Shown here in pieces: positions 1 to 64,000 of a stretch of DNA of 64,000 nucleotides. The stretch covers positions 1,364,001 through 1,428,000 of the forward strand of contig NC_014011.1 of the NCBI RefSeq assembly GCF_000025885.1. Reading direction: 5' to 3'. The stretch is from Aminobacterium colombiense DSM 12261 (GTDB lineage: Bacteria; Synergistota; Synergistia; Synergistales; Aminobacteriaceae). The notes under the pieces were generated by a model that saw only the letters and a list, made by a program, of their open reading frames with translations, searched no databases and had not been told where the DNA came from. A program made the position numbers and the translations under genes. The stretch's first letter is position 1. Every line of letters begins with the position of its first letter.

Positions 1-2695
1 TCGACATAAAGAACTTTTGCAACTTTCCCAGTCGGAAATAGGTTATAAGTGACCCGGCAGATTCAAACTTCTGTTTTGAAGTGCGAGCCTTTTTAGGCAA
101 GCGTTTTATCCTTTCAAAAAGTTCGGCATTCTTTTCTCGAATATCCTGAATGACCCGTAAATATTTGAGTTCGCTTTCTTCACTCTCATCGTTGCCTTCC
201 AGTGTTTTTGCAGATGTCAGCCGATCAAACAGTTCATGAGACCCTATGGGTTCGCCTTCTGTTAAAAGTTCCGCGTCACCACCAAGAAGAGTCAAAAAGG
301 CATTGATTTTGCCTTCCGCTGCTTCTTTAAGCTTAATTTGGTCATTGGATTGCGTAGTGGGAAAGAAATTAAAGGTGTGAATGACATCGAAGGGAGTATC
401 TACTCTGTTGATTCGGCCCACTCTCTGCATCATTCGCGTTGGGTTCCATGGGATGTCGTAATTAACTACCACATTGGACCGATGCAAGTTTACACCTTCC
501 GATAGAACTTCAGTTGATATCAATATGCGATAATCGCCTTTTTTGGAGCGCGCACGAGCGTCAAAATTGGCGATCACTTTGTCTCGAACGGCTTCTTTCG
601 AATCGCCTGTAAATAAAAGGACCTTTTTAGGATATTCCTTATTGATTTCTTCAAACAGATAATTGGCGGTTTCTTTAGATTCAGTAAAAATTATGAGATG
701 ATTTTTTTGTAAGGTGGCATTTGTCGATAATTCTTTTTTAAATTTAAGAAGTTTTGGGTCTCTATCTATCTGTTCCCATAACCTTTTTATTTCCATAAGA
801 ATGGCGCGGTCATGCTCCAGGTCAGTTCTTAGTTCGTCTTTGAAATCTTCACTGCTATACCGTTCAGCCTTGCCTTCATCTATCAATTTCTGCAACGCTT
901 CGTCGTCATCGCTTTCCAGCAGTTCAAATATTTTATTGCTATATTTCTTGCTGACGTAGATAAAACCATCATCCAGTTCTTTCAAGAACATGTTGTAGGA
1001 ATTAAGAAACCTCTGCCCGGTATTTCTAAATGCAAAAAAACTACTTTCAAGACGCTTAACAAGCAGTATTTTCATAAAGCGCCCCATGTTGCGCTGAGAT
1101 TGTCTTTCAAGTTGATTAAGCTCATTTTTGTAATAAAGCATGGGCATATAACGGGCATATTTAAATTGGTTGGCGATATGTTCAATTGTTCTATTAAAAA
1201 TAAAATCTTCTTTTTCATTAAGTTCATAAAATAGAGGGACTGGTTTTGCTACCTTCGGGAATTTCAAACCCTGCTCTTTGATATCACGAGAAAAATATTC
1301 TTCAATTTCTGCTCTGGTGCGGCGAACCATGAGATACTTCAAAACCTTATTCCGTATCTCACGAGCATTCTCTTTTACGGTTTCAATATATTTATCGTAA
1401 TCTTTTTTGCGATCTAATTGTTTAAGTTTTTTATCGAGGCTGTTAAAAAAAGATTCAAGGTTGGGCAAGTTAGGAATGGTGCTTTTTTGGCCTTTTTGAA
1501 ATAATTTCAAAAGGCTAAGTATGTCTTTGGGAGAGTTGTTATAAGGAGTTGCCGTAACAAGAATGACCCTTTTCCCCCGACATATTTCTGCTAGTTTTTC
1601 ATAAGTTATTGTTGTTTCTGTACGAAAACGGTGAGCTTCATCAATAATAATGTTTGTGTATTTTTCAGTTCCCCTCTCAATAAGATTGTCTAGTCTACCA
1701 ATGGATTCATAGTCTGCAGGAACTCTAAAGTCTGAAAACACATTGGGCCATGACCCTGGATTAGTCTTTTCTAAAAGCACTGGAGGGGCAATAACGAGGG
1801 TTCTGCCATCAAGCTGCCCTGCCAACATGGCTGAAATGTATGTTTTACCAAGGCCCACTACATCCGAGATAAAAACTCCGCCATATTCCAGCACAATCTT
1901 TTTGGCGTTTAAGACTGCTTGTTCCTGGTACTCAAGTCTTTTAAACTCCTGAGGAAGGTACCTTACAAAAACCTCATCGGTCTGACTTAGCTCATCTTTG
2001 AAATATTCGTAAAGAAATTTAAGGTACAACTCATATGGAGTGACATTTTGAGTCAGCCAGGTTTTATCCTGGATTGTTTGTACATATTTTTCGCTTACAT
2101 CGACAGCGTCAGCCCATAATTTATCAAATTTATTTTTCGCGAATTCATAGTCGCTTCTGTTTTTCAGTTCCACGTTGAACTCTAAATTATCGACTAGCCC
2201 TGCCTGGGTAAAATTACTCGAACCTGTGATAACCCGTCCCCTGTCTCTATCGTCTTCACTAAATGTCATTATATAAAGTTTGGCGTGGATCTTCTTTGAT
2301 GGATAAGCTCTTATCTCAAGCTTACCTGTCTTAATCCATTCTATGAATTTATGTACCCCTTCTTCTACATTTCTGTTATCCTCAGATTCTTCCATTTCTG
2401 CCAGCACAAGATTTTCAACTTCTTGCTTTGTTTCCGCATGGGAAAAGTCGAATAATTGCTGTGTTGCTTTATTCGCTTCTTCCATCACGTTAAATGTCTC
2501 TCTGTTTGTGCTAATGCCAATGAGAATTCTTATTTTCTGCGTGTCCTCGAGGGATGGGTAAATAGCATGGAACCCACTGGAATAAAAGTAGCCCACCAGA
2601 CAATCGAAAAAGTCTGTGCTCTTGATCAGTATCTTGAACCGTTCTTTGAGATTTTGATTTTCTTCGTTGGTGATAAAAGAAAGGTCAGTGCTCAT
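1..2695 (-). CDS. PLD-nuclease/SNF2-like helicase, C-terminus cut by window edge
   Basis: The reverse strand is open from an ATG at 2695 (GGAG just upstream) to base 1, giving 898 residues without a stop. The N-terminal ~200 residues look like a phospholipase D-type nuclease domain (HAKLYIM, then GSSNFTQAGL). A superfamily 2 helicase core follows: Walker A DVVGLGKT (near residue 275), DEAH box IIIDEAH (near 355), and motif VI QRVGRINRV (near 755). This order, an HKD-like domain fused to a SNF2-type motor, is known from proteins that sit beside DNA methyltransferases in restriction or DISARM-like defence loci. Its partner would lie left of the window. Transcription is away from the MFS gene. 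The function in DNA defence is inference; the fold assignments are firm. Confidence 0.85.
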   Translation of the reverse strand, partial: MSTDLSFITNEENQNLKERFKILIKSTDFFDCLVGYFYSSGFHAIYPSLEDTQKIRILIGISTNRETFNVMEEANKATQQLFDFSHAETKQEVENLVLAEMEESEDNRNVEEGVHKFIEWIKTGKLEIRAYPSKKIHAKLYIMTFSEDDRDRGRVITGSSNFTQAGLVDNLEFNVELKNRSDYEFAKNKFDKLWADAVDVSEKYVQTIQDKTWLTQNVTPYELYLKFLYEYFKDELSQTDEVFVRYLPQEFKRLEYQEQAVLNAKKIVLEYGGVFISDVVGLGKTYISAMLAGQLDGRTLVIAPPVLLEKTNPGSWPNVFSDFRVPADYESIGRLDNLIERGTEKYTNIIIDEAHRFRTETTITYEKLAEICRGKRVILVTATPYNNSPKDILSLLKLFQKGQKSTIPNLPNLESFFNSLDKKLKQLDRKKDYDKYIETVKENAREIRNKVLKYLMVRRTRAEIEEYFSRDIKEQGLKFPKVAKPVPLFYELNEKEDFIFNRTIEHIANQFKYARYMPMLYYKNELNQLERQSQRNMGRFMKILLVKRLESSFFAFRNTGQRFLNSYNMFLKELDDGFIYVSKKYSNKIFELLESDDDEALQKLIDEGKAERYSSEDFKDELRTDLEHDRAILMEIKRLWEQIDRDPKLLKFKKELSTNATLQKNHLIIFTESKETANYLFEEINKEYPKKVLLFTGDSKEAVRDKVIANFDARARSKKGDYRILISTEVLSEGVNLHRSNVVVNYDIPWNPTRMMQRVGRINRVDTPFDVIHTFNFFPTTQSNDQIKLKEAAEGKINAFLTLLGGDAELLTEGEPIGSHELFDRLTSAKTLEGNDESEESELKYLRVIQDIREKNAELFERIKRLPKKARTSKQKFESAGSLITYFRLGKLQKFFMS

Positions 2696-3206
2696 TTTTA
2701 CTCTCCTTTATTAAACCCACGCCTCTTTGATTAAATTACGCTAATTCAAAACCACCTTTATAATTCGAATGAACAATATTTGGGCCAAAACCTTATTATT
2801 CATAAACTTGATCTTTATGACGTTAACTTTCTTTGCTATAGCAATTATTTTTAAAGTTTTACAATGCGATGGAAACCCATTTCAAGACTCTATAGGACAC
2901 GCTTATTGATTTTTCATAATCATGCGACATTTTATTGCCATACTTGAACAGTCAATAATTACCTTTGAAAATTACATAACACTATTAAAATTAATTGTAT
3001 TGTACCATTTTTACATTTTTAGTGTTATGAATCCCGGAAGTGTATCTGCTTTTCTTGCTGTCTTTTCTTGTATTGACAGTTACTCTACGTCTAAGAACAC
3101 TACAACACCCTAGCCTGCACAAAAACTCAAAATAAACATTAACGCCAAAAAGCAGGCCACTCGTAAGAAGGTTACTTGTTAAGTACCCGCTGGCTTTCCT
3201 AACGGA
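2696..3206. other. AT-rich intergenic region
   Basis: About 510 bases between the helicase start and the end of the MFS gene. A short open frame at 2922-3113 has no ribosome-binding site and no recognisable protein. It should contain the helicase promoter, but I could not identify a convincing -35/-10 pair. No RNA gene or repeat is apparent. Confidence 0.5.
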
Positions 3207-4355
3207 CTAAAGAGCCTTCTTTTGGAAGAGGATTTTAAGGAGAACAAAGATCGCACTGACAATTGTTGTAATGGCAACAAAGAGATAAAGGAATCGAGTG
3301 GAGGGATTCTGGAAGAGAGTTCCTACACATTTCTGGAAAATGGGAGCCAAAAATTGCCCCAAATAGATGGTGGCCGATACGATGGCAGTAGCTCTGATGG
3401 AATATTCCGAAGGCACTCCCTGAGTGGCCTTGTAAAAGAATATGGGATATATGGAACGGTTAGAAAATCCTATAAGTGATGCCCCGATAAAAACCATGCC
3501 TATGAATGTGGAAAAGTAAAGGAATAAAAATCCGGCGCTTATTATGAACAGCATGACTGGCATAAAGAATCTTCCCGTAATTTTAAGGGTTCTTGGCAAA
3601 ACAAAGCCCGACATGGCGCCAAAAAGGGTTGTAAATGCTATGGCAAAGCCAGCCATTCTAGAATCACCCAATCCATTGTTTTTAAGAAACAGGGCCATGG
3701 TAGGTGTTATAACAAAAAACAGAATACTGAAGAGAAGCATTATGAAAGCTACCTTGTAAACATGGGTAGGGAATTTCCCAGATGCCGATGTTGCCTTCTG
3801 TGATTTCCCGTGATCATCTGGAAGGGCTCGAAGTATTAAGAAGAAGACCGGCAATCCACATAGATAGATCAGAAAAGGGAGTCTCCATGATACGAGGGTT
3901 AGGTAACCGGAAAGAATAAGGGCAAACATCCCTCCAATCATATTTAGGGATGTGGACAGTCCAAGCATTTTCTGCCTTTCTCCCTCATCAAAAAAATCTG
4001 CTATCAGAGAAGTCGAAAATGGAACAACCATTCCAAGGCTAACACCTAATATCAAACGAAGTGCTAAAAGAACATATATGTTGCTGACCGCCCCGCCTAA
4101 AATTCCTGATACGGTAAAAGTAAGCAACCCGGCAAGAAGTACTTTTTTTCTTGAAAATCTTTCCGCAAGCCATATGGCCGCAAGAAGAGAGGGAACAATG
4201 GCAAAAGCATGAAGAACAACCACGAGTTGAACGAGAAAAATTTCTGCAGAAGAGAAATAGTCTGCCATCTCTGCAAGGGCAGGCGAAACGGCCGAGGTGG
4301 AAATGATGGTAAGGAGAGACAGTGAAAGAATTGCATATTTCAGCATTTGTGTCAT
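3207..4355 (-). CDS. MFS transporter
   Basis: A 382-residue polytopic membrane protein with about 12 hydrophobic segments and the MFS layout: an N-terminal half with a basic loop after helix 2 (AERFSRKKV), helix 4 with LRLILGVSLGMVVPF, and a central hydrophilic linker near residue 190 (DDHGKSQKATSASGK). It resembles bacterial drug or metabolite efflux MFS proteins of ~390 residues; the substrate cannot be read. I prefer the ATG at 4355, preceded by GGAAGA at good spacing, over a TTG four codons upstream. It is a single-gene unit: the next gene upstream ends 360 bases away behind a terminator. Confidence 0.85.
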   Translation of the reverse strand: MTQMLKYAILSLSLLTIISTSAVSPALAEMADYFSSAEIFLVQLVVVLHAFAIVPSLLAAIWLAERFSRKKVLLAGLLTFTVSGILGGAVSNIYVLLALRLILGVSLGMVVPFSTSLIADFFDEGERQKMLGLSTSLNMIGGMFALILSGYLTLVSWRLPFLIYLCGLPVFFLILRALPDDHGKSQKATSASGKFPTHVYKVAFIMLLFSILFFVITPTMALFLKNNGLGDSRMAGFAIAFTTLFGAMSGFVLPRTLKITGRFFMPVMLFIISAGFLFLYFSTFIGMVFIGASLIGFSNRSIYPIFFYKATQGVPSEYSIRATAIVSATIYLGQFLAPIFQKCVGTLFQNPSTRFLYLFVAITTIVSAIFVLLKILFQKKAL

Positions 4356-4367
4356 TTTATCTTCCAA

Positions 4368-4713
4368 TCCCAGGGAAATATGTTTACATCAAATTCTGGA
4401 AAACAAGATCCATTTCATTCTAACAGATAATAGAGATTAAATATTCTGATTCATTAACTTGTTTCCTGAACTGTGATGTTGCACTTGGTTGTTAAAAATT
4501 GATACAACCGGAATTTAAAGACATTGCCACTTCAAAAAGGGCTAGTTTTTGCATCGCAGAGACGAGGGAAAAAAGTATGTAACAGCATTACACAAAAAAT
4601 CCTCCTTCAGTTTTGCAAACGCAACTGAAGGAGGAAAAACATATAGGGCTATTAAGCCTTTATAGTAAAAATTTTATCCAGAACTGATGCCGATATGTAC
4701 TTATACTAAAAAA
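4368..4713. other. Intergenic region between MFS gene and ddpX
   Basis: It holds the ddpX-side terminator (4600-4635) and, nearer 4420, AT-rich sequence with a possible -10 (TAGAAT on the minus strand) for the MFS gene. No good -35 accompanies it. No coding sequence is seen. Confidence 0.5.
4600..4635 (-). terminator. Rho-independent terminator of the TRAP-ddpX operon
   Basis: Perfect 13-bp stem TCCTCCTTCAGTT / AACTGAAGGAGGA with a 10-base loop. Read on the minus strand it is followed by TTTTTT, about 80 bases after the ddpX stop. Confidence 0.85.
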
Positions 4714-5448
4714 TTATGGGGTTCTCCACGCGAATCTCGGAGAAGCTGGCCCGTAGATTGCGTTTTTTGCTCCAGTAATCAACGCCCAATTCTGATTGCC
4801 ATAGTCGAAGTGCCACCACTCCTCCGGATAGTTTGTAAAGCCAGCCTTTTCCATAACGGCATGTAGCATTCGACGATTGCGCAATACAAACAGTTCTCTT
4901 TCTGAAAGAGTTTCACCAGCTTCGAGGCGATCTTCCAACCAGCGGGATTTTGAGCGATTAGATGTTTCGTCAAAGTCAGCTCCCATATCAAGCATCACGC
5001 CATCTTCATCAGCGATAGTACAATCCACTGCTCCACCTGTAAGGTGGGGGGAAGGGCGTGCTGGATCCTTTGACGGAAGTGCCACATATTTTGAAGCCAT
5101 TTCCTGCAGGGTTTTCTCTGAGGCATCTGGATACTCAGAGCGAAGTCTTTCCACATAGGCGGAAAATAGCCCTTTCTGGAGCTTAACAGGCCTCCATCCA
5201 TCGAAAAGCACAAATCGATAACCCTTTGGTAGATTCCTAGCTGCCGATACTAGCCTTCGAAAAACTTCTTCTCGAAGGTAGGCCTCGGGGAGTGCCCCTT
5301 TGATGCCCTCGAGATAATATTGTTGCAACACAACAACACGGTCAGGACAGAGACCTACAGGAACAACTGGCTCTCCGCTTTCCACTATGGGTAAAGTATA
5401 TGCCTTGCTAAAGGAAAAATCGAACCGTGAAATAGGTTTGTCATACAT
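4714..5448 (-). CDS. ddpX: D-alanyl-D-alanine dipeptidase (VanX/DdpX family)
   Basis: A 244-residue zinc dipeptidase. The family signature SxHxxGxAxD is present as SPHLTGGAVD (zinc His and Asp, near residue 135) and the second zinc/catalytic motif as EWWHFDYG (near 213). The arginine in FDGWRPV, which stabilises the transition state in VanX, is also kept. VanX/DdpX enzymes hydrolyse D-Ala-D-Ala. No signal peptide is visible, so it is probably cytoplasmic. It starts 12 bases after dctM stops, with GGAGGG eight bases before the ATG, so it is the last gene of the TRAP operon. No vanHA or vanRS genes are nearby, so a nutritional or wall-recycling role is likelier than glycopeptide resistance (inference). 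Confidence 0.92.
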   Translation of the reverse strand: MYDKPISRFDFSFSKAYTLPIVESGEPVVPVGLCPDRVVVLQQYYLEGIKGALPEAYLREEVFRRLVSAARNLPKGYRFVLFDGWRPVKLQKGLFSAYVERLRSEYPDASEKTLQEMASKYVALPSKDPARPSPHLTGGAVDCTIADEDGVMLDMGADFDETSNRSKSRWLEDRLEAGETLSERELFVLRNRRMLHAVMEKAGFTNYPEEWWHFDYGNQNWALITGAKNAIYGPASPRFAWRTP

Positions 5449-5460
5449 AACTTGTCCCTC

Positions 5461-6750
5461 CTAAAGACCAAGCAGCCGCGGTATGAAGGTCGTAATCGGC
5501 GGAAATGCGATGATTATTAACAACACAAGCATGGAAACGCCGATGAAGGGCCAGATGTGAATAAACACATCCGAGAGTTTAACGCGACCAATAGCGGCAA
5601 CAATATAATTGCACGCTCCCATGGGAGGCGTTATCAATGCTATCGTTACATTGAGTGTCATCACCACTCCAAAATGAAGGGGATCTATTCCAGCCTTTAT
5701 CGCCAGCGGAGCGAAGATTGGTGTCAGCAGCGACAATGTGGAAACTTCCTCCATGAACATGCCGATGGGGAAGATTATGGCTGAGAACACGATCATTAGC
5801 AGAAAAGGACTCTGAACAAGCCCGCTCTGGGTAAGGAACATGGCAAAGCGCTGGGGCACCTGATCCCATTTGAGGAGCCATCCTATAATAGTAGCGGCGC
5901 CCATAATGAGAAAGATGGAGCTGGTTAATCGGGCTGTTTCATAAAGCGATTCCCAAATGCCCTTTAAGGTTAATCCCCGTGTAAGGAAGACACCTACAAT
6001 AAGACAATATGCGACAGCCAGTGCACCAGACTCGGTGGGCGTCACTATGCCGGTCACTATTCCACCGATAATAATCACAGGGGCTAAAATGGCGCTAAAG
6101 GATCTTTTGAGAGTTTTCCCTGCCTCTGCGCGAATAGCCTTAGAGTCTAGTATTGGCATATTGTTCTTGCGAGAGTAGAAATAGTTCATAACCATAAAGG
6201 CACCACCCAAAAGAAGCCCAGGGAGAACACCTGCCGCAAAAAGCCCGCCAATGGAAGTATTCGTCATTGAGGCGTAGATAATCATGAAAACGCTCGGCGG
6301 GATAATCGGACCTATGAGCGAGCTGCCAGCTGTCAACCCCGCAGCATATGGAGGTGAGAAACCATCCTTGACCATAGCCGGAATAAGAAGCGTTCCTAGC
6401 GCGGAGGCATCAGCTGCTGCTGAACCGTTAACGCCTGCCAGAACTATTCCTGCTACAACATTCACGTACCCTAACCCTCCACGAACAGACCCCACGAGCA
6501 GGCGGCTAAATTCCAGCAGACGATCCGTTAATCCTGATTTATTCATCAGAATGCCTGTAAGGACAAAGAATGGTATAGCCATTAAAGCAAAGGAGTCCAT
6601 GCCTCCATAGAATTGTTGTGCAAGCACTCGGATCAGAGACCAGTCTCCTAAGGCTATTATGCCGGTAAGTGCTGTAGTAACCAGGGATAGATACAATGGC
6701 ATCCCTGAAAACATTAATATGAAGAAAGAACCCAGCATTATCAAACTCAT
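5461..6750 (-). CDS. dctM: TRAP transporter large permease subunit
   Basis: A 429-residue protein of the DctM/SiaM large-subunit family, which forms the sodium-coupled transport channel. Very hydrophobic, about 12 membrane segments. Family landmarks include GIPFFVLTG-type sequence (MAIPFFVLTGILMNKSG), the GSAAADASALGTLLIPAM stretch, GPIIPPSV and FLEEVSTLSLLTPI-like MEEVSTLSLLTPIF. I place the start at the ATG at 6750, one base after the dctQ stop and downstream of GGAGG. A longer reading would add about 24 residues overlapping dctQ and is unlikely. Confidence 0.93.
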   Translation of the reverse strand: MSLIMLGSFFILMFSGMPLYLSLVTTALTGIIALGDWSLIRVLAQQFYGGMDSFALMAIPFFVLTGILMNKSGLTDRLLEFSRLLVGSVRGGLGYVNVVAGIVLAGVNGSAAADASALGTLLIPAMVKDGFSPPYAAGLTAGSSLIGPIIPPSVFMIIYASMTNTSIGGLFAAGVLPGLLLGGAFMVMNYFYSRKNNMPILDSKAIRAEAGKTLKRSFSAILAPVIIIGGIVTGIVTPTESGALAVAYCLIVGVFLTRGLTLKGIWESLYETARLTSSIFLIMGAATIIGWLLKWDQVPQRFAMFLTQSGLVQSPFLLMIVFSAIIFPIGMFMEEVSTLSLLTPIFAPLAIKAGIDPLHFGVVMTLNVTIALITPPMGACNYIVAAIGRVKLSDVFIHIWPFIGVSMLVLLIIIAFPPITTFIPRLLGL

Positions 6751-6751
6751 A

Positions 6752-7276
6752 TTATGGGGAGACCTCCTTCTCCGCGTCCTCGCACATGTGCGATGAAGCA
6801 TAGGAAAGATGCTTAAATACAACAGCTATAAGCAATAAGAAAAAACCTACGGGAATCGATAGAAGTGGGTAGGTTTTGGGAATATTGAGGGCCATGGTTT
6901 TCATGTGCGACATACCCATGGCATTTTGGTAGCTCAGGTATATCATAAGACACAATATCCCTGCCGTTATGACAAAAAGCAGTTGTGACGCAAGTTTCTG
7001 TAACGCCAAAGGCAACTTTTTAATAACAAAATCGATAGTCATATGGTCCCCGTGCAAAAAGGCGCCGCATGCACCTAGCATAACCAGCCATAAAAGCGCA
7101 AAACGAGCAACTTCCTCGGTCCATATCATAGAACTTCCAGTAAAATATCGTTGAAAGATACCAAACAGAATATCCGCGATCGTAAGAGTGAGGAACGCCA
7201 CAGCGCCCCAGGCGCTGAGGCGTTCCAGTCTTGTGATCCAAACGGATACCCCTGGTTTCTGGGTAAAATCCGTCAT
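6752..7276 (-). CDS. dctQ: TRAP transporter small permease subunit
   Basis: A 174-residue protein of the DctQ family with four predicted membrane helices (roughly residues 18-40, 55-75, 92-115, 134-158). The conserved helix-2 region FALLWLVMLGACGAFLHGDHM matches the family pattern in which an Arg/His-containing stretch follows the second helix. It is the accessory membrane subunit that pairs with DctM. It lies eight bases after dctP and one base before dctM, as in standard TRAP operons. Confidence 0.9.
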   Translation of the reverse strand: MTDFTQKPGVSVWITRLERLSAWGAVAFLTLTIADILFGIFQRYFTGSSMIWTEEVARFALLWLVMLGACGAFLHGDHMTIDFVIKKLPLALQKLASQLLFVITAGILCLMIYLSYQNAMGMSHMKTMALNIPKTYPLLSIPVGFFLLLIAVVFKHLSYASSHMCEDAEKEVSP

Positions 7277-7284
7277 GAAATTTA

Positions 7285-8313
7285 TTACTCCTTTGCTTTT
7301 TCGTTGGCAACCTTCGCACTCTCAAGGGCGAGGTCTATCCACTCCTTGCTCATCTTATCACTTAGCCACTTCGCAAAAGCGGGCTGGCCTATGTTACGGA
7401 AAGAATCCATTTCTTCAGGGTTAGGAGCATAAGCTTTCATCCCTTTATCTACAAGGAACTGGACATAAGCTGCATCCTGCTCTTCCATGGCTACCCTGTT
7501 CAGAGCATTAGCTTTTTTGGCCGCTTCTGTAATAATTTCTCTTGTTTCTGGGGAGAAACTGTTCCACATATCGCCGTTTGCAACGAGGAACTGGTCAGAA
7601 TACTGGATGTTTGCGAGTGTGAGGTAATCCTGCACTTCATAAAGGCTTCCCATCTTAACGTAGACTGCTGGATTCATCTGTCCATCAACAACACCAGTTT
7701 TGAGTGCCATGTAGATTTCTGTCCATGGAATCGGAGTGCCGCTGGCACCAAAAGCCTCAAAAAGAGCAACCTGTCCTTCATCCATGCCACGGAATTTAAG
7801 GTTTTTAAAATCTTTAGGGCTTTTGATTTCTTTCTTATTGTTTGTGAAAGCAAGGAATCCGCCTTCTTCAACGGCTTCAAGTAAAACAATACTGCTTCTC
7901 TTCTGGAATTCTTCCTTGGCCTTTGCCCAATATTCGCCCTCGTCAAAGAAGTAATGAGCGGCCTTATAGCTATCGAACATAAAGGGAACAGCCGATGCAT
8001 AAATCTCAGGGAAAACGGGGGCAACACCAGCAAAGGACGCAAGGTTGAACAGTGGCTGATTCATCCCCTGTTTGGACATAAGTTCAATTCGTTCTTCTTC
8101 GTTTCCAAGCTGGCTATCAGGGAAGAGTTTTAGAGTAATTTCTCCCTTTGTTCCTTCTTCGACAAATTTCTTAAAATTGACAGCGTAAAGGTGCAGACCG
8201 TTGTTCTCCTCATCTGCGGGACCTGTATAGGCCATTTTAATTTCCGTTGCCGCAAAAGCCATTCCACATGTCAACATAACGATACTAAGTGCTAATACAA
8301 AAAGCCGTTTCAT
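7285..8313 (-). CDS. dctP: TRAP transporter substrate-binding protein
   Basis: A 342-residue periplasmic solute receptor of the DctP family. The ATG at 8313 (GAGGAG eight bases upstream) opens a signal peptide MKRLFVLALSIVMLTCGMAFA, cleaved near residue 21. The mature part has family features: GNEEERIELMSKQ near residue 70, NFKNLKFRG with the carboxylate-binding arginine region, PIPWTEIYMALKTGVVDGQMNP and a long C-terminal helix. DctP receptors usually bind carboxylates through a conserved arginine. Coupling to a D-Ala-D-Ala dipeptidase gene suggests a peptide or amino-acid-derived ligand here, which is inference. First gene of the four-gene operon. Confidence 0.92.
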   Translation of the reverse strand: MKRLFVLALSIVMLTCGMAFAATEIKMAYTGPADEENNGLHLYAVNFKKFVEEGTKGEITLKLFPDSQLGNEEERIELMSKQGMNQPLFNLASFAGVAPVFPEIYASAVPFMFDSYKAAHYFFDEGEYWAKAKEEFQKRSSIVLLEAVEEGGFLAFTNNKKEIKSPKDFKNLKFRGMDEGQVALFEAFGASGTPIPWTEIYMALKTGVVDGQMNPAVYVKMGSLYEVQDYLTLANIQYSDQFLVANGDMWNSFSPETREIITEAAKKANALNRVAMEEQDAAYVQFLVDKGMKAYAPNPEEMDSFRNIGQPAFAKWLSDKMSKEWIDLALESAKVANEKAKE

Positions 8314-8329
8314 ATTTACCACTCCTCTA

Positions 8330-8342
8330 CATTATGATAATG
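8330..8342. promoter_or_regulatory. 13-bp palindrome just upstream of dctP
   Basis: CATTAT-G-ATAATG is a perfect palindrome immediately upstream of the dctP ribosome-binding site. Its place in the leader or near the start of transcription suits an operator for the TRAP operon. Short AT-rich palindromes can arise by chance. Confidence 0.3.
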
Positions 8343-8790
8343 AAATTTTGCAGATTACCTGGCTCCTGGCACAGAACTAATCTGCTACCAAGGTACGAAA
8401 AGCCTATGAATACTAGTTTCTGAGCAAAATTACCCTCAGAAAAGTTTTCTTGGAGCTTTCTAGAAAATTACCAGATTTTTGCGGATGCCAAATAGGCAAA
8501 TGAGCCAAAATAAACAATAACAGCAACCAACAATTCATACGACAGAGAAAAAGCACAGCCTTACTGAACAAGTTTGCCCTATTAAGCTTGGCACAAAAAG
8601 GCACTTCAAGTCTCTCGTTATAAATTACTTATGGGGCGTTCTTGTTCGGAAAGACCACAACCCAAAATCCATGCGCTAAATACTTTTTCATAATGTAACT
8701 CTTCTTCTCTCAGTGCAGACGCAACGTTTTTCCCATAGCCTATACAATTTCTATTTCTATTTTTAGCAGATTAGCCGCATCACATCTGGA

Positions 8791-8827
8791 ATACTAACAC
8801 AAAAAAGCACAATATTAGTGTTAGTAT
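8791..8827. repeat. Perfect inverted repeat, 10-bp arms
   Basis: ATACTAACAC at 8791-8800 and its exact complement GTGTTAGTAT at 8818-8827, with a 17-base spacer. It lies about 230 bases upstream of the C45-like gene. No T-run follows on either strand, so a terminator is unlikely. The arms are spaced like two operator half-sites (centre to centre 27 bases). Confidence 0.6.
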
Positions 8828-9059
8828 AAACAACAAATAAAATTTATGCAACTAAATTTAACCACACTATTTTTACAAAAGGAACAATATCTTCAAAAGA
8901 AGAAGCGCACTTTTTATGCGTTACTATCAAAGCTAGATGCTTTTTGTGTATCAAGGTGCCGTTGCCAAAAGAAAATTATTATGAATTTATGCCTGACAGC
9001 GGTAGTTCAGCGAGATGGTCAATTAAGATTACTTACTACTTGAAAGGGAGGCATTATTT

Positions 9060-10324
9060 ATGAACACTCGCATTTCCATGATACGGCGCGTAATATTCTG
9101 TATCCTGCTTTTTTCTTTTGTATTGATGGACGCCTTCACACCACTGCACACTTTTTTACCCCCAGCCTATGGGGGGGAAACCTCTCAAAATAAAGAAGCG
9201 CTTATTTTCATCGATGAGTTTGAGGGGGGGCGGGCATACGTGACTAAAACCGGTCGCTATTCCGTTCTCCAACTGAACGGGTCGTGGCATCAGATGGGGC
9301 GCCAGTACGGCGCTCTGGTTTTCAAGAATTTGCAGGAATTTCACCATTCCATCGTAGCCGACATGGAGAAAAGAGGCCTCTGCAAGAAACAGATCTCTGG
9401 CATTTACGAAATATATTCAGGATACTCACTGCCCATGAAGGAGCTCTTAGCGGGCATGGCTGAAACATCAGGGCTTACTTTGGAAGAACATATACTGCTT
9501 GATGGATCTTTTTATACGTTGCCGGAATTCGAATTCATGAACCTCCCAGGCCAAAACGAGAATAGGGAGTTTCATCACCCAGAACCGCAGACGGCAAACT
9601 GTACTTCGCCCGTAACTGGGACATGACCCCCGATGCCATGCGACCATATCTCAAACACCTTGCCTGTGTGGTGTTCAATCCTGAGGAGGGCCAGAGTTTT
9701 GCCAATATCCGACCAATCGGGCAGGTGTACGTTGAAACAGCATTTAACGAGTCAGGAGTATTTGTAGAAATGAACAATGGCGGGGCATCTGATCCAGGCA
9801 TAAATCCTGATGGTACCTTTGTTGTTACGAAACTTTTCGACCTGATTCATGAGAACGGTACGCTGGAAGCAATGGTCCGGGGGTTGCAAGAGGCTAAACT
9901 TGACCAGTCTTCCATCATTCAGGTGGCCGATAAACAAAGGGCCGTATCTGTAGAGATTCCCACTTTTGGATTCCGCGTGCTTGAACAGCAAAATGGTGCC
10001 CTCTACGCACTGAACAACTTTGCCCGCCCAACTCCCCTCGAATGGAAAGGGTGGGTTGTGGAGATTCCCGATGGACAGTACGACGATCGACAATTGAATC
10101 TGGACCGCTTGTTCGCTTCCCCCCAATGGCAATCGGGTGTTACCCTCGACATGGTCAAAGATATGATGAACAAAAAGATTGAAGACGGAGGAGCGGCACT
10201 CTATATGCCGCCTTTCGGTACGGTCATCCAGGTAATCACAGTTCCCGAAGACATGGTCGTGTACTTCCGAAGCTACGGATATTCCAATTGGGGAAAGGTT
10301 GATCTATCGAAGTTGTTTGAATGA
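9060..10324 (+). pseudogene. Disrupted C45-family (acyl-CoA:6-APA acyltransferase-like) hydrolase
   Basis: Two reading frames together describe one secreted protein. The first (9060-9626) starts after GGGAGG, has a signal peptide and the family motif GSWHQMGRQYGALV, then LLAGMAETSGLTLEEHILLDG. The second frame (from about 9566) continues with DGKLYFARNWDMTPD, FNESGVFVEMNNGG and the family C-terminus. Between them the frame shifts by one and a TAG lies at 9563. The segment that should carry the autocatalytic nucleophile (usually a Cys a few residues before WG..T.DGK) is not readable in any frame. C45 enzymes are Ntn-hydrolases that need this Cys for self-cleavage. A real deletion is likelier than one sequencing error, but an assembly error cannot be excluded. 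Confidence 0.75.
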
Positions 10325-10362
10325 TGTGAGCAGTAACGTCTGACCAACCTGTTCCTCGACAA

Positions 10363-10440
10363 AATGCAGCCCTCGAAGAAAAGGCAAAAGAACTTATCGG
10401 CGCGGACAGATATGAAAGAACTGAAGACCGAAAATTTTAG
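10363..10440 (+). mobile_element. Remnant of a mutator (IS256-like) family transposase
   Basis: In one frame these bases read NAALEEKAKELIGADRYERT, then EDRKF and a stop. This resembles the region of IS256/mutator transposases in which a helical stretch ends in GA-x-RYERT-E-x-R before the RNGY motif. Only about 25 residues remain; no inverted repeats or catalytic DDE residues are seen. It is a scrap left after decay or imprecise loss of an element. Confidence 0.45.
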
Positions 10441-10548
10441 ATAGCAAATTTAAATAATTTGAAGATGGTCACCCATGTTCATTTGTAATATCGCAGTCAT
10501 AGATCTGAAACCACACACTGTAAACGTATCTTGCCCGTTGCACAGCTT

Positions 10549-11292
10549 TTAGAACACTACCGAGCACTCAATACCCAAACGAAAGCAATCAGACCTGATC
10601 TGCTGGCTTACCCGGGTGAAATATTCCTCTGTCATATACTCTTCTAAACCATATTTCTTATAGACAAAGTCTGCATAGTGGTAGTTCATACGATCCACCA
10701 AAATGTAATCAACAGTCCCAGTCAGCAGGTTAATCAGTTTTTCCGCACCCGGAAGAAGTGGAGCAATCATCGCATAGGTCCGGATTCCCTGCCGATGTAA
10801 TTCTACAAGAGCGTTTATTCGCTCAGGTATAGACGGCGCAGCTGGTTCAAACAATCTTCTTATGCTGTCATCTGCGGTCGTTATGGAGAACCCTACTTCT
10901 ATATTTTTTGCTCCTCTGAGGATGTCCATATCCCTAAGGACCAATGGAGAGCGGGTCTGAATCACTACAGGCCAGTCTTCGCGAACCAATATCTGCAAAC
11001 ATTGCCTCGTGAGCTTGTATCTTCTCTCTAAGGGCTGATATGGGTCACAGACGCCACTAATCCAGACTGTCGCCTTCTTTTTCTTACATATCTCTTTCTG
11101 CAGCAACTCTGCAGCATTAACCTTCACATCAACAAACGCACCCCAAGGTTCATTGTGACCAGTGAACTTTTTCATATACCGGGCGTAGCAGTAGGTGCAG
11201 GCATGCTGACAACCGACATAGGGGTTGATGACATAGGGGTAGATTTTTGAGGCTGAAAGAATGCTCTTGGCTTGTATTTCCCGAATAATCAT
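10549..11292 (-). CDS. Radical SAM protein, SPL/photolyase-like family
   Basis: A 247-residue protein. The [4Fe-4S]/SAM motif is GCQHACTYCYARYM (CxxxCxYC, near residue 25) after NPYVG. ISGVCDPYQPLE and a central RSPLVLRD strand are typical of the spore photoproduct lyase-like (SplB-type, COG1533) group, most of whose members are not photolyases and have no known substrate. The ATG at 11292 is chosen because AAGGAGG lies five bases upstream; longer readings run into the intergenic region. It lies alone between decayed sequences. Confidence 0.85.
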   Translation of the reverse strand: MIIREIQAKSILSASKIYPYVINPYVGCQHACTYCYARYMKKFTGHNEPWGAFVDVKVNAAELLQKEICKKKKATVWISGVCDPYQPLERRYKLTRQCLQILVREDWPVVIQTRSPLVLRDMDILRGAKNIEVGFSITTADDSIRRLFEPAAPSIPERINALVELHRQGIRTYAMIAPLLPGAEKLINLLTGTVDYILVDRMNYHYADFVYKKYGLEEYMTEEYFTRVSQQIRSDCFRLGIECSVVF

Positions 11293-11779
11293 GAAAGCCT
11301 CCTTATTTGCATAGGTTCTGCGCTGCTGGCAGGTAATCTGCGTCAGGGTATTCCATGCCCTTACAATCCATATTGCCCCACTCACCGTTTGCAAAAGTCA
11401 CCTAACAAAAAACTGCTATTGCAAAGATTATCGCACGACCTTGATCAACGACAGAACTCTATCTGGTGAGACGAGGGGATTTGAGAAAGCTGAATCAAAA
11501 AACAACCACACAACACCAGAATAAACCCAATAATATTGCCATAAAGCTCGACTGAAAGTCCACATATCGACACCAACTCTTGAAGCCAGGCTCCTACAAT
11601 AAACGGTACAATCCCACCCAAACCGAAAGTTTCGCTTGGGGAAGCAAAAGCGAAAGACTATACTCCGTGCTCAAAATGCTATCCCGCTGACTGAAAGAAA
11701 TGAAGACGAGCTGAAGACTAAAAGTGCAGAGCGGGTTGTAAAGAAGACCACCCTTTAGCATTAATAGTTTAAAAAACGG
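11293..11779. other. Gene-poor stretch with traces of decayed coding sequence
   Basis: No intact gene. Two competing faint readings overlap. On the plus strand, 11584-11694 reads a short tail ending LGEAKAKDYTPCSKCYPAD, like the C-terminal CxxC element (EA.A.GY.PC..C.P) of Ada-type or nuclease-linked zinc domains. On the minus strand, about 11655 to 11445 reads a hydrophobic tail (GNIIGFILVLCGCFLIQL) like the end of a transporter. At most one is real, and both lack starts. The promoter of the radical SAM gene should lie in 11293-11445. Confidence 0.35.
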
Positions 11780-11815
11780 TTGACAAATTACTTCTTATGA
11801 TAAAAGATAGTAATT
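11780..11815 (+). promoter_or_regulatory. tetR promoter with overlapping dyad operator
   Basis: A TTGACA -35 at 11780-11785 is followed by AT-rich sequence with a weak -10 (TAAAAG or AAGATA, 11801-11809). A dyad AATTACT (11786-11792) / AGTAATT (11809-11815) fills the space between -35 and +1. That is where a TetR repressor would bind to control its own operon. Confidence 0.5.
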
Positions 11816-11840
11816 GATTACTTTCTTTGTGGAGGTTTAT

Positions 11841-12449
11841 ATGAGTTCATCAAACAAATATCTTTCTAAAGAGAAACGAAGAGCGATGACGGTAGAAGCA
11901 GTAGTCGAGTTGGCTGGGGAACAGAATCCGAGCGAAATTACCACAGCTGCCATAGCCAACCGCATGGGATTGACTCAGGGTGCTCTTTTTCGCCATTTTC
12001 CAAACAAGGATGCTATCTTGCAAGCAGTTATGGAATGGGTAGCCGAACGGTTAATGTCTCGCATCGAAAAGGCGGTAGACGCAAAATCCTCCCCTCTTGG
12101 CGCACTTGAAAGCATGTTTATGGCGCATGTAGATTTTATAACAGAGCATCCCGGTATTCCACGTATGTTATTTAGTGAATTGCAACGTTCTGAAGAAACT
12201 GCCCCTAAGCAGATGGCACAAACACTCACTCTGCGTTATAAAGAGCGCCTCAATCATTTGTTTGAACAAGGGAAAAACTGTGGCGAGCTTGACGAAAAGC
12301 TTGATAGCGAAGCTGCGGCTACTCTCTTCATAGGCTCTATTCAAGGATTGGTCATGCAATCGTTGATAGCTGGAGATGTGAGCCATATGCGCCGCAATGC
12401 TCCGAAAGTTTTTGCCATCTACCAGCGGGGCATAAGGAGTGCACTATGA
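11841..12449 (+). CDS. TetR-family transcriptional regulator
   Basis: A 202-residue repressor. The N-terminal helix-turn-helix reads ITTAAIANRMGLTQGALFRHFPNKDAIL (residues ~35-62), the TetR/AcrR signature. The C-terminal ligand domain is divergent, as usual. The ATG at 11841 has GGAGG five bases upstream; an in-frame ATG nine codons earlier lacks one and overlaps the dyad operator. Its stop overlaps the start of the adaptor gene (ATGA), so it is co-transcribed with the exporter and probably represses the whole operon in the absence of a ligand. Confidence 0.92.
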   Translation: MSSSNKYLSKEKRRAMTVEAVVELAGEQNPSEITTAAIANRMGLTQGALFRHFPNKDAILQAVMEWVAERLMSRIEKAVDAKSSPLGALESMFMAHVDFITEHPGIPRMLFSELQRSEETAPKQMAQTLTLRYKERLNHLFEQGKNCGELDEKLDSEAAATLFIGSIQGLVMQSLIAGDVSHMRRNAPKVFAIYQRGIRSAL

Positions 12450-13597
12450 AAAGATTGCCTATCAAAATACGTACACTGGCACTGATATCTATACTTGTGC
12501 CTCTGTTTGCGCTTTTTGTCTATGTTGCCTTTCGCTCGGGGCCACTTGCTCCTGTATCTATTGTGTTGACCACAGTCGAGAATAAGAGCCTTTCACCAGC
12601 ACTATTCGGCATCGGAACTATTGAAGCTCGTTACACTTACAAGATTGGCCCAACGTTTGCGGGCCGGGTCAAAAGTTTGGATATACACGTAGGTGAGCAT
12701 GTGAAGGCGGGGCAAGTGCTTGGCGAAATGGATCCGGTAGATCTTGATGGACGTATCAAGGCTCAAGATGCCACTCTGAAGCGAGCGAATGCTCAAATAA
12801 GTGAGGCGCAGGTGCGTAAGAATTATGCGAAGACACAGGCTTTACGCTACGAGCAGTTACTTAAAGCGGGTTACACCAGTGAAGAGGTGGCAGACGCTAA
12901 ACGACAAGAACTGTTGGTTGCGGAAGCAGCGCTGACTGGGGCACGTGAGGAGCTATCTCGTGTACGTTCCGAGCGAGAGGCATTAGAGGCGCAGCGCAGC
13001 AATTTGTCTCTGATTGCACCAGTTGACGGATTGATCGTATCACGTGATGCCGATCCTGGAACCACCGTAGTTGCTGGCCAGGCTGTCGTAGAACTGATCG
13101 ACCCGTACTCACTGTGGGTCAATGTCCGCTTCGATCAAATTCGAGCGCGTGGCCTCGCCGCCGGTTTATCAGCCCAGATCAGGTTACGTTCCCAGGCGGG
13201 AGAAATGCAGACAGGGCGTGTTCTACGAGTCGAACCATTGGCAGACGTAGTTACTGAGGAAGTATTGGCCAAAGTTGTATTCGATCAAATTCCTGATCCG
13301 ATGCCACCAATCGGTGAACTGGCCGAGGTCACGATTACCCTGCCAACGCTTGCGGCAGCGCCAGTTATCTCTAATGCCGCTATCCATCACATTGATGGCA
13401 GATTGGGCGTGTGGCAGGTTATAGATGGTGATCTTCGCTTTACACCAGTTTCACTAGGGATCGCTGATTTGGAGGGCCGCGTACAGGTACGAGAAGGACT
13501 CAAAATTGGCGACCAGGTAGTGATCTACAGCGAAAACCCATTGAATGAACACAGCCGAATTCACATTGTTGACCATATTCCAGGGGTGACACAATGA
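12446..13597 (+). CDS. HlyD/MFP-family periplasmic adaptor subunit
   Basis: A 383-residue membrane fusion protein. One N-terminal membrane anchor (residues ~9-28) precedes a biotinyl-lipoyl-like half-motif (GRVKSLDIHVGEHVKAGQVLGEMD, near 72-95). A coiled-coil hairpin follows (about 100-185, RANAQISEAQ... EALEAQRSNL), then the second lipoyl half (LIAPVDGLIVSRDADPGTTV) and beta-barrel parts. It bridges the inner-membrane ABC transporter to an outer-membrane channel; no TolC-like gene is in the window. Overlaps its neighbours by four bases at both ends. Base composition is visibly richer in GC than the surrounding genes, consistent with transfer. Confidence 0.9.
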   Translation: MKRLPIKIRTLALISILVPLFALFVYVAFRSGPLAPVSIVLTTVENKSLSPALFGIGTIEARYTYKIGPTFAGRVKSLDIHVGEHVKAGQVLGEMDPVDLDGRIKAQDATLKRANAQISEAQVRKNYAKTQALRYEQLLKAGYTSEEVADAKRQELLVAEAALTGAREELSRVRSEREALEAQRSNLSLIAPVDGLIVSRDADPGTTVVAGQAVVELIDPYSLWVNVRFDQIRARGLAAGLSAQIRLRSQAGEMQTGRVLRVEPLADVVTEEVLAKVVFDQIPDPMPPIGELAEVTITLPTLAAAPVISNAAIHHIDGRLGVWQVIDGDLRFTPVSLGIADLEGRVQVREGLKIGDQVVIYSENPLNEHSRIHIVDHIPGVTQ

Positions 13598-14799
13598 TCA
13601 ATTTGGCAGGTCGCGACATTATGCACTCCTGGGGAAAGTTCGTCTTTACCGCCATGGGGCTTGGCCTGCTGATCGGCGTTACTCTATCCATGGCTGGCAT
13701 CTATCGCGGCATGGTGGATGACGCTAAGGTACTACTCGACAACAGCGGTGCTGATCTCTGGGTGGTACAAAAGGACACGCTTGGTCCTTACGCTGAATCA
13801 TCAAGCATCTACGATGACACCTGGCGCGGGATACGAGGCATGCAGGGCGTGGATCAGACAGCGAACATCACCTACCTCACCATGCAAGTACGCAAAGAAG
13901 TAAGAGATGTACGCGTCATGGTTACCGGCATCGCACCCGGAGAACCAGGAACACCAGGCTGGCCGCCTTATCTCGTAGCAGGACGTCAGATCACCCGGAG
14001 CCATTACGAGGCCGTTGCCGATATCGCCTCGGGATTTAAACTTGGTGAACACATCCAGATTCGACGTAACCAATACACCGTGGTTGGCCTGACTAGAAGG
14101 ATGGTTTCTTCCAATGGTGATCCCATGGTGTTTATTCCACTTAAAGATGCTCAGGAAGCCCAGTTTCTAAAGGATAACGATGCCATACGAGAACAGCGCC
14201 GACGAACAGCTGAAAACCCGGCTTTCAACCAGCCTGGAGTGCCTGCTTTGCTTGATGCGGTTATTGCCTCGCAAAGCACCAACCCTTACGTCAACGCTAT
14301 TTTGGTGCGGGTTGAAACAGGTCATGACCCAGAAGAAGTCGCTGAATCGATCCGCCGCTGGAAGCGCTTGACGGTCTACACTCGCAGTCAGATGGAGGAA
14401 ATTCTTGTCGGCAAGCTGATCGCCACCTCATCAAAGCAAATCGCGATGTTTCTTGTGATCCTTTCGATTGTGAGTTCGGTTATTGTCGCCTTCATCATCT
14501 ACACGCTGACACTTGGCAAAATAAGGGAAATCGCCGTGTTAAAACTGATCGGCACAAAAAATCGCACCATTGTCGGTTTGATTGTACAACAGTCTATTGC
14601 TTTGGGCTTGATCGGTTTTGTGGTTGGGAAGATCTCGGCGACTCTGTTGATGGCACCTATTTTTCCCAAATATGTGCTGCTGGAGCCTCTCGACTCAGTT
14701 CTTGGTTTTATCGCCGTGATTATGATCTGCGTCATGTCGAGCATTATAGCCATTCGTGTCGCTCTTAAGGTCGATCCGGCCGAAGCCATAGGAGGTTAA
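13594..14799 (+). CDS. FtsX-like ABC transporter permease (DevC/MacB-like)
   Basis: A 401-residue permease with one membrane helix near residues 16-38, a large periplasmic MacB-type core domain (~40-270) and three helices in the C-terminal FtsX domain (about 285-310, 325-350, 362-385). The closing sequence RVALKVDPAEAIGG is the family's usual end. The topology resembles DevC, which works with DevB (adaptor) and DevA (ATPase). The substrate is unknown. It overlaps the adaptor gene by four bases and stops one base before the ATPase gene. Confidence 0.9.
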   Translation: MINLAGRDIMHSWGKFVFTAMGLGLLIGVTLSMAGIYRGMVDDAKVLLDNSGADLWVVQKDTLGPYAESSSIYDDTWRGIRGMQGVDQTANITYLTMQVRKEVRDVRVMVTGIAPGEPGTPGWPPYLVAGRQITRSHYEAVADIASGFKLGEHIQIRRNQYTVVGLTRRMVSSNGDPMVFIPLKDAQEAQFLKDNDAIREQRRRTAENPAFNQPGVPALLDAVIASQSTNPYVNAILVRVETGHDPEEVAESIRRWKRLTVYTRSQMEEILVGKLIATSSKQIAMFLVILSIVSSVIVAFIIYTLTLGKIREIAVLKLIGTKNRTIVGLIVQQSIALGLIGFVVGKISATLLMAPIFPKYVLLEPLDSVLGFIAVIMICVMSSIIAIRVALKVDPAEAIGG

Positions 14800-14800
14800 T

Positions 14801-15511
14801 ATGACTGGTAAAGGCATTCGCATCTCAGGGTTGAGAAAACGCTATGGAAGCGGCGATACTGCTGTTGACGCTTTGAAGATGGTAAACATGCACGTTGCGC
14901 CTGGGGAAGTCGTTGGGCTGATTGGACCTTCAGGTTCTGGCAAGAGTACGTTGCTTAAATGCTTAGGTGCTGTGATAGAGCCGACTGCTGGGCAAATGAT
15001 GCTCGGAGATGACGTTATTTATCACGATGGCTGGAAGGTCAAAGATCTTCGCGCGCTACGTCGTGACCATATCGGCTTTGTATTTCAAGCGCCGTATCTG
15101 ATCCCTTTCCTAGATGTTACCGACAACGTCGCACTGCTGCCTATGCTGGCGGGGAAACCTAACGCCGAAGCGCGTCAACAAGCAATAGAATTGTTAAAAG
15201 CGCTTGATGTGGAGCACCGCGCCAAGGCTATGCCATCTCAACTCTCTGGTGGCGAACAACAACGAGTGGCCATTGCACGCGGTTTGGTCAATCGCCCTCC
15301 GGTAATATTGGCCGATGAACCGACTGCCCCCCTTGATAGTGAGCGTGCGCTGGCGGTCATCAGAATCTTGAACGATATGGCCCAAAGGTTCGAGACTGCT
15401 GTTATTGTCGTTACCCACGATGAAAAAATAATCCCCACCTTTAAGCGCATTTATCATATCCGTGACGGAGTAACCTATGAAGAGGAAGGTCAAGGGCGCA
15501 GTTTTGAGTAA
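14801..15511 (+). CDS. ABC transporter ATP-binding protein (LolD/DevA/MacB type)
   Basis: A 236-residue ATPase with Walker A GPSGSGKST (residues ~42-50), Q-loop FQAPYLIPFLDV, signature LSGGEQQRVAIARGL (~146-160), Walker B ILADEPTAPLDSE and switch His in VVTHDEK. The sequence after Walker B is TAPLDS rather than the common TGNLDS or TAALDS, a harmless variant. It powers the FtsX-type permease encoded just upstream. Last gene of the tetR-led operon. A short open tail (SFSVAGDFKKRP..., 15512-15603) follows in another frame without a start. Confidence 0.93.
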   Translation: MTGKGIRISGLRKRYGSGDTAVDALKMVNMHVAPGEVVGLIGPSGSGKSTLLKCLGAVIEPTAGQMMLGDDVIYHDGWKVKDLRALRRDHIGFVFQAPYLIPFLDVTDNVALLPMLAGKPNAEARQQAIELLKALDVEHRAKAMPSQLSGGEQQRVAIARGLVNRPPVILADEPTAPLDSERALAVIRILNDMAQRFETAVIVVTHDEKIIPTFKRIYHIRDGVTYEEEGQGRSFE

Positions 15512-15627
15512 AAGCTTCTCTGTAGCAGGCGATTTTAAAAAACGTCCGGTGACGGCGGCACCGTACGATAGCCTAAGACAATCGTTAAAAGCGGCCACAA
15601 GCTAGGGCCAAAATTTATGAAGAAAGA

Positions 15628-15668
15628 AAACCCGCCTACCCAGAGAATTACTCTGGAGAGACGGGTTT
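15628..15668 (-). terminator. ssrA terminator, probably bidirectional
   Basis: Stem AAACCCG/CGGGTTT enclosing a second stem CCAGAG/CTCTGG. On the minus strand it begins 12 bases after the tmRNA CCA end and is followed by TTTTCTTTC. On the plus strand GTCTTTT follows, so it may also stop the ABC operon. Confidence 0.85.
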
Positions 15669-15680
15669 GTCTTTTATAAT

Positions 15681-16032
15681 TGGTGGAGGCGCGGGGACTT
15701 GAACCCCGGTCCGACAAGGGCCAGCCGTGGAAGCTCTACGAGTGTAGTTCCTGTTTTAGTGTCGGATGCAGCCCCCCAGGAACAGGATGCCGCGCTCCCT
15801 AGCCCCTTTATCTTTCTCACAGAGCCAGAGGCACTCTCCGCGAGGCATTCACCTAATTGTGACGCCTGTCAGCAGACCGGTGACTAATCTACTGAAGACG
15901 TGGCTGAACTAAGCAGCCAGTGCGTAATTATTATTGTTGACGTTTATTGTTGTCCCGCCGTTTAACGAGGTTGCGGAGTCCTCGACCCGCTCTTCCAGAC
16001 CCTCCATCTTGCCGTCGAAACCAGTCGCCCCC
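15681..16032 (-). ncRNA. ssrA: Transfer-messenger RNA
   Basis: A one-piece tmRNA of 352 bases. The 5' end GGGGGCGACTGGTTTCGACG (from 16032) pairs in the acceptor stem with CGCCTCC before the encoded ACCA at 15681-15684. The T-arm reads GGTTCAAGTCCC. The tag frame probably resumes at GGC after GTTAAAC and ends ...NNNNYALAA then TAG (about 15930). The stop of smpB lies directly against the mature 5' end. With SmpB it rescues ribosomes stalled on broken mRNAs and marks the peptide for proteolysis. The 3' end faces the foreign-looking ABC operon. Confidence 0.95.
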
Positions 16033-16494
16033 CTATTCTCTATCTTCTCGCCGCAAGGCTCTCGCCATAGATCGTTTTGCATCTCGCTCCGCTATGGTGT
16101 CCCGTTTGTCGTGTTCTGCCTTTCCCTTTACCAGTGCCAACTCTATTTTTGCATGCTGCCCGTTTTTTATATAGATGGAAAGGGGCACGAGGGTTAAGCC
16201 TTTTTCGCGAATTTTGCTGTTCAGTCGTATTATCTCTGCTTTATGAACAAGAAGCTTTCGATCCCTTTCTGGTTCGTGGTTATAATAGCTTCCCTTCTCA
16301 TAAGGGGAAATATGTACGCCAATAAGCCACATTTCGCCATTTCGAATGAGAGCGAAGCTGTCTTTTAAATTGACCTTGCCGGCTCTCACCGACTTTATCT
16401 CTGTACCAGTGAGTACAATGCCGCACTCAAAGGTGTCAAGTATAAAGTAATCATGCCTGGCTTTTCTATTCACTGCGACTTTATCTATGGCCAA
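16033..16494 (-). CDS. smpB: SsrA-binding protein
   Basis: A 153-residue SmpB with NRKARHDYFILDTFECGIVLTGTEIKSVRAGKVNLKDSF, the YNHEPERDRKLLLH-like stretch (HEPERDRKLLVHKAEI) and the basic C-terminal tail ending RALRREDRE that mimics the codon-anticodon region. The start is taken as a TTG at 16494: GGAGGG lies eight bases upstream, and any longer reading would cross the -10 box of the promoter at 16515-16543. Typical length is 150-160. The gene is immediately followed by ssrA, so both are probably made from one transcript and processed. Confidence 0.95.
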   Translation of the reverse strand: MAIDKVAVNRKARHDYFILDTFECGIVLTGTEIKSVRAGKVNLKDSFALIRNGEMWLIGVHISPYEKGSYYNHEPERDRKLLVHKAEIIRLNSKIREKGLTLVPLSIYIKNGQHAKIELALVKGKAEHDKRDTIAERDAKRSMARALRREDRE

Positions 16495-16514
16495 ATTATT
16501 TCCCTCCACGGCTG

Positions 16515-16543
16515 ATTCTAGCAAAATAGTCAGTATTAGTCAA
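16515..16543 (-). promoter_or_regulatory. Promoter of smpB-ssrA
   Basis: On the minus strand TTGACT (16543-16538), 17 bases, TAGAAT (16520-16515): a near-consensus housekeeping promoter. It ends about 20 bases before the proposed TTG start, giving a short leader that carries only the ribosome-binding site. Confidence 0.85.
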
Positions 16544-16583
16544 TTTATTTTTTTGTCCCTTAACTGGTGGTTATAATAAAAAA

Positions 16584-16606
16584 ATCCTGGCCAAAAAAGC
16601 CAGGAT
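16584..16606 (-). terminator. tRNA-Pro terminator
   Basis: Stem ATCCTGGC/GCCAGGAT with a seven-base loop, followed on the minus strand by TTTTTTT. It starts 12 bases after the tRNA CCA end. Confidence 0.92.
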
Positions 16607-16618
16607 CATTCTTCTATA

Positions 16619-16696
<78 letters not shown>

Positions 16697-16705
16697 AACG
16701 GCGAG

Positions 16706-16734
16706 ATTGTATCACGCCCCAAAGAGGTCGTCAA
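16706..16734 (-). promoter_or_regulatory. Promoter of tRNA-Pro
   Basis: Minus strand TTGACG (16734-16729), 17 bases, TACAAT (16711-16706); the mature tRNA begins ten bases after the -10 box. The promoter lies just past the stop of the upstream gene. Confidence 0.85.
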
Positions 16735-16738
16735 ACCC

Positions 16739-17383
16739 CTAATGAGCTCTGTCGTCCTCTCCGCCAGAGCTGTTGCCATTTGATGTTTCCTGGGAGCCCT
16801 TGCGTAAGTTACGCCAATTTAAGCGACCGCCGGGATTTGTGCTGTCTCCCACTGGAATCTCTGTCCAGCCCCACGGAGTCACCATAATAAACCTGAAGAC
16901 CACGCCCTGCCCGAAGAGGGTCTTGATATGGGCAGAATAGCGCAGCAGGTCGGAAAGCATATAGCTGTCGCAGACAAGCCATACCCGTTGGCACACGTCC
17001 CGGCCAAAGAGAGATGCGTAATCGATGGCCATGCGAATGCCATCCTCAAATTGCGCTGGACCAAGGGCAAGCACAATGGCATCGTCATGCCCCTTAGGTT
17101 TGTGAATCGATGGGATGACATCGGCAAATTCTTCGGCCCACTCAAGGCGAGAAAAGAGGTTATCCATATCCACCTCAAAAGGCTCCTCAAGATAGGGCAT
17201 CAATATTTCTCTTTCATTGTCTCTTAATTCTTCTCCTGCCAGTATGTCTTCCATCCAAGACTGGACATGTGTTATAAATTTCAGCAGATAGGTGGGATAT
17301 CCCTTTCCAGACATGGCCACAAGTACATCCCTTACTGTCCACTGATCTTGTTCCCTTTTGTTTTCGCCGTTAGGCTTGGTCAT
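16739..17383 (-). CDS. Conserved-looking protein of unknown function
   Basis: A 214-residue soluble protein that I do not recognise. The N-terminus is charged (MTKPNGENKREQDQWTVRD), followed by a helical part with WMEDILAGEELRDNEREILMPYLEE, then an alpha/beta-like part (DDAIVLALGPAQFEDGIRMAIDYASLFGRDVCQRVWLVCDSYMLSDLLRYS) and a Gly/Ser/Asn-rich acidic tail. No signal peptide or membrane helix. The ATG at 17383 follows GGAGGTAGGGGA; 17 further codons upstream are unlikely. It is followed directly by the tRNA-Pro promoter. Coding is supported by the ribosome-binding site and codon use. Confidence 0.75.
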   Translation of the reverse strand: MTKPNGENKREQDQWTVRDVLVAMSGKGYPTYLLKFITHVQSWMEDILAGEELRDNEREILMPYLEEPFEVDMDNLFSRLEWAEEFADVIPSIHKPKGHDDAIVLALGPAQFEDGIRMAIDYASLFGRDVCQRVWLVCDSYMLSDLLRYSAHIKTLFGQGVVFRFIMVTPWGWTEIPVGDSTNPGGRLNWRNLRKGSQETSNGNSSGGEDDRAH

Positions 17384-17514
17384 TCCCCTACCTCCAAAGT
17401 ACCCTTTGCATATTGTTGATGAACAGCATAACATAAAGTGTGTAGGTTTACACGATTTATATTACAATAAACTTTGACAAATAAAAGATTATTTTTATCA
17501 CAAGGAGGAACGAA

Positions 17515-18066
17515 ATGACTTCTTTGAAACTATCTCGTAAGAACACTCAGTTTCTTATGATCGACCTTCAGGAGCGCCTTCTCCCCGCAATACATGGATT
17601 TGAAGAAATAAAAGCCAACGCTCTCCGCCTTGTAGAAGGAGCAAAAGTGTTAGAAGTTCCCTTCACTTACACAGAGCAGTATCCTAAAGGATTGGGAAGC
17701 ACAGATCGTCAGCTTCTCGAAAAAATTGAGGGAAAAACCGCTTTTCAGAAATTGACCTTTTCCTGTTGCGACGAAGAGGGATTCATCGATATTTTAGAAA
17801 AGAATGATAAAAAACAGATTGTCCTATGGGGTATAGAGAGCCACATTTGTGTTCTGGCAACAGTCATGGATCTGATCAAGGCAGGTTTTACCATCTGGGT
17901 CGCCGCAGATGCCTGCGGAAGCCGCAACAGGAACAATCATGACCTTGCCCTCAGAACTATGACACAAATGGGAGCAATAGTCGTTCCGACAGAAACCGTG
18001 CTCTACCAGTTAATGGAACGGTCAGGCACTCCAGAATTTAAAGCGTTGCTGCCTCTTTTTAAATAA
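17515..18066 (+). CDS. Isochorismatase-family cysteine hydrolase
   Basis: A 183-residue alpha/beta hydrolase with the family's catalytic triad in place: Asp in MIDLQERL (residue ~17), Lys in FQKLTFSC (~82) and Cys in GIESHICVLATVMDL (~114), with the cis-peptide region before it. Family members hydrolyse isochorismate, nicotinamide, N-carbamoyl groups or ureas; the lack of the nicotinamidase zinc site (DxHxxxH) argues against PncA. Strong AAGGAGG. It is followed after 35 bases by the malic-enzyme homologue on the same strand, so the two are probably co-transcribed. Substrate unknown. Confidence 0.88.
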   Translation: MTSLKLSRKNTQFLMIDLQERLLPAIHGFEEIKANALRLVEGAKVLEVPFTYTEQYPKGLGSTDRQLLEKIEGKTAFQKLTFSCCDEEGFIDILEKNDKKQIVLWGIESHICVLATVMDLIKAGFTIWVAADACGSRNRNNHDLALRTMTQMGAIVVPTETVLYQLMERSGTPEFKALLPLFK

Positions 18067-18101
18067 AAAAGTAAGAGGCTTTCTACAAAGGGGGGCTTTT
18101 T

Positions 18102-19343
18102 GTGACTGTGGAACGGCAGAAAGCATTAGAATTGCACCGAAGAGCACGGGGTAAAATAAAAATGTACCCCACAGTAAACATCAGAAATGAAGAAGATCTT
18201 GCCGAAACCTACGTTCAGGGAAGCGCTTACGCTGCTGCAGAAATACAGGAAGATCGTGACAGATCCTATGAATACACAGGGAGAAACAATCGCCTGGCGG
18301 TGATTACAGACGGAACATCTGTTTTGGGAATGGGCAATATCGGCCCACACGCCGCGCTGCCTGTTATTGAGGGGAAGTGTCTTCTTTTCAAAAAATTCGG
18401 AGATATAAGTGCTATCCCTATTTGTATTGAAGCTCTGAGCGCTGAGGAAATAATCGAAACGGCAAAACATCTGGCCCCTACCTTCGGGGCTATTGATATA
18501 GAAGACGTATCAAGCCCAAATATATCAAACGTTGTAAAAGCGCTGCAGTCTATTGAAATACCTGTCTTTTCTGACGATCAGCAAGGGTCTTCCGCTGTGG
18601 TTTTAGCTGCTCTGACAAATGCTTTAGCTGTAGTGGACAAGAAAATAAGCGATATAAAAGTTGTCATACACGGGGCTGGCGCCGCTGGTATTGCTGTAAC
18701 TGACATGCTTCTCTATGTTGGGGTCAAAAACATTGTCTTGCTGAACAGCAAGGGTATTCTCGGTCCGCAAAATCCTTCTATGAACTCTATTCAGCGGAGT
18801 ATGTCAGAACGGGTCAATCCTGAGGGATTAAAGGGAAACCTTGATGATGCAATTGAAGGCGCGGATGTGTATGTTGGCCTTTCCTCCAGGGGAAAGTTTT
18901 CCTGCGACCAGATCAAAAGGATGAATTCTTCATCCATAGTATTTCCTCTTTCGGTGCCTTACCCTGAAATAACTGAAGAGGAAGCCCGATCAGCAGGGGC
19001 ACGGATAGTAGCCATGGGTCTTACCTCATGCAAAAATCCAATGCCAAACCTTCACATTTATCCGGGGCTGGTACGGGGACTTCTCGACGTTCGAGCCACA
19101 GGTCTCAATAAGAATGTGCTCATGGCTGCCGCGAAGGCTGTTTCAGGAGTGGTTGATAAACGGCGAATGAACGAGAACCACATTATGCCCGACCTTTTCT
19201 CAGATGAAACGGCCCCATGTGTAGCGGAAGCTGTGGCGCAATCTGCCATTTCTGAGGGGCTCGCCAGACGTTCGGTGCCACCCAAGAAGATTTACGATGA
19301 TACGTGGCAAAGGCTTTTTGGAGGATATTCCCTTCGCGCATAG
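18102..19343 (+). CDS. Divergent malic enzyme-family protein
   Basis: A 413-residue protein that aligns along its length with small bacterial NAD(P)-malic enzymes: ITDGTSVLGMGNIGPHAALPVIEGKCLLFKKFG, FGAIDIEDVSSP and the dinucleotide fold VVIHGAGAAGIAV. Several substrate-site motifs deviate. The usual FHDDQHGTA is FSDDQQGSS, the usual YTPGVA is YVQGSA, and PNQxNN before the PG.FRG.LDVRA motif is PNLHI (KNPMPNLHIYPGLVRGLLDVRATG). A metal-binding Asp/Glu set seems kept (EDVSSP, DD). It may act on a substrate other than malate. NAD binding and fold are firm; the reaction is not. A terminator follows. Confidence 0.85.
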   Translation: MTVERQKALELHRRARGKIKMYPTVNIRNEEDLAETYVQGSAYAAAEIQEDRDRSYEYTGRNNRLAVITDGTSVLGMGNIGPHAALPVIEGKCLLFKKFGDISAIPICIEALSAEEIIETAKHLAPTFGAIDIEDVSSPNISNVVKALQSIEIPVFSDDQQGSSAVVLAALTNALAVVDKKISDIKVVIHGAGAAGIAVTDMLLYVGVKNIVLLNSKGILGPQNPSMNSIQRSMSERVNPEGLKGNLDDAIEGADVYVGLSSRGKFSCDQIKRMNSSSIVFPLSVPYPEITEEEARSAGARIVAMGLTSCKNPMPNLHIYPGLVRGLLDVRATGLNKNVLMAAAKAVSGVVDKRRMNENHIMPDLFSDETAPCVAEAVAQSAISEGLARRSVPPKKIYDDTWQRLFGGYSLRA

Positions 19344-19352
19344 TTTAAGACA

Positions 19353-19388
19353 GAAGGAGGCTCGTTAAAAAGGCCCCCTTCTTTTTTT
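19353..19388 (+). terminator. Terminator of the malic-enzyme unit
   Basis: GAAGGAGG and GGCCCCCTTC form a stem with one bulge, followed by TTTTTTT, ten bases after the stop codon. Confidence 0.8.
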
Positions 19389-19407
19389 AACTATGTGGGA
19401 AAAGCAG

Positions 19408-20469
19408 TTACTCTAACACAACTACAGGTTTAATTAAGTCTTTTGGTTTGTCTTTCATCAGTAGCAACGCTTCTTCCATTTTATCAAAACTATTAAATTC
19501 ATGGGTAAGCAACAAAGAAGGATCCAGGCGTCCATATTGAACAAGGTTTGCTAAGTTTTCCATACGAACTCTTCCTCCTGGGCATAGCCCGCCGCGGATG
19601 GTTTTATGCGCCATGCCGCATCCCCACTCAATGCGAGGAATGAGAAGATCTTCGCCTTCGCCAAAATAGTTGACGTTAGAGATGACAGAACCGGGTTTAG
19701 CCATTTTTACTCCCTTTTTAATCATGTCAATACCAGGAGCGGCAACAATTACTCTGTCTACTCCCTCTCCATGGGTCAGTTCTATAATCTGATCTACAAT
19801 TTCTCCATTCCGATAGTTGATGATATCCGTAGCGCCATAGGCCTGGGCAACTTCGACACACTTGGGCCTGCTTCCCACGGCAAATATACGACCTGCGCCA
19901 GCAAGAGCCGCCCCAGCCACAGCCATAAGTCCTACCGGGCCAATTCCAATAACAACAACACTCATGCCAAATTGGATCTCAGCCAACTCTACTCCGTGAA
20001 ATCCAGTTGTAACCATGTCTGTTATCATTACAGCAGCTTTGGGCGAAATCCCATATGGCAACAACGCAAGGTTCATATCGGCGTCATTAACATGGAAAAA
20101 CTCTGCGAAAACGCCGTCCTTAAAATTAGAAAATTTCCATCCCGCAAGAAGACCATTTGAATGTTGAGGGAAACCGCGCTGTACAGCTATGGAACGCCAA
20201 TCGGGAGTAATAGCAGGAACAATAACTCTGTCTCCCGGTTTGAAATCCTTAACTTCTGTCCCAACTTCTTCCACTACCCCAACTGCTTCGTGACCGAGGA
20301 TCATATCTTTTCTGTCTCCGATAGCCCCTTCAAAAACAGTGTGGATATCAGACGTACAAGGAGATACCGCAAGGGGACGAACTATGGCATCAAAAGGACC
20401 TGCAACAGGTTTTTCTTTTTCAATCCAACCTGTCTTTCCAATACCTAACATAGCGAATGCTCTCGTAAT
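19408..20469 (-). CDS. adh: Zinc-dependent secondary alcohol dehydrogenase (T. brockii type)
   Basis: A medium-chain dehydrogenase closely matching, from memory, the NADP-dependent secondary ADH of Thermoanaerobacter brockii: GKTGWIEKEKPVAGPFDAIVRPLAV, SPCTSDIHTVFEGAIGDR (zinc Cys), LGHEAVGVVEEVG (His and Glu), TDMVTTGFHGVELA (zinc Asp), GIGPVGLMAVAGA and GSRPKC (the NADP-selecting GSRP). Reduces or oxidises secondary alcohols and ketones in the cytoplasm. The first ATG (20451) would truncate the N-terminus before GIGKTGW. AAAAAGGAGG lies five bases before an in-frame ATT (20469), giving (M)TRAFAMLGIG, which matches the family's MKGFAMLSIG. An ATT start is therefore proposed. Regulated by the palindromic promoter at 20542-20577. 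Confidence 0.9.
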   Translation of the reverse strand: MTRAFAMLGIGKTGWIEKEKPVAGPFDAIVRPLAVSPCTSDIHTVFEGAIGDRKDMILGHEAVGVVEEVGTEVKDFKPGDRVIVPAITPDWRSIAVQRGFPQHSNGLLAGWKFSNFKDGVFAEFFHVNDADMNLALLPYGISPKAAVMITDMVTTGFHGVELAEIQFGMSVVVIGIGPVGLMAVAGAALAGAGRIFAVGSRPKCVEVAQAYGATDIINYRNGEIVDQIIELTHGEGVDRVIVAAPGIDMIKKGVKMAKPGSVISNVNYFGEGEDLLIPRIEWGCGMAHKTIRGGLCPGGRVRMENLANLVQYGRLDPSLLLTHEFNSFDKMEEALLLMKDKPKDLIKPVVVLE

Positions 20470-20541
20470 GTATTCCTCCTTTTTAATTTAAACGGGGGTA
20501 AAAAGGCATGTTTCATTTGTGATTTTTTAAACACACTTCTA

Positions 20542-20577
20542 ATTTAGTCATTATAGACTAAATATTATAAAAAACAA
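20542..20577 (-). promoter_or_regulatory. adh promoter with a palindrome centred on the -10 box
   Basis: Minus strand: -35 TTGTTT (20577-20572), 16 bases, -10 TATAAT (20555-20550). The -10 is the exact spacer of a perfect inverted repeat with arms ATTTAGTC and GACTAAAT (20542-20563). A protein bound there would cover the -10 element. About 75 bases lie between the -10 and the proposed ATT start. Confidence 0.65.
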
Positions 20578-20604
20578 TAGAAAAGATATTTTACTATTGT
20601 TTTT
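20570..20604. repeat. AT-rich perfect hairpin, 11-bp arms
   Basis: AAAAACAATAG (20570-20580) and CTATTGTTTTT (20594-20604). It overlaps the adh -35 region. A run of T follows on either strand, but the stem has only two G-C pairs, so it may be an upstream regulatory dyad rather than a terminator. Confidence 0.45.
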
Positions 20605-20742
20605 ATTTAGAATTAACCATCTTGTTCTTGAGTTAAAGGGGAGAGTTATTCTCAAGAGGAGAGAACTATTTTCTTTTTTCGGTATTGAGAAAGGATAGCA
20701 ACTACCCATACTAACTAAAACATAGCCTCAAATAAGCAAAAA

Positions 20743-20769
20743 GCCCTCAGAGAAAATTCTCTGGGAGCT
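20743..20769 (-). terminator. Terminator of the heptose/flippase operon
   Basis: Minus strand GCTCCCAGAGAA and TTCTCTGAGGGC form a stem with small mismatches around a TT loop, followed by TTTTT; it lies about 55 bases after the methyltransferase stop. Confidence 0.8.
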
Positions 20770-20823
20770 CGCTGTTTTAAATGCATTTTGAGTTTGTTTA
20801 AGTAGCTTTTGAAAGAAATTTTT

Positions 20824-21393
20824 TTACCACTTAAAGCGGGAAAGAAGAAGGGCCGTCCCCGCAAGGGTAATCCATAAAGAGTGTCTTTCACTTCTCCAGA
20901 CGATGGACCAGTCATAGGGTCCATGAAGACGATCCCCTGGCCAAAAAGAAGGAATAAAACGGCCTGTAGATTGACAATACGCGGAGTAGGCTTCTCCAAA
21001 TTTTTTTTCGAGGAAAGATTCTTCGTAGGGAACTATCCATACCCCATAGATAAGAAAGAATGAGGTTAGGAAAAGAGCTACAACTAACGGCCCTGCTAAT
21101 AGAGCCCATCCAAGGCCAATGAGGCCATTTCCCACATAGAGAGGGTTTCTTACAAAGGCGTAAGGGCCCCAGGTCACAAGTTGTTCTGCCCCTACTTTTT
21201 CTCCCCTGTATTTCACAATACAGCCCGAAGCCCAAAAACGTATAAGTTGACCTAACGCAACAAGAAGCAGTGACGAGACCAATCTACTCTTCTCTGGGCT
21301 AGCCAAAAGTAATATGAGGAGGTAAAGTGCCGTCCATAAACCTCCTCGCAACTTGAAGATGAGGGCACGAAGGGCATCACGCGTCATTTTCAA
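20824..21393 (-). CDS. Isoprenylcysteine/phospholipid methyltransferase-family membrane protein
   Basis: A 189-residue integral membrane protein of the ICMT/PEMT superfamily. About four hydrophobic segments are present, with the SAM-site motif GPYAFVRNPLYVGNGLIGLG (near residues 75-94) and YEESFLEKKFGEAYSAYCQST (near 121-141), both typical of the family. Bacterial members methylate membrane lipids or other hydrophobic substrates. The start is uncertain between a TTG at 21393 (GAGG five bases upstream) and the ATG at 21387. It overlaps the end of the flippase-like gene, so it is translationally coupled and likely acts on the same lipid-linked product (inference). Confidence 0.82.
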   Translation of the reverse strand: MKMTRDALRALIFKLRGGLWTALYLLILLLASPEKSRLVSSLLLVALGQLIRFWASGCIVKYRGEKVGAEQLVTWGPYAFVRNPLYVGNGLIGLGWALLAGPLVVALFLTSFFLIYGVWIVPYEESFLEKKFGEAYSAYCQSTGRFIPSFWPGDRLHGPYDWSIVWRSERHSLWITLAGTALLLSRFKW

Positions 21394-22447
21394 ACTTTCC
21401 TCTTTCTTCTATAAAGATCTGTTCGCTTACTCCCCATCCTAAAAAATGAATAGCCACAGCCGCTCCCATGCCAATTGCCAGATACTCCGTAAAAAAACGC
21501 CAGAGAATGGCCATTACCCCTGCTATATGCCAAGGGACAAGTAGTCCAAATAGAGCAGCGCCGCCGCCTTCTGCTACTCCGCTCGCCCCTGGAGTTGGAA
21601 CGAAGTAGAGTACAAACATGAACACTGCTTGGGCCATGAAGGCCTGCAAATAGTGAACAGGAAGCCCTACAGCCCAGATCAGGCAGGGCAAGACGGAGAA
21701 GAGACAAAGAAGATGAAGAGCGGAGAGAAAGACCGCCCAAATGAAATGTGGGAACCCAGACGAAAAAAAGAGGCGGAAATTTTCACTGTAATTATCTATC
21801 TCAAGATTAATCCGTCTGATAACGGCAAGAACCTTGAGACGTTTCACTATACCAAAACGTTTGAGCCAGAGGGTCAGTATTTGCCCCCATTTTTTCATAA
21901 GCTTTGGCCTCGTAAGGCTAAGAACGACCAGTATCCATGAAACCCCTACAAAAACGGCCACGTAGGTGAAGATGCTTTTTATAAAGAGACCCGTGCCCAA
22001 AAGTTCAGGTTCCAAAAGGATGGCTAGAGGCACCACTATGCCTAGCAGAAGAAGAGTAAGAAGGGTGCGGGTGAGGGTAATTGCCACTCCCTTTCCTATA
22101 GGCATATCCCTTTTATAGAGCACAAATACCTGAAAGGGCCCCCCGCCGCTTTGCATGGGCGTTACCGCACAGCCAAAGTAATGGAGCCAGGTCAAAACCA
22201 GCCCAAGACGAAAACTTATATGTTCTGAAGCTGCTTTGGCAATAGCACAAAAACGCATGGCATCACAACACCAGGCGCATATCACAAGAGCAAAGACGAG
22301 AAGCAAAACAGACTTCCGTGCTGATAACAGCATTCTGACAGTACCTTGATCCACGCTAGATACAAGAACCAAGGCGCTGACTCCAAATGTCAATGTTAAA
22401 AATATCAATAGTCCTTTTCGTAATGACACAGGAGACACACCTCTCAT
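21377..22447 (-). CDS. Lysylphosphatidylglycerol synthase TM-region (YbhN/AglD-like) membrane protein
   Basis: A 356-residue protein with about eight membrane segments of the UPF0104/LPG-synthase-TM family. The family landmark is PTPGASGVAEGG near residue 290 after a FVLYFVPT helix; the earlier GGPFQVFVLYK stretch also matches. Members transport or flip lipids or help in glycolipid assembly; none of the catalytic lysyl-transfer domain of MprF is attached. It overlaps gmhB by four bases and the methyltransferase gene by 17, placing it in the GDP-heptose operon. A role in handling a heptose-containing glycolipid is inference. Confidence 0.85.
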   Translation of the reverse strand: MRGVSPVSLRKGLLIFLTLTFGVSALVLVSSVDQGTVRMLLSARKSVLLLVFALVICAWCCDAMRFCAIAKAASEHISFRLGLVLTWLHYFGCAVTPMQSGGGPFQVFVLYKRDMPIGKGVAITLTRTLLTLLLLGIVVPLAILLEPELLGTGLFIKSIFTYVAVFVGVSWILVVLSLTRPKLMKKWGQILTLWLKRFGIVKRLKVLAVIRRINLEIDNYSENFRLFFSSGFPHFIWAVFLSALHLLCLFSVLPCLIWAVGLPVHYLQAFMAQAVFMFVLYFVPTPGASGVAEGGGAALFGLLVPWHIAGVMAILWRFFTEYLAIGMGAAVAIHFLGWGVSEQIFIEERGKFENDA

Positions 22448-23022
22448 TCAATCCCATGGACTCTTTCAATATAACATGCCGCTTCGTAGAGCCCATTTAC
22501 AACTTTTACAGACGAACACCTTCTCTCTTGCTCGAATTCAGCGCCATAACCTGTTCGCACAAGTATAAAGGGACATCCGGTGTTCTCGGCTAAAAGAAAA
22601 TCTGGCTCATTATCCCCTATGATCCAGCTTCTTTTCAAGTCTATGGAGAAATCTTCAACCGCATTAAGCACCATGTCAGGGAAAGGCTTTCGGCATCTAC
22701 ACTGCCGCCTGTAACGACCTATCGTTGCTTCCGGATGGTGCGGGCAATAATAAAAAGCATCGATAGAAGCTCCTTCTTTCTCTAATTCACGCTGTATAAA
22801 CCGGTGACTTTTTTGCACAAAGTCCTCTTCGAAATAACCTCTTGCTACACCGCTCTGGTTGGTTACCACAACGAGCAGATATCCTAATTCTTTCATTTTT
22901 TTAAGAGCTAAAGCAGCTTTAGGGATAAGCTTTATCCTTTTCAGATCGTCTAGATAAGGAACATGCTCTATCAATGTTCCGTCTCTGTCAATAAAGACAG
23001 CCGGTACCATCTTTTCTACCAT
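22444..23022 (-). CDS. gmhB: D-glycero-D-manno-heptose 1,7-bisphosphate 7-phosphatase
   Basis: A 192-residue HAD phosphatase. The nucleophile motif is FIDRDGTLIE (residues ~10-19) and motif II TNQSGVARG (~55-63). The GmhB zinc loop CPHHPEATIGRYRRQCRCRKP (Cys-His...Cys-Cys, ~92-112) is complete, and motif IV IIGDNEPDF is near 135 (GDxxxD). It removes the 7-phosphate to give heptose 1-phosphate, the substrate of the nucleotidyltransferase in the same operon. It overlaps the unknown upstream gene by seven bases. The start at 23022 has GGGAAA upstream. Confidence 0.93.
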   Translation of the reverse strand: MVEKMVPAVFIDRDGTLIEHVPYLDDLKRIKLIPKAALALKKMKELGYLLVVVTNQSGVARGYFEEDFVQKSHRFIQRELEKEGASIDAFYYCPHHPEATIGRYRRQCRCRKPFPDMVLNAVEDFSIDLKRSWIIGDNEPDFLLAENTGCPFILVRTGYGAEFEQERRCSSVKVVNGLYEAACYIERVHGIE

Positions 23023-23618
23023 GCTTTCCCATGGGCAAGGGAGCGAAGATTTTCTATATAGGAATGGAGGCCATCAAGTGATGGGTTTATTTTTTCACGT
23101 ATTATGCCGGCTGCTTCCGCATGCTTCCGTTCTTTCATAAATTCCGAAGTTCGCTCCAGACCATCTATCAAAGTTTCTCGATGCGCTTCAAACTCTTCAT
23201 CCATTCTTTCTCTCTCTTCTACCGAAAGAAGAATCTGCAATTGGTATATGGTTTCCAACTGCCAACAGATGCCTTCCACTGCATCTATCAATGCCGTCAT
23301 AGCGTCATCTGCCTGTTTTTTTTCTAAAGCGCAAGCGCTCTTATCCATAGCGTCAATTATTGTTATAAGGTATTTTTCAGAGTTTTCCAGAGATTCCATA
23401 ACAAGTTCCTGAACAGATATGCTGATAAAATTGACCATAACAATTTCTCGAAGGGCTTTAAATGCTTCCTCTTCTATAGCCACACCATCAGCCTCAATGA
23501 AGCGAAGCACTTTTCCTTCATTTGAAAGAATCTCTTTCACCTCTCTGAGCAGGTCTTCCCTATCTCTTGATTTGCTCGAACGTAAAGATACCCTTTTGTC
23601 ATCAATGGATGTAATCAA
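23016..23618 (-). CDS. Unknown helical protein inside the GDP-heptose operon
   Basis: A 200-residue soluble, strongly alpha-helical protein that I do not recognise. It has long acidic/basic heptad-like stretches (LLREVKEILSNEGKVLRFIEADG; MESLENSEKYLITIIDAMDKS; EEREMDEEF-type helices; ERTSEFMKERKHAEAAG). No nucleotide-binding loop, membrane segment or signal peptide. It occupies the slot where an HddA kinase might be expected, but it shows no GHMP kinase motif. It starts with a TTG after GGGGGG and overlaps both neighbours by a few bases, so it is surely part of the operon. Confidence 0.85.
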   Translation of the reverse strand: MITSIDDKRVSLRSSKSRDREDLLREVKEILSNEGKVLRFIEADGVAIEEEAFKALREIVMVNFISISVQELVMESLENSEKYLITIIDAMDKSACALEKKQADDAMTALIDAVEGICWQLETIYQLQILLSVEERERMDEEFEAHRETLIDGLERTSEFMKERKHAEAAGIIREKINPSLDGLHSYIENLRSLAHGKAW

Positions 23619-24598
23619 ACTTTATTCCCCCCTTCTGGTGCTTTTGAGAGTTCTGTTTTCCACCATTCGATCATGTCCTCTACGGTTTCTCTCAAAGCCC
23701 GATGAGGTTTCCAGCCTGTGTGTCTCTCTATTTTTGAAAGGTCATTCCAATAGATAAGTTCGTCTACAGATCTGACTAGAGATAAGTCCCGCACAACTTG
23801 CACCGATTTCGAACATCCTGAAAGGACGACATCAAGAAGTTGCTGCATAGATACAGCATCTGCACCGGAGATATTATAAGCTTCGCCGCCTTTCCCTTTT
23901 TCCTGAAGGGCCCAAAACCCCTCTACTGCATCGCGAACGTCGAGGAAAGCACGCTTCGTATGAAGATTGCCCACATGAAATTCCGGGCCAATAATACCAA
24001 GGTCGATCTGCGCGCGCCTTCGGGTAAAATCCGAAACAACCTCTCCAGTGCGGCGAAGCCCAACACAATTTCCAATTCTCAATCGGATAATATCCAGGCC
24101 ATGGGCATTAAAATACGTAGACCCCAGCAAGTCCTGGGCTGCTTTCGACATACCGTAGACATGAGCCGGGCGGAAGGGCTGGCTCTCTGTGACAGGAGCC
24201 TCTGAAGGGTCTATAAACCCGTATGCAGCCGTTGAAGAAGCCAGAAGTACCCGTGTTCCTCGAAGGTCGAGATGAAGCATGGCTTCAAAGAGGTTCAACG
24301 TGCCCATTACATTCGACTCAACGGTATATTCAGGTTCTTTATAGGAAACCATTGGATAACTTTGAGCCGCAAGGTGGTATACGACATGGGGACGCACTTT
24401 CTGAAGAGCGTCCTCAAGGTGGGAGCGCTGTCTGACATCAATATTGAAGAGTCCCTTCGCATAAGATGCTGGAACGCTCATATCGTTAGTAGGGCGAAAG
24501 TAAGAACCCCATACCTCACAACCTTTTTTTGCAAGAAATTCAGAGAGATGGCAGCCAATAAACCCGCCAATACCTGTAATAAAAACCCTTGTCACCAT
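23615..24598 (-). CDS. NAD-dependent epimerase/dehydratase (GDP-sugar type)
   Basis: A 327-residue extended short-chain dehydrogenase with a Rossmann GIGGFIGCHL near the N-terminus, DVRQRSHL (co-factor acid), YHLAAQSYPMVSYKEP, and the catalytic set S-S-T in LLASSTAAYG with YGMSK (Tyr-x-x-x-Lys). The YHLAAQSyp...P..T...N..GT.NL block is closest to GDP-mannose 4,6-dehydratase and GDP-6-deoxy-mannose reductase relatives. Between hddC and gmhB it probably modifies the GDP-heptose (4,6-dehydration, epimerisation or reduction). The ATG at 24598 is preferred over a GTG four codons upstream, with moderate certainty. Confidence 0.85.
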   Translation of the reverse strand: MVTRVFITGIGGFIGCHLSEFLAKKGCEVWGSYFRPTNDMSVPASYAKGLFNIDVRQRSHLEDALQKVRPHVVYHLAAQSYPMVSYKEPEYTVESNVMGTLNLFEAMLHLDLRGTRVLLASSTAAYGFIDPSEAPVTESQPFRPAHVYGMSKAAQDLLGSTYFNAHGLDIIRLRIGNCVGLRRTGEVVSDFTRRRAQIDLGIIGPEFHVGNLHTKRAFLDVRDAVEGFWALQEKGKGGEAYNISGADAVSMQQLLDVVLSGCSKSVQVVRDLSLVRSVDELIYWNDLSKIERHTGWKPHRALRETVEDMIEWWKTELSKAPEGGNKV

Positions 24599-24614
24599 TT
24601 TTATAAACACCTTC

Positions 24615-25349
24615 TTATGAGCTAAGGGAATTTATGAACTGAGGAATCTCCATCTGACTTTTTTCATAATCTTCAGGAACGCCAATATCGATAAAGTATC
24701 CCTTCGCTTCAAAAGCATATACATCCTTCCCGTCGTTAAGCAATGAGGGCAATACGTTTTTTTCCCAGGAAAGCCGCCCTTCCGGGAGAGGTTCCAATAT
24801 GGAGCGCTTTACAATATACATGCCGCCATTTACAAGCCAATGGCCATCACACCCTGCCTTTATGGAAGGGTTTCCAAAACGCAACACCCGATTCTGTTTG
24901 TCTACCTCTACTGGATCGGTTCTTTCTATGGAAGGCCATTTACGCAACGCAATGAGTACATCAGAGTCAAGTTTTCGACTCTGGTAGAACATTTGTTCTA
25001 TGTTTACGTCAAGCAATGTATCCCCATTAAGGAATAAAAAACGCTCTTTTTGAATGAGAGGAAGGGCGTACCGCAAGGCCCCTCCTTTATCAAGTGGCTT
25101 TGGCTCAAGGCTATACTCTATAGAGAGCCCCCATTTCTCGCCATTCTGGCAGTACTCAATGATTTGCTCTGATTTATATCCAAGAAGCAAGACACATTGA
25201 CCTATCCCTTTTTGTCGAAGGAAGAGGAAGAGCCAATGCAAGAAAGGTTTGCCGTCTATTGGGGCAAGGGATTTGGGACAATCTGATACGACACGTCTGA
25301 GACGCGTCCCCAGCCCACCCGCAAGGATAACAGCAAGTTCATCACCCAT
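24615..25349 (-). CDS. hddC: Heptose-1-phosphate guanylyltransferase-like nucleotidyltransferase
   Basis: A 244-residue sugar-phosphate nucleotidyltransferase: AVILAGGLGTRLRRVVSDCPKSLAPIDGKPF (nucleotide loop with PK), LLLGYKSEQI, GGALRYAL, FLFLNGDTLLDV (metal Asp) and EKNVLPSLL with YFIDIGVPEDYEKSQ at the end. The short form lacking a left-handed helix tail matches HddC/RmlA-like enzymes. With gmhA and gmhB in the operon, the parsimonious activity is GDP-D-glycero-alpha-D-manno-heptose synthesis. Its start overlaps the end of gmhA by eight bases. Confidence 0.85.
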   Translation of the reverse strand: MGDELAVILAGGLGTRLRRVVSDCPKSLAPIDGKPFLHWLFLFLRQKGIGQCVLLLGYKSEQIIEYCQNGEKWGLSIEYSLEPKPLDKGGALRYALPLIQKERFLFLNGDTLLDVNIEQMFYQSRKLDSDVLIALRKWPSIERTDPVEVDKQNRVLRFGNPSIKAGCDGHWLVNGGMYIVKRSILEPLPEGRLSWEKNVLPSLLNDGKDVYAFEAKGYFIDIGVPEDYEKSQMEIPQFINSLSS

Positions 25350-25914
25350 TGGAACAAAGGGCCTCCTCTATTAAACCGCAGATTATATGTCCCCACGTAA
25401 TGTGAAGCTCCTGAATTCGGGGGGTGTGAGACGATGGGGCTGTAAGAAGAAGAGAAGCGATCCTTGCTAAATCTCCGCCATTTTCACCAGTCATGGCTAT
25501 TGTCTCAATACCCTTCTCTTTCGCCCACGTCAGAGCTTTGACTACATTGGGACTTGCGCCGCCTGTAGAAATTCCAATAACGATGTCTCCTGGCGCGGCC
25601 AGTGCTTGCAGCTGTCTGAGAAAGATATTTTCATATCCGTAATCGTTAGCAAGGGCTGTGATAGTGCTGGGGTTTGTTGTTAATGCCACGGCTCGCAACG
25701 CTTTTCTGTTTTTTTCAAAGCGACCAACAAGTTCTGCTGCTAAATGCTGCGCATCTGCCGCTGAACCGCCATTCCCCAAAAAGAAAGCGGTTCCTCCGTG
25801 AGATAGCGCTTGTATTATCAATTGGGAAGCTGATGCCACTTTTTCTGCTAAAGATAAAGCCGCAATTTTGACGTTAATCGATTCCTGAAGTTGCTTCTGC
25901 ACTTTTTCGATCAT
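25342..25914 (-). CDS. gmhA: Sedoheptulose 7-phosphate isomerase (SIS domain)
   Basis: A 190-residue SIS-fold isomerase with the GmhA pattern: FFLGNGGSAADAQHLAAELVGRFE (residues ~45-68), LTTNPSTITALANDYGYENIF (~80-100), GISTGGASPNV (SIS loop, ~113-123) and QELHITWGHIICGLIE near the C-terminus (His of the active site). It converts sedoheptulose 7-phosphate to heptose 7-phosphate and so starts the pathway. First gene of the seven-gene operon, with GGAG nine bases before its ATG; no clear promoter was seen in the 58 bases to the response regulator gene. Confidence 0.93.
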   Translation of the reverse strand: MIEKVQKQLQESINVKIAALSLAEKVASASQLIIQALSHGGTAFFLGNGGSAADAQHLAAELVGRFEKNRKALRAVALTTNPSTITALANDYGYENIFLRQLQALAAPGDIVIGISTGGASPNVVKALTWAKEKGIETIAMTGENGGDLARIASLLLTAPSSHTPRIQELHITWGHIICGLIEEALCSNG

Positions 25915-25972
25915 GTAACCAATCTCCTCCAGCTCTTCTTCGAGGGCTATTCTACCACGTAGTGAAATAAAG

Positions 25973-26668
25973 TTACCTTTCTATAAAGGCACCCCCATTT
26001 ACTATTTGGTGCAAAGATTCAGGCTGAAGCTGGGCAAAGCCTATGCGCCACGCCAATATAGCGGCTTGGGTCCTATCGCGCAAATCAAGTTTTTTCAGGA
26101 CGTGGCTCACATGGTTTTTTACAGTTTTTTCTGAGAGAACCATTTTACTTGCCACTTCAGAATTGCTTAGGCCCTGAGCTAGCCAGTAAAGAATCTCTTT
26201 TTCTCTGGGGGTCAGTTCATAGAGCTGGTCATTTTCCTCCTTACGTCTTGAAAATGACGTTAGAAGCTTTCCTGCTACCTGGGGATCTACATAAGGCTGG
26301 TTTCGATTGGCAGATCGAATGGCTGATAATAGTTCTACCCTTCCGGATGCCTTGAGGACAAAGCCTAAAACTCCTACAGAAGAAAGGGCTGAAAGACTGT
26401 CTTCATCGTCTTTAGCACTAACGGCAACAAATTTAATGCCATGAGATAAGCTATTCAGTTCTCTGACTAATTGTATTCCATCTTTTTTGGGCATATTTAT
26501 ATCAAAAAGAAGGATATCCGGTTTTTTTTCTCGTACAACCTTAAGAGCTTCTTCTCCATCGCCAGCTTCGCCTATGACCTCAATATCGGACTCGTACTCT
26601 AATAATTTCTTTACCCCATCCCTAAAGAGTCTATGATCATCCGCTATTACAAGGCGTATAGAATCCAT
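25973..26668 (-). CDS. NarL/FixJ-family response regulator, orphan
   Basis: A 231-residue two-domain regulator. The receiver domain has acidic DD (residues 10-11), phospho-acceptor Asp in LLFDINMPKKDG (~55), Thr/Ser equivalent in FVAVSAKDDE and Lys in FVLKASG. The C-terminal LuxR-type helix-turn-helix reads LTPREKEILYWLAQGLSNSEVASKMVLSEKTVKNHVSHVLKKLDLRDRTQA. No histidine kinase is in the window. It sits 58 bases upstream of gmhA on the same strand and could be co-transcribed with the heptose operon. GGAGG precedes the ATG. Confidence 0.92.
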   Translation of the reverse strand: MDSIRLVIADDHRLFRDGVKKLLEYESDIEVIGEAGDGEEALKVVREKKPDILLFDINMPKKDGIQLVRELNSLSHGIKFVAVSAKDDEDSLSALSSVGVLGFVLKASGRVELLSAIRSANRNQPYVDPQVAGKLLTSFSRRKEENDQLYELTPREKEILYWLAQGLSNSEVASKMVLSEKTVKNHVSHVLKKLDLRDRTQAAILAWRIGFAQLQPESLHQIVNGGAFIER

Positions 26669-26823
26669 GATTCCACCTCCGCATAATACTCTGTGAGCCT
26701 ATTCGCGCCTATGATATAGTGTAAATATAGCGGTGAAAAGATTTTTTAAAATTGCATCTTTAGGCTAGGCCCATAGTCCCAATTATATTACCACATTCCA
26801 TAATAGAAAAAGAGAGAGAGAAC

Positions 26824-27603
26824 ATGATAGACAACATACAAGAGAAACGGGTTCTTCAACTTCAGCCTATGCTGCGCAAACGATTTGGGAAAGCCCTCGG
26901 CGATTTTTCCATGATCGAAGAGGGGGATAGAATACTTGTTGGGCTTTCTGGAGGCAAGGATAGCCTGTTTCTCCTCGCTGCCCTGGCCGCCTTTCGAAAA
27001 AAGTCTCCCCGCCGCTTCGAATTAGGGGCATGCACTGTGGATATTACAGGCGGAGAGATGGCAACCCGTCCCCTTTCTGAATTCTGCCGCAGCCTTAACC
27101 TAGAACATTACGTGACCATTTATCCTATTTCAAAGATAATAAAAAAAAGAGAGGAGAAATCACCTTGCAGCTTCTGTGCCAACATACGGCGGGGCATTAT
27201 AAGTTCAGAAGCGGTGGAACGTGGGTATAATGTTCTCGCATTGGGGCATAACCTTGATGACGTAGCCGAAACAGTGCTCATGAACCTTTTTCAGACTGGC
27301 CGGTTTAAAAGCTTCAAGCCCAAGTTCTGGCAGAGCCGAACCGGCCTGTGGGTTATCAGGCCCCTTATATATATTGGAGAAAAAGACATTATGAAGGAGG
27401 CCCAGCGGCTACATTTGCCGGTGACAGAAGATAAATGTCCCTTTTCCCTTCATACTCAGCGAAGCAGAACCCGTATGCTTATAGAAAACCTTGCGAGAGA
27501 GAATCCAAGTATTAAAAAGAACATTATCCACGCTCTTTCGTCAGTGCGACTTTCAGATGTCTGGAAGATAGAACAGGAGAGTCAGACTAATAACGGGGGA
27601 TAA
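26824..27603 (+). CDS. ttcA: TtcA-like tRNA thiolation ATPase (PP-loop)
   Basis: A 259-residue PP-loop ATPase: SGGKDSLFLL (pyrophosphate-binding loop, residues ~39-48), the CxxC pair in SPCSFCANIRRG (~116-127) and ALGHNLDDVAETVLMNLFQTGRFKSF, the TtcA/TilS-family active-site helix. A further Cys in TEDKCPF (~200) could be the third cluster ligand. TtcA uses a [4Fe-4S] cluster to make 2-thiocytidine at tRNA position 32; related enzymes thiolate other positions, so the exact target is not certain. Divergent from the response regulator; followed by a terminator. Confidence 0.85.
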   Translation: MIDNIQEKRVLQLQPMLRKRFGKALGDFSMIEEGDRILVGLSGGKDSLFLLAALAAFRKKSPRRFELGACTVDITGGEMATRPLSEFCRSLNLEHYVTIYPISKIIKKREEKSPCSFCANIRRGIISSEAVERGYNVLALGHNLDDVAETVLMNLFQTGRFKSFKPKFWQSRTGLWVIRPLIYIGEKDIMKEAQRLHLPVTEDKCPFSLHTQRSRTRMLIENLARENPSIKKNIIHALSSVRLSDVWKIEQESQTNNGG

Positions 27604-27609
27604 GACGAA

Positions 27610-27642
27610 AAAGAGCCATCTCTGAGGATGAGGCGGCTCTTT
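27610..27642 (+). terminator. Terminator after the ttcA-like gene
   Basis: Perfect arms AAAGAGCC and GGCTCTTT, seven bases after the stop. The short T-run is part of the stem. Confidence 0.75.
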
Positions 27643-27670
27643 GCTTATGTTCGATTTTGCAGTTCAATAC

Positions 27671-28618
27671 TTATTTTAAAAGTCCTGAGACAATCATGTC
27701 GATGGCCTGGTCTGAAGAAAGGCCCTTCGCCATAAGACCAGCTATTTTATCATCTGCGATACGTCCAATGGCCGCTTCGTGGGTTACTTCCGCTTCAGGG
27801 TGGGATGCCTTTACCACTGGTGAGGCGTCGGCCACAGCTTCTCCCTGAACTACTTCTGTGCAATCCACGTGGCCTTTGGCTCCAGGGGCCGCACCATCTA
27901 TCATCCCGAGAAAACTTCCAACACTTCGATCCTTCAATACCGTCCTGGTTTTTATAAGGGCTGAACTATTCCGTCCAGAAAGCTTTACCACATCCTGAAT
28001 CTTTACGGTGTCATCATCCTTGCCGTAAACCTTCGACGTCAATTCTACTCGGCTTCCTTCTCCCACGGCATCTATATCGATTTTAATATCGAGAGAGCCT
28101 ACCCTTCCTTCGACAAGTGAGAAATCGTTTGCATACCGTCCGCCTTTTTCGACCTTCACTTCTGTGACAGGACGAACCTCCATCTGGCTCTTGGGGCCGT
28201 GAAAATGAAGTTCTTTGTAGGTTACGTCAGCTCCCTCACCTACTTCTACCACACCCTTCATGGCATGAAGAAACTTTTCCGCATGGGGAAAGACACAATG
28301 GGCTAAAAATTCAACATGTGCTCCACGGCCGACAGTGATGTGGCTATCTATAATTTGACGCCCTTCTTTTCGGACATCGCCGAAGCAAAGATGTACAGGA
28401 TCTGTTAAGCGAGTCCCTTCCTCTACTTCTATAACAGCCCTTACCCCGTCCTCTGTTTCATAGGCTTCGATATGAACACCCTCTACCTCATGATAATCAA
28501 CAACCTTGTTTGCGCCGATGAGAGCATAGGCTCCCTTTCGATGGTTGAAATAATTGTACCCAGGGACACTGGCCGCTATGGTTAATATTTCTTGAAATTC
28601 TTTACTGATTTTTGGCAC
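27671..28618 (-). CDS. smsB: SufB-like scaffold of a minimal Suf (SMS) system
   Basis: A 315-residue SufB/SufD-family protein, much shorter than E. coli SufB (~495). It keeps the beta-helix core and the C-terminal signature KASHPEAEVTHEAAIGRI, plus a core Cys (AHCVFPHAEKF, near 108) and Cys in GHVDCTEVVQGEA. With SmsC it matches the two-gene SufBC-like minimal system described for archaea and deep-branching anaerobes, in which B and C assemble Fe-S clusters without SufSE, SufD or SufU genes alongside. It overlaps smsC by 17 bases. No cysteine desulfurase is in the window. Confidence 0.88.
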   Translation of the reverse strand: MPKISKEFQEILTIAASVPGYNYFNHRKGAYALIGANKVVDYHEVEGVHIEAYETEDGVRAVIEVEEGTRLTDPVHLCFGDVRKEGRQIIDSHITVGRGAHVEFLAHCVFPHAEKFLHAMKGVVEVGEGADVTYKELHFHGPKSQMEVRPVTEVKVEKGGRYANDFSLVEGRVGSLDIKIDIDAVGEGSRVELTSKVYGKDDDTVKIQDVVKLSGRNSSALIKTRTVLKDRSVGSFLGMIDGAAPGAKGHVDCTEVVQGEAVADASPVVKASHPEAEVTHEAAIGRIADDKIAGLMAKGLSSDQAIDMIVSGLLK

Positions 28619-29375
28619 GGCCCATCACCTCATTAAGAACTCCCTTTCGGCTTATCTGCTCTCCCTCGCAGCCTTCGCAGGGGCGACACTGAGACATGAA
28701 ATATCGCTTCACGGCAGCTGCGCTTCCCTCGAGAATAATACGCCCGTCACACATGAGATAGGATCGGTCGCACCCGGCGGCTACGTCTTCACGGTGGGTT
28801 ATGACCATAACGCCGCTCCCTTGGTCGGCAAGAAGACGTAAAAGCCCCAAGACTTCTCTCAAGGCAAGAAGGTCTACTCCCGAATCCGGTTCATCAAGAA
28901 TGGCAAGGCGCGGTTTCATAAGGTAAATGGAGGCCAACTCTATTCTTTTGCGCTCCCCGCCTGATAAACTTTTGTCTATGGCTCTATCGAGAAAGAGAGG
29001 GCTCATCTGTACAAAATCCATGGCCTCTTCAAGGTTCCGTTCAGAGCTGTTTTGAGGCCCTATACGCAAATAATCCCGTATGGAAATACCCTCGTACCGT
29101 GCCGGCATCTGCCACGCCAATGTCAGCCCAGCCTTGGCACGATCAGTTATAGACCAGCTCGTAATGTCCTCTCCGAGAAAAGATATAGAGCCCTTCACAG
29201 GAATATAGTCTGGCAACCCCATTAGAGCATAGGCAAGACTTGATTTTCCGGCCCCATTTCGGCCAAGGACGCCCGTTACTTCCCCTGACTCCACACGCAA
29301 GCTTATATCTTTAAGTATGGTTGCGTTATCTCTACGCACCGTTATGGAATCAACTTTGAGGAGAGATGTATCCAC
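28602..29375 (-). CDS. smsC: SufC-like ATPase of the minimal Suf (SMS) system
   Basis: A 257-residue ABC ATPase: Walker A GRNGAGKSS, Q-loop AWQMPARYEGISIRDYL (Suf-type, longer than in transporters), signature LSGGERKRIELA, Walker B LAILDEPDSGVDL (the SufC D-loop pattern DSGVD) and His switch MVITHRED. The C-terminus carries a CRPCEGCEGE cluster of cysteines absent from E. coli SufC. It energises SmsB. A GTG at 29375 with AAGGGA nine bases upstream is the likely start; a TTG three codons earlier touches the ribosome-binding site. Confidence 0.9.
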   Translation of the reverse strand: MDTSLLKVDSITVRRDNATILKDISLRVESGEVTGVLGRNGAGKSSLAYALMGLPDYIPVKGSISFLGEDITSWSITDRAKAGLTLAWQMPARYEGISIRDYLRIGPQNSSERNLEEAMDFVQMSPLFLDRAIDKSLSGGERKRIELASIYLMKPRLAILDEPDSGVDLLALREVLGLLRLLADQGSGVMVITHREDVAAGCDRSYLMCDGRIILEGSAAAVKRYFMSQCRPCEGCEGEQISRKGVLNEVMGRAKNQ

Positions 29376-29446
29376 GTTTCCCAATCCCTTCTTTTATGAA
29401 CTTAACTTCGAGAAATTTTGCCCTCTCAAAACACAGGAGTATTGTA

Positions 29447-30844
29447 TCACTTTTCCTCTATTGAAACGGTAATAGTCCGGGAAGAAAGGTTCTTTGAAAA
29501 ACGGGCAACTTCTTGAGCCTGTACTTCGAACCCAGACCTTCCCATCAAGGCGAAAGTATACTCTTTGCCAAGTTCTACCCCCGGCTGATCGAATGGGTTG
29601 ATATCCATGATAAACCCGGTAAGAGCTGTTGCATACTCCAACAGATAGATCAGAGCTCCAAGGTAGAATGCATTCAACTCCGGAATCTCTAGCCAAAGCA
29701 CAGGCCGCCCTGCTTTTACAAGGGATGACGCCGTGGAAAGCTGTTCTGAATATCGCAACATGTTCATTGACTGGCCAAAAAGATAGGAAAGAGAAGCGAG
29801 GCTTTTCTCTTCTGCATGTGGGATAACGATATCTTCCTTGAGAGAACTTACGTGCAACAGCAAAAATAATTTATCATCAGGGCCTTCTGTGTAAAGCTGC
29901 AATTGTGAGTGCTGATCGATAGTTCCGAGGGCTTTTATTGGCGTTGATCCCTTTCCTTCCTTTCCGAGGCTTTCCCCCCAGAGCTGGGCAAACCATTCGC
30001 TCAACATAGAAAGGCTGTCAATATAAGGCATAAAAACGATCATGTTTCTTTTTCGGATAAAATGAAGCCATGAAATGGCGGCAAAGACCCAGGCAGGATT
30101 CCCTTCCATGTCATGTTCATCTGCAAGAAAGTCTGCCATTTTCCGGGCTCCTTCAAGAAGGCTATCTGTATCCGCTCCCAGAACCGCTGCAGAAAGAAGC
30201 CCTACTGGAGAAAGCACTGAATAGCGCCCCCCTACATTGGGTGGAACAGGCAAAACGGCGCAGCCTCTTTCTTTCGCAAACTCACTGAGTACCCCTTTTT
30301 CAGGGTCTGTGATAATGATTGTCTGGCGAGCGGCCTGCTCTGTCCCTACAGTTTGTTTCATTTCTTCCCAGAAGAAAAGGAAATTGGCCATAGTTTCTGC
30401 CGTAGTGCCAGACTTGCTGACAACGATCAGGGCCGTATGGCGGGGGTCTACTCGATCCCAAATGGCTCTATTCTCTTGGGGATCAACATTATCAGCCATG
30501 TAGAAACGTGGACGGGGAAGAGTTGGACTCATCTCATTCCAATAGGGAGGCAAAAGGGCGTTATGAAGCATCATGTTTCCCAGAGCCGACCCTCCAATAC
30601 CTATCTGAATCACATCAGTCATAGAAGAGAGCCACGCAGCCAGATCATTGATTTTTTTATCTTTTTTGTGGGGAAGAAGAAGCCACCCCGAACCTTCAAG
30701 TTCCAGCTCGGAGCGGCTTTTCAATAAAGCATCTGCCTTTTTAATAAGAGGAGCAAGATTCAGGAGCTCCTGGAAGGTCGTTACACCTGATGTCAGATGT
30801 TCGCCTAACGCCGCTCCATAATGAAGTTTAAGCAAACTCTTCAT
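29447..30844 (-). CDS. pgi: Glucose-6-phosphate isomerase
   Basis: A 465-residue PGI with IGIGGSALGNMML (phosphate region), VVSKSGTTAETMANF (the PGI SxSGxT motif, near residue 137), GGRYSVLSPVGLLSAA (signature near 206), the catalytic Glu in LWGESLGKEGKG (near 285; family signature 2) and the C-terminal NPFDQPGVELGKEY with active-site Lys in LGKEY. Interconverts glucose 6-phosphate and fructose 6-phosphate in the cytoplasm. Good GGAGGG before the ATG. It is 49 bases downstream of the glutaredoxin gene and 71 upstream of smsC, all on the same strand. Confidence 0.95.
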   Translation of the reverse strand: MKSLLKLHYGAALGEHLTSGVTTFQELLNLAPLIKKADALLKSRSELELEGSGWLLLPHKKDKKINDLAAWLSSMTDVIQIGIGGSALGNMMLHNALLPPYWNEMSPTLPRPRFYMADNVDPQENRAIWDRVDPRHTALIVVSKSGTTAETMANFLFFWEEMKQTVGTEQAARQTIIITDPEKGVLSEFAKERGCAVLPVPPNVGGRYSVLSPVGLLSAAVLGADTDSLLEGARKMADFLADEHDMEGNPAWVFAAISWLHFIRKRNMIVFMPYIDSLSMLSEWFAQLWGESLGKEGKGSTPIKALGTIDQHSQLQLYTEGPDDKLFLLLHVSSLKEDIVIPHAEEKSLASLSYLFGQSMNMLRYSEQLSTASSLVKAGRPVLWLEIPELNAFYLGALIYLLEYATALTGFIMDINPFDQPGVELGKEYTFALMGRSGFEVQAQEVARFSKNLSSRTITVSIEEK

Positions 30845-30893
30845 ACCACACCCTCCCTCTTATTTTTAAGACAGAAAAGTTGTCCTTTCCATA

Positions 30894-31130
30894 TTACTTT
30901 CCTATCTTGGCGAGTTCAGCGTCAATAGCCGTTCTGTCAAAACCTACAATGTATACATCGCCAAACTGAACAACGGGCACTCCCATCTGCTTGGTTCTTT
31001 TTACCATATCCATAGCGGCTTCTCTATCTTTTGCTACGTCAACGACTTCAAATTCTACGCCTTTTGAAGTAAGATACTCCTTGGCTTTTGTGCACCAGGG
31101 ACACGTGGGTGTTGAATAAACCTTAATCAT
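30894..31130 (-). CDS. Glutaredoxin-like/NrdH-type thiol oxidoreductase
   Basis: A 78-residue glutaredoxin fold: YSTPTCPWCTKAKEYL with the CPWC active site (residues 10-13), MGVPVVQFGD with the cis-Pro and VGFD at the glutathione/thiol-recognition end. The size and TPTCPWC sequence match the small glutaredoxins of anaerobes that often work with thioredoxin reductase. It probably reduces disulfides in the cytoplasm. A strong promoter with a palindromic operator (31163-31208) drives it; pgi may be read from the same transcript. Confidence 0.93.
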   Translation of the reverse strand: MIKVYSTPTCPWCTKAKEYLTSKGVEFEVVDVAKDREAAMDMVKRTKQMGVPVVQFGDVYIVGFDRTAIDAELAKIGK

Positions 31131-31162
31131 TATTTACATCCCTCCGTCTGAACGGTTTTTAT

Positions 31163-31208
31163 ATATACCCCTAATAGGTATATTACAAGGCCACCCTTCA
31201 TTCGTCAA
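31163..31208 (-). promoter_or_regulatory. Glutaredoxin promoter with CsoR-like palindrome over the -10
   Basis: Minus strand -35 TTGACG (31208-31203), 17 bases, -10 TAATAT (31185-31180). A perfect inverted repeat with arms ATATACC and GGTATAT and a seven-base centre covers 31163-31183, that is the -10 and +1. Its ATACC...GGGGTAT half-sites resemble operators of the CsoR/CstR copper- or persulfide-sensing family; the regulator is not in the window. Confidence 0.65.
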
Positions 31209-31289
31209 GCCAGAAAGCATGTCTTTTATTTTTGTACAAAGCCACAAACAAACGGGCTTTTTTGATGTTACAATGGAACATATTTTGTA

Positions 31290-31315
31290 TTGACAAAATA
31301 AATATAACATATAAT
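31290..31315 (+). promoter_or_regulatory. Probable nfnAB promoter
   Basis: TTGACA at 31290-31295 and TATAAT at 31310-31315, separated by 14 bases. Both boxes are perfect but the spacing is short, which usually makes a weak or activator-dependent promoter. Confidence 0.5.
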
Positions 31316-31333
31316 GTATCAACTTGAGAGCAG

Positions 31334-31363
31334 ATAACATAACCCCTAATAACATAACCCCTA
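31334..31363. repeat. Exact 15-bp tandem direct repeat in the nfnAB leader
   Basis: ATAACATAACCCCTA occurs twice head to tail (31334-31348 and 31349-31363), between the probable -10 and the ribosome-binding site. The ACCCCTA core is also in the glutaredoxin operator at 31168-31173, so all three copies in this 260-base region may bind one regulator. Confidence 0.7.
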
Positions 31364-31393
31364 GTATATCTTCGCAAACAAGGAGGAAATAAA

Positions 31394-32230
31394 GTGTACA
31401 AAATAATATCAAAAAAGCTTGTCGTTCCCAAGGAGTTCGATGTATGGGTCGAGGCTCCGAGAGTGGCGCGGCATGTTAAGCCCGGGCAGTTCGTCATTAT
31501 TCGCACGAACCCCCAGGGAGAGCGTGTCCCTCTCACCGTGGCAGACTATGACCGAGAGAAGGGTCTGATTAGAATGATTTTTCAGACCGTTGGAAAAACC
31601 ACAGCTGAGTTCGCCGATATGAACGTGGGAGACTGTTTGACCGATATTCTTGGCCCTCTGGGGACGCCCAGCGAGATCAAAAATTACGGTACTGTTCTTA
31701 TGGTCGGAGGCGGAGTTGGCATTGCAGCCCTTTTTCCCATTATCAGAGCGTTGAAGGAAGCCGGAAACAAGGTTTACACGATCCTTGGCGGAAGAACTAA
31801 AGATCTCGTCATTATGAAAGAAGAGTGTGAGAAATACTCAGATGAGCTTCTCATCACCACAGACGACGGATCTGCCGGTAAGAAGGGTGTCGTTACCGAT
31901 GCTATGGTGGAGCTTGCTGAACGCGGAGTGAAAATTGACCAGTCATGGGCTATCGGACCCTCCATCATGATGAAATTCGCCTCATTGAAAGCGAAAGAGC
32001 TCGACATTCCCATGTTCGTGTCATTGAACCCAATCATGATCGATGGGACAGGTATGTGTGGCGGTTGCCGGGTAACCATTCATGACCAAATCAGATTCGC
32101 CTGTGTTGACGGACCAGAATTCGATGGCTGGGGCGTGAACTGGAACGAGTTTATGAACCGCATGCGACAGTACAAAGACGAAGAGAAAATGTCTTTGGAA
32201 AAATATAAGGCTGAAATGGGTGAAGAGTAA
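31394..32230 (+). CDS. nfnA: NADH-dependent reduced ferredoxin:NADP+ oxidoreductase, subunit A
   Basis: A 278-residue flavoprotein of the ferredoxin-NADP reductase/PyrK type. It has an FAD domain with ERVPLTVADYDREKGLI (RxxPLT-like), an NAD domain VLMVGGGVGIAALFPIIRALKE and a C-terminal [2Fe-2S] site GTGMCGGCRVT... with a Cys further on (IRFACVDGPEFDG). Together with NfnB it couples NADH and reduced ferredoxin to NADP+ reduction by flavin-based electron bifurcation. The GTG at 31394 follows AGGAGG. The stop shares a base with the nfnB start. Confidence 0.93.
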   Translation: MYKIISKKLVVPKEFDVWVEAPRVARHVKPGQFVIIRTNPQGERVPLTVADYDREKGLIRMIFQTVGKTTAEFADMNVGDCLTDILGPLGTPSEIKNYGTVLMVGGGVGIAALFPIIRALKEAGNKVYTILGGRTKDLVIMKEECEKYSDELLITTDDGSAGKKGVVTDAMVELAERGVKIDQSWAIGPSIMMKFASLKAKELDIPMFVSLNPIMIDGTGMCGGCRVTIHDQIRFACVDGPEFDGWGVNWNEFMNRMRQYKDEEKMSLEKYKAEMGEE

Positions 32231-33645
32231 TGGCTTTAGATATTGCCCCGAAAAGACTTCCTGTTCCTGAGCAGTCCGCTGAGGAACGAATTAAGAATTT
32301 TAACGACGTTGTTATTGGCTATAGCATTGAAGAGGCAGTGGCCGAAAGTGCTCGGTGCCTTCAGTGCAAGAATGCACCCTGCATTAAAGGCTGCCCCGTC
32401 AGTATTGATATTCCCGGATTCCTGAAGGCCATTAAAGAAAAGGACCTTGAGAAATCATGGGACATTATCAGTCAGTATACGAACCTTCCTGCTGTCTGCG
32501 GCCGTGTTTGCCCCCAGGAAAAACAGTGTGAAGGTGTTTGTACTGTAGGGAGAATCAAAGGATACGAACCTGTTTCCATTGGCAAAATGGAGCGGTTTAT
32601 AGCCGACTGGAAAGCAGAACATGGCAGCAAGGTCGCTCCTAAAGTTCCTGAGCAGACAAAGGGCAATGTGGCCGTTGTGGGATCAGGGCCTTCAAGCCTT
32701 ACAGTAGCCGGAGACCTTGCCAAGATGGGCTACAAGGTTACAGTCTACGAAGCTCTTCACGCGGCTGGCGGCGTGCTGATGTACGGTATTCCCGAGTTCC
32801 GTCTTCCCAAAGCTATTGTGCGCAGGGAAATAGATAACATCAAGGCCCTTGGCGTGAAGATCGAGACTAACGTTGCCGTAGGACGAAGCGTCACCATCGA
32901 AGAGCTTCAGAGCCATTTCGATGCTGTTTACATCGCTACAGGAGCTGGAACTCCTCACTTTATGGGGGTTCCCGGAACCAGCTTGAATGGTGTCTATTCC
33001 GCAAGCGAGTATCTCACCCGAATAAACCTTATGCACGGATACGAGTTCCCCAAATATGACACCCCCACCAAAGAATCTGAAAAAGTGGTCGTTGTGGGCG
33101 GCGGAAACGTAGCCATGGATGCTGCCAGATCTGCTCTTCGCCTTGGAGCAAAGAGCGTTCAGGTTGTCTATCGCCGTTCCCTTGAAGAGCTCCCCGCTCG
33201 TATCGAAGAATATCACCATGCAGTGGAAGAAGGCGTGATTTTCAACTGGCTTACCAATCCTGTGGAGTATGTAGGAAGCGAGACTGGAAACATAGTTGGA
33301 GTGAAATGCATCCGCATGGAACTTGGCGAACCTGACGCATCTGGCCGCAGACGGCCTCAGGAAATCAAGGGCAGCGAGTTTACAATCGAAGCAGATACCA
33401 TTATCGAAGCTATTGGGCAGGGCCCCAACAAAGTGCTGCTTAGTGCCTTCCAAGAGCTGAAGCTCAACAAAAAAGGTTACATTGACGCTGATCCCGAAAC
33501 GGGCCAGGCAGATCCTGAATGGGTCTTCGCCGGCGGAGATATTGTAACAGGTGCCGCTACTGTCATTCTTGCCATGGGTGCAGGGAAGAAAGCTGCAGAA
33601 GCCATAGACAAGTACATTACAGAGAAGAAAGCTGCTGGCAAGTAA
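32230..33645 (+). CDS. nfnB: NADH-dependent reduced ferredoxin:NADP+ oxidoreductase, subunit B
   Basis: A 471-residue protein like the glutamate synthase small chain. The N-terminal Cys motifs for two [4Fe-4S] clusters are ARCLQCKNAPCIKGCPV and CGRVCPQEKQCEGVC (residues ~38-54, 88-102). The FAD fold is NVAVVGSGPSSLTVAGDLAK and the NADPH fold VVVVGGGNVAMDAARSALRLGA, closing with GDIVTGAATVILAMGAGKKAAEAID. Forms the bifurcating Nfn complex with NfnA; homologues annotated as GltA-type glutamate synthase or sulfide dehydrogenase are the same family, but no large GltB subunit is here. Confidence 0.93.
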   Translation: MALDIAPKRLPVPEQSAEERIKNFNDVVIGYSIEEAVAESARCLQCKNAPCIKGCPVSIDIPGFLKAIKEKDLEKSWDIISQYTNLPAVCGRVCPQEKQCEGVCTVGRIKGYEPVSIGKMERFIADWKAEHGSKVAPKVPEQTKGNVAVVGSGPSSLTVAGDLAKMGYKVTVYEALHAAGGVLMYGIPEFRLPKAIVRREIDNIKALGVKIETNVAVGRSVTIEELQSHFDAVYIATGAGTPHFMGVPGTSLNGVYSASEYLTRINLMHGYEFPKYDTPTKESEKVVVVGGGNVAMDAARSALRLGAKSVQVVYRRSLEELPARIEEYHHAVEEGVIFNWLTNPVEYVGSETGNIVGVKCIRMELGEPDASGRRRPQEIKGSEFTIEADTIIEAIGQGPNKVLLSAFQELKLNKKGYIDADPETGQADPEWVFAGGDIVTGAATVILAMGAGKKAAEAIDKYITEKKAAGK

Positions 33646-33687
33646 GAGAAAAGTCTTCTTTTACAGAAGCTGAGGAGGGATGCTGAG

Positions 33688-33903
33688 ATGTCTATTGATG
33701 AGAAAAAGGCTTCAAAATGGGAAGATTTTCGCGTAAGGACATTGGAGATAGCAGCTCGGCGTAACAATTCGGACTTTGAAAAGTATATTGGGTCTTTAAC
33801 AGAACGAGCGTGGAAACATGTGCTATCTGAAGGAAAGCTCAATCCCGATCTGGCAGAAGCAACCATGTGGAAATTCTTCTGCGAAGATCAGAAAAACCGA
33901 TAA
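33688..33903 (+). CDS. Small protein of unknown function downstream of nfnAB
   Basis: A 71-residue soluble, charged, probably helical protein (MSIDEKKASKWEDFRVRTLE...). I do not recognise it. GAGGAGGG lies about nine bases before the ATG, and the gene sits 42 bases after nfnB and just before a strong terminator, so it belongs to the nfn transcript. One Cys near the C-terminus (WKFFCEDQ). A role linked to Nfn is only suggested by position. Confidence 0.75.
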   Translation: MSIDEKKASKWEDFRVRTLEIAARRNNSDFEKYIGSLTERAWKHVLSEGKLNPDLAEATMWKFFCEDQKNR

Positions 33904-33944
33904 CTCTACTTTTCTAAATAACTCGGCTAAAAAGCATACCGAAT

Positions 33945-33986
33945 AAGAACCAGGGCCTTGACTTAAAAGTCGAGGCCCTGGTTCTT
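33945..33986. terminator. Bidirectional terminator between nfn operon and EF-G paralogue
   Basis: A 14-bp arm AAGAACCAGGGCCT with its complement AGGCCCTGGTTCTT, extended by TGACT/AGTC toward the loop. It lies between convergent genes and can serve both. Among the strongest hairpins in the window. Confidence 0.88.
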
Positions 33987-34016
33987 TATATCCATTTTTA
34001 AGAAAAATGTTCTATT

Positions 34017-36098
34017 TTATTCCTCTTCTTCTTCTTTCTTATGCTCTTCAATAACTTTCTTAGAAACATCTCCAGGTACTTCTTCGTAATGGTCGAATTC
34101 CATTGTAAAAGTACCTCTTCCGGAGGTCATAGACCGAAGCACTATGGCGTATTTAAACATTTCAGAAAGGGGAACCTGAACTCGAACCACCTGCAGACGG
34201 CCATGGCTGTCGATTCCAAGAATTCGTCCGCGGCGGCTGTTCATGTCTCCCATGACGTCGCCAAGGTAATCTTCCGGAACAACGACTTCAACTAACATAA
34301 TGGGCTCAAGAAGTACAGGGCTGGCTTCAAGAATGCCTTTTTTGAATGACATGGAAGCCGCTATCTTAAAGGCCATTTCAGAGCTGTCTACATCGTGGTA
34401 AGACCCGAAGAAAAGCTCTGCTTTGAAGTCTACTGTGGGGAATCCAGCCAGAGGTCCTTTGACCAGGGCTTCCCGCAATCCTTTTTCTACAGCTGGGATA
34501 AAGCCCTTGGGGATGGCCCCGCCTACTACCTGGTCTTCAAATACAAATCCCGCACCCCGTTCGAGAGGTTTGTAGCGAATGTGGACATCGCCGTACTGTC
34601 CCCGTCCACCAGTCTGTTTCTTATATTTTCCCTGGGCTTCTGCTGTCTTTCTGATCGTTTCTCTATAGGGAACCTGAGGTGTTCTGGTTTCAAGTTCCAC
34701 TCCATATCTTTCACGGATACGGGAGAGGAGGATTTCAATATGCATATCACCCATGCCGGAGAGGACATTGTCTCCTGTCTCTGGGTTCTTAGCGAAGGTA
34801 AGAACGGGGTCCTCTTCCAGAATTTTGTGGAGTGCATTGGAAAGCTTATCTTCATCTGCCCTGCTCTTTGCCATAACGGCAACGCTATAGACGGGTCTAG
34901 GGAACTTGATTGGGGGGAAGGTATAAGCGGTACTCTTCACTCCCAGCGTATCCCCTACCTGTGTGCTGTGGAGCTTGGGAATGGCTATGATATCGCCGAG
35001 AATGATTTCTTTTTCATCCTGGCCATCTTTACCCCTCATGGCCTTAAAGGAACTGATACGCTCCTCTTCCTCCCGAGTAACATTATAAATACTGCTGTCA
35101 CTGGATAGATGTCCTGAATTAACTCTGATATATGAAAGTTTTCCTACATAGGGGTCGACCATGATCTTGAAGCACAGGGCTGAGAAAGGAGCTTCAGGAT
35201 CAGGATCGATATTAATAACTTCATCGCCCTTAAGAGCCTGGCGGGGGCGTGATTCCAGTGGGGAAGGAAACATGTCGCCCAGGAAATCGAGAACTTGGTG
35301 GACACCTATATTGGCTGTCCCTGACGCAGGGAGAACCGGGAAAATCTGACGTTCTCGAATGGCTTTTCTTGCAACTTTAACGATTTCCTCATGAGAGATC
35401 TCGTCTCCTTCGAGATACATCATCATAACTTCATCATCAGCTTCTACAACGGATTCTATTAGGGATTCCCTGGCAGCTGATACTTCATCAACCATCTCTG
35501 CAGGGATAGAAATCTCTTTGAATGAACCTGACCCATCTGTAACGTACTCATAGGCCTTCTGGTTCAATATGTCCACAACCCCCTTGAATGATGCTTCTTT
35601 CCCTATAGGGAGGAAAAAGGGGACTGCCTTGTCAGATAACTGCTTTTTAATATCGTCTAGAGTTCTTGCATAGTCCGAGTTTTCACGGTCAAGCTTGCTT
35701 ACTACGAAAGCAACCGGTATAGAAAAATCCTCAGCATACTCGTAGGCCTTTCCTGTCTGGACTTCTACACCATGGAGACCGCTCACTACAGCCAAAGCAG
35801 AGTCTGAGACTCTCATAGCTGAACGCATTTCACCAATGAAATCAGCGAATCCTGGCGTGTCGAGAAGATAGAGTCTTTTCCCGTTCCGCTCCAATGTAAC
35901 AAGTGCAGTATTAATGGAAATCTGTCGCTTCTGCTCCTCTGCTCCAAAATCTGCGACGGTGTTGCCGTCTACGACATTCCCCATACGGTTTATGTCGCCA
36001 TTTGAGAAGAGTATCGCTTCTACAAGGGATGTCTTTCCGGCCCCACCGTGAGCTGCAATGGCAACACTTCTAATGTCTTCAGGTTTGCGCGTTCCCAT
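34017..36098 (-). CDS. Elongation factor G-like GTPase (EF-G paralogue)
   Basis: A 693-residue protein with the five-domain EF-G layout. The GTPase motifs are altered: G1 AAHGGAGKTS, G3 DTPGFADF (canonical DTPGHVDF; the catalytic His is Phe) and G4 SKLDRE instead of NKMDRE. Domain IV keeps QTGGRGQYGDVHI, and domain V has LLEPIMLVEVVVPEDYLGDVMGDMNSRRG. The acidic tail ends HKKEEEEE. This set matches the EF-G-2/FusA2-like subgroup rather than the main translocase, which should lie elsewhere with rpsL-rpsG. Monocistronic, with AGGAGG before the ATG. Confidence 0.9.
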   Translation of the reverse strand: MGTRKPEDIRSVAIAAHGGAGKTSLVEAILFSNGDINRMGNVVDGNTVADFGAEEQKRQISINTALVTLERNGKRLYLLDTPGFADFIGEMRSAMRVSDSALAVVSGLHGVEVQTGKAYEYAEDFSIPVAFVVSKLDRENSDYARTLDDIKKQLSDKAVPFFLPIGKEASFKGVVDILNQKAYEYVTDGSGSFKEISIPAEMVDEVSAARESLIESVVEADDEVMMMYLEGDEISHEEIVKVARKAIRERQIFPVLPASGTANIGVHQVLDFLGDMFPSPLESRPRQALKGDEVINIDPDPEAPFSALCFKIMVDPYVGKLSYIRVNSGHLSSDSSIYNVTREEEERISSFKAMRGKDGQDEKEIILGDIIAIPKLHSTQVGDTLGVKSTAYTFPPIKFPRPVYSVAVMAKSRADEDKLSNALHKILEEDPVLTFAKNPETGDNVLSGMGDMHIEILLSRIRERYGVELETRTPQVPYRETIRKTAEAQGKYKKQTGGRGQYGDVHIRYKPLERGAGFVFEDQVVGGAIPKGFIPAVEKGLREALVKGPLAGFPTVDFKAELFFGSYHDVDSSEMAFKIAASMSFKKGILEASPVLLEPIMLVEVVVPEDYLGDVMGDMNSRRGRILGIDSHGRLQVVRVQVPLSEMFKYAIVLRSMTSGRGTFTMEFDHYEEVPGDVSKKVIEEHKKEEEEE

Positions 36099-36227
36099 AC
36101 CCTACTACCTCCTCTATTACACCCGACTGCTACCACTTCAGCAACTCAGACAGCAAGCCGGCAGATTTTTTGTTTTGATTTACACCGTATCATCTTACGC
36201 ATAGCTATAAGGATAGTCAATAAAGAG

Positions 36228-36255
36228 AAGGACAGGGAACGGGCTCCCTGCCCTT
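36228..36255 (-). terminator. Terminator of the gat operon
   Basis: AAGGACAGGGA and TCCCTGCCCTT pair with one mismatch, seven bases after the gatB stop on the minus strand. The following bases are CTCTTTATT, so the T-run is weak. Confidence 0.65.
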
Positions 36256-36261
36256 TCTGCT

Positions 36262-37734
36262 CTATTCTTCTAGAAGTTTCGCCAAAAGTGAAGCAGCTTC
36301 TCTGGGGTCAGTCTGTCCTCGGGCTTCTTTCATAATGAGTCCCTGAAGGAATTTCTGCTTTTTACCCTTTTTATCCTGGCCGCTCTTGATGGTTTCCACC
36401 ACATCAGTATTGTTTTCAAGGATGTTGCGTATCATTTTCTCAAGATCGGAGCCAGAAATTCCCCCTTCCTCTACTCCACAGATTTTCATGGCTTCCTCAA
36501 GAGAGACCTTCTTTGCCGCCATTGTATCAAAAACTTCTCTCGCAGCAGTTGTTGAAATTTTGTTGTCATCAACTTTTGCGATAAGTTGGGCAAGCGCAGC
36601 AGCATCTACTGGAAATTCCGTAATATCAATTTTTTGCTCGTTCATGACTCGCAGCACTTCCGTTCGAACCCAGTTAGAAGCTCGAAGGGGGCTTGCACCG
36701 GCCTCGACGCAAGCTTCATAAAAATCCGCAAGAGCCATATGCTCTGAAAGAATCATGGCATCGGTTTCATTCAACTCATAAGAAGACATAAAACGCTCCA
36801 TCTTCTGCCATGGAAGTTCAGGCAACGTGTTTCTAACTTTCTCAACATACCCTTCCGGAAGAATCAAAGGGGGAAGGTCAGGTTCAGGGAAATAGCGGTA
36901 GTCATGCGCTTCCTCTTTGCTTCGGGTTGCCCTTGTCACGCCTTCCACATCATCCCAGTGACGGGTTTCCTGAGTTATTTCCTCACCCTCCGCCAAAAGC
37001 TGACTCTGTCGTTTTATTTCATATTCGAGAGCTCGCTCAAGGGCTCGAAGGGAGTTCAGGTTCTTTATTTCTGCGCGGTTCCCCCATCGTCCATCGGAAC
37101 ATTTGACTGATATATTGGCATCCACCCGCAAAGACCCTTTTTCCATGTCGCCATCAGAAACGCCGAGGTACCGAACAAGCTGGCGAAGGCGTGTTACATA
37201 CTCCTTCGCTTCTGCCGCAGACCGGATGTCCGGCTCCGAAACTATTTCTGCCAGGGGAATGCCGCCTCTGTTGTAATCCACAAAAGACTGATCGGCTCCT
37301 ACGAGACGCCCGTCTGATGCCTCATGTACAAGCTTTCCAGCGTCCTCTTCAAGGTGAAGTCTCGTGATGCCTATCCGGTAACTTCCCCCTTCTTCTGTGG
37401 AAACATCCACATATCCTTTTTCAGCGATGGGGAGATCATACTGGCTGATCTGATAGGCTTTGGGCAAATCCGCGTAAAAATAATTCTTCCTATGGAACCG
37501 CGTAGCTGTATTAATAGTGCAGTTCAGCGCCAAGGCTGCCTTAACTCCGTATTCTACCGCTTTGGCATTAAGGGCTGGAAGGCTGCCTGGCAAGCCTAAA
37601 CAGGCTGGACACACATTCGTGTTGGGGGCGACTCCAATATAGTCTGTGGAGCAAGAGCAGAAGAGTTTGCTCTTTGTAGCAAGCTGTACGTGGATCTCAA
37701 GACCAATTACAGGTTTAAAAGTTAAATCAGCCAT
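36262..37734 (-). CDS. gatB: Asp-tRNA(Asn)/Glu-tRNA(Gln) amidotransferase subunit B
   Basis: A 490-residue GatB: FKPVIGLEIHVQLATKSKLFCSC near the start (Zn-site Cys), CPACLGLPGSLP, YFYADLPKAYQISQYDLPIAEKG, DYNRGGIPLAEIVSEPDIRSAAEA, and a C-terminal YqeY-like tail domain (from about 395) that binds tRNA. It phosphorylates the Glu or Asp side chain on the mischarged tRNA for amidation. Its ATG at 37734 overlaps the gatA stop by one base (TAATG), and GGGAGG lies upstream. A longer reading would run back into gatA. Confidence 0.95.
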   Translation of the reverse strand: MADLTFKPVIGLEIHVQLATKSKLFCSCSTDYIGVAPNTNVCPACLGLPGSLPALNAKAVEYGVKAALALNCTINTATRFHRKNYFYADLPKAYQISQYDLPIAEKGYVDVSTEEGGSYRIGITRLHLEEDAGKLVHEASDGRLVGADQSFVDYNRGGIPLAEIVSEPDIRSAAEAKEYVTRLRQLVRYLGVSDGDMEKGSLRVDANISVKCSDGRWGNRAEIKNLNSLRALERALEYEIKRQSQLLAEGEEITQETRHWDDVEGVTRATRSKEEAHDYRYFPEPDLPPLILPEGYVEKVRNTLPELPWQKMERFMSSYELNETDAMILSEHMALADFYEACVEAGASPLRASNWVRTEVLRVMNEQKIDITEFPVDAAALAQLIAKVDDNKISTTAAREVFDTMAAKKVSLEEAMKICGVEEGGISGSDLEKMIRNILENNTDVVETIKSGQDKKGKKQKFLQGLIMKEARGQTDPREAASLLAKLLEE

Positions 37735-39203
37735 TAGCGAACACCTCCCTGGGCAATAGGTGCACAACCGAAGGTTTTCTCGTGCAGGGAAGCTGTGGAC
37801 AGCAACCCTTCTTCATCCCACCACTGGCCGATAAACTGTACGCCAAGAGGCCGGCCGTCAGCGGAGAACCCTGCGTTAAGAGAGAGGGCTGGAAGTCCGG
37901 CCAGGTTGACTGGCAATGTAAAGATATCGGCCATGTACATCTGGATAGGATCGTTGATGAGTTCTCCTTTTTTAAAGGCAGGTGATGGCGCTGTAGGAAG
38001 AAGTATGGTATCCACGGAGCCAAAGGCTTTTACAAACTCCTGTTTTATGAGCTGCCTGGCCTTCTGAGCCACCAGGTAGTAGGCATCATAGTATCCCGAA
38101 CTTAACACGTAGGTCCCCACCAGAATACGCCGTTTGACTTCAAGGCCAAATCCCTGGGCCCTGGTCTTCGTATAGAGATCGAGAAGAGACTCTGCATCGG
38201 TGCTCAAGCCATACCGCACTCCATCAAAGCGAGCCAGGTTAGAACTCGCTTCTGCCAGTGCCAGAATGTAATAACAGGGCAAGCCGTATTCCACCATTGT
38301 GGGAAGTGTGATCTCGACAATTTCAGCCCCCTGCCTTTCGCAAAACTTCAGTGTCTGATCAAAAGCCTTCCTGACCTCGGGATCTATGGCATACTCCTGT
38401 ATTTCTTTTATAACGCCGACCCTTCTCCCTTTGAGGGACTCTGCATTGAGAGCCTTGGTATAATCTGGACGAGGACGGCAACTGCATGTGGAGTCAAGCT
38501 CATCTTTCTGAGAGATGGCATTGAGTACGAGGGCCAGATCCTCCACTGTCCGAGCAAAGGGACCTATCTGGTCGAGGGATGAAGCAAAAGCCGCAAGACC
38601 CCGTCGGCTTACAAGTCCGTATGTTGGCTTGAAGCCATAAATACCGCAAAAAGCGGCTGGTTGGCGAATAGACCCGCCTGTATCGCTTCCGAGGCTGAAA
38701 GGAACATATCCTGCGGAAACAGAAGCTGCGCTTCCGCCTGAACTGCCGCCTGGGACGCAGTCAAGCTTCCATGGGTTGGATGTTGCACCATAAACAGAGT
38801 GTTCCGTAGTTCCCCCCATGGCAAACTCGTCGAGGTTGGTCTTTCCCATAAGTACTGCCCCAGCTTCGGCCAGCAATTCTATAACTGTCGCGTTATAGGG
38901 AGGTTTCCACTGCATCAGCATTTTACTGGCGCAGGTGGTTGGAATTCCCTTGGTACACATGTTGTCCTTTACTACAAAAGGAACTCCAGCAAGGGGAGGA
39001 AGTTTTTTCCCCGACGCCACGGCTTCGTCTACAGCCTTGGCCTGGGCCATGCCTGACTCTTCAGTGATAGTGAGCATAGCCGATATCTGAGGCTCTAGCA
39101 CCTCTGCCCTGGCCAAACATGATAGAAAGACCTCACTGGCTGAGAATTTCCCCTCATGAATGCCTCGGGTTATTTGGGCAGCGGAAAGTTCATAGAGTTT
39201 CAT
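37734..39203 (-). CDS. gatA: Asp-tRNA(Asn)/Glu-tRNA(Gln) amidotransferase subunit A
   Basis: A 489-residue amidase with the Ser-cisSer-Lys triad: VVKDNMCTKG (catalytic Lys, near residue 77) and the Gly/Ser-rich signature VPGGSSGGSAASVSAG (~150-165) with SDTGGSIRQPAAFCGIYGFKPTYGLVSR (nucleophile Ser in GGSIR). It releases ammonia from glutamine and channels it to GatB. One base separates it from gatC. Confidence 0.96.
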   Translation of the reverse strand: MKLYELSAAQITRGIHEGKFSASEVFLSCLARAEVLEPQISAMLTITEESGMAQAKAVDEAVASGKKLPPLAGVPFVVKDNMCTKGIPTTCASKMLMQWKPPYNATVIELLAEAGAVLMGKTNLDEFAMGGTTEHSVYGATSNPWKLDCVPGGSSGGSAASVSAGYVPFSLGSDTGGSIRQPAAFCGIYGFKPTYGLVSRRGLAAFASSLDQIGPFARTVEDLALVLNAISQKDELDSTCSCRPRPDYTKALNAESLKGRRVGVIKEIQEYAIDPEVRKAFDQTLKFCERQGAEIVEITLPTMVEYGLPCYYILALAEASSNLARFDGVRYGLSTDAESLLDLYTKTRAQGFGLEVKRRILVGTYVLSSGYYDAYYLVAQKARQLIKQEFVKAFGSVDTILLPTAPSPAFKKGELINDPIQMYMADIFTLPVNLAGLPALSLNAGFSADGRPLGVQFIGQWWDEEGLLSTASLHEKTFGCAPIAQGGVR

Positions 39204-39204
39204 G

Positions 39205-39498
39205 TCACTCCTCCTCCACTATCCGGGGAACCCGGAAGAAATCTTCATAACGATGAGGAGCTTCAGCCAAAACATCCTCCCGTACAGAGCTGTCTATAGC
39301 TCTGTCTTCTCTCCACGGAATATTTTCTTCCACCTTGAGGGCAAAGGCATCTATCCCTTCGAGGTCAAGTTCATTAAGCCTATTGAAATAAGTCATTATT
39401 TCTTCGAAATGCTGGTGCATGGCCTGAACTTCGTCTTCTGTTATTTCAAGACGGGCAAGGGCCGCAACATGCCGAATATCATCTGCTGAGACCGCCAT
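39205..39498 (-). CDS. gatC: Asp-tRNA(Asn)/Glu-tRNA(Gln) amidotransferase subunit C
   Basis: A 97-residue GatC starting MAVSADDIRHVAALARLEITEDEV, the typical N-terminal helix, and wrapping round with FEEIMTYFNRLNELDLEGIDA and ...REDRAIDSSVREDVLAEAPHRYEDFFRVPRIVEE. It stabilises the GatA-GatB contact. The ATG at 39498 lies seven bases after AAGGAGG; a GTG two codons earlier overlaps ligA. Order gatC-gatA-gatB follows ligA directly. Confidence 0.94.
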   Translation of the reverse strand: MAVSADDIRHVAALARLEITEDEVQAMHQHFEEIMTYFNRLNELDLEGIDAFALKVEENIPWREDRAIDSSVREDVLAEAPHRYEDFFRVPRIVEEE

Positions 39499-39500
39499 GG

Positions 39501-43077
<3,577 letters not shown>

Positions 43078-43093
<16 letters not shown>

Positions 43094-44097
43094 AACATGT
43101 CTCTCCTTTCGAAATAGTGCTCGCAGCCGCTCATGAGATCCCGAAGTGCGTTCCAGCCATGTAGACATGCGCAGTCCCTTCGAAGTTCTGCTATTCCAGG
43201 AATGCTCTTAAACATACCGGAGAGAAGCCGCTTTATCAAAATTTCAGCCAGTCTGGGGCTGGCCATTTCTGCTATATGGTCCCCCAACTCAACAAGCAAA
43301 GATATTTGCAACCCTATTGAAGGACATAACAATCTATTATCTACCGAAAAGCCCAAAGCTGCCAGTGTCTGTGGAAAAATAAATGGATCTTTCAAGGCCC
43401 CTCGGGCTATAAAAACGGAAACGCATCTTTTTTCCAGATAATCCAAGGCTTCTTGGGGGGTAAAAACATCCCCGCTGGCACTAATCATATCTGGAAAGGT
43501 TTCAGCCAGGTCAAATACACTCTGGCGATTAGCCACCCCCGCATACCGCTGGGAAGGGGTACGACCATGCACACAGACGTTATCTGCTCCGGCAGAGAGC
43601 AGTTTTTCACAAAATGACGCCGTCATAGAAAATCCCCGCTCCGAATATATTCGGGTTTTAACCCAGACAGGGGCACCCAGTTCTTTCAGCGATTTCACCA
43701 TAGATGTCGCTTTTTCTGGGTCTTCGAGCAAACGGGAACCTGCCCCCTTTTTAAGAACTTTGGGCATAGGGCAGGCCATGTTGATCCCTAGAGCGGCAAA
43801 TCTGCCAGGCGCTTCTGACATGGCCTTCTCCGCCGCTGTTAAAAGAGTTTTCGTATCACCGGCAAAGAGCTGCAGGATCACAGGTTCTTCCTTATGGCAA
43901 ATCTCGAGCATATTCCCGGATTTAGTGTTGCTTCGCATCAGCCCCGCGCAACTTACCATCTCTGTATGGGTTGCGGCTGCCCCGAGCTTTCTAAAAAATA
44001 GCCTCAAAGGAGGAATGGTTACCCCTGCCATGGGGGCTAAAATAAGAGGAGATTCAAGAGTTATGCCGCCTACCGCCTTAGGAAATGTTTCTTTCAT
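43078..44097 (-). CDS. dus: tRNA-dihydrouridine synthase
   Basis: A 339-residue FMN enzyme with PLILAPMAGVTIPPLR (FMN site), MVSCAGL, GINMACPMPKVLKKGAGSRLLEDP, the active-site region VKTRIYSER and VHGRTPSQRYAGVANRQSV; catalytic Cys in INMACPMP (near residue 103). It reduces uridines in the D-loop of tRNA. The subgroup (DusB type) is likely but not certain. The start overlaps the coaX end by 20 bases. Confidence 0.93.
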
Positions 44098-44845
44098 ATA
44101 TGATTCGCAATCCTTCCAACGTTAGCCACTGATCTACCGTTTCAATGGTTTCTGATATTTTAGCAATAGCTTCCGCATGACCGCCGGTAGCTACTACTTT
44201 ACAACGGGTACCCAGGCTTTCCCAGGTTTTACGTACAAGAAAATCCACGAGGCCGGCATTTCCGTACATAAGTCCAGCCTGTATGGACTCCATGGTGTTT
44301 TTGCCTATAACATTTAACGGAGCCTCCAGAGAAACCTGAGGCAATTTAGCAGTACGACCGAAAAGAGCTTCCATTCCAGAAACCAGTCCCGGGGAAATAG
44401 TTCCTCCAAGATAAGCTCCATCTGGTGAAATGATGTCGAGAGTTATGGCCGTTCCAAAATCAATAACGATAAGTGGTGCTCCGTAACGGTCTCGGCCTGC
44501 CACTGCGTTGACCAGACGGTCTGCCCCAACTTCATGAGGGGCTGCGTAGCGCACTTCCATGCCCAGGTCGAGGGTGGAGGAAACTCGCAAACATTCAATG
44601 CCATTGAAATATTGCGAAACTCCCTCTTGAATGACACAGTCAAGGGAGGGAACGACACTCGATGAGATCGCCCCATGGATATCTCCATGAGGGATAGACG
44701 CGAATTGCATCAAGTTCCGCAAATATATTCCCAATTCATCAGAAGTGTGCCTTTCAGAAACAAGGCGCCAATGGACTATTAGGGTTTTTTGACTATAAAC
44801 ACCAACAACAGTGGTTGTATTGCCTACGTCTAAAACAAGCAGCAT
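44078..44845 (-). CDS. coaX: Type III pantothenate kinase
   Basis: A 255-residue ASKHA-fold kinase: LVLDVGNTTTVVGVY (phosphate 1), SSVVPSLD, the pantothenate region YAAPHEVGADRLVNAVAG, IDFGTAITLDII (phosphate 2) and PGLVSGMEALFGRTAKLP. It makes 4'-phosphopantothenate, the first step of CoA synthesis, and is insensitive to CoA feedback in characterised members. The ATG at 44845 is chosen. The gene lies 35 bases after comEC in a same-strand run. Confidence 0.95.
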   Translation of the reverse strand: MLLVLDVGNTTTVVGVYSQKTLIVHWRLVSERHTSDELGIYLRNLMQFASIPHGDIHGAISSSVVPSLDCVIQEGVSQYFNGIECLRVSSTLDLGMEVRYAAPHEVGADRLVNAVAGRDRYGAPLIVIDFGTAITLDIISPDGAYLGGTISPGLVSGMEALFGRTAKLPQVSLEAPLNVIGKNTMESIQAGLMYGNAGLVDFLVRKTWESLGTRCKVVATGGHAEAIAKISETIETVDQWLTLEGLRIIYERNIS

Positions 44846-44880
44846 CCTCGTCACCCCCCAGGGGAGTTTTGATTAAAACA

Positions 44881-46305
44881 TTACATCACTATCCATAACA
44901 TAACACATTGTAACAGCAATGATGCCGCCAGAGAATGCCTCCATGAAAGCCTCAGGGAACGAGCTATCAAAAGAGGCAGAAGCCCTGCCGCAAAGGCAGT
45001 CCAGAAGGGAGTCCATGGAACATAGACCGGAATAAGCCGACTAATGGAATCTGCCCAGGTTTCCCAAAGAATAAAAAGTCCTTCCGCCCCTTGTGACGCC
45101 CAATTTCCCCATGGCAAAGCCAAAAGGGAAGGCAATGCCAAAAAGGAAGCCAGAGGATAAAGGACCCCGAACACCGGTCCGGCAGAAAGATTGGTAACAA
45201 TGCCGGCCAGAGGCACATCTCCGAAGATTGGCGCTGCCAATGGAAGGGTAGTTACCCAGATAGCTGGCCCCACACTCAGCCACCACACAGGGGAAAGGCC
45301 CCGTTCGAGGGCGGCAGCTATAATAAGAGCAGCCACCATGGAAAGCTGCCACCCCAGGTCCCAAAACCACCATGGGCGCCAAAAAAGGAGGGCCATTCCT
45401 GCCAAAGAAACAGTATTGACAGCTTGCGACGGCCTGCCGCGACATCGCCCAATAAGGGCGATTTGCATCATTAAAGCAGCTCTCAGAGCGCTCGGCGCTG
45501 CTCCGGCTATCAATACATAGCCCCACATTGCCCAAGAAATAATAAATCCTCTTCCTAAGCATGAACGCAAAAGAAAGAGCAGGCCGGAAACAAAGAGGGA
45601 AACATGAAAACCGGAAACAGCAAGAAGATGGCTTGTCCCCCACCTCTCATGCTGGCTGCTCAGCAAGGGCGATTTCATTCCTGTCCAGGCAGCTGCAAGA
45701 TATCCCCGAGTGCGGGGGGGCTGAGTCAGGAGTATTCTTTTTACTAGCATATTCCGCCAGCCTGACAGAGAAAACTGACGGCAGGATTCTATTTTCTCTA
45801 CCTTGCCTATAACGATCTCGGCCATCGCCCCTCTCGCCTTCCAGTATCTATCTTCATGAAAAGAACGGCTTTTTTTCGAAGAGGGAAGAGAGAGCATCGT
45901 TCCAGCTACCTCTACAGTGTCTCCGGCAATAAATCCATGTTGTGATGGTATCTTCGCCAGGAACGTTCCTTTTTTAGTTCGTATTAGGAGGGCACGTCTT
46001 CTCCCCCAGGGGCGCTCGAGTAAAATGTACCCTTGCCCTTGAAATGTTTCCCCGGGGTGAAGAAAATCTGTAGAAAGCCTTGAAGAGATGTAGGCGCTCC
46101 CAACCCCTGCGACAAGAACAACTAACGTAACTCCTTTCCAATAGCCTGGTTTTTCCTGAGTGGTAAAAAGGAGAACGAGTGCCAAAGTACCAGACATGGC
46201 TACAAGGGGAAAGATAAAAAGGGGTATTCCCTGTTGCAGTACCAAGAGAGCCAGACAAATGCCGGCAAGAGAGAATAGGGCCGGCATCCTGCCGGGAGCC
46301 GTCAT
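44881..46305 (-). CDS. comEC: ComEC/Rec2-type DNA uptake channel, short form
   Basis: A 474-residue, highly hydrophobic protein. The N-terminal part has membrane helices and a DUF4131-like OB domain, followed by the Competence domain with HLLAVSGFHVSLFVSGLLFLL and SALRAALMM (PSALRAALMMQIALIGR). The C-terminal beta-lactamase-like nuclease domain of full ComEC (~750 residues) is absent; the protein ends soon after the last membrane helix. The channel brings single-stranded DNA across the inner membrane. It overlaps comEA by four bases. Confidence 0.9.
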   Translation of the reverse strand: MTAPGRMPALFSLAGICLALLVLQQGIPLFIFPLVAMSGTLALVLLFTTQEKPGYWKGVTLVVLVAGVGSAYISSRLSTDFLHPGETFQGQGYILLERPWGRRRALLIRTKKGTFLAKIPSQHGFIAGDTVEVAGTMLSLPSSKKSRSFHEDRYWKARGAMAEIVIGKVEKIESCRQFSLSGWRNMLVKRILLTQPPRTRGYLAAAWTGMKSPLLSSQHERWGTSHLLAVSGFHVSLFVSGLLFLLRSCLGRGFIISWAMWGYVLIAGAAPSALRAALMMQIALIGRCRGRPSQAVNTVSLAGMALLFWRPWWFWDLGWQLSMVAALIIAAALERGLSPVWWLSVGPAIWVTTLPLAAPIFGDVPLAGIVTNLSAGPVFGVLYPLASFLALPSLLALPWGNWASQGAEGLFILWETWADSISRLIPVYVPWTPFWTAFAAGLLPLLIARSLRLSWRHSLAASLLLQCVMLWIVM

Positions 46306-46934
46306 TGATTCACTGTTACCATGTGACGTATTTTTTCAAATTTAGCCGGGCCTATACCCCGAACTCGCAACAAATCTTCTATCCCATTGAATAACCCCTG
46401 AGATTCTCTATAACGCACAATAGAACCAGCTGTGGAAGGCCCTACTCCAGGAAGAGCCTGCAGCTCTTCTTCTGAAGCTCTGTTTATGTTTACTTTTTTC
46501 ATAGCTGAAGAATCTGAGTTCTGCCTCGACGATGGCGATGCCGGCTTTTGCCCGGCGCCTTCTCCTTTGCCGGGAACATGTATATGCATCCCATCCTCTA
46601 GAGGGGTGGCAAGGTTGACTGCCTCAGGATCAGCTGATGATGCAAATCCCCCAGCCATATCGACGGCATGATAAACCCTTGATGCCGGTAAGACATGGTA
46701 GACGCCAGGTCTTTGTACGTGTCCAGTAATATATACTACCCATTCACTGCTTTGGGGAAGAGCATCTGCTGACTCCTTTGTTGCTGGTGAAGTTACAGGC
46801 AGAGCCCCAGCAACAACAGTAGGTGAGCCAGCTTCCCATCGTCCCTTAAAGGTCACTATGAGAAGGCCGGCTAAGGCAAGACAGAGAACACCCGCCGCAA
46901 AAAAAAGCAGGGCTTTCGTTCTTTCATTAATCAA
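46302..46934 (-). CDS. comEA: ComEA-like DNA-binding protein
   Basis: A 210-residue protein with one N-terminal membrane anchor (residues ~8-29), an SLBB-like domain (EWVVYITGHVQRPGVYHVLPASRVYHAVDMAGGF) and, after a Ser/Gln-rich linker, a helix-hairpin-helix pair at the C-terminus (NINRASEEELQALPGVGPSTAGSIVRYRE and GIGPAKFEKIRHMVTV). This is the normal ComEA layout: it binds incoming duplex DNA outside the membrane and passes it to ComEC. TTG start at 46934 overlapping miaB. Confidence 0.92.
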   Translation of the reverse strand: MINERTKALLFFAAGVLCLALAGLLIVTFKGRWEAGSPTVVAGALPVTSPATKESADALPQSSEWVVYITGHVQRPGVYHVLPASRVYHAVDMAGGFASSADPEAVNLATPLEDGMHIHVPGKGEGAGQKPASPSSRQNSDSSAMKKVNINRASEEELQALPGVGPSTAGSIVRYRESQGLFNGIEDLLRVRGIGPAKFEKIRHMVTVNQ

Positions 46935-48249
46935 TGATCGAAATCACCTCTCCATGAAGACACCAATTTTCTGCAGATGTAATGGAAACCAGGGCAAACC
47001 GGCCAATGAACTCTTCCGTCCCCTCCATTATTACGACTTTATCGCCAGGTGTCCGCCCCTGAACAAGAGATTCTCCCTTAGGGGCCCAGTCATCAATGAG
47101 AATTTTATATCTTTTACCAACAAGACCCCGGTTTATCTGAAGGGCAATCTCTGACTGTACCGCGTTTACAGTATTGAGCCGTTTCATTTTTACGTCCTGG
47201 TCAATCTGATCTTCCATTGTCGAAGCCGCTGTTCCTTCCCGTGGGGAATAAGCGGCCGTATGGACAAGGTCATACCTAAATTCATGCAATGCAGCTACAG
47301 AAGCCTGAAAATCTTCTTCTGTCTCTCCTGGAAACCCTACGATAAGGTCACTTGTAAGGCCTACTTCGGGAAGGGCGTTTCGGATAACAGAAACAGTTTC
47401 TCTGTATTTGGCAAGAGTATATTTTCGATTCATTTTTTTCAGAATACGGTCACTGCCCGATTGAATGGGAAGATTTATCGATGGACAGATTTTAGGATGA
47501 TGGGCCATCACTTCCACTATATCTGGAGTGAAATCCTTTGGATGAGACGTTACAAAACGAATAAGAGGCAATCCGTCAATGGCGGCTACATCCCGCAGGA
47601 GGGAAGAAAAAGTGTAACCATTCTTAAAATCCTGACCGTAACTATTTACATTTTGTCCGAGAAGGGTAATCTCTTTTACCCCATCCTCTACAAGTCCCCG
47701 TATTTCCACAAGTATATCTTCAGGAAAGCGGGATACAAAGCGCCCCCTTACATAGGGCACAATACAATAGGTACAAAAATTATCGCAACCATGGGCAATG
47801 GTTACATAGGCTTTCCATGGATTTACCCTCTCTATAGGAGGAACTGCAAGGTCTACAAAAGCCCTTGAGTCTTCATCAAGAAGGCTCACTCTCTCTCCTG
47901 CCATTACACGCTCAAGTGCTTCAGGAAGATCGCCGATATGGCGAGGACCGCCCACCAGGCGCACCCATGGGAAACGAGTCATCATGGCACTTCCCAGGCG
48001 CTGGGCAATGCATCCTGTTACGGCAACAAAGGGTTTCTTTTTATCGCTCCAGCTCTCTCCATAACGGCCGAGTTCACTCCACACTTTATGCTCCGCCTTG
48101 GCTCGAATGCTGCAACCATTGAAAATAACAATATCCGCTTCCTCTTCTGATGTTTCCTGCCAACCGTTCCGGATCAGGGCTGTACGAAGCTTATCGCCAT
48201 CATAGACATTCATCTGACAGCCATATACTTTTAAAATAAAACGATACAC
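46927..48249 (-). CDS. miaB: tRNA-2-methylthio-N6-dimethylallyladenosine synthase
   Basis: A 440-residue radical SAM methylthiotransferase. The N-terminal UPF0004 domain holds cluster Cys (YGCQMNVYD, FNGCSIRAKAEHK, VTGCIAQR). The radical SAM motif is ATIAHGCDNFCTYCIVPYVRGR (CxxxCxxC, near 150), and the C-terminal TRAM domain includes GESLVQGRTPGDKVVI. It adds the methylthio group to i6A37. Note C in SICSIR-type position 3 matches MiaB. GTG start after AGGAGG; first gene of the run that ends with gatB. Confidence 0.95.
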   Translation of the reverse strand: MYRFILKVYGCQMNVYDGDKLRTALIRNGWQETSEEEADIVIFNGCSIRAKAEHKVWSELGRYGESWSDKKKPFVAVTGCIAQRLGSAMMTRFPWVRLVGGPRHIGDLPEALERVMAGERVSLLDEDSRAFVDLAVPPIERVNPWKAYVTIAHGCDNFCTYCIVPYVRGRFVSRFPEDILVEIRGLVEDGVKEITLLGQNVNSYGQDFKNGYTFSSLLRDVAAIDGLPLIRFVTSHPKDFTPDIVEVMAHHPKICPSINLPIQSGSDRILKKMNRKYTLAKYRETVSVIRNALPEVGLTSDLIVGFPGETEEDFQASVAALHEFRYDLVHTAAYSPREGTAASTMEDQIDQDVKMKRLNTVNAVQSEIALQINRGLVGKRYKILIDDWAPKGESLVQGRTPGDKVVIMEGTEEFIGRFALVSITSAENWCLHGEVISIID

Positions 48250-48403
48250 AGGTATTCCTCCTGGTCATAGAAATTCTAATATTGTAACATGACAAATACT
48301 AAATTGGAAAATGATAGCATGATTTTAAGATGGACAAAAGGAAGGGGAACAACTTTTTTGATAGAATGGCAACAAAGAAGTATTCATGAAAGAAGGGAAA
48401 ATA

Positions 48404-48886
48404 ATGACATTTTTTCGCAAGATTATTACTTTAACTCTTATAACGCTCATGGCCGTATCAGGAACGGGTTGGGCAAAAGTCACAGATCTGCCAGAACTGG
48501 AAAGGTGGGCAGGCGGCCCCCTTTTTTCTCAGCCTCTGACAGCTCCCTCAGGAAATTATGGCATCTGGCTGAAAAGATCCTATGTCGCACAAGACAGACG
48601 AAATTTTGACGTCATTTTGCTCTCCGGTACCGGAAGTGGCGATCTTTACCTCCCAGATGCCCAAATTGACACAAACGACCGTCCTATAGGTTTTGGCGCT
48701 ACGTATCGAACCCTTTCGGTAGAAAAATATGAGGCCTTGCTTGAATGGTATCCCCATATAGGCGGTGCCCTTTCTGTTCGTCTTCCTGAACAGACCACCC
48801 TCATTGTAGAGAGCAAATGCCTTTCTGAAGATGAACTTATAGCGATAATGAAAAAAGTCATCACTGAAGTAGAAAAGACCTTATAA
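48404..48886 (+). CDS. Secreted protein of unknown function
   Basis: A 160-residue protein with an evident signal peptide (MTFFRKIITLTLITLMAVSGTGWAK; cleavage near residue 24). The mature part has KVTDLPELERWAGGPLFSQPLTAPSGNYGIWLKRSYVAQDRRNFDVILLSGTGSGDLYLPDAQ and YRTLSVEKYEALLEWYPHIGGALSVRLPEQTTLIVES, suggesting a small beta-rich periplasmic domain. I do not recognise the family. The ATG at 48404 lies seven bases after GAAGGG; an ATG six codons earlier has none. Divergent from miaB. Confidence 0.75.
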   Translation: MTFFRKIITLTLITLMAVSGTGWAKVTDLPELERWAGGPLFSQPLTAPSGNYGIWLKRSYVAQDRRNFDVILLSGTGSGDLYLPDAQIDTNDRPIGFGATYRTLSVEKYEALLEWYPHIGGALSVRLPEQTTLIVESKCLSEDELIAIMKKVITEVEKTL

Positions 48887-48889
48887 AAA

Positions 48890-48927
48890 AAGAGGAGAAA
48901 CTGCTCTTATGCGCAGATTCTCCTCTT
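48890..48927. terminator. Convergent terminator between the secreted protein and the amino-acid binding protein
   Basis: Perfect arms AAGAGGAGAA and TTCTCCTCTT, extended in the loop by CTGC/GCAG. On the minus strand TTTTTTT follows, so it mainly serves the binding-protein gene. Confidence 0.85.
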
Positions 48928-48965
48928 AAACTATCTCTCTTTAAAAAATTTTTACAGTGATAAAC

Positions 48966-49721
48966 TTATTCTTCCATCCACTTCTTTTCCAGTTCGGCAA
49001 GAGTTCCGGATTCTTTAAGTTCATCTAGAGCCTTATTGACTGCCTCAAGGAACTGGGGATCGTCTTTGCGCAGCGCAAGGGCCATGCCTTTATCAATGCG
49101 AAGTTCGAAAACCTGTTTGAGCGTTCCTGTAAAATCTTTGTTCTCCTTCAGGTTTTCTTTCGTTACCGTTCCATCTACCACGGCAAAATCTGCCCGGCCA
49201 AGAAGGACTTCCCTGAAGGCGTCGTCAGTTTTTGCAAAACGTTTCACTTCTTTCAGATCAAGCTGAGTTACATAAACATCCTGAATCGTCCCCATCTGAA
49301 CGGTAGCAATTTTGCCCTTCAGATCCTCTTCAGCAGTTATACCCGTCTCTTCAGCCTTAACAACAACTGCTGAGGGTGTAATGTAATATACATGGGAGAA
49401 AGAAACACGCTTGGCCCGCTCTTCTGTTGCACTCATTCCCGCTGCTATAATGTCGATTTTTTTAGTCAATAGTGAAGGAATAAGGGAATCAAAGGCTGCA
49501 TCTACAATTTCCACCTTTTTCCCTAATTTTTCGGCAACCATATTAATAAGATCGATGTCAAACCCAACCACTTCATTCTTGACATTTCTAAATTCAAAGG
49601 GACGGAAAGTGGATTCCGTTCCAACACGAATTACGTCTTTATCGAGAGCAGACTCAGCCATAGCACCAGCAGCACTTACAAATACAAAAATAAAAGCAAG
49701 CAGAACCACTAATTTCTTCAT
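48966..49721 (-). CDS. Amino-acid ABC transporter substrate-binding protein, orphan
   Basis: A 251-residue family 3 solute-binding protein with signal peptide (MKKLVVLLAFIFVFVSAAGAMAES, cleavage near 22). The mature part shows IRVGTESTFRPFEF, VGFDIDLINMVAEKLGKKVEIVDAAFDSLIPSLLTKKIDIIAAGMSATEERAK (signature with the ligand Arg near 98), and YVTQLDLKEV, GRADFAVVDGT. Binds an amino acid in the periplasm. No permease or ATPase gene is alongside, so it must use a partner elsewhere. It has its own near-consensus promoter and terminator. Confidence 0.92.
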   Translation of the reverse strand: MKKLVVLLAFIFVFVSAAGAMAESALDKDVIRVGTESTFRPFEFRNVKNEVVGFDIDLINMVAEKLGKKVEIVDAAFDSLIPSLLTKKIDIIAAGMSATEERAKRVSFSHVYYITPSAVVVKAEETGITAEEDLKGKIATVQMGTIQDVYVTQLDLKEVKRFAKTDDAFREVLLGRADFAVVDGTVTKENLKENKDFTGTLKQVFELRIDKGMALALRKDDPQFLEAVNKALDELKESGTLAELEKKWMEE

Positions 49722-49765
49722 AACCTTTCCTCCTCGTATAAACTGAAGTTAAATATGTTCAAAAA

Positions 49766-49819
49766 TTAAAACATTTGTTTAACGTCGCTCTATTATAGTT
49801 TATAAAACGAAGAAGTCAA
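49766..49819 (-). promoter_or_regulatory. Promoter of the amino-acid binding protein gene with downstream dyad
   Basis: Minus strand TTGACT (49819-49814), 16 bases, TATAAT (49797-49792). Just downstream near +3 to +20 lies a dyad AAACA-AA-TGTTT (49766-49783) that could be an operator. Confidence 0.75.
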
Positions 49820-49823
49820 GAAA

Positions 49824-49849
49824 AAAGGAGGGGCAATTCCCCCTCCTTT
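49824..49849 (-). terminator. Rubredoxin gene terminator
   Basis: Perfect stem AAAGGAGGGG / CCCCTCCTTT with a six-base loop, followed on the minus strand by TTTTTT. It abuts the next promoter's -35 box. Confidence 0.88.
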
Positions 49850-49887
49850 TTATTAAAAAGACTTCTCTTTACAAGGCAGATTGAAAT

Positions 49888-50049
49888 TTATTCTTCGGGC
49901 TCGAACATATCCTTTTCCACAGCACAAACGGGGCAGACCCAATCATCCGGAAGGTCTTCAAAAGAAGTTCCTGGGGCTATTCCGTTATCGGGATCTCCTT
50001 CTGCAGGATCATAGATATAACCACAAACAGTACAGACGTACCTTTGCAT
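49888..50049 (-). CDS. Rubredoxin
   Basis: A 53-residue protein, [20 protein letters not shown] with two CxxC pairs: CTVCGY (residues 6-9) and [11 protein letters not shown] (near 39-42), the tetrahedral Fe(Cys)4 site. [16 protein letters not shown] is the family's loop. Carries one electron at low potential, for example in oxygen or peroxide detoxification. AAGGAGGGG precedes the ATG. It has its own promoter (50091-50120) and terminator, so it is separate from pepP. Confidence 0.96.
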
Positions 50050-50090
50050 GCCTTTCCCCTCCTTCATGGTATAGCTATAGTGTCCACCAT

Positions 50091-50120
50091 ATTATATCTT
50101 TGACTCTCTTCAAAATGCAA
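50091..50120 (-). promoter_or_regulatory. Promoter of the rubredoxin gene
   Basis: Minus strand TTGCAT (50120-50115), 18 bases, TATAAT (50096-50091), about 45 bases before the rubredoxin ATG. Confidence 0.65.
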
Positions 50121-50145
50121 TATCTAAAAGGATCTCATTAAGATG

Positions 50146-51252
50146 TTAGAGAAGGATCAGGCCCTGTTCCAAATTCCCTGACAGCCGCTCCGCTCCTGAC
50201 TCTGTAATAAGATAATCGTCCTCAATACGCATGCCGCCGAAACCTGGAATGTATATTCCCGGTTCTACTGTTATCACATCGCCAACCTGAAGAAAATCTT
50301 CTGACAATGGCGATAATCGTGGGTTTTCATGAATTTCCAACCCGAGCCCATGGCCAAGACCGTGGGTAAAATATTCTCCATAACCCCCATCCGCAATTAT
50401 TCTTCGGGCTATTCCATCAATTTCCTTACCACTTGCACCAGGCTTTAAGGCTATAGCAGCTTCTTTATGGGCATTGAGCAAAACCATCTCTATCTCCCTG
50501 GCCCTGGTGTCTGGCTTTCCGAGACAGAAATTACGGGTAATGTCTGAAAGATACCCACCCACCAAGGCTCCAAAATCAACGGTTACCCAGTCTCCCTTTT
50601 GGAAGCTCCTATCTGTAGGCACCCCATGGGGTAATGCGCTTCTAGGACCTGAAGCAACTATGAAACCATGATTTCCCCAACCGCCTTCAGCGCCAAGTTT
50701 TTTCACCGTGTATTCAAGAAGAGCATCAAATTCCTTTTCTGTCATTCCCTCTTTGACCTTAGCGATAACAGCTCTGTAGGCATTTGAAGCTATCATTCCG
50801 GCTCTTTTTATCAGATCTGCTTCGTCGCTGTCTTTTGCGCGCCTCAACATTGGCAATAGTTGAGAAGCATCTTTCCATTCCACGTCCTTTACAAAACCCT
50901 GGATCTGTTCGAAAGTTTTGGCTGATACTTTCTCTTTTTCCAAACCAACGCGTCTACAATCTTTTTGTTTAAGAAGATCGCCCATGGCCTCGACCAGTGA
51001 TCGCTGCCCCTGGGGAATCAGTGTAAAGGGCGATTGCTCAGAGGCTTGGGTCATATAGCGGCCATCTGTAATAAGACAGGTTTCTTGCTCGGTTATAAGA
51101 ACGCCTGCACTGCTTCCGCGAAACCCGGAAATATAATAGACACTCTGCCAGTTGGCGCTTTCAAAGACAAAAAGGACTACCCCGTCTATGGCAAGAGAAG
51201 GAAAGGCCTTTCGCAACCTTTCTGTACGGCGGAGAATGTTTTCTGTTCTCAA
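50146..51252 (-). CDS. pepP: M24-family Xaa-Pro aminopeptidase
   Basis: A 368-residue metallopeptidase: an N-terminal creatinase-like domain (~1-130) and a pita-bread domain with VTVDFGALVGGYLSDITRNF (two metal Asp, near 235 and 246), THGLGHGLGLEIHENPRLS (metal His near 305) and ITVEPGIYIPGFGGMRIEDDYLIT (two metal Glu near 340 and 355). Removes N-terminal residues before proline; close to Xaa-Pro dipeptidases too. Cytoplasmic. A TTG start follows AAGGAGG by eight bases. Last gene in the tkt-queH run. Confidence 0.93.
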   Translation of the reverse strand: MRTENILRRTERLRKAFPSLAIDGVVLFVFESANWQSVYYISGFRGSSAGVLITEQETCLITDGRYMTQASEQSPFTLIPQGQRSLVEAMGDLLKQKDCRRVGLEKEKVSAKTFEQIQGFVKDVEWKDASQLLPMLRRAKDSDEADLIKRAGMIASNAYRAVIAKVKEGMTEKEFDALLEYTVKKLGAEGGWGNHGFIVASGPRSALPHGVPTDRSFQKGDWVTVDFGALVGGYLSDITRNFCLGKPDTRAREIEMVLLNAHKEAAIALKPGASGKEIDGIARRIIADGGYGEYFTHGLGHGLGLEIHENPRLSPLSEDFLQVGDVITVEPGIYIPGFGGMRIEDDYLITESGAERLSGNLEQGLILL

Positions 51253-51267
51253 TAATCGCGCCTCCTT

Positions 51268-52248
51268 CTACAGGGCAAGGAGTCTCCAAAGCTCCTCTTT
51301 GCTATCCAGCTCGCAGTTTCCTCGTCCTTCCTCTACTATTTTTCCAATAAGAGCTGCTGGAATCTGTTTCTCCTCAAGTCGCTTCAAGGCCGTTTCAATC
51401 TTCTCTTCAGGGACGACCACCACAAGCACGCCCGAGGAGATAAGGTGGTAAATATCCGCACCTAAAGCTTTTCCTACTTTGCGGGTCAAGGGGTGTATTG
51501 GAATAGCCTCCATATCAAGATGAAGATTCAACCCGCTTAAACGGCATATTTCCGCCAAACCTCCGAAAAGCCCCCCCTCTGTGGGGTCATGCATGAAACG
51601 GGCTAGGTCCCGCACAGCTGCAGCTTCTTTCAACACTGAAATAGAGGATATCCACGACGTGATGCTTTGTATTTCTGCATCGGATAAATGAGGCTTGAGA
51701 AGGTCGGGACGATCATGGGCAAGTATGGACATTCCTTCAAGCCCTACATGCTTTGTCATGATAACGCCATCTCCTGCGCAAATATCCGTTGCCCGATAAA
51801 GATAGGACGTTTGCCCCATCATGGTTCCCACTACTACCGGTTTTTTATATCGATCTGTCAGTTCCGTATGTCCGCCTATCACTGCGATCCCCATTTTCTT
51901 ACACGCATGATGGATCTCTTCCATGATCATTTTGGCGAAGGGAAGCCCCTGCTCCACAGGGATAATAAGGGTAATGATAAAATAAGCCGGATCACCGCCT
52001 TTGCAGGCAATGTCGTTTGCATTTATATGGACGAGAAAGGTTCCTGCACCCTTTGAAGCTCCCACTATGGGGTCAGAAGAAACAGCTAAAAGTTTCCCTT
52101 CTGGAAAACGAATAAGAGAGGCGTCTTCGCCTATGCCGGGACCTACGAGGACATCCGGTCGACTGGCTCCGCTGAATTGCAATATATGTTGTTCAAGAAT
52201 GTCTGGTGGAAGTTTTCCTACAGGTAACTTCCTTAGTCCGTCCTCCAT
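51268..52248 (-). CDS. AIR synthase-related (HypE/PurM-like) ATP-grasp-type protein
   Basis: A 326-residue member of the AIR synthase superfamily: GPGIGEDASLIRFPEG, SSDPIVGASKGAGTFLVHINANDIACKGGDPAYFIITLIIP (the nucleotide and metal motif), IAVIGGHTELTDRYKKPVVVGTMMG and MHDPTEGGLFGGLAEICRLSG. It lacks the C-terminal PRIC-type Cys of HypE, so it is not the [NiFe] hydrogenase maturation protein; function is not established. The ATG at 52248 fits CGAGGAG at nine bases; one three codons earlier touches it. Overlaps queH by a few bases or lies close behind it. Confidence 0.85.
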   Translation of the reverse strand: MEDGLRKLPVGKLPPDILEQHILQFSGASRPDVLVGPGIGEDASLIRFPEGKLLAVSSDPIVGASKGAGTFLVHINANDIACKGGDPAYFIITLIIPVEQGLPFAKMIMEEIHHACKKMGIAVIGGHTELTDRYKKPVVVGTMMGQTSYLYRATDICAGDGVIMTKHVGLEGMSILAHDRPDLLKPHLSDAEIQSITSWISSISVLKEAAAVRDLARFMHDPTEGGLFGGLAEICRLSGLNLHLDMEAIPIHPLTRKVGKALGADIYHLISSGVLVVVVPEEKIETALKRLEEKQIPAALIGKIVEEGRGNCELDSKEELWRLLAL

Positions 52249-52253
52249 AAAGG

Positions 52254-52805
52254 TCATCTCCTCGTTTCTGTAGTTTTAGCGCTGTAAGAACAGCCGCAAT
52301 AGTTCTGACGGTATAGGCCCAATTCGTGACTTGCCTTGACGGACCGCACAAAACCATTGTTCTTTCTCCATACCTTGTGGAGCCAACGCAGCCCATAACG
52401 GGTTGCTACGGCCTCTCCCAAAGCATTGATTCTTTCCGGATCCTTGTGGGGACTTATAGTCAACGTGGTGCACAACCAGGAATAAGAGAGTTCTGCCGCC
52501 TTTTTTGCCGCGCCTTCCAACTGAAGTTCAAAACATAACGTACATCGCGCCCCGCCTTCAGGCTCAGAAGCCAGAATGGCCGTTCGTTTAAACCAGATCT
52601 GAGGGTCATAGGGTTCTATTGCCAGTGGTCGCGACAGGGAAGAGGCAAGTTTTTCCACTGCCTCTTTCCGTCGTATATATTCTGCTTCAGGATGAATATT
52701 AAGGCCATAAAAGTACCCCGTTACATCGTATCCTTCTTCTATGAGAGCTGTCCATGGAATAGTCCCATCTGGAGCACAGCAAATATGAAGCAACAGGCTC
52801 TTCAT
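52254..52805 (-). CDS. queH: Epoxyqueuosine reductase QueH
   Basis: A 183-residue QueH (DUF208) with the HICCAPDGTIPW motif (CC, near residue 8), GYFYGLNIHPEAEYIRR, ARCTLCFELQLEGAA (CxxC, near 85) and a C-terminal YRQNYCGCSYS (near 168), the four conserved Cys regions for Fe-S and metal binding. It completes queuosine synthesis in organisms without QueG. Lies eight bases after tkt. Confidence 0.94.
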   Translation of the reverse strand: MKSLLLHICCAPDGTIPWTALIEEGYDVTGYFYGLNIHPEAEYIRRKEAVEKLASSLSRPLAIEPYDPQIWFKRTAILASEPEGGARCTLCFELQLEGAAKKAAELSYSWLCTTLTISPHKDPERINALGEAVATRYGLRWLHKVWRKNNGFVRSVKASHELGLYRQNYCGCSYSAKTTETRR

Positions 52806-52812
52806 CCTATAT

Positions 52813-54759
52813 TTATTTCCTCTCCTTCAAGCAAGCCTCCGCTTTCGCCGCTATGCTTGCTCCATCAAGGCCCATCGCTGCCACTACATCTTCTGACCTG
52901 CCAGAAGCGCCATAAGAACGGACTCCAAGAGGAACAAGTTTTCCATGGAGATTCCCTTCCGCCATAGCCAAGGCGAGACTTGCACCTAAACCGTTATGAT
53001 AGTGATGATCTTCCACCGAAAGGATGAGGCCAGTAGCAGATGCCTCTTCGAGAGCCTTCTGATCTATTTCAAGGGGCGTAGCGACAGAGAAGAGTTTGAA
53101 GTTCAATCCTTTATTTCGGAGGAGTTCCCATGCTTCAAGGGCTCTCCACGTCATTGCGCCAAGAGCAAAAATGGCCCCTTCTTCTCCATCCCGAACCTTG
53201 GCGGCCTTTCCATATTCAAAGGAGTAGTCGCCAGCGAAAAGAGGTTCTCCCCCTTCATTGGTAATAACAGGGAGCTTGCTCCTTCCCATGGCGATACATA
53301 CATTTCCTGCCTCGCGGAGTGCCCATCGCGTAGCCCGGTCGGTCTGGTTGGGGTCGGCGGGAACCAGGAGTTTCCATCCAAACATATTCCGCATCAGGCC
53401 AACGTAATCAATGGCCTGGTGGGTCATACCGTCTTCTCCCACATCCAGACCCACATGGGTTAATGCCAGTTTGAGGTTTGTTTTGTTAATATCATTCAAT
53501 CGCTGCTGATTATACACTTCACTCAGACCGAACACGCCGAATCCGGCCCAAAGGCTGGCCACGCCGGCTACTGAGGCTGCTCCTGCTGTTGTAGCCGTGG
53601 CATGCTCCTGTATGCCAGTCTGAACAAACCATTCCGGACAGTTTTTTGCGAAATCCGATGTTTTGACCGATCCGGCCAGGTCGCAATCGAAAACAAGAAG
53701 GGGCATACTCCCCTCTCTTTTATAATTTAAAGTCCCTACATCTGCCAAAGCGTTTCCAAAAGCCGATCTATTGTCAGTCTTTTTCTCACTGCCATAGGTG
53801 CGAGGTTCTCCGTAAAGGAGGTTATTTATCGTAGTAACGATCTTCCTCCCTGAAGGGACAGGGTTCCCACGACGGGCTTTAGCCTTTTCAAGGTAGTCTG
53901 GGTTCCCGCCAAGTTCCCTTACAGCCTTCTCATACTGGTCTCTGTTTGGAGCCTTTCCGTGATAGTCAGGAACCCCTTCCATATAAGAAACATCTTTCCC
54001 CATTTGAGTATGACAAATTATCACCGTGGGAACTTCGTCATTTACACCATCTCGCAAAGCCGTGTAAAGTTCTTCAAAAGAATGGCCGTCGCATTCTAAA
54101 ACTCCCCAGCCGTCAGCTTCCCACAAAGCTCTCACATCTACAGGCATTACTTCTTCTGTGCGGCCAGAGATTTGAATATGATTGTAATCGATAAGAGCGG
54201 TAATATTTGAAAGCCCTTCTTTAGCCGCGATGCGGCGAGCTTCTGCTACTTGCCCTTTTGTCTGCTCCCCATCGCCCATCAAAACAAAAACCCGGCCATC
54301 GTGGGCTCTAGCCTTCTGAGCGAGAGCGAAACCTACCCCCGCCGCAAGCCCCTGTCCGAGGTTCCCGCTCCCCCAGTCTATGCCCGGAACATTTCGCTCC
54401 ACGTGCCCCTGGAAAGGACTTGAGCATAACCTGAAGTTGGCAACGGCATCAAGGGGCTTGAAAAAACCCCATGCGGCTAATGTTGCGTAAGCCCCGGGCG
54501 AGGTATGTCCATGGCTGATAACCACATAATCACGATCGACACTATTACAATTTTCTGGGGTCAGATTGGCAACTCCGTATGTTGTCAGATACATTTCCAA
54601 ACTGGAAAGAGAGCCCGCGGGATGGCCGCTTTCTGCAAGGGTCACCATTGTGAGAACGTCTATACGGGCCTTTCGGGCTGCTTCTTCTAGAAGTTTTACG
54701 TTTCCATGGCTCAACGACTCTGCGGAAAAATCGCGAAGAGACGGTAGATTATTCTCCAT
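52813..54759 (-). CDS. tkt: Transketolase
   Basis: A 648-residue single-chain transketolase. The TPP region has SGHPAGSLSSLEMYLTTYG, HGHTSPGAYATLAAWG, NLGQGLAAGVGFALAQKAR and the GDGEQTKGQVAEARRIAAKEGLSNITALIDYN thiamine motif. The second domain carries FVQTGIQEHATATTAGAASVAG (catalytic Glu), LTHVGLDVGEDGMTHQAIDYVGLMR and a C-terminal domain ending GRSEDVVAAMGLDG. Runs the pentose/heptose interconversions; sedoheptulose 7-phosphate from it can feed gmhA. AAGGAGG precedes the ATG. Confidence 0.95.
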   Translation of the reverse strand: MENNLPSLRDFSAESLSHGNVKLLEEAARKARIDVLTMVTLAESGHPAGSLSSLEMYLTTYGVANLTPENCNSVDRDYVVISHGHTSPGAYATLAAWGFFKPLDAVANFRLCSSPFQGHVERNVPGIDWGSGNLGQGLAAGVGFALAQKARAHDGRVFVLMGDGEQTKGQVAEARRIAAKEGLSNITALIDYNHIQISGRTEEVMPVDVRALWEADGWGVLECDGHSFEELYTALRDGVNDEVPTVIICHTQMGKDVSYMEGVPDYHGKAPNRDQYEKAVRELGGNPDYLEKAKARRGNPVPSGRKIVTTINNLLYGEPRTYGSEKKTDNRSAFGNALADVGTLNYKREGSMPLLVFDCDLAGSVKTSDFAKNCPEWFVQTGIQEHATATTAGAASVAGVASLWAGFGVFGLSEVYNQQRLNDINKTNLKLALTHVGLDVGEDGMTHQAIDYVGLMRNMFGWKLLVPADPNQTDRATRWALREAGNVCIAMGRSKLPVITNEGGEPLFAGDYSFEYGKAAKVRDGEEGAIFALGAMTWRALEAWELLRNKGLNFKLFSVATPLEIDQKALEEASATGLILSVEDHHYHNGLGASLALAMAEGNLHGKLVPLGVRSYGASGRSEDVVAAMGLDGASIAAKAEACLKERK

Positions 54760-54842
54760 TGATTTTAAGTCCTCCTTTGGTCTGATTACTTGTTAGATTA
54801 TATCCATTTTTTCCATTTCGGCATACTTTATATGTAAAAAAG

Positions 54843-54868
54843 AGGCTGCCCCTTTTTTGAGGCAGCCT
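54843..54868 (-). terminator. alr terminator
   Basis: Perfect arms AGGCTGCC and GGCAGCCT, followed on the minus strand by CTTTTTT. It lies about 25 bases after the alr stop. Confidence 0.88.
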
Positions 54869-54891
54869 TTACTCTCATTATTTTACGGTAA

Positions 54892-56010
54892 TCAGCGAAT
54901 GTAGACCCTGGGGACCCTCTTTGAGAACATTATGGGAATTTCATAGTTTATGGTACCTCGCGCCGGGGCTATTTCTTCCGGTGTAATGGCTTCCTCCCCC
55001 TGCCGGCCAACAATTACCACCTCATCGCCAACTTTCACATCTTCTATGTCAGTAACATCGATCATTGTCTGATCCATACAGATATTTCCAACCAAGGAAA
55101 CTCTTTTACCGTGAACAAGAACTGGAACTTTCATAGAAAGGCATCGAGAGAAACCATCGCCGTACCCTATTGGTAAAACAGCTATTTTTTCTGTTCCCCG
55201 AGACATATATCGAAGTCCATAGCCCACACCGCTATTAGAAGAAATTTCTTTAACGGCTGCAATGGCCGTTTTAACTTCAAAAGTGGGTTTAAGCTCTATG
55301 GGCCTGATACACTCGCTTGAAGGGTACATGCCATAGAGAATAATTCCCGGTCTAACGGCATCAAGATGTTTTTCTGGAGAATTCAACACGGCTGCGCTAT
55401 TGCACACATGGCGCAAAGGAACTCTTACCCCCTTGCTTTCCAGAAAATGATAGACCTTCATATAACGGGCAAACTGTTGATTTGTATAATCGAGACGTTT
55501 CTCATCTGCCGTTGCAAAATGAGTGAAGAGCCCTTCTATCTTTATGCCGGGCAATTTTAAAATATCATCAATGATGCCTGGAATCTGTTCTGGCAAAAAC
55601 CCTATTCTCCCCATCCCCGTATCGATCTTCAGATGAAGCAAGGCAGTTTTACCCTGATTCACCGCTTCACGGCTCATCATTTGTGCGAAAACCAAATCTG
55701 TAAGGGCTGCTGAAATATCGTGTTTAACATAGGCTGATGCCGCGTCGTAAGGAGAGGGGCCCAGAACCAAAATAGGGTCATTTATCCCCGCTTCTCTCAA
55801 CACTACCGCTTCATCAGGTGTAGCTACTGCAAAACGCTGACAGCCCGCCTCGATAAGAGATTTTGCCACTTCTACAGCTCCGTGACCATAGGCATCCGCT
55901 TTCACTACTGCCATGATCTGGGGGCCAGCTCCCACATGCCGGCGGATCGTCTTGAAATTAGACTGAATGTTAGCTAGATTGACCTCCATCCTCGTTGGGC
56001 GAAGAAACAC
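54892..56010 (-). CDS. alr: Alanine racemase
   Basis: A 372-residue PLP enzyme. The PLP Lys is in MAVVKADAYGHGAVEVA (near residue 38), the second catalytic Tyr in GYGLRYMSRGTEKIAVLPIGYGDGFSRCLS (near 265), and the substrate contacts in LKIDTGMGRIGF and VSLVGNICMDQTMIDVTD (near 312). Provides D-alanine for the wall, and can route D-Ala released by DdpX into L-Ala. The GTG at 56010 after GGGGGG is the start. Monocistronic. Confidence 0.95.
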   Translation of the reverse strand: MFLRPTRMEVNLANIQSNFKTIRRHVGAGPQIMAVVKADAYGHGAVEVAKSLIEAGCQRFAVATPDEAVVLREAGINDPILVLGPSPYDAASAYVKHDISAALTDLVFAQMMSREAVNQGKTALLHLKIDTGMGRIGFLPEQIPGIIDDILKLPGIKIEGLFTHFATADEKRLDYTNQQFARYMKVYHFLESKGVRVPLRHVCNSAAVLNSPEKHLDAVRPGIILYGMYPSSECIRPIELKPTFEVKTAIAAVKEISSNSGVGYGLRYMSRGTEKIAVLPIGYGDGFSRCLSMKVPVLVHGKRVSLVGNICMDQTMIDVTDIEDVKVGDEVVIVGRQGEEAITPEEIAPARGTINYEIPIMFSKRVPRVYIR

Positions 56011-56049
56011 AGCTATTCCCCCCTAACCTTTTATTAGTTTTTATTACAT

Positions 56050-56080
56050 GAGACAGGGGCGGTTTTACCGCCCCTGTCTC
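56050..56080 (-). terminator. GC-rich palindrome downstream of agcS
   Basis: Perfect 14-bp arms GAGACAGGGGCGGT and ACCGCCCCTGTCTC around a three-base loop, 40 bases after the agcS stop. No run of T follows on either strand, so it may stop transcription weakly or stabilise the mRNA end. Confidence 0.55.
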
Positions 56081-56119
56081 ACATGATACAAGAGTTGAGA
56101 AATTTGTCAAAATCTCAGT

Positions 56120-57511
56120 TTATTTAAGCGCTCCGGATTTTTTCTTTGCGTCAAAATCTTTGACAAGGCGTCGAATTTCGTTCGAAAGCAGCAACAAAGC
56201 CACGAGGTTGGGGGCCGCCATGAGTCCATTCAGAGTATCAGAAAGGTCCCAAAGGTTTGTTAGGAACGCAGCAGCGTCGCCAAGAAGGGTTCCGCCGGCA
56301 GCTCCGAGGAATACGATGATAATCCATACAATTTTTATTCCGGGAATGGCTCTGGCTCCAAAAATATATTCACCAGCGGTTTCACAATACCAATACCAAC
56401 CCAGAATGGTCGAGAAAGCAAAAAGAGCCAATCCTATAGAAAGAATCATGGTTCCGGTTCCGCCAAGAACTGCCTGGAATGCGGAAAGGGTCAGCTGTGC
56501 ACCGGACAGTTCGGCTTTTCCTGTAAGAACACCGCTTGTAATAATGGCCAAAGATGTGAGCGAGCAGATAACGATGGTGTCCACAAATACCTCGAACAAA
56601 CCATACATTCCCTGACGGACAGGATGGTCAACAATGGCCGTAGCGTGAACCATGGGGGCGGATCCCAGGCCAGCTTCGTTGGAGAAAACACCCCTGGCAA
56701 TGCCCTTGGTCAGAGCTAATTTAACAGTCCAGCCAGCTACCGCTCCAGGCATGGCCATTGGGTCGCTGAAAGCGTATTTGACTGCACTTGACAACGCCGC
56801 CGGAACTTCTCCAATATGAACAAAGACAACGATGATGCCGCCGATAATGTAGAAAATAGCCATGAAGGGAACAAGGTAGGTTGTAACATCAGAGATTCGT
56901 TTTAATCCACCAACAATAACAAGGGCTGTTAAAACTGCCACAGCAACACCTGTCCAGATTGGAGGAATTCCAAAGCCAAGGAAAAAACCTTCTGCCGTAG
57001 AGTTGGACTGAACAGCGCAGCCTATGCCGAAGGAAGCCAAAAATGCGAAGAGGGCAAAGAGCCAGGCGAGCCATTTTTGTTTGGCGCCTTTTTCAAGGAT
57101 ATACATGGTGCCGCCACGCCAGTTCCCCAGCTCATCCCTTTCGCGGAAATGAACGGCAAGAATGACTTCACACATCTTCGTAGTCATGCCAAACACTGCG
57201 GAAACAAGCATCCAGAAAAGGGCTCCGGGCCCGCCTAAATGGAGGGCTGTCGCGACACCGGCAATGTTACCGGTTCCAATAGTGGAGGCAAGAGCTGTGG
57301 AAAGAGCGGCGAAAGAAGAGATGGTTCCCTCTCCCTCTTTCTTTTTTCCAAGGTTCCCAAATACTTCTTTAAACATAAAAACAAAATACCTTATCTGCGG
57401 AAAACCGAGAATCAGAGTCAGGTAAACACCCGTTCCCACTAATAACGTTAGCATCCACGGTCCCCAAACGATACCATTAACAACTCCGTTCAGTTTCATA
57501 ATAGCGTCCAT
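56120..57511 (-). CDS. agcS: AgcS-family sodium:alanine/glycine symporter
   Basis: A 463-residue symporter with about 11 membrane helices. The family block is SSFAALSTALASTIGTGNIAGVATALHLGGPGALFWM near residues 60-95. Others are GGTMYILEKG, VFSNEAGLGSAPMVHA and FAFSTILGWYWYCETAGEYIFG. Moves alanine or glycine with Na+ (or H+). The ATG at 57511 with AAGGGGGA upstream fits family length (~450-490); a longer reading of 37 more codons lacks homology. It feeds the glycine-reductase pathway next door (inference). A dyad follows its -10 box. Confidence 0.93.
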   Translation of the reverse strand: MDAIMKLNGVVNGIVWGPWMLTLLVGTGVYLTLILGFPQIRYFVFMFKEVFGNLGKKKEGEGTISSFAALSTALASTIGTGNIAGVATALHLGGPGALFWMLVSAVFGMTTKMCEVILAVHFRERDELGNWRGGTMYILEKGAKQKWLAWLFALFAFLASFGIGCAVQSNSTAEGFFLGFGIPPIWTGVAVAVLTALVIVGGLKRISDVTTYLVPFMAIFYIIGGIIVVFVHIGEVPAALSSAVKYAFSDPMAMPGAVAGWTVKLALTKGIARGVFSNEAGLGSAPMVHATAIVDHPVRQGMYGLFEVFVDTIVICSLTSLAIITSGVLTGKAELSGAQLTLSAFQAVLGGTGTMILSIGLALFAFSTILGWYWYCETAGEYIFGARAIPGIKIVWIIIVFLGAAGGTLLGDAAAFLTNLWDLSDTLNGLMAAPNLVALLLLSNEIRRLVKDFDAKKKSGALK

Positions 57512-57659
57512 TGATGCAATTCCCCCTTTCGTCATGAGAGAAAGCCTGATTTTATAACAACTCTTTCTCTCTGCGCAAATACACCACTTTAAGTGATACA
57601 CTAACCAAGGAGCGAAAAGCATGTGCTACACTGAACTTTACATCACCTCCCACATTTCG

Positions 57660-57694
57660 TTAGATTTAAAACAATCTAAACTTATAAAATTATA
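57660..57694 (-). promoter_or_regulatory. agcS promoter -10 with adjacent dyad
   Basis: Minus strand TATAAT (57694-57689), with no convincing -35. A dyad with arms TTAGATT and AATCTAA (57660-57679) lies at about +3 to +22, a position for a repressor. The leader to the ATG is ~150 bases; I saw no glycine-riboswitch core in it. Confidence 0.4.
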
Positions 57695-57714
57695 TCACTA
57701 AATTACGCATAAAA

Positions 57715-57748
57715 AAAACGGGATAATGATTTCTCATTTTCCCGTTTT
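57715..57748 (-). terminator. Terminator of the grd operon
   Basis: Arms AAAACGGG and CCCGTTTT plus inner AATGA/TCATT, followed on the minus strand by TTTTTTTT, 33 bases after the grdD stop. Confidence 0.9.
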
Positions 57749-57780
57749 CCTGTTTTTATTGAACAATTACCACAAATGTA

Positions 57781-58932
57781 TTACAAATATCCGTTGGCCT
57801 TCAATATCTCTTTTGCTTTCTCCGTATATTTTGCTGGCAATTTAACTACTGGACCGGTACAGCCCATGGCTGATTCCGCATAAATCTTTTCTTTCCATAG
57901 AACCCTCACAGCATCCTCTATTGAAAGAACATCTATACCGTGTATTTCGTCGTCAGTTGGCTCAGCTGGAGGAGGGGCTATCTCCTCAGCCGCGGCTGAA
58001 GGCTTGGGCTGCAATCCGGCAATGATGTCATCAAAACCCGCACGCTTCGCTTTCGCCATTTCCTCAGCTACTTGTGCCGGAAGGTTACCATGAACAGCAG
58101 CAGCATTATAGGCCAGGGCATTGGCTATGACAGGAGCGCCTGAAGCCCTTGAAATGATAGAGATGACATGGGGCCAGCCTTCCCCGGCTGAAGGCCCATA
58201 CCCCCACCCAAGAGCTTCATAGGTCCCCCCTGAGTTGAAAGAAGAAAACATCTTCATTAGAACATTTCCCGTCAGTGTATCTGCCACACAAACATCGACT
58301 GCTCCAGCAAGGATGTCATTTCCTCTCAGCACCGAGCCTCCATCTTTCCGAATGCTTGTGCCAAAGGTAATGTCATACCCCTTTTCTTTTAATTGGCACA
58401 GGGCCCTGAAGACAAGCTGTGCTCCTTCTACATTCAATATACCCACAGTGGGATTTCTCTTCCCTATGGATTTTGCCACCGCTATACCATAGATGGCATT
58501 CCTGACCATGGCTTCCACCCTCTGTATAGCAGTGGTACCGGTAGAAGAAGCTATAATCATATCTTTTCCCTTAGCAGGTGTTACAACCCGTCCTATGGTC
58601 GTTACACCCATGGGGAAAGGATAGTGCATGGCCACTGCCCCTTGGATAACTCCCTCCTTAAGGGCTTTTTCCATTGCCGAAGCGACGTCCGCATCACAAT
58701 TAGGAGTTTCGATCCACTCTAGATCATCATATCCAGCACATTTCGGTCCAATCATTACAACTTTAACGTTAGGATACTGTCCCTGAGCCAGAAGACCGGC
58801 TTGTGCCAGTTCTTCCGCTCCATGTTCACTACCCGTTGCCATAAGTCCGACGCTTATGCGCGGTCCGCCACTTACAGCAGTTTCTACTATTTCAGAGAGC
58901 GCTTCTCCGACTAGACGCCTGATCTCACTCAT
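57781..58932 (-). CDS. grdD: Glycine/betaine reductase complex component C, subunit alpha
   Basis: A 383-residue GrdD with the PlsX/phosphotransacetylase-like fold: GVTTIGRVVTPAKGKDMIIASSTGTTAIQRVEAMVRNAIYG, VDVCVADTLTGNVLMKMF and GPSAGEGWPHVISIISRASGAPVIANAL. The C-terminal Cys in ESAMGCTGPVVKLP (about 25 residues from the end) matches the acyl-carrying Cys of this family. With GrdC it converts the carboxymethyl-selenoether of GrdA to acetyl-thioester and releases acetyl phosphate. The ATG at 58932 (GAGG eight bases upstream) is chosen over a GTG three codons earlier. Confidence 0.92.
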   Translation of the reverse strand: MSEIRRLVGEALSEIVETAVSGGPRISVGLMATGSEHGAEELAQAGLLAQGQYPNVKVVMIGPKCAGYDDLEWIETPNCDADVASAMEKALKEGVIQGAVAMHYPFPMGVTTIGRVVTPAKGKDMIIASSTGTTAIQRVEAMVRNAIYGIAVAKSIGKRNPTVGILNVEGAQLVFRALCQLKEKGYDITFGTSIRKDGGSVLRGNDILAGAVDVCVADTLTGNVLMKMFSSFNSGGTYEALGWGYGPSAGEGWPHVISIISRASGAPVIANALAYNAAAVHGNLPAQVAEEMAKAKRAGFDDIIAGLQPKPSAAAEEIAPPPAEPTDDEIHGIDVLSIEDAVRVLWKEKIYAESAMGCTGPVVKLPAKYTEKAKEILKANGYL

Positions 58933-58951
58933 ACAGCTCACCTCGCTCCTT

Positions 58952-60481
58952 TTACTGGAGCTTTTCCGTGATCTCAGAAAGAACCTCGAGAATCAGCGCT
59001 TTCACATCTTCCTTGCTCACGGCAGCTCCAGCACCACCGCTGCTCGGCTCTATAAAGAAAGAAGCTCCGTCAGCCAGATTGGTCAAACGGGCAAGGAATA
59101 GACTTCCTTTACCGATAATCATGGCCCGTTTCATTGTTCCCGCCTTAATTGCTTCACATGCCGGCCCGACAAAAGGCACTCCCGATGGAATATGTCCCTG
59201 CGTATGAGCATAGCCTTTAAGGCCTCTCTCTTTTACAAAATCCATCATATCTGCTTTTTCTATAGCTTTTTTCATCACTGCCAAAGCTGCGATCATCTTA
59301 ATGCTGGCAAGGGGGACATCACCAGCCCCGGCAGGAAGAGTGATTTCAGGAATATGAAGTTCGGCAGCGTATTTATCCACATCTGCAAAGGAAATGCCTA
59401 GCTGTTGAAGGGGTTCATAGACAAGGGCAGAGGTAACAGCCTGGGGAGAAGCTCCTGATCCCACTGAGTGTTTCCCTACGGCATCAAGGCGCATGACCGG
59501 GTTTGTCCCATCGTCAGGAACGAGAAGAACTGCAAAGTTCCCAAGGCAATCTTCAAGGGCAGGCATGTCTTTTTTAACGTGATCGCGGCCGTTCATATAC
59601 AGCTTGGGAATAGCACCACCCGCTACGACCACACAGTTCTTTCGGAGACCTGAAGCAACCTGTGATGCCGCTGTAAGCATGGCATTTACAGGACCGGCAC
59701 AAAAACCTCGAACGTCGCAACCACTGGCATTGGCGCATCCGGCAATCTCTGCAATGGCCTTGGCAAAATTGCCGCCCCCTCGCTGGTTCATATCACCAGC
59801 AGCCTCCTCCGAACATTCGATAACAAAATCGATGTCTTCTGGAGCAACTCCCGTATTTTTCAACAAATGAAGAAGGGATAGAACGCCACCGGCTTTACAG
59901 GCGATATTCTCGAGCAATACATAGGGGAAAAGACACTCATCCACTTCGTGACCGCTTCGTGCGCATCCCACTACTTTGTTGTTGAAATAAAGGGGCAAAG
60001 CTGAATGTTTTTCAACTTCGTTCTCAATCTCAGAAAGATCGTGGCCAGTCTCAAGTCTGGCGAGGACGTGTTCATTGATAACAGGATCCTGGGCCAGCTT
60101 CTCTTTTACTGAAGCGGCAAAATCCTTCTCAAGCCAAATGATGTCGAATACGTCGCATATATCAATGAGTCCAAGGAATTCATCCTCAGGCATGATTTCT
60201 CCAAATTTACCGTAACGGCTAGACCCTGTCAAACGATTCTCGATCCAGGGCTGCTGCTTCGCCTCAAACTCTTCAAGGGTAATGCCGCCGATATAGGCCT
60301 GGTTCGGAGCAAAATCCCTTGCATCTTCAAAGGACTGCATATGGTTGGGCAGGGCCTTTAAAAACTCACTCTCTCCTTTATGATGGTGTCTCTCTACATA
60401 AGGGGTATTACCATAATGGAGACCAAGTTCGGGGGCATGGTTAAGGCAGTACGCGTAACCTTTAATACCAACACTGGACAT
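58952..60481 (-). CDS. grdC: Glycine/betaine reductase complex component C, subunit beta
   Basis: A 509-residue GrdC with the FabH-like thiolase fold domain in its C-terminal two-thirds: VIECSEEAAGDMNQRGGGNFAKAIAEIAGCANASGCDVRGFCAGPVNAMLTAASQVASG (active-site region with Cys) and HIPSGVPFVGPACEAIKAGTMKRAMIIGKGSLFLARLTNLADGASFFIE. The N-terminal part is GrdC-specific (YIGGITLEEFEAKQQPWIENRLTG). Partner of GrdD. It lies 81 bases downstream of grdB and 19 upstream of grdD. Confidence 0.94.
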   Translation of the reverse strand: MSSVGIKGYAYCLNHAPELGLHYGNTPYVERHHHKGESEFLKALPNHMQSFEDARDFAPNQAYIGGITLEEFEAKQQPWIENRLTGSSRYGKFGEIMPEDEFLGLIDICDVFDIIWLEKDFAASVKEKLAQDPVINEHVLARLETGHDLSEIENEVEKHSALPLYFNNKVVGCARSGHEVDECLFPYVLLENIACKAGGVLSLLHLLKNTGVAPEDIDFVIECSEEAAGDMNQRGGGNFAKAIAEIAGCANASGCDVRGFCAGPVNAMLTAASQVASGLRKNCVVVAGGAIPKLYMNGRDHVKKDMPALEDCLGNFAVLLVPDDGTNPVMRLDAVGKHSVGSGASPQAVTSALVYEPLQQLGISFADVDKYAAELHIPEITLPAGAGDVPLASIKMIAALAVMKKAIEKADMMDFVKERGLKGYAHTQGHIPSGVPFVGPACEAIKAGTMKRAMIIGKGSLFLARLTNLADGASFFIEPSSGGAGAAVSKEDVKALILEVLSEITEKLQ

Positions 60482-60562
60482 GGCTGCAAAAACCTCCTCA
60501 TTCGCATTCTCTTATAATAGAGGGGCCCAGGGTGAACCCTGGGCCCTTTGTTACAGTTAAAA

Positions 60563-61870
60563 CTAGTCTGCAAAGACTGTCTGTTCGTCGATTTCTGTCT
60601 GAAGGGCCTTTAAAGCTTTCTCTACAAGGTGCCGACGAAGTTCTTTTTCTTCAGCAAAAGGCTTCGTTGGGTCACCCAGTGGATGAGGAATAGCAATTGC
60701 AGGTACTATTCTGTTGGCTCCAACAGTTAAAGAAATAGGAACTATTGTACATACGTGAACAACCGGGAAACCGGCACGTTCAATTTCTTTTACCATCGTT
60801 GCACCGCAACGAGTACAAGTTCCTCAGGTGGATGTTAAAATAACCGCGTCGACGCCGTCTTTCTTAAGTTTTTCAGCAATTTCGGCACCGAAACGTTTTG
60901 CGCTGGCAACGGCTGTTCCGTTACCAACAGTTGTATAGAACTTATTGTGAAGCTTCTTGAATACTCCCGCTTTCTCCATTTCTCTTAAGACGTCCACGGG
61001 AAGAACACGGTCAGCATCCTGGTCTGCGTAGGTAGCATCATATCCGCCGTGAGCAGTGCAATACTCATCAGCTGTAAGATCATCTACTCCGGTAATGTCG
61101 TATTCGCCATATTTGCTGGCGCTGGAAGCTTCAATGTGATCAGGGTTGCCTTTTGGACAAATGCCGCCGGAAGTAACAAGGGCTATTGTGGCATTTTTAA
61201 GATCTTTAACGGCAGGTTGAGGCGCAACCCTATCAAAAACAGGCATAGGATACTCTGTAGTAAAGGGCTCGCCCTGCAGCTTGGCCACAAACATATCAAC
61301 TGCGCGCTCAGCGGCAAGTTTTTCGTAGAACTTGTTTACTCGAACACCGCGCTCATGGTAACCCTCTTCTGCGGGAAGACCGATCTTTTCTCCCCTAAGC
61401 TGCTTAAGAAGAAGTGCGGTCATGGCTGGAACTGCTTTGCCCATGCCACGAGCACTATCGGCAGCTTCCACAATGTAGAGGTTCTTTTTGTACATTTCTA
61501 CGCCGGGGTTTTCCTGGTACATAGCGGAAACTACAGGAATACCCAGCTCCTTAGATACGGCAGAACAGATCGCTCCACAGGCAGTGCCGTAACGGCCGGC
61601 GTTAAATGCCGGGCCAGCTACAAAAGCATCGGCGTTGCACTGCTTGACCATATCAAGAATTGTTTTTGTTGCTTCTTCCATATTGGAAGCAAAGTATGTA
61701 TCTCCGCAAATGACGGTAGCAATAACCTCAGCTTCCCCTTTAAATGCAGCGTTAAGGGCCATACCCGGACCTACTACACCTTCACGAAGTTCCGGCTGAT
61801 AGTCTGCCTTTTCCTCACCGCCAATTCCTGCGAAGAACTGATTTATATAATGAACGACACGGTAAGTCAT
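60563..61870 (-). CDS. grdB: Glycine reductase component B subunit gamma, selenoprotein
   Basis: A selenoprotein of 435 residues read through one in-frame UGA at 60826-60824 (Sec349). Before it: RVVHYINQFFAGIGGEEKAD, AGPAFNAGRYGTACGAICSAV, MYQENPGVEMYKK, LVTSGGICPKGNPDHIEASSASKYGEYDIT and VDAVILTST. After it: GTCTRCGATMVKEIERAGFPVVHVCTI to the stop at 60563, giving U-x-x-C with Cys next to it. GrdB binds glycine (or betaine/sarcosine) through the pyruvoyl subunit. A hairpin with a GGU loop follows the UGA. ATG at 61870 after GGAGGGGGG. Confidence 0.94.
60797..60811 (-). promoter_or_regulatory. Candidate SECIS hairpin of grdB
   Basis: On the mRNA, 12 bases after the UGA, CGUUGC and GCAACG form a perfect six-pair stem closing a GGU loop. 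This is the place and loop sequence expected for a bacterial SECIS that recruits SelB. Confidence 0.7.
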
Positions 61871-61895
61871 ATGCCCCCCTCCTTTCATTAAGGAT

Positions 61896-62372
61896 TTACA
61901 GCGTATGCTGGCTAAACTGTTCTCTCATAGATTTCACAGCAGCGGAAAGGGCTTCTGGATCCAGAACCATCTCCATCATGCTGATTTGATCTTCCCAAGC
62001 CGCTTCATCGGCTTCATCACGAATTTCCTGCTCAAATACATGGTAGACTGGGAGTCCCAACGGAACTCCTGCCAAGGGACCTGCAAATGTAGGATCGCCG
62101 TTCGTTACGGTCTCTGCATAAATTTCTGCGCCTTCCGCATCGGAAGAACCAAGAATGACCACAACGTTTTCAGCGCCATACTTTTCAGCAGCATCTTTAA
62201 CACGCTGCTGGTTCTGCAGATCCATGGCTCCTGCAGCCGTTCAGACGAAACACTCGGTTACTGAGAAGATAACCTCAGCGCCGCTGTTTTTGAAGCATGC
62301 TTCCATGGCAGGTCCCGGCACGCCATCGCGCTCACCGAGAAAAAGCACTTTTTTTCCAGCCAATTTGCCCAT
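61896..62372 (-). CDS. grdA: Glycine reductase component A, selenoprotein
   Basis: A 158-residue selenoprotein; start ATG at 62372 ([21 protein letters not shown]), Sec44 at the in-frame UGA 62243-62241 in [18 protein letters not shown], giving the C-x-x-U redox motif of GrdA (Cys41, Sec44). The rest reads [43 protein letters not shown]. GrdA carries the carboxymethyl-selenocysteine intermediate from GrdB to GrdC/D and is reduced by thioredoxin. AAGGAGG precedes the ATG. Sec position and total length are exactly those of known GrdA. Confidence 0.96.
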
Positions 62373-62421
62373 GCTTCACACCTCCTTCTTAATATTTGTT
62401 TTAAATTTTTTAAATAGCTTA

Positions 62422-63708
62422 TTAGATTGTGTAGGCCCCAAGCTTTGTATAGCCAAGCTCGCTTGTTGCGCCAAGAATTGCCTGCAGCTCAACAGTGATC
62501 GTGCCATCTTCAGCAAGAGAACCCTGCCAGCCGCCGGCAATGACATTTGCTTCTTCAGGGAAGCCAATGACTTTCTCCATGGGAGGAAGTACTATTACCT
62601 CATTGGCGTTACCAGCAGTAACACAGGCATCCCCCTCTTTGCAGGAATCGGCAAGAGACTGGCTTGCTCCATCCTGTCCGGCATATTCGTCTGTAAGAAG
62701 AGTGGTCTTGATGCCCGCCCGCTCAGCTTTCCAGCAGTTCATAACAAGGTCTGCATCCGGATTACCAAAACCTTCTTCGGAAATGAGAAGACCATCTACG
62801 CCAAGGGTTCTGGCAAGCTTGACTGCGTAGGAAGAGCTTCTCTTTTTATCGCCAAGAGTAACGTTCTCGTTGGTAATGATACAGCCAATGAAATTGAAGT
62901 CTTTTCCGTGCCGATCAAACATAGCCCTGATAATCGGATTGTTCATGTGAACATAGGAGTTGTTCTTATCACAGGCGGAAACGCAGTTTCCCGAAACGAT
63001 AGCTCCATCAAAGACCTCTGTAGGATTGATAAGTGTCGGGAGAATCTTTTTAGCGTCGACACCATAAACATAGGTGTCGTGAAGAAGTCCCTGGGACTGG
63101 AGCATGTAAAGGTAAGCCACTTTTGGAAGCTCCGGGTATGCATTCATAGCCTTATCTAAGGACGGAAGCTCAAAAGCCTCCACTTCATCAGCCTTAACCT
63201 CTGTACAACTCTGGGCGAGATAGACAGCTGCCTTAAGGCCGGCCATGCGGCATGCGGCTTCGTGATCATGCTTCTCAAGACCTTCTACAGGAGTAAGGAC
63301 AAGCACAACGTTGTTGGTCTTGGAATATGGCGTGTACTCTGCGCCAGGGCCCATCATATCAATGATGCCTTCCTGGAAACGGACGATCTGCCCGGTTGTC
63401 ACAACGGCAGCACCTTTCAGAACGAGGGTTTTGCCTTCGCCAACGGTGTCTACATCGCCGACAAATCCGGGGAAAACTTCATTGGAACCCTCAAGTTTGC
63501 ATCGGGGCTCGATAACATCCTTCACTGGAAGAATGCGGACGCTCTCGCCAGGCATGGCAAGATCGACATCCACCTTAACAAGGCGTTCGTCATCAGAAAG
63601 CTTGGCTAAAAGCTCTTCTTTATTGACATAAAGAACGCCGTCTTTAACAGTCGTCTTGTCACCCCACGCAAGTTTATTGACTTTTACGTTATGGAGTTCT
63701 AATTTCAA
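62422..63708 (-). CDS. grdE: Glycine reductase component B, pro-protein GrdE (pyruvoyl precursor)
   Basis: A 428-residue proprotein. The self-cleavage site is SGNCVSACDKNNSYVHMNNP, with Cys at residue 242, as in known GrdE, where cleavage before Cys makes the alpha and beta subunits and a carbonyl group on the new N-terminus. Upstream family features: FVGDVDTVGEGKTLVLKGAAVVTTGQIVRFQEGIIDMMGPGA. The carbonyl binds the substrate amine as a Schiff base. The start is a TTG at 63708, four bases after GGGGGAG; the next gene (grdA) starts 49 bases downstream. Confidence 0.95.
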   Translation of the reverse strand: MKLELHNVKVNKLAWGDKTTVKDGVLYVNKEELLAKLSDDERLVKVDVDLAMPGESVRILPVKDVIEPRCKLEGSNEVFPGFVGDVDTVGEGKTLVLKGAAVVTTGQIVRFQEGIIDMMGPGAEYTPYSKTNNVVLVLTPVEGLEKHDHEAACRMAGLKAAVYLAQSCTEVKADEVEAFELPSLDKAMNAYPELPKVAYLYMLQSQGLLHDTYVYGVDAKKILPTLINPTEVFDGAIVSGNCVSACDKNNSYVHMNNPIIRAMFDRHGKDFNFIGCIITNENVTLGDKKRSSSYAVKLARTLGVDGLLISEEGFGNPDADLVMNCWKAERAGIKTTLLTDEYAGQDGASQSLADSCKEGDACVTAGNANEVIVLPPMEKVIGFPEEANVIAGGWQGSLAEDGTITVELQAILGATSELGYTKLGAYTI

Positions 63709-63735
63709 ATAACTCCCCCCCTTTCGCGGATTTGC

Positions 63736-64000
63736 TTACAGCAGTTTCTCTACGTTTTCTTTGATTTTTTCAAGAGTAACCTCAGCACCACTGATACGTG
63801 CAACCTCCTCTCCATTTTTCCAGAAAAGGAATGTGGGCAACCCCATCACCCTGCAATTGATGGCTACACGGCGATTCTGAGAAACATCGACGGAACAGAA
63901 CTTAACTTTTCCTTCAAACTCTTCTGCCATCTTGTGGACATTGGGAAGAAGAGCCATACAGGGTCCGCATTTAGGGCCCCAGAAGTCAACCAGCACAGGA
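63736..64000 (-). CDS. trxA: Thioredoxin of the glycine reductase operon, N-terminus cut off
   Basis: The last 88 residues of a thioredoxin: PVLVDFWGPKCGPCMALLPNVHKMAEEF, with active site CGPC preceded by GPK rather than the usual AxW/PWC. This is the form found with glycine reductases of amino-acid fermenters. VMGLPTFLFWKNGEEV supplies the cis-Pro. It supplies electrons to GrdA. The reading frame is open to the window end, so the start lies beyond 64000; about 15-20 residues are missing. It is the upstream neighbour of grdE. Confidence 0.93.
   Translation of the reverse strand, partial: PVLVDFWGPKCGPCMALLPNVHKMAEEFEGKVKFCSVDVSQNRRVAINCRVMGLPTFLFWKNGEEVARISGAEVTLEKIKENVEKLL

Follow-up and report, generated by a model that had tools for sequence, protein, structure and literature searches.

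The window analysed here is the whole stretch of 64,000 nucleotides between positions 1,364,001 and 1,428,000 of NC_014011.1, from the complete genome (1,980,592 bp) of Aminobacterium colombiense ALA-1T; positions are those of the window unless stated otherwise. Its operon was confirmed at 20824..25914 and consists of seven genes, all on the minus strand. Starting from the upstream neighbour, the features are:

25973..26668, minus strand: LuxR-type response regulator, 58 bp upstream of gmhA; a neighbour, not a pathway enzyme
25342..25914, minus strand: gmhA, sedoheptulose-7-phosphate isomerase (SIS_2, 9.5e-28; TIGR00441, 9.6e-56, 188 bits, cut-off 209)
24615..25349, minus strand: HddC-like sugar-1-phosphate nucleotidyltransferase, with Asp87-Lys88 after Glu82 (HddC, 5.2e-48, 163.6 bits; PDB 6jq8/5xhw)
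23615..24598, minus strand: SDR, kin of GDP-sugar reductases and dehydratases, motif SSTAAYG (GDP_Man_Dehyd, 3.3e-59)
23016..23618, minus strand: 200-residue protein with a predicted C-terminal four-helix bundle (no Pfam match over cut-off)
22444..23022, minus strand: gmhB, heptose-1,7-bisphosphate 7-phosphatase (PRK08942, 1.4e-46, 158 bits, cut-off 178)
21377..22447, minus strand: LPG_synthase_TM/flippase-like membrane protein, LPGtm (PF03706, 4.5e-33; TIGR00374, 2.2e-26)
20824..21393, minus strand: PEMT/ICMT-like membrane methyltransferase (PF04191, 4.9e-12; LmtA TIGR04571, 52 bits)

Adjacent genes of the operon overlap, except those of the nucleotidyltransferase and the SDR, which are 16 bp apart if the SDR starts at its ATG (23615-24598) and 4 bp apart if it starts at the alternative GTG at 24610. 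The operon is colinear in both congeners compared, with protein identities of 35-84%, and gmhA, hddC, gmhB and the genes for LPGtm and the ICMT-like methyltransferase are complete in all ten HddC operons inspected closely (that of the window and nine others). In both congeners, a divergent fliD occupies the gap that in A. colombiense separates gmhA from the LuxR-type regulator. The matches for gmhA, HddC and GmhB miss their equivalog cut-offs; GmhB is closest to the E. coli-type enzyme (124 bits to PDB 3l8e/2gmw, versus 64 bits to 4pnh). The conserved gene order goes beyond chance, and the preliminary description of the locus as a heptose-nucleotide operon holds.

That description reported no HddA, and a GHMP search (PF00288) of the complete genome agrees, returning only ThrB and IspE and ruling out an HddA elsewhere. 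It also took the kinase step to be absent, which does not hold for the organism: a stand-alone HldA/RfaE1-type PfkB kinase is encoded outside the operon at 400385-401428 of G000:C1 (G000 being A. colombiense), about 1 Mb away. This kinase scores 338 bits against TIGR02198, 7 below the curated cut-off of 345, and its sole PDB match at 1e-25 is HldA (4e84, 1.3e-62). The distance between kinase and operon is 0.3 to 1.1 Mb in the five genomes that have the two on the same contig (G000, G047, G011, G020 and G019). The stand-alone frames stop 0-29 residues past the kinase domain, as against 133-191 in HldE fusions, and in a tree that took in 45 of the 66 RfaE1-bearing genomes the 12 stand-alone kinases fall on one side of a 100/100 branch, with the 33 others on the opposite side. 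Among 24 loci from other phyla that combine the SDR, gmhA and hddC, 23 contain a GHMP HddA (three of the 23 being HMM source sequences); none was found in the five such Synergistota loci, two of which are incomplete on the upstream side.

As for the 200-residue protein, it had been thought not to be a kinase, and this stands. Searches of Pfam, NCBIfam and PDB sequences gave no kinase family or kinase chain match (best PDB E-value 0.087), and the AF2 model (mean pLDDT 72) predicts a four-helix bundle. Foldseek matches are weak, and among those listed are helical bundles only; one of these is the FAT domain of focal adhesion kinase, a domain that is not catalytic. The predicted helical bundle, together with the missing kinase-domain match, rules the protein out as the kinase of the pathway.

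The adenylyltransferase of the ADP-heptose pathway is not found either. In A. colombiense, PF01467 retrieves CoaD, NadD and one other protein, presumably TmcAL, and TIGR02199 has no match at 1e-15; ADP-heptose synthesis through an unlinked RfaE2/HldC is thus ruled out for this complete genome. TIGR02197 gives no HldD at 1e-40, and the operon SDR reaches 43.6 bits against the HldD profile (cut-off 274.6). Gene presence in the individual loci was counted by tblastn; a longest-frame caller chose wrong-strand frames in those rich in G+C. RfaE1, counted from 200 bits, is present in 66 of 149 Synergistota genomes. Twelve of these have an HddC-like gene and none of the twelve has RfaE2, which is found in 53 of the remaining 54; by genus, the figures are 0/4 with an HddC-like gene and 32/33 without. 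The threshold for RfaE2 was 127 bits (53 genomes), which excluded matches of 59-95 bits, and that for HldD 215 bits (20 genomes); no genome of the HddC-like set has RfaE2 at either level or HldD above its threshold, with weak HldD matches of 144-155 bits, below cut-off, in four of the 13 (G020, G042, G055 and G086). The HddC-like set comprises the 13 genomes above 200 bits; five matches at 92-144 bits (G003, G039, G015, G024 and G035) were excluded as other transferases, and three of these genomes (G039, G015 and G035) have RfaE2. All 12 genomes with the stand-alone kinase contain the HddC-like gene and 12 of the 13 with the gene contain the kinase; the thirteenth, G129, shows no RfaE1 at 200 bits and is 80% complete. 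These are non-independent points, the stand-alone kinase being one lineage in four genera. In G042 and G086, hddC is present and the SDR orthologue absent.

The transferase has HddC (NF049965) as its top NCBIfam match, at 163.6 bits against a curated cut-off of 300, followed by Man-1-P GTase at 145, and its top PDB match is 6jq8/5xhw (9.8e-39). HddC is described as binding guanine through Glu80 and as containing the loop motif EXXPLGTGGA (PMC6981941). The counterpart of Glu80 is Glu82, invariant in ten of ten aligned transferases. The loop itself differs: beside this Glu, Asp-Lys replaces GT/GN in 15 of 15 Synergistota rows, compared with 0 of 23 others (the 15 rows, used for both tree and loop alignment, are taken to be 13 genomes, two entered twice). 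A quick tree places the Synergistota transferases next to HddC from HddA loci. The nucleotide used is most likely GTP, judging from the one conserved Glu, with the adjoining GT/GN being DK here.

The SDR matches PDB entries 2pk3 (2.1e-46), a GDP-6-deoxy-4-keto-hexulose reductase, and 7us5 (8.1e-36), a GDP-heptose 4,6-dehydratase; these belong to the same SDR superfamily and share the stretch VGNL...R.F.D.RD. In GDP-sugar 4,6-dehydratases, the Glu of the SSSEVYG-type motif is catalytic. This motif is SSSEVYG in 7us5 and GSSEEYG in 2pk3, and many SDR relatives in HddA loci read SSAEYG; here it is SSTAAYG in eight of eight orthologues, with Ala where 7us5 has Glu. Going by its active site, this enzyme is no dehydratase, which corrects the earlier assignment as a GDP-sugar dehydratase/epimerase.

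We consider it likely that the operon and the distant kinase together form a hybrid pathway to a nucleotide-activated heptose, with enzymes from both the ADP- and the GDP-heptose branch. The gene content, the failure to find HddA or RfaE2 in a complete genome and the co-occurrence with the stand-alone kinase are observed; the individual enzyme activities we infer from family membership. GmhA would convert sedoheptulose-7-phosphate to heptose-7-phosphate, the stand-alone kinase would phosphorylate C1 and GmhB would take off the C7 phosphate. The HddC-like enzyme, rather than RfaE2, would then join heptose-1-phosphate to a nucleotide, the SDR would modify the sugar without dehydration, and a glycosyltransferase would attach the heptose to a glycan on the surface of these anaerobic bacteria, most probably the LPS core. 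Like the GDP-alpha-D-heptose pathway, the system has a single operon encoding GmhA, GmhB, a transferase of the HddC family and an SDR of the GDP-sugar type, and HddA-HddC clusters contain distant relatives of the SDR. It departs from that pathway in its kinase, a stand-alone PfkB-type RfaE1 and not a GHMP HddA, and in its transferase loop, where Asp-Lys takes the place of Gly-Thr/Gly-Asn. With the ADP-heptose pathway (GmhA, HldE or HldA plus HldC, GmhB, HldD) it shares the HldA/RfaE1-type kinase and the E. coli-type GmhB, but RfaE2/HldC and an HldD over cut-off are missing and an HddC-fold enzyme would perform nucleotidyl transfer. Points against the hybrid are the distance between kinase gene and operon, the single lineage behind the co-occurrence, genome G129 with its HddC-like gene and no RfaE1 at 200 bits, the two genomes with hddC and no SDR orthologue, the one Glu from which the nucleotide is judged, and the curated cut-offs missed by HddC and, by 7 bits, RfaE1. 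Another is the choice of anomer.

A beta-branch kinase with an alpha (GDP)-family transferase is an anomer mismatch unless one of them has changed. The beta anomer seems slightly favoured, because both the kinase and GmhB are like those of the ADP branch and the loop of the transferase is specific to the group. Tentatively, the HddC-fold enzyme may have been re-tuned to beta-heptose-1-phosphate from the HldA-type kinase, so that the product would be an NDP-beta-heptose, with GDP or a different base, and the route distinct from both known pathways (ADP and GDP); the Asp-Lys loop would then mark the switch and the SDR replace HldD. It is also possible, if rather doubtful, that only the kinase of an ordinary GDP-alpha-heptose pathway was replaced. 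In that case the alpha-1,7-bisphosphate would come from the RfaE1-type enzyme, and the HddC-like one would be an ordinary guanylyltransferase. The transferase and SDR are indeed nearest to GDP-pathway proteins, as the quick tree illustrates for the former; however, GmhB is nearest to the E. coli type, the kinase keeps 51 columns at least 90% conserved both in the stand-alone group and in the others, with one diagnostic change, and the group-specific changes sit in the transferase. That the stand-alone kinase serves another pathway, an unrecognised kinase completing the heptose route, is unlikely. Its gene lies far from the operon, and in four of the five stand-alone loci examined with flanks it comes right after a gene that we take to encode an acyl-CoA/AMP ligase. 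The co-occurrence of kinase and HddC-like gene argues against this, as do the GHMP and PfkB searches, the two kinase folds covered, which yielded no better candidate.

Two further readings concern the remaining genes. The preliminary description envisaged a heptose glycolipid made and methylated in the membrane; that LPGtm flips such a lipid and the last enzyme methylates it we find improbable. Both genes do persist in homologous operons, closing all ten inspected closely, each of the 13 genomes with an hddC match has an ICMT-like match no more than 4 kb from it, and the top NCBIfam match of the methyltransferase is the Leptospira lipid A 1-phosphate methyltransferase LmtA (7.5e-14), a distant relative only at 52.1 bits against a cut-off of 325. 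However, nine of the 13 loci that hold both genes (among 20 examined) have the pair without gmhA and hddC. Of the 149 genomes, 132 have the ICMT-like gene, 13 of them together with an HddC-like gene, so it is not heptose-specific; these two counts rule out a heptose-specific role for LPGtm and ICMT, which look like an independent, widespread Synergistota envelope pair sharing the operon. A role in flagellar glycosylation is likewise unlikely. Homologues of the 200-residue protein occur in 67 of the 149 genomes (20 of these loci were examined, and five further HddC-operon loci added); FliD is found in 62 of the 67, compared with 42 of the 82 others, and fliD lies within 8 kb of the gene in at least 29 of the 67. 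A divergent upstream fliD is present in seven of nine relatives' HddC operons, and at locus L064 six genes follow one another: a flagellin-like gene, flaG, fliD, that of the 200-residue protein, gmhB and neuB. No FliD match is present in A. colombiense, which nevertheless keeps the entire operon, and the two operons of the genus Thermovirga have neither the 200-residue protein nor a nearby fliD. The species is described as non-motile and its annotation as without flagellar assembly genes (PMC3035294).

Among titles and abstract starts, we found no report of a mixed heptose pathway or of Synergistota lipid A or heptose. For annotators, a missing hddA need not equal a dead pathway. If the hybrid of the two branches is real, kinase and transferase would be naturally exchangeable between them, helping to locate where the choice of anomer is made. 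Since ADP-heptose is an ALPK1 agonist, such a hybrid would also matter for the question of which heptose nucleotides bacteria are able to release.

All seven genes of the operon proposed in the preliminary description are present on the minus strand of the window: gmhA, an HddC-like transferase, an SDR, a 200-residue protein, gmhB, an LPG_synthase_TM protein (LPGtm) and a PEMT/ICMT-like protein (ICMT). GmhA, HddC and GmhB missed the curated cut-offs, so the protein names are family-level. The lack of hddA was borne out: the whole A. colombiense genome contains two GHMP kinases, ThrB and IspE, and no HddA. The kinase step, also thought to be missing, is probably accounted for by an RfaE1/HldA-type kinase encoded elsewhere in the genome, at 400385-401428. 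This 347-residue protein, the best-scoring of four PfkB matches and the one for which the assignment was made, scores 338 bits against RfaE domain I (cut-off 345); at 1e-25 it matches a single PDB entry, that of HldA from the ADP-heptose branch (4e84, E 1.3e-62). RfaE2 was not found in the genome, either by PF01467 search or with TIGR02199 at 1e-15, nor did HldD give a match at 1e-40; two of the three PF01467 proteins are CoaD and NadD, and the third we take to be TmcAL. Near 400 kb (L010:4879-7429) and in three further fetched loci (L081, L082 and L083), the stand-alone kinase gene, i.e., one without fused RfaE2, is located directly 3' of one same type of gene, presumably acyl-CoA/AMP ligase-like; this applies to four of the five loci fetched with flanks, but not to L084 (genome G042).

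HddC-like proteins scoring above 200 bits occur in 13 of the 149 Synergistota genomes, and RfaE1 scoring at least 200 bits in 66. In counts that ignore kinship, RfaE2 is present in none of the 12 RfaE1 genomes with the HddC-like gene and in 53 of the 54 without it, the only RfaE1 genome lacking both, G148, being truncated at a contig edge; at genus level the figures are 0/4 versus 32/33. The thirteenth HddC genome (G129, 80% complete) has no RfaE1 at 200 bits. Kinase frames were read in 45 of the 66 genomes; 12 are stand-alone, ending 0-29 residues past the kinase domain, and 33 are fused, ending 133-191 residues past it. In a tree of the kinases from these 45 genomes, the stand-alone ones form one side of a branch with support 100/100. 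Linkage does not explain the match between kinase and HddC-like gene, because kinase and operon are 0.3 to 1.1 Mb apart where they share a contig (G000, G047, G011, G020 and G019); nor is it a simple family split, because families f1 and f5 contain both kinase types. The pattern is still that of a single kinase lineage in four genera.

We consider it rather probable that these bacteria have a hybrid heptose-nucleotide pathway, combining an RfaE1-type kinase with an HddC-like transferase, and that within the 149-genome sample it is confined to four Synergistota genera. The ADP- and GDP-heptose branches are presented as separate in PMC4691232. In the Campylobacter GDP branch, HddA is used and GmhB is shared, its gene being in the LPS cluster (PMC10680097), whereas the Synergistota hybrid would have the RfaE1-type kinase instead of HddA. 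No report of such a mix was found in the literature searched, which excluded most subscription journals.

The closest solved relative of the transferase is HddC of Yersinia pseudotuberculosis, in which guanine is held by Glu80, with the motif EXXPLGTGGA (PMC6981941). The equivalent Glu82 is invariant in 10/10 Synergistota sequences, but two loop residues are changed, with Asp-Lys replacing Gly-Thr in all 15 Synergistota rows, which represent 13 genomes. Among 23 HddC-like proteins whose loci include an HddA gene, the same loop has Gly-Thr or Gly-Asn in 22, Asp-Thr in one and Lys in none; column 175 is Ala in 19 of these 23 versus Gly in 15/15 Synergistota rows. In a quickly built tree, several branches of which are long, the Synergistota transferases are set apart from the rest by a branch with SH-aLRT 99. 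The kinase, in contrast, has 51 columns that are at least 90% conserved in both the stand-alone and the fused group, with one diagnostic change. If either enzyme switched specificity, the group-specific residues would make the transferase the better candidate.

In the PDB, the SDR is best matched by 2pk3, a GDP-4-keto-hexulose reductase, and by 7us5, the GDP-heptose 4,6-dehydratase of Campylobacter. Of its earlier reading as a dehydratase/epimerase, the dehydratase part has to be abandoned, as the dehydratase Glu position is Ala in 8/8 orthologues (SSTAAYG). Eleven of the 13 HddC genomes, that of the window included, have an orthologue, with 63-84% identity to the SDR of the window. Of 211 relatives that passed in a scan of named genomes, 80 were kept; among these 80, five are from Synergistota (two Acetomicrobium sp., Acetomicrobium hydrogeniformans, Thermovirga and a Synergistaceae MAG), and the others, 33-44% identical, are from DPANN and other archaea, Clostridia, Bacteroidota and others. 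A GHMP-type HddA accompanies 23 of the 24 non-Synergistota SDR loci with gmhA and hddC (at least 70 bits; the exception is L097), or 20 of 21 independent ones, three having built the HMM. None of the five Synergistota SDR loci, of which L088 and L089 end early upstream, contains HddA. Given its usual presence outside Synergistota, the absence of HddA here is unusual for the neighbourhood of this SDR. On DPANN archaeal contigs (L093-L097 and L117), gmhB, SDR, gmhA and hddC occur together, several of these loci also containing HddA.

The single GT9 match in the genome scores 99 bits to heptosyltransferase I, under the cut-off. Its cluster neighbours we take to be CMP-Kdo synthetase, KdtA and O-antigen ligase, a setting that would make the LPS core the likeliest heptose acceptor. 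Flagellin cannot be the sole acceptor in A. colombiense, because FliD has no match there and the organism is reported as non-motile and without flagellar assembly genes (PMC3035294).

Homologues of the 200-residue protein occur in 67/149 Synergistota genomes; FliD is found in 62 of these versus 42 of the 82 others, and fliD is within 8 kb of the gene in at least 29 of the 67. A putative flagellar link is the most likely role. Among nine proteins compared in two congeners, the 200-residue protein evolves fastest (50% identity versus 62-93%). AlphaFold2, with a four-row alignment, predicted a C-terminal bundle of four helices (mean pLDDT 72, poor in the N-terminal third), in agreement with the lack of a kinase motif noted earlier. 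Foldseek with this model gave nothing at 0.001, the top matches being chemoreceptor ligand domains; a kinase role was rejected.

In both congeners, a divergent fliD is located between the response regulator gene and gmhA (L048:3631-5670; L049:3302-5341). In the A. colombiense window this gap is 58 bp (25915-25972), the flanking block is colinear with that of the congeners and a tblastn search of the window gave no match to fliD. The missing fliD seems to be a local trace of the loss of flagellar genes in A. colombiense, a loss that the genome paper judged hardly probable (PMC3035294). In a distant family, flaG, fliD, the 200-residue protein and neuB are in one run (L064:2825-15072), with flaG, neuB and fliD family-matched. 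The order is presumably flagellin-like, flaG, fliD, 200-residue protein, gmhB, ATP-grasp-like, NeuA-like, neuB, DegT-like, unknown and LPGtm, and the stretch would be a flagellar and nonulosonic-acid island. In another family (L060:7634-13952), the 200-residue protein is next to a Polysacc_synt_2 gene and what we assume to be DegT-like and NeuB-like genes; neither LPGtm nor ICMT is in the fetched stretch.

LPGtm and ICMT are terminal in all ten HddC operons read in detail, upholding their conservation in homologous operons, and an ICMT-like match is within 4 kb of hddC in 13/13 HddC genomes. The proposal that these two genes serve a methylated heptose glycolipid was not sustained: among 20 loci chosen around the 200-residue protein, both are present in 13, nine of them without gmhA and hddC, and the ICMT-like protein occurs in 132/149 Synergistota genomes, with one match per genome. 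We therefore take LPGtm and ICMT as a putative independent envelope pair. The closest named family of the ICMT-like protein is LmtA, to which it is distantly alike, scoring far under the cut-off. The wide occurrence of the gene and this distant likeness point tentatively to an envelope lipid that is methylated, perhaps at a lipid A phosphate, in a large part of the Synergistota.
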